A stretch of 33,074 nt of DNA from positions 1 through 33,074 of the forward strand of contig JAOZVJ010000005.1 of the NCBI GenBank assembly GCA_029938215.1. Direction: 5' to 3'. Positions 1 to 33,074 of the stretch are shown piece after piece. This DNA comes from Arcobacteraceae bacterium. Its GTDB lineage: Bacteria > Campylobacterota > Campylobacteria > Campylobacterales > Arcobacteraceae. Positions within the stretch are counted from its first letter, which is position 1, and the number at the start of each line of letters is the position of its first letter. The notes beneath the pieces are model-generated. The model saw only the letters and a list, made by a program, of their open reading frames with translations. It was not told where the DNA came from and made no database searches. A program made the translations under genes and the position numbers.

Positions 1-2
1 GG

Positions 3-209
3 TTTCTAGGTCCTATTGGCAAAAGTCCATTGGAGTTGGATATTTCTGATTTAAATCAGCTTAGTGAAATTTTAAAAAAAGATGATAAATTGTTAAATTG
101 GCTAGAAAATAGTGCAGTAGCAATTAATGATGTACTAGTTCAAGGAAAAAATCATACTTTAAAAGATGGCGACAAGATTTCTTTATTGCCACCTGTTTGC
201 GGAGGATAA
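3..209 (+). CDS. moaD: Molybdopterin synthase sulfur-carrier subunit MoaD (5' truncated by window edge)
   Basis: Frame ending at TAA 207-209 reads FLGPIGKSPLELDISDLNQ...NDVLVQGKNHTLKDGDKISLLPPVCGG*: ThiS/MoaD beta-grasp ending in the required C-terminal GG, directly upstream of moaE. Confidence 0.9.
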   Translation, partial: FLGPIGKSPLELDISDLNQLSEILKKDDKLLNWLENSAVAINDVLVQGKNHTLKDGDKISLLPPVCGG

Positions 210-214
210 GTTTT

Positions 215-679
215 ATGAAAAGTGAAAAAGAAAAAACTCCAGCACTACAATTATTTGATGGCTCATTGCCAGTTGAAAAAATTACAAATAAATGGTACGA
301 AGAATTTAAAAATTCAAACTATGGAGCAATTATTACTTTTGTTGGCATTGTTCGAGATGAAAATGGAATTGATGGGCTTAGCTTTGATATCTATGAGCCT
401 ATTTTAAATAGTTGGTTTGATACTTGGCAAAAAAAAGCAAAAAGTAGAGGTGCAATTATTTTAATGGCACATGCTAAAGGTGATGTTTTAAATCATACAA
501 GTTCTTATATTTCTGCTATTTGTTCTCCGCAAAGAAGAGTTGGTTTAGAATTAATTGATGAATTTGTAGAAGACTTTAAAGCATCAGCTCCTATTTGGAA
601 ATATGATATTATTGATGGAAAAAGAATATATGCCGAAGATAGAAGTACAAAAATTAATGGAGCAGGAATCCTTTTGTAA
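215..679 (+). CDS. moaE: Molybdopterin synthase catalytic subunit MoaE
   Basis: ORF 197..679; ATG at 215 is more plausible than the TTG at 197 (GGAGGA lies just upstream). MoaE motifs: TFVGIVRDENG, AHAKGDV, SPQRRVGLELIDEFVEDFKASAPIWKYD. Confidence 0.93.
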   Translation: MKSEKEKTPALQLFDGSLPVEKITNKWYEEFKNSNYGAIITFVGIVRDENGIDGLSFDIYEPILNSWFDTWQKKAKSRGAIILMAHAKGDVLNHTSSYISAICSPQRRVGLELIDEFVEDFKASAPIWKYDIIDGKRIYAEDRSTKINGAGILL

Positions 680-1930
680 ATGAAAAATATTTTAATAGTT
701 GATGACAGCAAAACAATAACAAAAAGATTAGAAATCCTAATAAAAAGTAAACTAGGCTACAATCCAGTTATTGCTCACAGTAAAAAAGAATGTACTGAAA
801 AACTACTTAAATATAAAAGCAAATTTGCTATTGCTTTACTTGATATAGGACTACCAGATGCTCCAAATGGTGAAGTTATTGACTTAGTAACAAAATTTAA
901 AATACCGTCAGTTGTATTAACAGCTTCCACAAACTTAGAAGATAGTTTTAGAAATAAAGATATTGTTGATTATGTTATCAAAGATGGGGATTTTGTATTT
1001 TCTTATATTATTTCTTTAATTAAAAGAATAGTTGCAAATCATAATTTAAAGGTACTTGTTGTTGATGATTCAAAAACATTTTGTGGAAAAATTGTTGATT
1101 TACTTCGAAGGTATCGAATTGATTGTTTTGTGGCAAATAATGGGATAGAGGCCTTGGATATAATTAAAAAAAATAAAGGTATAAAACTTGCTTTTATAGA
1201 TTACTATATGCCACAAATGGATGGTCTTGAATTACTTCGTGAAATAAGAAAAGAATATCCAAAAGATGAATTTTCAACTATTATTATTTCAGGAAGTAGC
1301 GACAGAAGAACACCGGCAAAATTTTTAAAATGTGGTGCGAATGATTTTTTATTTAAAGATTTTACAGAAGAAGAATTTTATGCTAGATTAAATTCAAATT
1401 TAGAAGTCTTAGAGCTTTTTGAAATAACAAAAGAAAAAGCCAATAAAGATTATTTGACAGGTTTGTTTAATAGAAGATATTTATTTGAAATTGGAACAGA
1501 AGTTTATAATCGTGCAAAAATTAAAAACAATAAATTAGCAGTTGCAATCATTGATATAGATGATTTTAAAAAAATCAATGATACATACGGACACGATATA
1601 GGTGATATCGCAATAAAAGAAGTGTCAAGAATTCTTAAAAAAACAGTTAATGAAGATACTATAACTTCAAGACTCGGTGGAGAAGAGTTTTGTTTAATTT
1701 TAAAAAACAGAAATAAAGAAGAAATAGAAAAACTTTTAAACCTAATTAGATTAGAATTTGAAAATAATAAAATCAAAATAAGCAAAAAAGAAAAAATATC
1801 TTACACTGTCTCAATTGGTTATACTGTAAAATTTAGTGAAAATTTAGAAAGCATGTTAAAATTTGCAGATGAAGGTTTATATAAAGCAAAAGAAAGTGGG
1901 AAAAATAAGGTAGTTTATTTTGAGGATTGA
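680..1930 (+). CDS. Dual-receiver response regulator / diguanylate cyclase (REC-REC-GGDEF)
   Basis: Two REC domains (ILIVDDS...LLDIGLPD; VLVVDDS...FIDYYMPQMDG) followed by DYLTGLFNRRYLFE and the SRLGGEEF catalytic signature. Confidence 0.93.
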   Translation: MKNILIVDDSKTITKRLEILIKSKLGYNPVIAHSKKECTEKLLKYKSKFAIALLDIGLPDAPNGEVIDLVTKFKIPSVVLTASTNLEDSFRNKDIVDYVIKDGDFVFSYIISLIKRIVANHNLKVLVVDDSKTFCGKIVDLLRRYRIDCFVANNGIEALDIIKKNKGIKLAFIDYYMPQMDGLELLREIRKEYPKDEFSTIIISGSSDRRTPAKFLKCGANDFLFKDFTEEEFYARLNSNLEVLELFEITKEKANKDYLTGLFNRRYLFEIGTEVYNRAKIKNNKLAVAIIDIDDFKKINDTYGHDIGDIAIKEVSRILKKTVNEDTITSRLGGEEFCLILKNRNKEEIEKLLNLIRLEFENNKIKISKKEKISYTVSIGYTVKFSENLESMLKFADEGLYKAKESGKNKVVYFED

Positions 1931-2705
1931 TTTACATAATCATACAACTTTATGCAATCATGCAACAGGAAGTATGGAAAATTATGTAAAAAAAGCTATC
2001 GGTTTAGGTATAGATATTTTTGGATTTAGTGATCATGCTCCTATGGATTTTGAGCCAGAATATAGAATGAGTTTAAAACAAAAAGAATTCTATGAAAAAA
2101 GTGTTCTTGAATTAAAAGAAAAATATAAAGATAAAATAGAAATTATTTTAGGTTATGAAGTTGATTTTATGTCAAATCCTAATTTTATTGAAAAAGATAT
2201 TTTAAATGCAAAAGTTGATTATCTAATAGGCTCAGTTCATTTTATTGATAGATGGGGTTTTGATAACCCACAATTTTTAGACATATATGACAATAAAAAT
2301 ATTGATACAGTTTGGGAAGAATATTTTCAGGCGATATCTTCAATGGTAAAGACTGGTTATTTTGATATAGTGGGTCATTTAGATTTAATAAAAATTTTTA
2401 AATTTTTTCCAAAAAAAGATATTAAAAAAATCGCATATCAAACTATGCAAGATATTAAAAAATCAAAAATGGTTTTAGAGATAAATAGTTCAGGCTTTAG
2501 AAAACCAATATCAGAACAATATCCATCTAAAGAATTGCTTGAATTAGCTTATGAATTAGATATAAACATTACCTTTGGAAGTGATGCTCATGAAATTGAG
2601 CAAATTGGTTTTGGGTACGATAAAATAGTAAAACTTGCACGAGAAGTTGGATACACAAAATGTGTGTCATTTAAAAATCGTGATAAAAAAATTGTAGTTT
2701 TTTAA
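1920..2705 (+). CDS. PHP-domain histidinol-phosphatase (HisJ/HisK family)
   Basis: MRIDLHNHTTLCNHATGSMENYVKKAIGLGIDIFGFSDHAPM; GYEVDF, GSVHFIDRW, GHLDLIKIF, FGSDAHE. TTG start overlapping the upstream CDS. Confidence 0.85.
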   Translation: MRIDLHNHTTLCNHATGSMENYVKKAIGLGIDIFGFSDHAPMDFEPEYRMSLKQKEFYEKSVLELKEKYKDKIEIILGYEVDFMSNPNFIEKDILNAKVDYLIGSVHFIDRWGFDNPQFLDIYDNKNIDTVWEEYFQAISSMVKTGYFDIVGHLDLIKIFKFFPKKDIKKIAYQTMQDIKKSKMVLEINSSGFRKPISEQYPSKELLELAYELDINITFGSDAHEIEQIGFGYDKIVKLAREVGYTKCVSFKNRDKKIVVF

Positions 2706-2721
2706 AATTATAATTTTTAGA

Positions 2722-2727
2722 TATAAT
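2722..2727 (+). promoter_or_regulatory. Putative -10 element (TATAAT) for glnA
   Basis: gATATAATgg about 33 nt upstream of the glnA ATG, with aaggag RBS at 2747-2752. Confidence 0.5.
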
Positions 2728-2759
2728 GGAAAAATAAAATTTAACAAGGAGATTTAAAT

Positions 2760-4187
2760 ATGGGTAAATTTGTAAATAATGTAGTAGATTTTTTTAAATT
2801 TTGTAAAAAAAATGAGGTAGAATTTGTAGATTTTAGATTTACAGACATCAAGGGTACTTGGCATCATATCAGTTACAGAATGAGTGCGGTTAATGAAAGT
2901 TTATTAAATAATGGTATGCCTTTTGATGGCTCAAGTATTGATGCATGGCAACCAATTAATAAATCAGATATGCTTTTAAAGCCAGATGTAGCAACATCAT
3001 TTTTAGATCCATTTACTGCGGATAGTACAATTATTGTTATTTGTGATGTTTTTGATATTTATGAAAATGAATTTTATGCAAAATGTCCAAGAAGTATTGC
3101 TAAAAAATCATTAGAATATTTAGCTAATGCTGGTATCGGAGATGTTGCTTATTTTGGTCCAGAAAATGAATTTTTTATTTTTGATGATGTAAAAATTAAA
3201 GATAAAATTCACGAATCTCACTATAAAGTTAATACTGAAGATGGTGAATGGAATGATGATGCTGATATGGAAGGTGGAAATATCGGTCATAGAGCCAGAA
3301 CAAAAGGTGGCTATTTCCCAGTTGCTCCTGTTGACAATGGGGTTGATTTAAGAGCCGAAATAATGCATGTTCTTGAAGATATTGGGCTAGAAGTAATTTT
3401 AGGACATCATGAGGTTGCTCAAGGTCAGCATGAAATTGGAATTGTTTTTAATACTTTAGTTGAAGCTGCCGATAATGTACAAAAATTAAAATATGTTGTT
3501 AAAATGATAGCTCATTTAAATGGTAAAACCGCAACATTTATGCCAAAACCACTTCTTGGAGATAATGGTAATGGTATGCATGTCCACCAGTCTATCTGGA
3601 AAGATGGTAAAAATACTTTTTACAAAGAAGGAGAATATGGCAATTTAAGTGATAATGCAAGATATTATACTGGTGGTATTTTTAAGCATGCAAGAGCAGT
3701 AGCTGCTTTTACAAATGCTTCAACAAATTCTTATAAAAGATTAATACCTGGTTATGAAGCACCAAATATTTTAACCTATTCTTCTCAAAACAGGTCAGCA
3801 GCTTGTAGAATTCCTTATGGAGCAGGAGAAGGAGCAACAAGAATAGAGATGAGATTTCCAGATAGTACAGCTTGCCCATATTTGGCATTTGCAACAATGA
3901 TGATGGCAGGAATTGATGGTATTAAAAATAAAATTGAACCAATGGGTCCAATGGATGAAGATTTATTCAAATTAACTTTAAGTGAAATTAGAGCTAAAGG
4001 CATCCCTCAAATGCCTCATTCTTTAAGAGGTGCTTTAGAAGCATTGATTAGAGATAATGATTTTTTAAAACCAGTATTTACTGAAGATTTTATTGATGCT
4101 TATCAAAACTATCAATTTGAAAGACAAGTTTGGCCAGATGAGGCTAGACCAACTGCATTTGAATTTAAATCAACATATTCTTGTTGA
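2760..4187 (+). CDS. glnA: Glutamine synthetase type I
   Basis: [80 protein letters not shown]. Confidence 0.97.
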
Positions 4188-4195
4188 TAATAAAA

Positions 4196-4234
4196 TATAT
4201 GACAAGAGTTAATTTCTAGTACTTTTGTCATATA
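4196..4234 (+). terminator. Stem-loop downstream of glnA (weak terminator or processing site)
   Basis: TATATGACAAGAGT (4196-4209) pairs with ACTTTTGTCATATA (4221-4234) with one G:U; 11-nt loop. No strong U-tract follows. Confidence 0.45.
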
Positions 4235-4456
4235 CAAAACTAACCTAAACTTTATAATAAGCAAATAATTACTCCATAAACTATCTTTAAGCAAATTTTA
4301 ATTATAATCCATAACTTTTTTCGAAAAAATATACCGTTTCGAGATTAGGTAGTATCTAAATAAAATTTTAACTTTAAAGTTTTATGAAGAGAAGCTTGAG
4401 CGATGCTTTATGTCTAATACATAACAATCGTTACAAACCAAATTTAAAGGGAAAAG

Positions 4457-4831
4457 ATGCCTACAATCAATCAATTGATTAGAAAAGAGCGAAAAAAAGT
4501 AATTAAAAAATCTAAATCGCCTGCTCTAGAAAGCTGTCCACAAAGAAGAGGAGTATGTACAAGAGTATATACAACAACACCAAAAAAACCTAACTCGGCT
4601 TTAAGAAAAGTTGCAAAAGTTAGATTAACTACTGGCTTTGAAGTAATTTCATATATCGGTGGAGAAGGTCACAACCTTCAAGAACACTCTATTGTGTTAG
4701 TAAGAGGGGGTAGAATTAAAGATTTACCTGGTGTTAAGTATCACATTGTTAGAGGTGCTTTAGATACTGCTGGTGTTGCAAACAGAACTGTTGCAAGATC
4801 TAAATATGGTACTAAAAAGCCTAAAAAATAA
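4457..4831 (+). CDS. rpsL: 30S ribosomal protein S12
   Basis: [14 protein letters not shown]...[19 protein letters not shown]...[14 protein letters not shown]; wild-type-like Lys residues at the usual streptomycin-resistance positions. Confidence 0.98.
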
Positions 4832-4835
4832 GTAG

Positions 4836-5315
<480 letters not shown>

Positions 5316-5321
5316 TTAGTT

Positions 5322-7436
5322 ATGGCTAGAAAAACACCACTAAACAGAGTTAGAAATATTGGAATTGCAGCACATATTGATGCAGGAAAAACAACAACAA
5401 CTGAAAGAATTTTATTCTACACAGGTGTTGAGCATAAAATTGGTGAAGTTCATGATGGCGCAGCAACTATGGACTGGATGGAGCAAGAGCAAGAAAGAGG
5501 TATAACAATTACTTCTGCTGCTACTACTTGTCACTGGAAAAACCCAATGGATGGAACTGATACAATGATTAATATCATTGATACTCCAGGCCATGTTGAT
5601 TTTACTATTGAAGTTGAAAGATCTATGAGAGTTCTTGATGGTGCTGTTGCTGTATTTTGTTCAGTTGGTGGGGTTCAACCACAAAGTGAAACTGTTTGGA
5701 GACAAGCAAATAAATATAGAGTTCCAAGAATGATTTTTGTTAACAAAATGGATAGAACTGGTGCTGATTTTTTTAATGTTGAAGAACAAGTAGGTTCAAG
5801 ACTTAAAGCAAATCCAGTGCCAATTCAAATTCCTATTGGAGCAGAAGAAAACTTTGCTGGTGTTGTTGATTTAGTAACAATGAAAGCTATTGTTTGGGAT
5901 CAAGATGCTGAAATGGGCTCAAACTATCATATTGAAGATATTCCTGCTGATTTACAAGATCAAGCGGAAGAATATAGAGAGAAAATGGTAGAAGCTGCGG
6001 CTGAATCTATTGATGAATTAATGGAAAAATATCTTGAAGAAGGTGAATTAACTGAGGATGAGATTATGGCAGGTATTAAAGCTGGTTGTTTAAATATGAC
6101 AATTACTCCTATGACTTGTGGAACTGCATTTAAAAACAAAGGTGTTCAAACTTTACTTGACTGCGTATGTAGATATCTACCAAGTCCTGTTGAAGTTGAA
6201 GACATCAAAGGTGAAACACAAGATGGCGAACCTATAGTTGTTGAATCAACTGATGATGGTAAAGTAGCTGGACTTGCATTTAAAATTATGACAGATCCGT
6301 TTGTTGGACAACTTACATTTACAAGAATTTATAGAGGAATCTTAAAATCTGGTACTTATGTAATGAATTCAACAAAAATGAAAAAAGAGAGAATTGGAAG
6401 ACTTCTTAAAATGCACGCTATCAAAAGAGAAGAAGTTTCTGAACTTTATGCTGGTGAAATTGGTGCTGTTGTTGGTCTTAAATCAACAATTACTGGTGAT
6501 ACTTTAGCTGATGTAGATGATCCTGTAATCTTAGAGAGAATGGACTTTCCAGAACCTGTTATTTCTGTTGCTGTTGAACCAAAAACTAAAGCTGACCAAG
6601 AAAAAATGGGTATTGCTTTAGGTAAACTTGCACAAGAAGATCCATCTTTTAGAGTAGAAACTGATGAAGAATCTGGTCAAACTATTATTTCAGGAATGGG
6701 TGAACTTCACCTTGAAATTCTTGTAGATAGAATGAAGAGAGAATTTGCAGTTGAAGCTGAAGTTGGAGCTCCGCAAGTTGCTTATAGAGAAACTATTAAA
6801 GCTGGCGTTAAACAAGAATATAAATATGCTAAACAATCTGGTGGTAAAGGTCAGTATGGTCATGTGTATTTAAGAATTGAGCCTATGAGCAAAGAAGAAA
6901 CAAATGAAGAAGGTTTTGAATTTGTATCTGAAATCAAAGGTGGGTCTATTCCAAAAGAATTTATTCCAGCTGTTCAAAAAGGTTGTAAAGAAACAATGCA
7001 AGGCGGTATCTTAGCTGGTTATCCTCTAGTTGATATTAGAGTTACAGTTTATGACGGGTCTTACCATGATGTTGATTCATCTGAAATGGCATTTAAACTT
7101 GCTGCTTCTATGGGATTTAAAGCTGGTTGTCGTCAAAGTGAAGCACAAGCTTGTATCTTAGAGCCTATGATGAGAGTTGAAATTGAAACACCTGAAGAAT
7201 ATATGGGTGATGTTATTGGTGACTGTAACAAAAGAAGAGGACAAGTTCAATCTATGGATGATAGAGCTGGTGTAAAACTTGTAGTTGCATTAGTACCATT
7301 AGCTGAAATGTTCGGCTACTCAACAGACCTAAGAAGTATGTCTCAAGGACGAGCTACTTATTCAATGATTTTTGATCAATATATGGAAGTTCCTAAAAAT
7401 GTTGCTGATGAAATTATGAAAAAACGAAATGGTTAA
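5322..7436 (+). CDS. fusA: Elongation factor G
   Basis: [58 protein letters not shown]. Confidence 0.98.
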
Positions 7437-7480
7437 TCGCGTAGTAAAATGACACCTGCGTGTCATTTTTAGCGATTAAC
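7432..7480. repeat. Long bulged inverted repeat spanning the fusA stop codon
   Basis: GTTAATCGC (7432-7440)/GCGATTAAC (7472-7480) perfect 9 bp, enclosing AAAATGACAC (7446-7455)/GTGTCATTTT (7460-7469) perfect 10 bp with loop CTGC. Confidence 0.8.
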
Positions 7481-7483
7481 GAG

Positions 7484-7519
7484 ATTTTGGTTATTTGTGC
7501 TTTAGCACGAATCCAAAAT
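7484..7519. repeat. Second bulged inverted repeat
   Basis: ATTTTGG (7484-7490)/CCAAAAT (7513-7519), continuing as ATTTGTGC (7493-7500)/GCACGAAT (7505-7512) with one G:U; loop TTTA. Confidence 0.8.
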
Positions 7520-7530
7520 GTCCGTTCCTT

Positions 7531-7544
7531 TCGCCGAATGGCGA
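7531..7544. repeat. Third short hairpin
   Basis: TCGCC gaat GGCGA. Confidence 0.6.
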
Positions 7545-7561
7545 CCAAAAATAATTTCTTT

Positions 7562-7591
7562 AAAAGCCCCATCTTTTGATGGGGCTTTTTT
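7562..7591 (+). terminator. Rho-independent terminator of the rpsL-rpsG-fusA operon
   Basis: AAAAGCCCCATC tttt GATGGGGCTTTTTT: 12-bp stem, 4-nt loop, T-run. Confidence 0.9.
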
Positions 7592-7632
7592 ATTTCCAAT
7601 AAAACATCACCACAATACCAATAAAAATTAGA

Positions 7633-7638
7633 TATAAT
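7633..7638 (+). promoter_or_regulatory. Putative -10 element (TATAAT) immediately upstream of the U32 protein gene
   Basis: ttagaTATAATgcatttATG: -10 ends 6 nt before the start codon. Confidence 0.55.
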
Positions 7639-7644
7639 GCATTT

Positions 7645-8943
7645 ATGAAAAAAGCAGAATTATTAAGCCCTGCGGGGAATTTGGAAAAACTAAAAATAGC
7701 TTTCGCTTATGGTGCAGATGCTGTTTATGGTGGAGTAAGTCATTTTTCGCTTCGTATTAGAAGTGGAAAAGAATTTACTATGGAAACTTTTAAAGAGGGC
7801 ATTGATTACGCTCATAATATTGGTAAAAAAGTTTATGTTACGATAAATGGATTTCCTTTTAATTCACAAATTGAATTATTAAAAAAACATATTAAAAATA
7901 TAGCAGAATTAAATCCAGATGCTTTAATAGTTGCAACTCCAGGCGTTGTTGCACTTTGTCACGAATTAGCTCCAAATATTCCAATACATTTATCTACTCA
8001 AGCAAATGTTATGAATTATCTTGATGCAAAAGTTTATTATAATATGGGCGTAAAAAGAATAATAGCAGCTAGGGAAATTAGTCTTCAAGATGTTGAAGAG
8101 ATTAAGAAAAAATTACCAGATCTGGAAATAGAAATATTTGTGCATGGTTCTATGTGTTTTGCATATAGCGGAAGATGTTTGGTTAGTGCTGTTCAAATGG
8201 GAAGAGTACCAAATCGTGGAAGTTGTGCAAATGATTGTCGATTTGAATATACTTTATACGCAGGAAATGAAGAGCATGGAACGCTTTTTAGACTTGAAGA
8301 GCAACCTGATATTGGCACATATATCTTTAATGCAAAAGATATGAATTTAGCTTCACATGTTGATGAGATATTAAAAAGTGATGCAGTAGATAGCATAAAA
8401 ATAGAAGGTCGAACAAAATCACCCTATTATGCTGCAGTTACAGCTTATGCATATCGCATGGCAATTGATGATTTTTATGATGAAAAATTTGATGCTAAAA
8501 AATACCAAAAAGAATTAGACACTACAAAAAATCGCGGATTTACTGATGCCTATCTTATTCATAAGCCTTTTGAAAAAAATGATACACAAAACCATAATTA
8601 TGCTATGAGTGTTGGAACTTTTGAGGTTAGTGGACTTGTGGTTGAAAATGAAGAATACTTTATGTGCAAATATAAAACTTTTATAGATGATGAAATAGAA
8701 ATATTTCTTCCACTTAATAGTAACATAGAAACTTGCGACAATGAAATAGGCTCAATTTACAAAAAAGAAGATGGGAAATTTTATATTAAATTTAAAAAAA
8801 TCATAACAGAATTAGGCAAAGAACTTGAAGCGGTTCATAGCGGAAATACAAATCCTATTAAATTACCATGCAAATTACCATATTTAACAATGTTTAGAGT
8901 AAAATCACAAAATACAGAACTAGATAATTCTTGTCCGTCGTAA
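7645..8943 (+). CDS. U32 peptidase family protein (TrhP/YegQ-like, predicted tRNA/rRNA hydroxylation factor)
   Basis: MKKAELLSPAGNLEKLKIAFAYGADAVYGG, VHGSMCFAYSGRCLVSAVQMGRVPNRGSCANDCRFEY, KIEGRTKSPYYAA: U32 signature. Confidence 0.9.
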   Translation: MKKAELLSPAGNLEKLKIAFAYGADAVYGGVSHFSLRIRSGKEFTMETFKEGIDYAHNIGKKVYVTINGFPFNSQIELLKKHIKNIAELNPDALIVATPGVVALCHELAPNIPIHLSTQANVMNYLDAKVYYNMGVKRIIAAREISLQDVEEIKKKLPDLEIEIFVHGSMCFAYSGRCLVSAVQMGRVPNRGSCANDCRFEYTLYAGNEEHGTLFRLEEQPDIGTYIFNAKDMNLASHVDEILKSDAVDSIKIEGRTKSPYYAAVTAYAYRMAIDDFYDEKFDAKKYQKELDTTKNRGFTDAYLIHKPFEKNDTQNHNYAMSVGTFEVSGLVVENEEYFMCKYKTFIDDEIEIFLPLNSNIETCDNEIGSIYKKEDGKFYIKFKKIITELGKELEAVHSGNTNPIKLPCKLPYLTMFRVKSQNTELDNSCPS

Positions 8944-9002
8944 TTTAATAAATTATTAGTTAGAATTGCGAAATAAAAAGTAAAAAAACAAAGGGGAAAA
9001 AA

Positions 9003-9497
9003 ATGGATTTTGTATCAATAATAATGGGAAGTAAAAGTGATTATGAGATTATGAAGTCTTGTGCTGATACTCTTGAATCATTTAATGTAAAATATGAACT
9101 AATCATCAGTTCGGCACATAGAAGTCCAGAGAGAACAAAAACCTATATCAAAGAAGCAGAAGAAAAAGGTGCAAAAATATTTATTGCAGCTGCAGGAATG
9201 GCGGCTCATTTAGCAGGTGCTTTAGCAGCAACAACCACTAAGCCAGTTATTGGAGTACCTATGAAAGGTGGCGCCATGGATGGTATGGATGCAATGTTAT
9301 CCACTGTACAAATGCCAGCAGGTATGCCTGTAGCTACCGTAGCTCTAGGAAAAGCAGGGGCTGTTAATGCAGCGTATTTGGCTATACAAATTTTAGCAAT
9401 TACAGATAAAGAATTAGCAATTAAAATGAGAGAAGACAGAGTGGTAAAAGAAAGAAAAGTAGAAAATGATAGTAGAGAAGTTGAGGTATTGATATAA
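9003..9497 (+). CDS. purE: 5-(carboxyamino)imidazole ribonucleotide mutase PurE
   Basis: [40 protein letters not shown]...[26 protein letters not shown]. Confidence 0.97.
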
Positions 9498-9498
9498 G

Positions 9499-10389
9499 AT
9501 GATAACATTTAGTCAATTACTTTTAAAATTGCAACAATATTGGGCAGAACAAGGATGTAATATTTTACAACCTTACGATATTCCTGCAGGAGCTGGAACT
9601 TTTCATCCTGCTACACTTTTGCGAAGCTTAGACAATAAACCTTGGAGTGTAGCATATGTTGCACCATCAAGAAGACCAACAGATGGAAGATATGGAGAAA
9701 ATCCAAACAGACTTGGCTCTTATTATCAATTTCAAGCACTAATCAAGCCATCTCCAGACAATATCCAAGATTTGTATTTAAAATCTTTGGAATATCTTGG
9801 ACTTGATTTATCAAAGCATGATATTAGATTTGTAGAAGATAATTGGGAATCTCCAACTTTGGGTGCTTGGGGACTTGGCTGGGAAGTTTGGCTTGATGGT
9901 ATGGAAGTAACGCAATTTACTTATTTTCAACAAGTTGGAGGAATTGCCTGTAGTCCTGTTGCTGTTGAAATTACTTATGGAACAGAACGACTTGCAATGT
10001 ATTTACAAGGCGTTGATAATATATTTGATATTGTCTGGAATAAAAATGAACATGGAATTACAACATATAAAGATATTCATTTTGAAAGTGAAGTTGAATT
10101 TAGTAAATACAATTTCGAAATAGCAGATGTAAATATGCTATTTAAACATTTTGATGATGCTTTTAATGAGTGTAAAAAATGTTTAGAAGCCAAACTTCCG
10201 CTTCCAGCTTATGATCAATGTATGATGGCTAGTCATGCTTTCAATACACTTGATGCAAGAAAAGCTATTTCGGTTACGCAAAGACAAAATTATATTTTAA
10301 AAGTGCGTGAGCTGTCTTTAGGATGTGCCAAACTTTACAAAGAACAAGAAAATGATAGAACACTAAGATTGGAAAATAATAAAAAATGA
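9499..10389 (+). CDS. glyQ: Glycyl-tRNA synthetase alpha subunit
   Basis: [34 protein letters not shown]...[22 protein letters not shown]...[21 protein letters not shown]. Confidence 0.98.
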
Positions 10390-11150
10390 TAATAAAAGAT
10401 TTGTATAATTTTTTAGATGAAATATCTCCATTTGCTCTACAAGAAAAATGGGACAATAGTGGCTTAGTTGTTGGAAATATGAATGATAAAATCATAAGAG
10501 TTTATATATCTTTAGATTTAGATGCAAAAATGCTTAAAAACATTGAGCCAAATAGTTTAATTATTACACATCATCCACTAATTTTCAGTCCTCTTAAAAC
10601 TATAAATTATGATAGCTATTCTACAAAAATTTTAAAAAAACTTATTAAGAAAAATATTGCATTAATTTCAATGCATACTAATATTGATAAAACACATTTA
10701 AACAAATATGTAGCATCAGAAATTCTTGGATTTGAAAATATTGAATGTGATGAAGATTTTATTTGCTATATTAATACTAATATGAATTTTAAAGAGTTAA
10801 AAAAATTGGTACAAAATAAATTAAATTTACAATTTGATAAAAGTGTAAAATGTAAAAAAGATATCAAAAAAATAGCTTTAACAACTGGTGCAGGAATGAG
10901 TTTAATATCTTCTATTGATGCTGATTGTTTTTTAACAGGTGACATAAAATACCATGATGCAATGGAAGCAAAAGAACGGAATATTGGATTAATTGATATT
11001 GGACACTATGAAAGCGAACAACACTTTAGTCCCTTAATGATGGGGCTTATTGAAAAATATTTGAAAAAAAATGAAATAAAAGCTATAATAACAGCTTCAC
11101 AAAATCCATTTGATTATAAAAAGATGAAAAAAGAAAAGGAAAAGATTTGA
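10386..11150 (+). CDS. Nif3-like dinuclear metal center protein (YbgI/NIF3 family)
   Basis: [65 protein letters not shown]. Confidence 0.9.
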
Positions 11151-11866
11151 ATAAAGATTTAGAGCAACTTGTACAACTGTCAAAATATGATGTAGAGATT
11201 ACGGAATTTGAGCCAAAAATTGCAAAAGAAAATGAAAAGCTTGATGTGTTTTTGCAAACTACTGATACATTAAATAAGCAAATAGAAAATTTATATGTAG
11301 AGATTGATGATAATAAAAATAAAAGAATTAAGAATGATATTCACCTAAAAGAATTATCTGACAAACTTGAAGAAATAGCCTCAAAAGGTAAAATTGTAAA
11401 AACAGAAAAAGAAGTAAAAGCGCTTCAACTTGAAGAAGAAATCGCTAAAGAACAGATAAGTTTTGCAAATGATGAAATAATTAGACTTGATGAATTAACA
11501 ATTGCAAAAGAAGAAGAATTAAATGAGTCAAAAGAAAAATTAACTCAAGAAGAAGAGGATATAGAAGAAATAAAGGAAGCTGTAAATAAAACAATTACTG
11601 AGCTTGAAGAATCTCGTAATGAAGTATCTAAAAACAGAACATATTTGTTTGAAAAAGTTGATAAAAAAGTTCTTGCTTTTTATGAGAAAATCAGAAAATG
11701 GGCAAAAGAAAAAGCTGTTGTTCCTGTAAAAAATCAAGCTTGCTATGGTTGTCATATGAAAATTTCAGATAGAGTGTATTATGAATTTTTAAATTCTGAT
11801 GAAATTAAAACTTGTCCTCATTGTGGCAGAATAATTTACAAGCCAGAGCTAGAAGAGCAAGAATAG
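11147..11866 (+). CDS. Coiled-coil C4-type zinc-ribbon protein, HP0958/FlgZ-like
   Basis: Long coiled coil followed by ACYGCHMKISDRVYYEFLNSDEIKTCPHCGRIIY; TTG start overlapping the Nif3 stop; same gene neighbourhood as H. pylori HP0959-HP0958-HP0957 (from memory). Confidence 0.8.
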   Translation: MNKDLEQLVQLSKYDVEITEFEPKIAKENEKLDVFLQTTDTLNKQIENLYVEIDDNKNKRIKNDIHLKELSDKLEEIASKGKIVKTEKEVKALQLEEEIAKEQISFANDEIIRLDELTIAKEEELNESKEKLTQEEEDIEEIKEAVNKTITELEESRNEVSKNRTYLFEKVDKKVLAFYEKIRKWAKEKAVVPVKNQACYGCHMKISDRVYYEFLNSDEIKTCPHCGRIIYKPELEEQE

Positions 11867-11949
11867 AAAAGTCTCTTAAGCTCATTCCAACTTTCACGAG
11901 TAGGAATGGGTAAAATACCAATTTCTATTATTGATTTTGGAGAATAAGA

Positions 11950-13101
11950 ATGTTTAAATATTTATATTATTTTCTGGCACTTTTGTTATATATGTTTGCT
12001 ATCCCATATCTATTTTATAAATCTCGAAATAAAAAATACAAAGATGCAATCCCATCTAAGTTTTTTCTAAAAAATAATCCAAAATTTAAAGAAAATGGTA
12101 TTTGGTTCCATGCTTGTTCTATGGGTGAAGTATCTGCCTTAAAACCTATATTTGAAAAAATTGATGATAATATTAATTTATCAGTTATTACAGATACTGG
12201 CTTTGCGCAAGGTTTAAAAATGTGCAAAAATGTAAGATATTTACCATTTGAAATTTTTTTACCCTTTTGGGAAACACATCAAAAGGTTTTAGTGGTTATG
12301 GAAGCTGAACTTTGGTATATGTTGTTTTTAGTTGCAAAAATAAGAAAAACAAAAACTATTTTAATAAATGCTAGAATAAATGATAAGTCATACAAAACAT
12401 ATAAAAAATATAAATTCTTTTATAGAAAAGTATTTGAAAATATAGATAAAATTTTTGCACAAAGTCAAGAAGACAAGCAAAGACTAGCCGAACTTGGCGG
12501 TAAAAATATAGAAGTGATAGGAAATATAAAATTATCGACATTACCAAAAATCACAAATGTTTTAAAAAAGCCAAATGGAATTTTAATAACAGCAGGAAGC
12601 ACACACAAAGATGAAGAAAAATTAATATTAGAAAGCTGGGATAAAAGTCAAGGTAAATTGATAATTGTTCCTCGACATCCGGAACGATTTGATGAAGTTG
12701 ACAAGATAATACAAGATTTTATAAAAGATAAGAATATATCGTATCATAAATATTCATATCAAAAAGATTTTGAAAGTGATTTGATTTTGGTTGATATGTT
12801 AGGCGAACTAAACAATATTTATGCTATAAGTGATGTTGTTATTTTAGGTGGTGGATTTTGCAAAACTGCTGGTGGACACAATCCAATTGAGCCTGCATTT
12901 TTTGGATGTAAAATAATAAGTGGAAAAACAATATTTAATCAAAAATCACTTTTTGAGTGTATTAATAATTATTATTTGGTAGAAAACGATGAATTAGATA
13001 CAATAATGTTAAAGTTAAAAGATTTAAACAAATCAGGTTTAAAAGAAATCGGCGACATAGAACCGATAATAAAAGAAATTAATAGCGGAACAAAAGAATA
13101 A
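11950..13101 (+). CDS. waaA: 3-deoxy-D-manno-octulosonic acid (Kdo) transferase
   Basis: GIWFHACSMGEVSALKPI, FLPFWETHQKVLVVMEAELWYM, INARINDKSYKTYKKYKFFYR, GSTHKDEEKLI, GGGFCKTAGGHNPIEPAFFG. Confidence 0.93.
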   Translation: MFKYLYYFLALLLYMFAIPYLFYKSRNKKYKDAIPSKFFLKNNPKFKENGIWFHACSMGEVSALKPIFEKIDDNINLSVITDTGFAQGLKMCKNVRYLPFEIFLPFWETHQKVLVVMEAELWYMLFLVAKIRKTKTILINARINDKSYKTYKKYKFFYRKVFENIDKIFAQSQEDKQRLAELGGKNIEVIGNIKLSTLPKITNVLKKPNGILITAGSTHKDEEKLILESWDKSQGKLIIVPRHPERFDEVDKIIQDFIKDKNISYHKYSYQKDFESDLILVDMLGELNNIYAISDVVILGGGFCKTAGGHNPIEPAFFGCKIISGKTIFNQKSLFECINNYYLVENDELDTIMLKLKDLNKSGLKEIGDIEPIIKEINSGTKE

Positions 13102-13112
13102 AAAGGAAGAAA

Positions 13113-13856
13113 ATGGCAAGAGATAAAGCGTATAAATTATTAGCTATCCAAGAAGGAATTTCAAATAAAAAAGCAAAAGATTTAATAGACAAGGGCGTAG
13201 TAAGCGTGAATGGTCAAAAATTAGTGGTTGCTAGGGGCGAAATATCAGATCAAGCAGTTTTTAAAGTTAAAGAAATAGCAAATGCAAAAATTATATTTCA
13301 AGATGATGATATTTTTGTAGTTGATAAACCTGCTTTTTTAAATGCCCATGAAGTAGCAGATAGTTTTCCTCAATATATTCTTCTAAACAGACTTGATAAA
13401 GAGACAAGTGGCGTAATGATGTTTGCTAAAAATGAAGAATTTAGAAAAAAAGCTATTAGAGAATTTGCACAAAATAGAGTTTACAAAGAATATGTAGCAA
13501 TAGTTGATGGCAAATTCATAGAAGATTTAGAAATAAATCAACCAATTTTAACTATCAAGGGCAAAACTGCAAGAAGTAAAATAGATAGTGAAAAAGGGAA
13601 ACCTGCAAAAACAACTATTTATCCATATCAAGTTGAAGGACACAAGAGTAAAATTAAGGTTGTAATTGAAAATGGACGAACACATCAAATAAGAGTGCAT
13701 TGTCAATTTGCAGGATACCCAATAATCGGTGATTTGCAATATGGTAAAAATATAGCTCAGGCAAGCAGAATGATGTTGCATTCTAAAATAACAAGAATAT
13801 TTGATTATGAATTTGAAGCTAGAGAACCTAGAGAATTTTATCATTTTGGGTTTTAA
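13113..13856 (+). CDS. RluA-family pseudouridine synthase with N-terminal S4 domain
   Basis: S4-like N-terminus (KDLIDKGVVSVNGQKL), LNRLDKETSGVMMFAKNEEF, ENGRTHQIRVHCQFAGYPIIGDLQYG. Confidence 0.9.
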   Translation: MARDKAYKLLAIQEGISNKKAKDLIDKGVVSVNGQKLVVARGEISDQAVFKVKEIANAKIIFQDDDIFVVDKPAFLNAHEVADSFPQYILLNRLDKETSGVMMFAKNEEFRKKAIREFAQNRVYKEYVAIVDGKFIEDLEINQPILTIKGKTARSKIDSEKGKPAKTTIYPYQVEGHKSKIKVVIENGRTHQIRVHCQFAGYPIIGDLQYGKNIAQASRMMLHSKITRIFDYEFEAREPREFYHFGF

Positions 13857-13888
13857 ACTTAAAATAACATTAATTTAAACACTTTGTC

Positions 13889-13927
13889 AAACCATAAAAT
13901 CCCTTATTTTAGGGATTTTATGGTTTT
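13889..13927 (+). terminator. Rho-independent terminator
   Basis: AAACCATAAAATCCCT tatttt AGGGATTTTATGGTTTTT: about 15-bp stem with trailing T-run. Confidence 0.9.
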
Positions 13928-13995
13928 TCCTTTAAGCATATCTTAAACTTAACTACTCTATAATTCGCAACTTAAAAATTATATGGAGAAATTGC

Positions 13996-15360
13996 GTGTT
14001 TGATAGTTTAACTAATTCTTTTAAAGCTGTTGTTGGGAAAATCCGATATAAAGATGATGAAAGAGCTTTAAAAAAAGCAACTACTGATTTAAAAAAATCA
14101 TTATTAAAATCTGATGTTCACCATAAAACAACCAAAGATTTAATGACTTCTGTTGAATTAAAAACAAAACAAAATGGTATCGGTCAAGAATCATTTTTAA
14201 AAGCACTTCAAAGTTCACTTATAGATATTCTTACTGCAAACGGAAATCAAGGTTTTGTTTATAGTAATAAATCGCCACTTACTACAATATTAATGACTGG
14301 TCTTCAAGGTAGTGGTAAAACTACAACTACTGGAAAATTGGCAACTTATTTAAAAACTAGAAATAAAAAAGTTTTAGTTGCGGCAGCTGATTTACAAAGA
14401 TTGGCAGCCGTTGAACAACTAAAGCAAATTGCCGAACAAATTGAAGTAGATATTTTTTACGATGAAAATGAACAAAATCCTACAAATATAGCTAAAAAAG
14501 CAAAACAAAAAGCACAAGAGGGTCAATATGATGTTCTGTTAATAGATACAGCTGGACGACTTGCTATTGATGATGAACTTATGGGACAACTTGAAGATAT
14601 TAAAAAATCAGTTAATCCTGATGAAGTATTTTATGTAGCAGATTCTTTAACTGGTCATGATGCTACAAAAACAGCGACAACTTTTAAAGATAAAATTGGG
14701 ATTGATGGTGTAATTTTATCAAAATATGATGGAGATACCAAAGGTGGTGTTGCTATTTCTATTGCTCATCAAGTTGGAGTTCCTTTAAGATTTATTGGAA
14801 TTGGTGAAAAAATGCCAGATTTGGAAGTATTTCTTCCAGATAGAATCGTAAGCAGACTTATGGGTGCTGGTGATGTTGAAGGTCTTGCAGAAAAAGCAGC
14901 AGCTGTAATTGATGAAAAAAAAGCAAAAGAAGTTACAAGAAAAATTAAAAAAGGTGAATTTAATTTTAATGACTTCTTAGAGCAATTAGAGATGATGAAA
15001 AAAATGGGTTCAATGAAATCACTTATCTCAATGATACCCGGTATGGGTCAAATGGCAGGACAGCTTAAAAATATGGATCTTGATAATTCTGGTGAAATAA
15101 AAAGAATAAAAGCTTTAATTTGCTCAATGACACCAAAAGAAAAAGAAACACCAACACTAATTAATCTTAGTAGAAAACGAAGAATAGCAAAAGGTGCTGG
15201 CTTATCAGAGGTGCAGGTAAATAAAATATTAAAACAATTTAAAAATGCTTCCAAAATGGCTAAAAAATTAGCAGGAAAAGGCGGTATGAAAGATATGCAA
15301 AAAATGTTATCACAAATGGGTGGACAACAAGGTGGAGTACCGCAAGGAATTGGAAGATAA
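13996..15360 (+). CDS. ffh: Signal recognition particle protein Ffh
   Basis: TGLQGSGKTTTTGKLATYLK, LIDTAGRLAIDDELM, LSKYDGDTKGGVA, C-terminal M domain (MSSMIPGMGQ-like SMIPGMGQMAG); GTG start. Confidence 0.97.
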   Translation: MFDSLTNSFKAVVGKIRYKDDERALKKATTDLKKSLLKSDVHHKTTKDLMTSVELKTKQNGIGQESFLKALQSSLIDILTANGNQGFVYSNKSPLTTILMTGLQGSGKTTTTGKLATYLKTRNKKVLVAAADLQRLAAVEQLKQIAEQIEVDIFYDENEQNPTNIAKKAKQKAQEGQYDVLLIDTAGRLAIDDELMGQLEDIKKSVNPDEVFYVADSLTGHDATKTATTFKDKIGIDGVILSKYDGDTKGGVAISIAHQVGVPLRFIGIGEKMPDLEVFLPDRIVSRLMGAGDVEGLAEKAAAVIDEKKAKEVTRKIKKGEFNFNDFLEQLEMMKKMGSMKSLISMIPGMGQMAGQLKNMDLDNSGEIKRIKALICSMTPKEKETPTLINLSRKRRIAKGAGLSEVQVNKILKQFKNASKMAKKLAGKGGMKDMQKMLSQMGGQQGGVPQGIGR

Positions 15361-15368
15361 AAGTTGAA

Positions 15369-15405
15369 AGTTGGGAGTATTTAAAAAATTTAAATATTGC
15401 CAACT
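15369..15405. repeat. Near-perfect inverted repeat in the ffh-rpsP intergenic region
   Basis: GTTGGGAGTATTTAAA (15370-15385) / TTTAAATATTGCCAAC (15389-15404), 14/16 as Watson-Crick, plus one G:U; outer A15369:T15405. Confidence 0.65.
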
Positions 15406-15463
15406 CTCAATTTAGAGTGTGTCAAACTAAATTGACATAAAATAAAAATAAAAAAGGACAGAC

Positions 15464-15700
15464 ATGACAGTAATTAGACTTACAAGAATGGGTAGAAACA
15501 AAAAACCATTTTACAGAATCGTTGTAACAGATAGCAGAAAGAGAAGAGATTCAGGATGGATTGAATCAATTGGTTACTATAATCCAGTATCAGAACCAAA
15601 ACAAATAAAATTTGATCAAGAAAGACTTGATTATTGGTTAAGTGTTGGAGCAAAACCAAGTGAACGAATTCAAAAATTAACTGGCTTAAACAAAAAGTAA
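15464..15700 (+). CDS. rpsP: 30S ribosomal protein S16
   Basis: [41 protein letters not shown]. Confidence 0.97.
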
Positions 15701-15706
15701 TTAATT

Positions 15707-15946
15707 ATGATAGTTGATTTTATTGCTAATTATGCAAAATTAATAGTAAATAATCCGCAAGACATTAAAGTAGATTTAGAAATGCTTAATGATGATTTTG
15801 CACAAATTACTATCAATGCTAACAATGCTGATATTGGCAAGCTTATTGGAAAAAACGGTAATATGATTAATGCTATTAAAACCATGGCAAATGGTTGCAA
15901 AGCTAAAGATGGTATATCATACAAACTTCAAGTGCAAGCTATTTAA
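15707..15946 (+). CDS. khpA: KH-domain RNA-binding protein KhpA
   Basis: 79 aa with single KH domain (DIGKLIGKNGNMINAIKTMANG), located between rpsP and rimM. Confidence 0.88.
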   Translation: MIVDFIANYAKLIVNNPQDIKVDLEMLNDDFAQITINANNADIGKLIGKNGNMINAIKTMANGCKAKDGISYKLQVQAI

Positions 15947-16476
15947 TGTCAAATGAGGTTTTTGTAGCTAAAATTGGTAAAACAGTTGGCCTTAATGGTC
16001 AGCTGAAACTTCATATTGATTCAGATTTTCCAGAGCAATTTTCAAAAAATTCACAATTTAATACAAATAAAAATACTACTTTAACTATTGAAAATTTTAA
16101 TAGCAAAAATAATGTAGTAAAATTTAAAAATATTGATACTATAGATGATGCTAAAAAAATTATCAATCAACAGCTTTTTACAACTTTAAAAGACACTAAA
16201 AATAATTGCAAATTAGATAATGGACAATTTTTTTGGTTTGACCTTGTTGGTTGTAATATAATTGAAAATAATAAGATTTTGGGAAAGATAGTCGAAGTTC
16301 AAAGATACCCACAAAATGATTATTTTGAAATAGAAACTTCCAAAAAATTAATTGATGAAAAAAATTTATCCAAGATTTTTTTAATACCATACATTAAAGA
16401 ATATATCTTAAATGTTGATATAAAAAATAAATCTATTTTGGTTCAAGGTGCTTTTGATATTTTAGAAGCTAGTTAG
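15946..16476 (+). CDS. rimM: 16S rRNA processing protein RimM
   Basis: VAKIGKTVGLNGQLKLHIDSDFPEQF, FFWFDLVGCNIIEN, FLIPYIKEYILNVDIKNKSILV; conserved position after khpA. Confidence 0.9.
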   Translation: MSNEVFVAKIGKTVGLNGQLKLHIDSDFPEQFSKNSQFNTNKNTTLTIENFNSKNNVVKFKNIDTIDDAKKIINQQLFTTLKDTKNNCKLDNGQFFWFDLVGCNIIENNKILGKIVEVQRYPQNDYFEIETSKKLIDEKNLSKIFLIPYIKEYILNVDIKNKSILVQGAFDILEAS

Positions 16477-16484
16477 AGCAACTT

Positions 16485-18032
16485 TTAAAAACTACATTTT
16501 TTTTCAAAATCTTCTTTTGATAAATTTAACTTTTTAGTATCCTTAATAAGTTTTTCATCTAATGTTTTTAAGATATTATCGCGATCTTCTTTATTTAAAA
16601 ATGGACCTATAAATACCTGTATTCTTCCTTCTTTATTTTTGCATATTGATAAATTAGCATTTGCTTTTTTTGCTTTTTTAATAAAATCTTTGAAATTTTT
16701 TAATTTTAATGTAGGAATTTGTATAAATTTATTTAAATCTTTTTGTTTTTTATCATTTTTATAAGAAATTTTTTTTGATATACTTTTGACTAACGGCTCT
16801 TCTTTGTTTTTTTGTGCAAATTTTTCTAGCTTTAACTGTTTTTCTTTTTCAATAATTTTTCTTTTTTCTATAATATCATCTTCTAAAATTTCATATTTGG
16901 TAAGTAAAGATAATTTTCTATTAAGTCGGTTCATATTTATTTGAGACATTTGAAAATTTATATGTTTCTTTTTTTGAACTGATTTTATTTTAACAAGCTT
17001 GTTTATTTTCTCTTTTGTTGCATTTGTATCTTTTTGTTTTTCTATAACTTCTGGCTCAAACGCTCCCATAAAATACAAGAGTATCCCTATAAATATAACA
17101 ACACCAAATAAAGAACCTACAAGTATAATGATTTTTTTTAATTTTGCTTGCTTCTTTTCATCATCTGATAAATTCTCATCAACTTTTAAAAAGTTTAATT
17201 TTTTTAAGAAAGAAAAAGAAATTTTTAGCTTTTTTTTACCGCCTTTTTCTTTTTCTTCTTCATTGTTTTTATCATCATCTTTTTCTAAATTTTCATTTTC
17301 CGTTGTAGTTTCGTTTGTTTTTTCTTCTAATTCCTCTTTATCATCTACTTTGGCATCATTTGCATCTAAATTGTCTTCTATCTCTGCCTCTACTTCATCC
17401 TCATTTTCATTTTCGGTTTCATCTATTTTCGCATCTTCCTCTTTACTATTTTCATCAGAATTTTCATCTTCTGTTTCTGATTCTTCTTCATTTACTTTTT
17501 CAGCTTGTGAAATTTCACTTGCTGCTATAGTTTCTATATATGGCATTATCTCTTCATCAAAAGCAATATAAAATAAAATTTCTTTTTCTTCTAAAATTAT
17601 TGCGAATTTAAAAAGATTTTCAGTTGATGCATAATCTTTACCATCAACCTGTTCATTTCCTGCTAATGAAAATTGAACTGTTCCTAAATCTTTAAAATCA
17701 GAACTATTTATTGAAGTTGATAAACCGCCACATATATTTGAAACAACTTCATTAAGAGCATCAACTGTTTCATTATTTATATCTTCGCTTGGTTCAGCAT
17801 TTTCGCCCATCATTAGATTTAAAATATATGTAGCACTTAATGCTGGTATAAAAAATGACCAATTTGAAGTAATTTTTTCAAATTTAAAGGTAGTGCTTAC
17901 TTTTACACATTGACCTTGCAAATTTGTTTCATGGGCTTTTGTTGTTTTATCTAAGTTTGTTTTTTTTGCAAGAAGGGACTCTAAAGTACCACTTAAACCA
18001 TTTTGAATTAATTCGGATAAATCAGATGCCAT
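16485..18032 (-). CDS. Putative FliY-N/CheC-like domain protein with acidic linker, single TM helix and C-terminal SPOR-like domain
   Basis: N-term FIPALSATYILNLMMGENAEPSEDINNETVDALNEVVSNICGGLSTSI resembles FliY N-terminal/CheC-like domains; about 110-aa Glu/Asp-rich linker; TM IIILVGSLFGVVIFIGILLYFMGAF; C-term FIQIPTLKLKNFKDFIKKAKKANANLSICKNKEGRIQVFIGPFLNKEDRDNIL resembles SPOR. Confidence 0.65.
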   Translation of the reverse strand: MASDLSELIQNGLSGTLESLLAKKTNLDKTTKAHETNLQGQCVKVSTTFKFEKITSNWSFFIPALSATYILNLMMGENAEPSEDINNETVDALNEVVSNICGGLSTSINSSDFKDLGTVQFSLAGNEQVDGKDYASTENLFKFAIILEEKEILFYIAFDEEIMPYIETIAASEISQAEKVNEEESETEDENSDENSKEEDAKIDETENENEDEVEAEIEDNLDANDAKVDDKEELEEKTNETTTENENLEKDDDKNNEEEKEKGGKKKLKISFSFLKKLNFLKVDENLSDDEKKQAKLKKIIILVGSLFGVVIFIGILLYFMGAFEPEVIEKQKDTNATKEKINKLVKIKSVQKKKHINFQMSQINMNRLNRKLSLLTKYEILEDDIIEKRKIIEKEKQLKLEKFAQKNKEEPLVKSISKKISYKNDKKQKDLNKFIQIPTLKLKNFKDFIKKAKKANANLSICKNKEGRIQVFIGPFLNKEDRDNILKTLDEKLIKDTKKLNLSKEDFEKKCSF

Positions 18033-18453
18033 TTTGTGCCTTTGTTTTTCTAGCTTCCTTTTGTCTAGCTAAAATTTTATCTCTATTTTTTCTATAATAC
18101 TCTTTTCTATAAATCTTTAAATCTTCTTTTTTCTTTTCTCTGTAAGACTTATCATACTCCAATCTTTTTTCTTTATTTTCCAAATAGTACTGTTGTTTTT
18201 TCTGCCTATATTCTTTTAGTTTATTTGTGATTATATCTTTTCTGTCATCAACATAAGTTTTTTGTTTTTTTATTATCTCTTTAATTTTAGCACTAAAATT
18301 ACCAGAAAACAACTCATTCTCATAATCAATCGCTTCCACTTTAGAAGTATCAGATGACTTCTCAAGTTTTTTCTTAAGATAATAAGCTTTTTTCTTTTTT
18401 TTATGAGCTATTATATTAGCTTTACGAATTTTTTTTAATTCTTCTAAATCCAT
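18022..18453 (-). CDS. Lys/Tyr-rich highly basic helical protein of unknown function
   Basis: 143-aa ORF in operon context (14 nt downstream of flgG, overlapping the next gene): YYLENKEKRLEYDKSYREKKKEDLKIYRKEYYRKNRDKILARQKEARK. Confidence 0.65.
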   Translation of the reverse strand: MDLEELKKIRKANIIAHKKKKKAYYLKKKLEKSSDTSKVEAIDYENELFSGNFSAKIKEIIKKQKTYVDDRKDIITNKLKEYRQKKQQYYLENKEKRLEYDKSYREKKKEDLKIYRKEYYRKNRDKILARQKEARKTKAQNGI

Positions 18454-18466
18454 CTAGGTTAATTTA

Positions 18467-19240
18467 TTACCTTTTTAGTTGATTAACTTGTCCCAACATT
18501 GTATCTGTTGTTGTTATTGATTTTGAATTTGCTTCATAAGCTCTTTGTGCTGTAATCAAATCCACCATCTCATTTACTAATTTTACATTTGATGATTCAA
18601 GCATGCCCTGTCTAAGTTTTACATTTGCATTTTCTATTTCGACAGGATCTCCAGAAGTTTCAGTAATTGTATACATACTGTTGCCCGCGGGAGACAAACC
18701 AGCAGAATTTGCAAAATTAAATACCTGTATAGGTCCAGCTTGAGTCAATGTACCATCTAGCATATAAGATATCAATCCATTCTGTGATATTGATATATCA
18801 GTAGCACCTGTTTCTATTGTGATACCTTGAGCCAAAGGATATCCTTGTGCGTTTACCAATGCCCCTTCACTATCTACTTTAAAAGCACCATTTCTTTCAT
18901 ATGCCGTATCTCCATTTGGAAGAGTTATTTCAAAAAAACCATTTCCTTCAATTGCTAAATCCAAAGGATTTCCAGTTTGTTTTAGACTTCCTTGTAAAAA
19001 GTTTTTTTGAATACCAGCAATTCTAACTCCCAAACCCACATTAATACCAGTAGGATTTTCTGTAGATTCTGAAGTTGAACCTGCTGTAAAATTTAAAGAC
19101 TCATACATTAAGTCTTGAAATTCTGCACGATCCTGTTTAAAAGCGGTTGTATTAACATTCGCTATATTATTTGAAGTAACATCAATCTGATGCTGTTGAG
19201 CATTCATTCCTGCTGCTGCTGTATATAAACCTCTGATCAT
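18467..19240 (-). CDS. flgG: Flagellar basal-body distal rod protein FlgG
   Basis: MIRGLYTAAAGMNAQQHQIDVTSNNIANVNTTAFKQDRAEFQDLMYE...NPLDLAIEGNGFFEI...SSNVKLVNEMVDLITAQRAYEANSKSI. Confidence 0.95.
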   Translation of the reverse strand: MIRGLYTAAAGMNAQQHQIDVTSNNIANVNTTAFKQDRAEFQDLMYESLNFTAGSTSESTENPTGINVGLGVRIAGIQKNFLQGSLKQTGNPLDLAIEGNGFFEITLPNGDTAYERNGAFKVDSEGALVNAQGYPLAQGITIETGATDISISQNGLISYMLDGTLTQAGPIQVFNFANSAGLSPAGNSMYTITETSGDPVEIENANVKLRQGMLESSNVKLVNEMVDLITAQRAYEANSKSITTTDTMLGQVNQLKR

Positions 19241-19415
19241 ATTTAACCTTCTATTTTAGTATTACAAAAATTATATCCAAAATATATTAAAAGTAAATAT
19301 AATAGTTGAAATAATTTACATAATTTTATAATTATTGTTATTTCTTATTAAGAAGATATTTAAATAAAGTTGATTATAATATCTGCATTATTTAAATTTA
19401 AAGCAAGGTGATATT

Positions 19416-19787
19416 ATGAAAGTTTTAATTGTAGACGACAGTTCGACTATGAGAAGAATTATTGGGAATGTTGTTCAGCAACTAGGCGTTGCCAAAGATG
19501 ATTTTGATGAAGCCGAGGATGGGGTAATAGCTTGGAAATTATTGTCACAAGGAACATATGATGTGGTATTAACCGATTGGAATATGCCAAATATGAACGG
19601 ACTTCAGCTAGTACAAAAGATTAGAGGGGAAGGTAATCATAGAGGAACTCCAATTATTATGATTACAACAGAAGGTGGTAAAGGTGAGGTAATTACAGCG
19701 CTAAAAGCTGGCGTAAATAACTATATTGTAAAACCATTTAGTGCTGATATATTAAAAGAAAAACTTGATAGCGTTATTAGAAAATAA
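19416..19787 (+). CDS. cheY: CheY-like single-domain response regulator
   Basis: VLIVDDSSTMRRII, VVLTDWNMPNMNGL, IIMITTEGGK, NNYIVKPFSADILKEKL; adjacent to CheZ-like gene and flagellar genes. Confidence 0.88.
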   Translation: MKVLIVDDSSTMRRIIGNVVQQLGVAKDDFDEAEDGVIAWKLLSQGTYDVVLTDWNMPNMNGLQLVQKIRGEGNHRGTPIIMITTEGGKGEVITALKAGVNNYIVKPFSADILKEKLDSVIRK

Positions 19788-19825
19788 TAATATAAAATGA
19801 ATAAGTGTAAATAAAAGGTTTAGTT

Positions 19826-20731
19826 ATGAGTATGAGTCAAGAAGAAATTGAAGCTTTAATGAACGAAACGGCAGATTTAGATACTACTGTAGCAGAAGAA
19901 AGTGATACTGCCATAACAGAAGATGACAATGCTGATATAATTACCGAAGATGACATATCCGCTCTAGCGACAGAGGCGGAAACAGAAAATATCGAGCCAT
20001 CACAAGAACCAGAAGTTGAAGATAATCTAGATGATATTTTAGCTGGAATTGAAGGAATAACAGATGACGAAACAGTTCCTGAAACAGATGAAATTTTAGA
20101 AGAAGTTGACAATACAGCAGTCGATGAATCTTTTAGTGATGATTTAGATGTAGAACATCACCAAGATTTATCTGATGCTTTAAATGAACAAATTAATCAA
20201 GGGGTATATCCTTTGCCTGTTGAAAAAGAACATAAAGTTGTAAATCAATTAAATGAAGTAGCAGAAGATAGCGAACTAAAAGCTACGCAAATTTTTGATG
20301 TTTTAAGTTATATACTTGATGAAAATGGCGAAATACAAAAAAGCACAAAGTTAGTACAAGATTTTGTAGAAAAACAAACTGAACTTTTAGAAGCTTTATC
20401 TAAGAAATTTCCAAATGTTACAGTATTGTTAGAAAATCTTGAATTAGCGAAAGAAGCTTCACCCTATTTAACAGATATATCAAAAAGGGTAGATGAAGAA
20501 AACAATCAAATTTTTGTTGCAATGGATTTAATGCAATTTCATGATATAAATAGGCAAAAAATTGAAAGAGTTATGTCTGTAATTAAAAAATTAACCACTT
20601 ATCTAAATGGTATATTTGAAGATGATAGTGGCAAACCTGATGTTCAAATTGCTAAACATATTTCAGGAGATGGTTCAAATACGGTTAGCGAAGATGATCT
20701 TGAATCATTAATTTCAGAATTTAGCTCATAG
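19826..20731 (+). CDS. CheZ-like chemotaxis protein with FliM-type N-terminal motif
   Basis: Acidic N-terminus beginning MSMSQEEIEALMN; helical core with AMDLMQFHDINRQKIERVMSVIKKL (CheZ-like D-x-x-x-Q region); C-term VSEDDLESLISEFSS; downstream of cheY. Confidence 0.72.
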   Translation: MSMSQEEIEALMNETADLDTTVAEESDTAITEDDNADIITEDDISALATEAETENIEPSQEPEVEDNLDDILAGIEGITDDETVPETDEILEEVDNTAVDESFSDDLDVEHHQDLSDALNEQINQGVYPLPVEKEHKVVNQLNEVAEDSELKATQIFDVLSYILDENGEIQKSTKLVQDFVEKQTELLEALSKKFPNVTVLLENLELAKEASPYLTDISKRVDEENNQIFVAMDLMQFHDINRQKIERVMSVIKKLTTYLNGIFEDDSGKPDVQIAKHISGDGSNTVSEDDLESLISEFSS

Positions 20732-20741
20732 GAACAAATAT

Positions 20742-21464
20742 ATGAATCAAGGCATTTATCCTTTAGCTTCAACAATGATAAATCAACTAAATCGTGTTGA
20801 TATATTATCAAATAATTTAGCAAATGCAAATACAAATGCTTTTAAACAAGAATCTTTATCAGAAGGTTCATTTAACAATTATTTAAAAAATGCGCAAAAA
20901 AAAGATGAAGTTATTTCAAAATTAAGTGAAATAACAAATATTATTCCAAAAATTGATAATAAATTTATAGATAAAAAGTTAGGAGCTATCACTCCTACAA
21001 ACAATCAACTTGATTTTGCTATTAAAAAAGAAGAGATGTTTTTTAAAGTTCAAAATCCAAAAAATGGAGAAATTGTTTTAACTAGAGATGGTTCATTTGG
21101 AATTTTAAATGAAAAATTAGTAACAAAAAATGGTTATCTAGTTTTAAATTTTGATAATTTGCCAATAGCAACGACAGAAGAAGAATTTGCAAAACAAATA
21201 GCAGTTGTAAAAACCAACTTTGAAAATCTTGACAAACAAGGTGGCAATAGTTATAAAATCAAATCTGAACAAAATATTGAAATGCTTTTTGACAATGAAA
21301 GCTATTTAGCTCAAGGCGCACTAGAAAGAAGCAATGTAAATTCCATAACTACAATGGTGTCTTTAATAGATAGTCATAGAAGATTTGAACAAGCACAAAA
21401 AGCAATAAAAGGAATTGATGAAATAAATCAAAAAGTAATAGACAAGATTGGAAATAATAGATAA
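20742..21464 (+). CDS. Flagellar basal-body rod protein, FlgF/FlgG family
   Basis: MNQGIYPLASTMINQLNRVDILSNNLANANTNAFKQESL...LDFAIKKEEMFFKVQNPKNGEIVLTRDGSFGI...ALERSNVNSITTMVSLIDSHRRFEQAQKAIKGID. Confidence 0.85.
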   Translation: MNQGIYPLASTMINQLNRVDILSNNLANANTNAFKQESLSEGSFNNYLKNAQKKDEVISKLSEITNIIPKIDNKFIDKKLGAITPTNNQLDFAIKKEEMFFKVQNPKNGEIVLTRDGSFGILNEKLVTKNGYLVLNFDNLPIATTEEEFAKQIAVVKTNFENLDKQGGNSYKIKSEQNIEMLFDNESYLAQGALERSNVNSITTMVSLIDSHRRFEQAQKAIKGIDEINQKVIDKIGNNR

Positions 21465-21871
21465 TGCATCCAAGTAGTGTAACGGATGTTTTATATAAGC
21501 AATTAAATTTTAGAGGTGAAAGACAAAAAATCATATCAAGCAATATTGCAAATATAAATACTCCAGATTATAAAACAAAGGATATTTCTTTTGATGATGA
21601 ATTAAAAAAAGCATCATCAAAAAGTGATTTATCTTTGAAAGTTACTCATCATAAACATATTAAATTTGATACACAAGCTACAAATACAGATAAATTTAAA
21701 ATTTATGAAACAAAAGGTTTACAGGAACAAAATGATGGAAACAATGTAAATTTGGATCAACAAATGAGTGATATGGCAAAAAATTCAATAATGTTTGATG
21801 CAATTCAAGGCTCAATAAAAAAAGATGCTAAATGGTTAAAAGAAATAATAGCAGCTTCTGGCAAAAATTAA
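21464..21871 (+). CDS. flgB: Flagellar basal-body rod protein FlgB
   Basis: LYKQLNFRGERQKIISSNIANINTPDYKTKDISFDDEL; NNVNLDQQMSDMAKNSIMFDA. Confidence 0.9.
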   Translation: MHPSSVTDVLYKQLNFRGERQKIISSNIANINTPDYKTKDISFDDELKKASSKSDLSLKVTHHKHIKFDTQATNTDKFKIYETKGLQEQNDGNNVNLDQQMSDMAKNSIMFDAIQGSIKKDAKWLKEIIAASGKN

Positions 21872-21887
21872 GGAAAATGATTAATTA

Positions 21888-23603
21888 ATGGAACAAATTT
21901 TTAATTTTATAAATAAACTAAATGCATCGCAAAGAGCTGTAATAATTGGTGGCTTTTCCTTATTGTTTATTTTTTTAATGGGCTTGCTTGTATATTCAAA
22001 TATAAAATCACAAGATGAAAAATTAAACTATCTAGTTGCATCAAACCTTACAAAAAATCAGGTAATGTTAGCATCTAATGAACTTGAAGCTGCTGGTATT
22101 CCATTTTCAGTAATAGGCAATGAAAATAGCTTATCTTTAAAAACAAATAAAGAAAATATAAATGTAGCAAAAATAAAACTTTTAGTAAGTGATTCTGTCG
22201 CAAATAAACATTCAGGGTGGGAAATTTTTGATAAAAGTTCTTTGGGCACTACTAATTTTGAAAATAAAGTAAAATACAAAAGAGCTTTAGAAGGCGAATT
22301 AGCTCGTACTTTAGAATCTTTATCCGGAATACTTGGAGCTAAAGTTAAAATTGGACAACCGAAAGATTCAATTTTTACTCAAAGAAAAGCTGATCCAACA
22401 GCATCCGCTGTATTAACCATAAGAGATGGATCAAATTTAAGTAAAAAACAAATAAAAGGTATTAAAAATTTTATAGCTTCTGCTGTTTCAAGACTAAAAC
22501 CTAAAAATATTAAATTAATAAATCAAAATGGTGCATTATTAGAATATTCTGCTCAAGATATTGATAACACAAAATATATTACACAAGAAAAATATAAAAA
22601 GAAATTAGAAAAAGATTATGAAAATAAAATTATAGAAATTTTAGAACCTTTTATAGGTATGAGTAGAGTTGTAGCAAAAGTATCAGTAGTATTAGATTTT
22701 ACAAAACAAGAAATTAAACAAGAAATTTTTGAACCAGAAGGAACAATCAGAAGTCAACAAACGACAGAAACCACTTCGAATAAAGAAGAAAAACAAACAT
22801 CTGCAACAGGAACTGCTGGTGCTCAAAGCAATATCCAAAATCCTGATGAAGGTACTGGAGATGTTAAAGCAAAATCACTACAAGAAGAAGCAAAAAATAT
22901 TATCAATTATGAAATATCAAAAAAAATAGTCAATCAAAAAAACAATGCTTATGCTTTAATTGAAAGAATCACAACAGCAGTAACATTTGATTCTACGGTT
23001 TTAGAAAATGAACAAAACAAAATTGAATTTTTAAAAAATATAAATTCTATTGTGGAAGAAACTGTTGGCTATAAAAAAGAAAGAGGTGACAAAGTTACTG
23101 TTAAATCATTTAAATTTATTGGTTTTGGTTCTTTGGACAATAATGCAACAGCAACGCAAGTTGTAGAAGAAGATTCAATGTCTGGTATGTCTATGAAGGC
23201 AATTATGCAAGATTTTGGAGAATATTTTCAATATCTAATAGTTTCCATATTATTATTTATTTTTTATAAAAAGTTTATAGCCAACAATGAAGTTATTTTA
23301 ACACAAGGTGTTGCTAATAAAAAAACAACTAGTTCTTCTGGATTAAACACTGAATCAGAAATAGATACTAGTGAATTAGATTTTGAAAAACAATCATTTA
23401 ACAGCAGTGTTGCAAAAAATAGATTAAAAGCGAAAGTTAAAAGTCAAATTTTAAACAATATAGAAGGCTTAGATGAAGAAAGTGCCGCAAAATATGAAAT
23501 CTTAATTGAAGAACTCGATAGAGAAGTTCAAAGTAATCCTGAAGATATAGCTACTATGATTGAGATGCTATTATATGAAGGCGATGAAAAGTTTAGAGCT
23601 TAA
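21888..23603 (+). CDS. fliF: Flagellar MS-ring protein FliF
   Basis: Two TM segments, ASNLTKNQVMLASNELEAAGIPF, KYKRALEGELARTLESLSGILGAKVKI, ASAVLTIRDGSNLSKKQIKGIKNFIASAVSRLKPKNI. Confidence 0.95.
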   Translation: MEQIFNFINKLNASQRAVIIGGFSLLFIFLMGLLVYSNIKSQDEKLNYLVASNLTKNQVMLASNELEAAGIPFSVIGNENSLSLKTNKENINVAKIKLLVSDSVANKHSGWEIFDKSSLGTTNFENKVKYKRALEGELARTLESLSGILGAKVKIGQPKDSIFTQRKADPTASAVLTIRDGSNLSKKQIKGIKNFIASAVSRLKPKNIKLINQNGALLEYSAQDIDNTKYITQEKYKKKLEKDYENKIIEILEPFIGMSRVVAKVSVVLDFTKQEIKQEIFEPEGTIRSQQTTETTSNKEEKQTSATGTAGAQSNIQNPDEGTGDVKAKSLQEEAKNIINYEISKKIVNQKNNAYALIERITTAVTFDSTVLENEQNKIEFLKNINSIVEETVGYKKERGDKVTVKSFKFIGFGSLDNNATATQVVEEDSMSGMSMKAIMQDFGEYFQYLIVSILLFIFYKKFIANNEVILTQGVANKKTTSSSGLNTESEIDTSELDFEKQSFNSSVAKNRLKAKVKSQILNNIEGLDEESAAKYEILIEELDREVQSNPEDIATMIEMLLYEGDEKFRA

Positions 23604-23621
23604 TTTAATGGAGTTTAACAA

Positions 23622-24632
23622 ATGAGTGAAGTTAGTAGAGATTTATTAAGAGAGATACCTATGATAGATAAAATTGCTCAATTTTGTGTATTAATTGGTG
23701 AAGAAGCAACTGTAAAAATATTTCAAAACCTTCCTACTGATCTAGTAGAACAAATTTCAACTGCAATTACAAATATATCTTCTATTGATAAAGAAACATC
23801 TTTGGCACTTCTTGATGAATTTCACCTTTATACAAGATCAAAATCATTTATAAGTTCTGGTGGTTTTGACTATGCTAAAGATATATTATATAAGTCTTTG
23901 GGGAAAACTGAAGCTGATGGTGTTTTGGGTAAATTGTCTCGTTTAAAACAGGCTAAACAATCTTTTGCATATTTAGATGCAATTAATCCAAAACAATTAT
24001 CTGATTTTATTAAGGATGAATCTCCACAAACAATTGCGGTTGTTTTATCACATATGGATTCAGGAGCTGCGGCAGAAGTTTTAAATGGGCTAGAGGAAGA
24101 CATAAGAGTAAAAGTAACTATGCATATGGCAACCATAAAAGATATTCAGCCAGATGTAGTAAGAACAATGTCGAATGTTTTAGAAAAAAAACTAGAGTCA
24201 CTTTTATCTACTGTTACAGAAGTCGGTGGAATAAAAGTTGTTGCTGATATGCTAAACAAATTAGGTCCAAAATCACAAGATATACTTTTAAATATAGGCG
24301 GAATAGACACAACACTAGCAACACAAATTAAAGAAAATATGTTTGTATTTGAAGATCTTATTAATTTAGGAACAGATAATATTATGAAAGTTTTATCAAA
24401 TGTTGAAATGAATGATGTTGCAATTGCTCTTTCAAGGTCTCCTGAAGAAGATATAGAATTGATTACAGAGGCTATGAGTCAAAGAGCAAAAGACAGATTT
24501 AAAGAAGAATTTGAATTACTTGGAAAAGTAAAAATCAAAGACTTAGAAGCAGCACAAAGAAAAATGCTAGATGCGGCTCAAAAATTAATTGATGAAGGCG
24601 CTATTGATAGAACTGTTGAGGAAGAAGAATGA
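23622..24632 (+). CDS. fliG: Flagellar motor switch protein FliG
   Basis: ESPQTIAVVLSHMDSGAAAEVLNGLEEDIRVKVTMHMA; MFVFEDLINLGTDNIMKVLSNVEMNDVAIALS. Confidence 0.96.
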   Translation: MSEVSRDLLREIPMIDKIAQFCVLIGEEATVKIFQNLPTDLVEQISTAITNISSIDKETSLALLDEFHLYTRSKSFISSGGFDYAKDILYKSLGKTEADGVLGKLSRLKQAKQSFAYLDAINPKQLSDFIKDESPQTIAVVLSHMDSGAAAEVLNGLEEDIRVKVTMHMATIKDIQPDVVRTMSNVLEKKLESLLSTVTEVGGIKVVADMLNKLGPKSQDILLNIGGIDTTLATQIKENMFVFEDLINLGTDNIMKVLSNVEMNDVAIALSRSPEEDIELITEAMSQRAKDRFKEEFELLGKVKIKDLEAAQRKMLDAAQKLIDEGAIDRTVEEEE

Positions 24633-25285
24633 AAAGTAATGTAAATTCAAAAGCTAAAATTTTAAAATCTAGTGACACGCATTCTTCTTATGAGTTAGGA
24701 CAATTTTTAGGAAATCAAGAAACAAATGCTGTAAATTCTGGTGATGCTACTTTAAATGATAGAGATATCAATGGAAAAGTAGATCCTGTCTTAACTGAAA
24801 TCAAAGCTTTATCTACACAATTAAATCAAATTCAAGCAAAAGTTACAGATATAGAAAATGATGGAGTAAAAGGAAGGGATCTTGATAAACAGCTTGTAGA
24901 AGCGATGAAAGATCTTAAAAATTATGCTTCATTTTTTGAACAAGCAACTTTTCAAATGGAAACAAAAATTTTAAAAACATCAATTTCAATTGCTCAAAAG
25001 GTTATCGCAATAGAAGTTGGTGAAAATAGTTCAAAAATAGCAAAAGAAACAATTACAAATATTTTAGAAAAAATAAAAACCGCATCAAAAATTACTATTC
25101 ATTTGAATCCAAAAGATTATATATTATTAAAAAATGAATTAAATCTACAACCATTTATTCAAGTACAAGAAGACTCAAATGTAACTGCAGGTGGAGTTGT
25201 AGTTGCTAGCGATCTTGGAAATTTTGATGGAAGTATTGAAGCAAAAGTTGAAACTATGCTTGAATCTCTCAATTCAGTTATTTAA
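24629..25285 (+). CDS. fliH: Flagellar assembly protein FliH
   Basis: FliH/YscL-like C-terminus: ILKTSISIAQKVIAIEVGEN...ITIHLNPKDYILLKNEL...QEDSNVTAGGVVVASDLGNFDGSIEAKVETML; 4-bp overlap with fliG. Confidence 0.88.
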   Translation: MKSNVNSKAKILKSSDTHSSYELGQFLGNQETNAVNSGDATLNDRDINGKVDPVLTEIKALSTQLNQIQAKVTDIENDGVKGRDLDKQLVEAMKDLKNYASFFEQATFQMETKILKTSISIAQKVIAIEVGENSSKIAKETITNILEKIKTASKITIHLNPKDYILLKNELNLQPFIQVQEDSNVTAGGVVVASDLGNFDGSIEAKVETMLESLNSVI

Positions 25286-25345
25286 ACTAAACCTATACAA
25301 TAAAAACTAATTTATCTTTTTTTAAAATAGAAAACACTTAATGTT

Positions 25346-25386
25346 CATTAAAAATTATACAAAATTATACATTTTATGCTATAATG
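25346..25386 (+). promoter_or_regulatory. Shared 41-bp promoter-like element, copy 1 (upstream of fliN)
   Basis: cattaaaaattatacaaaattatacattttatgcTATAATg; 38/41 identical to 29702-29742; TATAAT at 25380-25385. Confidence 0.8.
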
Positions 25387-25411
25387 AAAAAAAATCATAA
25401 AGAAGAATAAA

Positions 25412-25699
25412 ATGGAAGTGACTACAAAAAATTATGATAGTTTAGTTGACACAGAAATTATAGTAGATGTATTGCTTGGTACTACTACGATAACTTTAAA
25501 AGAATTTTTGAATTTTAGTGAAGGAGATATAATTACACTAAATAAATTAGCTGGGCAAGGTGGCGATATCTATGTAAATTCACGAATTATTGGCACTGGA
25601 GATATTATTGTAATGGAAGAGAAGCTCGCCGTAAGAGTTCAAGATGCAATGGATTCTGACAATGTAGTAAGATTCTTTTTTGATGAAAAAGAAATTTAG
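25412..25699 (+). CDS. fliN: Flagellar motor switch protein FliN (SpoA domain)
   Basis: VLLGTTTITLKEFLNFSEGDIITLNKLAGQGGDIYVNSRIIGTGDIIVMEEKLAVRV. Confidence 0.92.
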   Translation: MEVTTKNYDSLVDTEIIVDVLLGTTTITLKEFLNFSEGDIITLNKLAGQGGDIYVNSRIIGTGDIIVMEEKLAVRVQDAMDSDNVVRFFFDEKEI

Positions 25700-25708
25700 G
25701 AGGATAAA

Positions 25709-26488
25709 ATGGCAGTAGATGTAGTAACAAAAGCAAATGATGATTACCAAACTTTATTAGCAGCTAAAGAAGCAGCGGCAAATAGAGCAAAAGTAGCAAG
25801 TAAAACAGGAGAAGACGGTAATAGCTATACGGAAGCAATAGATGCTAATAGTTTGTCAAAACAAGATTTTTTAAAATTAATGCTTGAAGAGATGAAGATG
25901 CAAGATCCAACTAAGCCTATGGATTCTACAAAAATGATGGACAATCAACTTAAAATGTCAAGTATTGATACAAATCAAGAAATGGCAGAAGCTATGAAAG
26001 CACTTACTAAAACTTATGCGGCTTCTTCTTTATCTAGCGCCGTTGGACTAATGGGTAAAATTGTTGAAGATGGTTCGATAAATGAAGAAACAGAAATGAT
26101 TAAACAATATAGAATAAAAACAGTTGAATCAAAAGATGGAAAATTTTATGTAAATGCAAATGTTGCATCTGAGTTTAAACATAATGTAGGTATATATGGA
26201 GAGGAAGATGAGAATGGAAATAGACCATATACGGCATTAAATTATGATACAGAAGGAAATATAAAAGATAAAGACGGTAAGGCTACTGAACTAAATGTAA
26301 AAATAACTAAAAATGGTTCTTTTGAAGTTAATAACCAAAATAAAATTATTTTGTATGATAATAATGGAGCAGAAATAACAGATCAAGATACATTATCAGA
26401 TTATGGTATATCTGCACCATATCTTGTATATTCGGAAGATACAGTTAGTATTTTAGTAAATGATATAACAAAAGTTAAGGCGTATTAA
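25709..26488 (+). CDS. flgD: Flagellar hook capping/assembly protein FlgD
   Basis: LSKQDFLKLMLEEMKMQDPTKPMDSTKMMDNQLKMSSIDTNQEM...SSAVGLMGKIVE. Confidence 0.9.
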   Translation: MAVDVVTKANDDYQTLLAAKEAAANRAKVASKTGEDGNSYTEAIDANSLSKQDFLKLMLEEMKMQDPTKPMDSTKMMDNQLKMSSIDTNQEMAEAMKALTKTYAASSLSSAVGLMGKIVEDGSINEETEMIKQYRIKTVESKDGKFYVNANVASEFKHNVGIYGEEDENGNRPYTALNYDTEGNIKDKDGKATELNVKITKNGSFEVNNQNKIILYDNNGAEITDQDTLSDYGISAPYLVYSEDTVSILVNDITKVKAY

Positions 26489-26491
26489 ACT

Positions 26492-27940
26492 ATGATAGAT
26501 TCAATGTGGAATGGAATATCTGGCTTAAATGTATATCAAAAAGCTTTAAATAGTGAATCAAATAATTTAGCAAATGTAAACACTGTAGCTTATAAATCAG
26601 ATAATATTTCTTTTTCGGATATGATGTATCAAAATGGAATTGGGAAAGGTTCTCAAATAGGAAGTATAGATAAAAGTTTTGCACAAGGTAGTTTAAAAAT
26701 AACTTCAAATCCTTACGATATGGCTATCGCTGGGAAAGGATTTTTTATTGTTCAAGATGAGGCAGATAGTACCTTTTATACAAGAGCTGGAAATTTTAGA
26801 ATGGGAACTGATGGAACTTTACAAACTCCAGATGGAAATCAAGTTTCTGGTTTGGCTATTGAAACTCCTACCGCAGTCTCAACAAACGCAAGTGTAAGTC
26901 AATTTGGTTCAGCACATACTAATTTTTTAGCTACACAAAGTATCTCCTCTGATACTGAACTAAGAACGATAAATACAAAAACAACAAATTATGAAAATAC
27001 AGCAGTGGCTTCTGGAACTTCTGGTAGCGGATATAAAACTGCTCCAAGTAAAATCGCAGATATTGAAGCACTCGCAACAGAATACAGAAGCCAATTAAGT
27101 CTATATGCTAGCAATGCTGTTGCAGGAACTGCCTCTGTTGCACAAACTTCAACGGCAACTTTTACTCCTGCTGATATAAATAGTGCAAATGATTATATAT
27201 CTATATATATAGATGGCAATAAATATGAGCAACTTTTTGACACTAATGCTGCTACAACATTAAATAAACTTTCAGATCAAGTATCAAATATCAAAGGATT
27301 TACATCCTCAGTAGATACAACAACAGGTGAGCTAACAATCACATCTTTAATGCCAGGAAATGAGATAATAATCGGAACAGCTAAAATAAATGATTCAAAT
27401 ATGATAACAGCAACTACGACAAGTGCAGTAAGTGGCAGTGGACTCGCAGCAGTAACATCAGCAAGAGATGCACTTAAAACAGCGGTGGAAGCGGCAGATG
27501 CTGAGTTTTTAGAAATTTCTAATATTGTAAATCTTGCAAATCAAGATACTTTAACACTAACAGATATACAGCTCAAACTAGATAGTTTAAATGTTTCAGA
27601 TGATTCGTTTGGTGATGTTTCTGTTGAAAACGGTGCCATTTATATCAAACAAGGTGACAATAGATTTTTAGTAGGAAAAGTTGTAACTTCTGTATTTAAT
27701 AACAACCTTGGTTTAGAAGCAAAAGGAAACAATATGTTTTCAAAAACTGTAAATTCTGGCGAACCTATATATGCAGGTAGCTTAAATGAAATTCAAAATA
27801 ATACTTTAGAACTTAGTAATTCTGAGCTAAGTGAAGGGCTTGTAAATCTTATGGTTTATCAAAGATCATTTGAAGCAAATTCAAAAACTGTAACAACTTC
27901 TGATGATTTATTAAAAACAGCAATACAGCTTAAAAAATAA
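26492..27940 (+). CDS. flgE: Flagellar hook protein FlgE (copy 1, 482 aa)
   Basis: MWNGISGLNVYQKALNSESNNLANVNTVAYKSDNISFSDMMYQ...NPYDMAIAGKGFFIVQ...LSEGLVNLMVYQRSFEANSKTVTTSDDLL. Confidence 0.9.
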   Translation: MIDSMWNGISGLNVYQKALNSESNNLANVNTVAYKSDNISFSDMMYQNGIGKGSQIGSIDKSFAQGSLKITSNPYDMAIAGKGFFIVQDEADSTFYTRAGNFRMGTDGTLQTPDGNQVSGLAIETPTAVSTNASVSQFGSAHTNFLATQSISSDTELRTINTKTTNYENTAVASGTSGSGYKTAPSKIADIEALATEYRSQLSLYASNAVAGTASVAQTSTATFTPADINSANDYISIYIDGNKYEQLFDTNAATTLNKLSDQVSNIKGFTSSVDTTTGELTITSLMPGNEIIIGTAKINDSNMITATTTSAVSGSGLAAVTSARDALKTAVEAADAEFLEISNIVNLANQDTLTLTDIQLKLDSLNVSDDSFGDVSVENGAIYIKQGDNRFLVGKVVTSVFNNNLGLEAKGNNMFSKTVNSGEPIYAGSLNEIQNNTLELSNSELSEGLVNLMVYQRSFEANSKTVTTSDDLLKTAIQLKK

Positions 27941-27955
27941 CTAAAATTAAAATTG

Positions 27956-27982
27956 GAACTTAAGTAAATTTCACTTAAGTTC
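27956..27982. repeat. Inverted repeat downstream of flgE-1
   Basis: GAACTTAAGT aaatttc ACTTAAGTTC: perfect 10-bp stem, no T-run. Confidence 0.7.
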
Positions 27983-28020
27983 TGTTACAATAGTGTATAA
28001 TTAAAACATAGGAGAACATT

Positions 28021-28135
28021 ATGTGTATCAATCCGAACTATATTGTAAATAATAAAAATCACAAAAGAAGTTGAAAAGTTTGATGTTCATTATATTAGTG
28101 CTATTACAAAAATGGAGTTATTTTTTAAATCTTAA
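28021..28135 (+). pseudogene. Probable remnant of a VapC/PIN-domain toxin N-terminus (frameshifted and truncated)
   Basis: Promoter-like ttgttacaat...TATAAT and ggaga RBS precede ATG 28021 (MCINPNYIVNNKNHKRS*); shifting frame gives KITKEVEKFDVHYISAITKMELFFKS*, reminiscent of PIN-domain toxin N-termini. Confidence 0.5.
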
Positions 28136-28136
28136 A

Positions 28137-28188
28137 GAAGTATAATACATATTAAAGTAAAATAATTATAAAATATGCAATATACTTC
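28137..28188. promoter_or_regulatory. Putative HipB operator: 17-bp inverted repeat overlapping a -10 element
   Basis: GAAGTATAATACATATT (28137-28153) versus reverse complement of 28172-28188 GAAGTATATTGCATATT, 15/17 identical; TATAAT at 28141-28146. Confidence 0.65.
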
Positions 28189-28202
28189 ATAAAAGGTTAA
28201 AA

Positions 28203-28448
28203 ATGAATTTAATACAACTAGGTTCACAAATAAAAAAACTACGCAAAGAAAAAAAATGGTCTCAAGGAGATTTAGAAAAATACTCTAATATTACAAAACG
28301 AACTATATCTAAAATAGAAAATGGCTTTATTGATGAAGTTGGTATTAAAAAAGTAGAATTAATCCTTGATCTTCTAGGATATGAATTTAGCATAAGATTA
28401 AAAAGACAACCAAAAACATTGGAGGAGTTACAAGATGAAAGAAGATAA
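28203..28448 (+). CDS. hipB: HipB-like HTH (XRE family) antitoxin
   Basis: LGSQIKKLRKEKKWSQGDLEKYSNITKRTISKIENG; overlaps the hipA ORF by 14 bp. Confidence 0.85.
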   Translation: MNLIQLGSQIKKLRKEKKWSQGDLEKYSNITKRTISKIENGFIDEVGIKKVELILDLLGYEFSIRLKRQPKTLEELQDERR

Positions 28449-29589
28449 ATTAAAAGTATTTATCAATCAAACTCATAGTGGTACTTTAACTTACGAAAAC
28501 GATAAATATATATTTAATTATCTTGAAAATTCATTAGATGTAGTGTCTTTAACGATGCCCATACGAAGTCAAAGCTGGGTAGATAAAAAACTTCATCCAA
28601 TATTTCAGATGAATTTACCTGAAGGTGCTTTAAAAGATGCTATTAAAAATAGTTTTGCAAAGATTAAAAAAATGGATGATATAGGATTTTTAGAACTTAT
28701 TGGTCCATATATGCTAGGAAGAGTTAAATTTAATGAATTAAAAGTTGATGAAGACAATCTAAAATTAGAAAATATTTTACACAACACTAAAGAAAATTTA
28801 TTTGATGAATTATTAATAAAATTTGCTATTCGTTCAGGCGTATCTGGAATTCAACCAAAATTATTATTATCAGCTCATAATAAAACAACCATGAAGTTTG
28901 AACACTTTATCGTTAAGTCTTGGAATGATGAATATCCACAGTTAGCACTAAATGAGTATTTTTGTATGAGAGCTATTAAAAATGCAAATCTAGAAACACC
29001 AGAGTTTTATTTATCAGATGATCTAAGTATGTTTATTATAAAAAGATTTGATATAAAAGATGATAATAGTTATTTAGGTTTTGAAGATATGTGTGTACTA
29101 ACGGCACGAGGAACTGATGGAAAATATGATGGAAGTTATGAGGAGTGTATAAGAGTTATAAAAGATATTATAGCTCCACAATATAAAAAAGAAACATTAA
29201 AAACTTTTTTCAAAGCAATTGTTATGAATCATCTTCTTCAAAATGGAGATGGTCATCTAAAAAACTACGGCATACTTTATGACAAAAACCATAATGATGC
29301 ATATTTAGCTCCTATTTATGATGTGATTACTACAACTGTTTATATAAAAAATGATATTCCTGCACTAAGAATATCAGATGCAAAATTATGGTGGAAAGAA
29401 AAAACTTATAAATCATTTGCAAAACAAAGCTGTGGACTTTCAAATAAAGAATATGAACAAATATTAACTGAATGTAAAGACTCTATTATTAAAACAAAAA
29501 AAGAAATAATTGAATTTGAAAATAAAAATAAAAATATTAAAAAGTTTTTATTAGAACTGCATAATATTTGGGTTGAAAAGATTTTATAA
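28435..29589 (+). CDS. hipA: HipA-like toxin kinase
   Basis: GVSGIQPKLLL (Gly-rich/Ser loop), FIVKSW, FIIKRFD, NHLLQNGDGHLKNYGILYD catalytic motif, APIYDVITT. Confidence 0.93.
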   Translation: MKEDKLKVFINQTHSGTLTYENDKYIFNYLENSLDVVSLTMPIRSQSWVDKKLHPIFQMNLPEGALKDAIKNSFAKIKKMDDIGFLELIGPYMLGRVKFNELKVDEDNLKLENILHNTKENLFDELLIKFAIRSGVSGIQPKLLLSAHNKTTMKFEHFIVKSWNDEYPQLALNEYFCMRAIKNANLETPEFYLSDDLSMFIIKRFDIKDDNSYLGFEDMCVLTARGTDGKYDGSYEECIRVIKDIIAPQYKKETLKTFFKAIVMNHLLQNGDGHLKNYGILYDKNHNDAYLAPIYDVITTTVYIKNDIPALRISDAKLWWKEKTYKSFAKQSCGLSNKEYEQILTECKDSIIKTKKEIIEFENKNKNIKKFLLELHNIWVEKIL

Positions 29590-29701
29590 ATTATATATTA
29601 AAACGAGACTATAAATATAACTATGTAAATCTAAAAAGAGAGAGTATAAAATAAACCATTTTTTAAGATTAGCTTATACAATTCATAATATACTTAATAT
29701 A

Positions 29702-29742
29702 CATTAAAAATTATACAAAATTAGAAATTTTATGATATAATG
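29702..29742 (+). promoter_or_regulatory. Shared 41-bp promoter-like element, copy 2 (upstream of flgE-2)
   Basis: cattaaaaattatacaaaattagaaattttatgaTATAATg; 38/41 identical to 25346-25386; TATAAT at 29736-29741. Confidence 0.8.
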
Positions 29743-29751
29743 TCTGTAATT

Positions 29752-29773
29752 AATGCACTAAAAATAGTGCATT
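29752..29773 (+). promoter_or_regulatory. 5' UTR stem-loop of flgE-2
   Basis: AATGCACTA aaaa TAGTGCATT, perfect 9-bp stem beginning about 10 nt downstream of the predicted -10. Confidence 0.7.
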
Positions 29774-29797
29774 GTAAAAAATCATTAAGGATAAATT

Positions 29798-31738
29798 ATG
29801 ATTGGAGCACTTTGGACTGGTATTTCAGGACTGGCAGGACAACAAACAGCACTTGACAATGAATCGAATAATATTGCGAATGTTAATACAATAGGATATA
29901 AATCATCTAGGATATCTTTTGCAGATCAGATGTATCAAGATAGAATTGGTAAGGGTACTACCATACTTGATGCAGAGAAACTTTATACTCAAGGAAACTT
30001 GAAGATGACAGGAGTTTCTTATGATATGGCATTGAGTGGTGATGGCTTTTTTACCGTATCAAATACAAGAGGTGGAGGTACTGCAGAATCATTCTATACA
30101 AGAGCTGGTAACTTTAGGATGGGCGATACCGGAACATTGCAAGATGCAGCTGGTAATGATGTACAAGGTTGGGCAATGGTTTCATTAACTGATGGTGATA
30201 TAACAACTACAAATAGCAATGTAAAAAAATTTACTTCAGATTATACAAAATTAGCTGCTTCGCAAATAGTTAAAAAATCAACATCAATAGAAACTTTAAC
30301 TGCTAAAATGACAGACTATACGACAAGTGCTCAAGCAGATAATTTAATAGCAATGACAGGTGCTGGATACAAAACAAAATCTACAAAAATAGCAGATGTA
30401 GAAGCTTTGATAACTAGCTATTCTTCTATGCTTAAAGCTTATTCTGCAAATCCAGATGTAACATCTATATCCTCAACTGCACAAAAAAGTTATGCAGATT
30501 TTGATATGGATACTGCTGTTGTCGATGCAGATGATGAAATCTATATCTATATCAATGGTTCAAAATATTCACAACCATTTGATACAGATGAAAAAACAAC
30601 TTTACAAAAACTAACTGACCAGATATCTAATATTCCTGGAATAACAGCATTTGTAGGTGATGTTAAAGAGTCAAATGAACCATCATCTGCAATTGCTGGG
30701 GGTGCGACAGGTAATCCAAGTAATGTTATAATTATAAAATCATTAGTTCCTGGAGAAAGTGTAACTATAGGTGATGCAGTTATAGTTCATGATTCAGTGG
30801 AAACCAAAAAAACAACGGGAGATGAAGTAACAGCGGTTATGGGTCAAGGGATAAAAGCAGTAGAATCAGCAAGGGATGCCTTGAAAGAAGCAGTTGCCGG
30901 AAAACAAAGAGATGTTTGGAAACCTGCAGATTTAGGAACTATTGCTACTGATGATACATTAAAATATACATTGGATATCGATGGAACAGATTATTCTGTG
31001 TTGATTACTGAGGGTGAAAATGATGTTATTGAAGTTCCGACTGGTAGATATGGTGATGATACTTTAAGCACTACTTTGGCTGACGGCAATAAGGTTGCAT
31101 TGTTAGTAGAGGCAATCAATCAAGATACAACAATCAATCAAAAAGTTAAGGCATTTAGTATTAATGGAAATTTAGTAATAGAGTCACTTGAAGCAGGTAA
31201 AGAGTTTGCAGGTAAAATTGAATTTGGCGATGTTTCAGTTCCATCAACAGCAGAAAAATCAAAAAACTCAGATTATAGTGTAAACTCAGGAACAAGTGCA
31301 GAATTTATAGAGATTAAAACTACTATAAATCAATCTGCTTCAAAAGATAGCTTACAACTCAGACTTGATACTTTAAAAATATCTGATAGTGCATTTGGTG
31401 ATTTTAATATTGACTCATCTGGACTTATCACTATGAAGCAAGATGGTGCTACATTTGCTATTGGGCAGGCTGCTATTGCGTTATTTAACAACAATCGTGG
31501 TTTAGAACCTGTTGGAGACAACTTATTATCAGCAACTACAGCTAGTGGAGTTGCTATTTATAATCTAAACAATAATAAAACAGCAGATATAAAAGGTAAA
31601 ACTTTAGAACTAAGTACTGCGGATTTAAGTGAGTCTTTGGTAAATTTGATGGTATTTCAAAGAGCATTTGAAGCAAATGCTAAGTCAATTACAACTGCGG
31701 ATGCGATTTTAAATACGCTTATTAATCTTAAAAGATAA
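29798..31738 (+). CDS. Flagellar hook protein FlgE paralog (copy 2, 646 aa)
   Basis: MIGALWTGISGLAGQQTALDNESNNIANVNTIGYKSSRISFADQMYQ...ELSTADLSESLVNLMVFQRAFEANAKSITTADAIL; collinear with flgE-1. Confidence 0.9.
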   Translation: MIGALWTGISGLAGQQTALDNESNNIANVNTIGYKSSRISFADQMYQDRIGKGTTILDAEKLYTQGNLKMTGVSYDMALSGDGFFTVSNTRGGGTAESFYTRAGNFRMGDTGTLQDAAGNDVQGWAMVSLTDGDITTTNSNVKKFTSDYTKLAASQIVKKSTSIETLTAKMTDYTTSAQADNLIAMTGAGYKTKSTKIADVEALITSYSSMLKAYSANPDVTSISSTAQKSYADFDMDTAVVDADDEIYIYINGSKYSQPFDTDEKTTLQKLTDQISNIPGITAFVGDVKESNEPSSAIAGGATGNPSNVIIIKSLVPGESVTIGDAVIVHDSVETKKTTGDEVTAVMGQGIKAVESARDALKEAVAGKQRDVWKPADLGTIATDDTLKYTLDIDGTDYSVLITEGENDVIEVPTGRYGDDTLSTTLADGNKVALLVEAINQDTTINQKVKAFSINGNLVIESLEAGKEFAGKIEFGDVSVPSTAEKSKNSDYSVNSGTSAEFIEIKTTINQSASKDSLQLRLDTLKISDSAFGDFNIDSSGLITMKQDGATFAIGQAAIALFNNNRGLEPVGDNLLSATTASGVAIYNLNNNKTADIKGKTLELSTADLSESLVNLMVFQRAFEANAKSITTADAILNTLINLKR

Positions 31739-31765
31739 ATTTTTTGATTTTTAAAAAGGTTTTGT

Positions 31766-32095
31766 GTGGATAACTTTTTACTTATAGGCATTCTTGGGGT
31801 CTTAGCTTTATATTTTTATAGTAGTATGAGTATATATAAAGCTATGTATCGAAGAATTATAGAAGAAAAAGAAACCGCCGAAAAAGAAACCGCTTCTTTG
31901 GAAAATTTGATTGGCAAGTATGAAAGTCAAATACAAAATTCTATCGCAACTATTGGGGATTCTCAAGATAGTTTACAAATAGCAAGAGAAGATTTACAAA
32001 GAATTAAAGTGTCTAACAATGAACTAGAACACAGAAATCAACTTTTACAAGAAAGGGTTGATGAACTTTACGCTTCAGTTGGAGCAGTTTATTAA
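31766..32095 (+). CDS. Small membrane-anchored coiled-coil protein of unknown function
   Basis: GTG start; N-terminal TM (FLLIGILGVLALYFYSS) then Glu/Gln-rich coiled coil; directly downstream of flgE-2. Confidence 0.65.
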   Translation: MDNFLLIGILGVLALYFYSSMSIYKAMYRRIIEEKETAEKETASLENLIGKYESQIQNSIATIGDSQDSLQIAREDLQRIKVSNNELEHRNQLLQERVDELYASVGAVY

Positions 32096-32137
32096 TCTTT
32101 TTTTGTTTTAATATTTTGAATTGAAGGAATAAAAAAT

Positions 32138-33074
32138 ATGTTAAAACTTTATATATTTATTTCTTTTTTATTGATTTCTCAGATTTTTGCTAAAGAAAAT
32201 AAAATTTTAGAATCTCAACCTGAAATTTTATTTGAGTATAAAAATTTAAATATAGCACAAAAAAAGGTTGCTTTAAAAGTTAAATTTAATAATGCAGTTT
32301 TATATCTTGAACAAAAAAAATACACAAAAGCAATTAAACTTTTTAAACAAACAGAAAAAATCTTAAAAATACCAAGTTTTTTAAATATTGGAATTGCTTA
32401 TTATAAATTAAAATCACAAAACAATGCTTATCTTTATTTAAAAAAAATTTATGACATAAAAGAGGTTGCAAATGAAGACACTTATTCTTACATAAGTGCA
32501 GCATATTATCTGTATAAGCTTACAAAAAATAGAAAATTTATGGAAGAGATTATAAACACCATAGAAAAACAAGAAAATTTAAGTGAACATTCAAAAAGAC
32601 TTGTTGTAGAAACATATATAGAACTTAAAGAATATAAAAAGGCCTTAAATATTTTAAGAAAAATGGAATTTCCTCATAATTTAAAAATGGCACTTTTATA
32701 TATAAAAATAAAAGAATATCCAAATGCTGTAATATATCTTGAAAAAGCTTTAACAACTACTACAAATGATGATATTAAAAATAAAATTTTATGGATAAAA
32801 GCTTACGCTAATTTAAAAGCAAACAATTTTAAAAGATTAAAAGATGATATTAAAGATATACAAAAAAGAATAAGAATTTATAAAACACATTTGCAAATGC
32901 CTATCAAACTGTATTTTAATAAAAATAAATTTTTGGCAAAAGAGTATTTTGATATGGTAACAAAATTTGATACAAATAGAAAAATAGATTTTATATTTTA
33001 TTTTGCTCCATATATATTTGCAGACAATGATGAGATAAATTTTGAAACAAATAAAGCTTTTATGTTAAAAAATA
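32138..33074 (+). CDS. Signal-peptide-containing TPR-like repeat protein (3' truncated by window edge)
   Basis: Open frame from ATG 32138 to window end: MLKLYIFISFLLISQIFAKENK...FNNAVLYLEQKKYTKAIKLFKQTEKIL...LNIGIAYYKLKSQNNAYLYLKKI...NAVIYLEKAL. Confidence 0.75.
   Translation, partial: MLKLYIFISFLLISQIFAKENKILESQPEILFEYKNLNIAQKKVALKVKFNNAVLYLEQKKYTKAIKLFKQTEKILKIPSFLNIGIAYYKLKSQNNAYLYLKKIYDIKEVANEDTYSYISAAYYLYKLTKNRKFMEEIINTIEKQENLSEHSKRLVVETYIELKEYKKALNILRKMEFPHNLKMALLYIKIKEYPNAVIYLEKALTTTTNDDIKNKILWIKAYANLKANNFKRLKDDIKDIQKRIRIYKTHLQMPIKLYFNKNKFLAKEYFDMVTKFDTNRKIDFIFYFAPYIFADNDEINFETNKAFMLKN

Follow-up and report, generated by a model that had tools for sequence, protein, structure and literature searches.

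The window, by which we mean the whole stretch of 33,074 nucleotides analysed here, carries an open reading frame of 515 aa at positions 16485-18032 of its minus strand, with no internal stop in the translation. Within an overlapping operon headed by flgG it comes third, and it converges with the gene at 15946-16476, which we take to be rimM and which is found at the same spot in many relatives. The gap between flgG and the second gene, coding for a 143-aa protein, is 13 nt, and this second gene overlaps the 515-aa frame by 11 nt. The divergent neighbours are flagellar and chemotaxis genes: cheY with the adjoining cheZ, flgF, flgB, fliF, fliG, fliH, fliN, flgD and flgE. The same cluster also holds, between two flgE-like genes, a toxin-antitoxin-type pair formed by a HipB-like HTH gene and a hipA gene (28203-29589, plus strand). 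The features of the operon are as follows.

18467-19240, minus strand: flgG, first gene of the operon flgG-143aa-fusion (TIGR02488, E=6.6e-89, above cut-off; relatives keep the same order)
18022-18453, minus strand: Lys/Tyr/Arg-rich protein of 143 aa, second gene of the operon, upstream of the fusion (net charge +22)
16485-18032, minus strand: fused gene, 515 aa, with a FliY-N/CheC-like domain, acidic linker, transmembrane (TM) helix, periplasmic linker and SPOR-like domain
17508-18032, minus strand: FliY-N/CheC-like domain, predicted cytoplasmic, residues 1-175, paralogue of FliY-N
17238-17501, minus strand: acidic linker, residues 178-265 (49% Asp/Glu, pI about 4)
17133-17243, minus strand: Lys-rich segment preceding the membrane helix, residues 264-300, read from the sequence
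17076-17132, minus strand: single TM helix, residues 301-319 (hydropathy maximum 3.07, next-best window 1.29)
16884-16958, minus strand: family-specific motif F..(S/D)IN..RLNKKL.LLTKYEI, predicted periplasmic, residues about 359-383 (invariant or near-invariant alignment columns)
16521-16733, minus strand: SPOR-like domain, residues 434-504 (beta-alpha-beta-beta-alpha-beta; profile homology to SPOR)
16641-16643, minus strand: Cys464, invariant in 49/49 members
16494-16496, minus strand: Cys513, invariant in 49/49 members

The preliminary description had read the N-terminus as FliY/CheC-like, and our comparisons bear this out. Residues 8-193 match the NCBIfam FliY model (PRK08432) with E=1.2e-15, below its curated cut-off, and a match to Pfam CheX (E=0.0036) is likewise below cut-off. 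The AF2 model of the domain, with 42 family sequences as input, has a mean pLDDT of 92.4, and every one of the 38 PDB matches at E<=0.001 is a structure of FliY, CheX, CheC or FliM, the best being T. maritima FliY 4hyn (E=1.6e-9). Besides this N-terminal CheC-like fold, the fusion shares with FliY the starting sequence MASDLS, and it has in common with the Arcobacteraceae FliYs the residues D4, P63, M74, D91-A92, E95, G102, T106, N109 and F158. Unlike FliY, it is predicted to be anchored in the membrane, it has lost the GG loop in 10/10 copies, and it ends in a SPOR-like domain instead of the SpoA/FliN domain, Pfam giving no FliMN_C match.

It also exists in addition to FliY, contrary to the earlier proposal that the SpoA half of FliY had been replaced. 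An intact FliY of 289 aa, FliN-like C-terminus included, lies elsewhere in this genome, on contig G000:C57, and is 41% identical to fusion residues 1-183; the fusion is therefore a second gene made from a copy of FliY-N and, judging from sequence, its N-domain is a paralogue added alongside FliY and no replacement of it. In a maximum likelihood tree, ten fused domains group together as a single clade (100/96) next to 45 Arcobacteraceae FliYs, with the FliYs of other families outside; the fused domains branch beside, not inside, the Arcobacteraceae FliYs (91/90), the nested alternative not being rejected (p-AU 0.085). The stand-alone FliN that had been pointed out in the cluster is indeed there, but it is normal, because Campylobacter and Helicobacter likewise make FliN as well as FliY (PMC6946799).

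We aligned the active site of the N-domain through 4hyn and 3iic. The catalytic E-x2-N reads E95-x2-S98 in the fused protein, the Asn being Ser or Thr in 10/10 fused copies (Thr in four), and the site-1 Asn is kept in only one of the ten; in the phosphatase helix, Glu95 and Asp91 do not vary. The fusion is thus like the CheC/CheX/FliY CheY-P phosphatases in fold and in the Glu of the active-site helix, and unlike them in the Asn of E-x2-N. Ser also occupies this position in 44/45 Arcobacteraceae FliYs and in 12/12 FliYs of other families. Position 77, in the GGxG-type GG loop before the second helix, is Gly in 44/45 Arcobacteraceae and 10/12 outgroup FliYs, and in none of the ten fused copies. 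The GG loop of FliM contacts FliG. With the phosphatase Asn absent and the GG loop lost, neither CheY-P hydrolysis nor a FliM-like contact with FliG is expected, and an altered docking role would be the simple reading left for the N-domain. C-ring assembly in H. pylori does not require the FliY N-domain (PMC8809382); this weakens the case for docking on the C-ring, and would leave a copy free to acquire another role.

The acidic linker and the single TM helix proposed earlier were both recovered. Positive charge is greater in the 15 residues before the TM helix than in the 15 after it in 47/48 homologues, in agreement with the positive-inside rule, and the N-terminus is accordingly predicted to lie in the cytoplasm. 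After the membrane helix, AF2 predicts helices at residues 367-377 and 385-409. The acidic tail is present in nearly all family members; in some it has grown by repeats, of the MDELMNLD type in L058 (G016) and L053 (G051), and as a long Glu-Pro run in L033 (G049).

The C-terminus had been described as a periplasmic SPOR-like domain, and profile comparison supports this homology. SPOR is not listed in a Pfam search of the whole fused protein; on the isolated segment PF05036 gives E=0.029 and 15.1 bits, short of the cut-off of 21, and it is matched at all in 1/49 members. By contrast, hhalign against SPOR domains picked by Pfam alone gave 91% (E=1.1e-6), against 0.1% for unrelated controls, and a second SPOR set, itself found with the family profile, gave 95.5% (E=1.5e-8). 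Across the phylum, the C-domain profile also matches the Pfam-confirmed SPOR domains of a D-Ala-D-Ala carboxypeptidase, of NlpC/P60 enzymes and of bitopic SPOR proteins. In the AF2 model, residues 434-504 follow the order beta-alpha-beta-beta-alpha-beta, an RNP-type fold, with an added C-terminal helix, the pLDDT of the block being about 83-93 towards the C-terminus. Searched by sequence against the PDB, the C-domain profile returned chance matches only; Foldseek retrieved ferredoxin-like folds, SPOR structures being absent from the top 50, and was left out of the evidence for SPOR as unspecific. From these profile matches, the C-domain is best described as a divergent homologue of SPOR.

Its divergence extends to the ligand site. 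The glycan-contacting Gln of SPOR is Q270 in RlpA (PMC6895207); a Gln stands at the ligand position in the window's copy (Gln438), but among 49 members the position is Gln in eight and Asn in 24. The domain may hold on to the wall or to another motor protein; with Gln kept in few members, glycan binding is uncertain and wall binding has possibly been lost. Two Cys, and no more, follow the TM helix in each of the 48 homologues checked, and both are invariant; they lie in beta2 (Cys464) and in the C-terminal helix (Cys513); their invariance and predicted periplasmic location make a Cys464-Cys513 disulfide likely. They occupy other positions than the FtsN pair, C252/C312 (PMC6895207). The same genome holds a separate, ordinary bitopic SPOR protein (G000:C81; L120, 1689-2723), so the flagellar SPOR-like gene is an extra, diverged member; the ordinary gene lies between what we take to be glyA and trpE, an order that recurs in several other Campylobacterales families.

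A single-protein scan of genome contigs found nothing, and loci were instead gathered with a profile of the 143-aa partner. The family with the TM helix and SPOR-like C-terminus occurs in 95 of 104 Arcobacteraceae genomes. Among the nine genomes without the membrane protein, seven have no flgG match, and the assemblies of the other two, G022 and G029, are fragmented. Outside the Arcobacteraceae we obtained only weak SPOR-type cross-matches to the C-terminal family, strong scores being confined to this bacterial family. The order flgG-143aa-target is conserved in the relatives' loci examined, and in 46 of 47 named loci the target is the next gene downstream of the one for the 143-aa protein, the contig of the remaining one ending early. 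We propose this gene order, the TM helix, the post-TM motif and the Cys pair as the marks of a flgG-linked family; the fused protein has all of them. In most genomes, including named Malaciobacter, Aliarcobacter and Poseidonibacter strains, the only form is a short one, made up of acidic tail, TM helix and SPOR-like domain, without the FliY domain. The preliminary description was right about the fusion, but the core of the gene is a TM/SPOR-like protein that in the Arcobacteraceae mostly lacks the FliY domain.

The full fusion, far from being restricted to one strain, was found in 11 genomes belonging to one clade of uncultured lineages, spread over three genera (two in g1, six in g7 and three in g12). 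A profile of the N-domain split the matches in the 104 genomes neatly: 11 fused matches with E<=1e-54 in frames of 435-527 aa, all at the membrane-protein locus, and full-length FliYs in frames of about 279-312 aa. FliY accompanies the fusion in 10/11 genomes (in one as a contig-end fragment), and was not found in G036, a fragmented assembly. The fused copies are 31-63% identical to the window's copy in the N-domain and have no internal stops. As the genome studied here is a 145-contig draft assembly, the fusion might have been an artefact, a misassembly or frameshift joining two genes, but the chance of this is negligible; we rejected misassembly because the same fusion, at the same locus, is common to 11 independent assemblies. 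Of the fused genomes, eight could be placed in an EF-G tree, where they group in a single clade (100/99) with a g8 genome that has no flgG. Where a genome of g1, g7, g12 or g8 is without the gene, flgG is missing as well (G025, G126 and four g8 genomes), except for the fragmented G029; in G002 the contig of the membrane-protein locus is cut off before it reaches the N-domain. Considering the FliY-N tree together with the EF-G species tree, a single gain of the FliY-N fusion within the clade would be the simplest history; ancestral presence of the fusion followed by losses is possible. The fused gene is a variant assembled from two already-known kinds of part, and the architecture is real, conserved in one clade and apparently undescribed. 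In the open-licence literature we found neither the fusion nor any flgG-linked SPOR protein described before, nor any experiment on the fused gene in any Arcobacter.

The 143-aa partner, probably helical, is conserved at 51-78% identity across Arcobacteraceae, with 28 invariant columns in 48 sequences of this family, and was found only with Arcobacteraceae flagellar loci. It had no match outside the Arcobacteraceae in a 200-genome sample of the phylum, and no usable match in Pfam or NCBIfam. Charge co-variation between the acidic tail and this basic partner, as a sign of binding, showed no correlation (rho -0.12, p 0.43).

The reading that we favour, and hold on balance to be probable, is that the protein is an Arcobacteraceae-specific inner-membrane tether or scaffold dedicated to the flagellum, to which one clade added a FliY-N docking module once. 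The flgG operon of these bacteria would encode a hitherto undescribed, flagellum-dedicated family of single-pass inner-membrane proteins. In its common form, the protein would have an acidic tail in the cytoplasm, a single TM helix, then a helical stretch in the periplasm and a divergent SPOR-like domain, probably stapled by a disulfide. Presumably located at the motor or the pole, it would probably keep a structure of the flagellum or the pole aligned with the cell wall, or with a ring of the motor in the periplasm. In the g1/g7/g12 clade, the CheC-like half of a duplicated fliY would have been joined once to the cytoplasmic end, and the membrane-anchored module would most likely dock on partners in the C-ring or export apparatus, rather than dephosphorylate CheY-P. 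A more pointed version, that FliY-N forms the cytoplasmic end of a wall-anchored tether touching the C-ring or export gate and so couples the switch or export apparatus to the wall, seems to us quite doubtful.

The main rival, possible if not the reading we would choose, is a polar landmark: the SPOR-like domain would read septal, amidase-processed peptidoglycan, and after division the protein would stay at the new pole and mark the site of the flagellum, its acidic tail and FliY-N recruiting early flagellar parts. Functionally it would then be an analogue of HubP/FimV, built in the opposite domain order. Indeed, the SPOR homology and the acidic tail of nearly all members give it the parts list of HubP/FimV, namely a wall-type periplasmic domain, a TM helix and a long acidic cytoplasmic region (PMC12918733), and the SPOR protein RgsS is required for reliable selection of the new pole in S. 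meliloti (PMC7822825). However, Pfam finds neither LysM nor the C-terminal FimV TPR domain in the fused protein, no sequence relation with HubP/FimV was found, the SPOR ligand Gln is not conserved, and the gene sits among rod and hook genes, not beside a known pole-placement gene. The poor conservation of this Gln also weakens the view, unlikely in our opinion, that this is an ordinary division or cell-wall SPOR protein of the DamX/FtsN kind that lies in a flagellar cluster by chance. The fusion does resemble FtsN, DamX, DedD and the Campylobacterales glyA-SPOR-trpE protein in its predicted N-in topology, single TM helix, flexible periplasmic linker and C-terminal SPOR-like fold, and in DamX, too, SPOR is preceded by a large domain in the cytoplasm and a long linker in the periplasm (PMC7642682). 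It differs from these bitopic proteins in its flagellar operon, its co-occurrence with flagella and its post-TM family motif; moreover, the gene is missing together with flgG from seven genomes that must still divide, and it is confined to Arcobacteraceae at strong scores, whereas the other SPOR gene recurs across the order Campylobacterales.

That the CheC-like domain acts at the pole or septum as a tethered CheY-P phosphatase or CheY-P sink, a role implied when CheY-P chemistry was first suggested for it, we consider very unlikely. Its fold is truly that of CheC/CheX/FliY and Glu95 and Asp91 are invariant, but the substituted catalytic Asn, the near-general loss of the site-1 Asn and the presence of a CheZ next to cheY all speak against it, as does the lack of phosphatase active sites in the FliY of the related Campylobacter and Helicobacter (PMC6946799).

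Going back to the tether or scaffold that we favour, its interest lies in the bacteria that carry it. Two reports (PMC9321776, PMC5758724) present Arcobacter as an outlier among Campylobacterota, with reshuffled flagellar genes, the usual flagellar regulators missing and a motor built differently, and the former reports FlgPQ/VWX as missing from Arcobacter. The SPOR-like membrane protein and its 143-aa partner would be two conserved, family-specific candidates for replacing the missing scaffold. Like the scaffold proteins FlgP/Q, PflA-D and FcpMNO of the same phylum, the membrane protein may count as a flagellum-linked envelope accessory, and in the sections of PMC9321776 and PMC11870540 concerned with these proteins none is described with FliY-N or SPOR domains, unlike the fusion. 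The fusion clade offers an example of a rotor domain that, after being duplicated, lost its GG-loop signature and, as predicted, moved to the membrane. Were the tether to reach the switch or export gate through FliY-N, it would represent a new kind of motor accessory, be it a clutch, a brake or an anchor for assembly, in a lineage with an atypical motor scaffold.

Three of the sequences surveyed deserve separate mention. G100, a complete single-contig genome, has the short-form gene and no match to the FliY N-domain, unlike nearly all its flagellated relatives, and its FliY may be lost or strongly diverged. In L056 (G031), around 16670-17938, the short-form gene is apparently broken by in-frame stops (one or two TAA), the flagellar neighbours being otherwise complete. 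Lastly, L174 (CAMCYD010000002.1) is titled 'Helicobacter pylori PMSS1' and holds an Arcobacteraceae flagellar locus with the fusion, so the title looks wrong.
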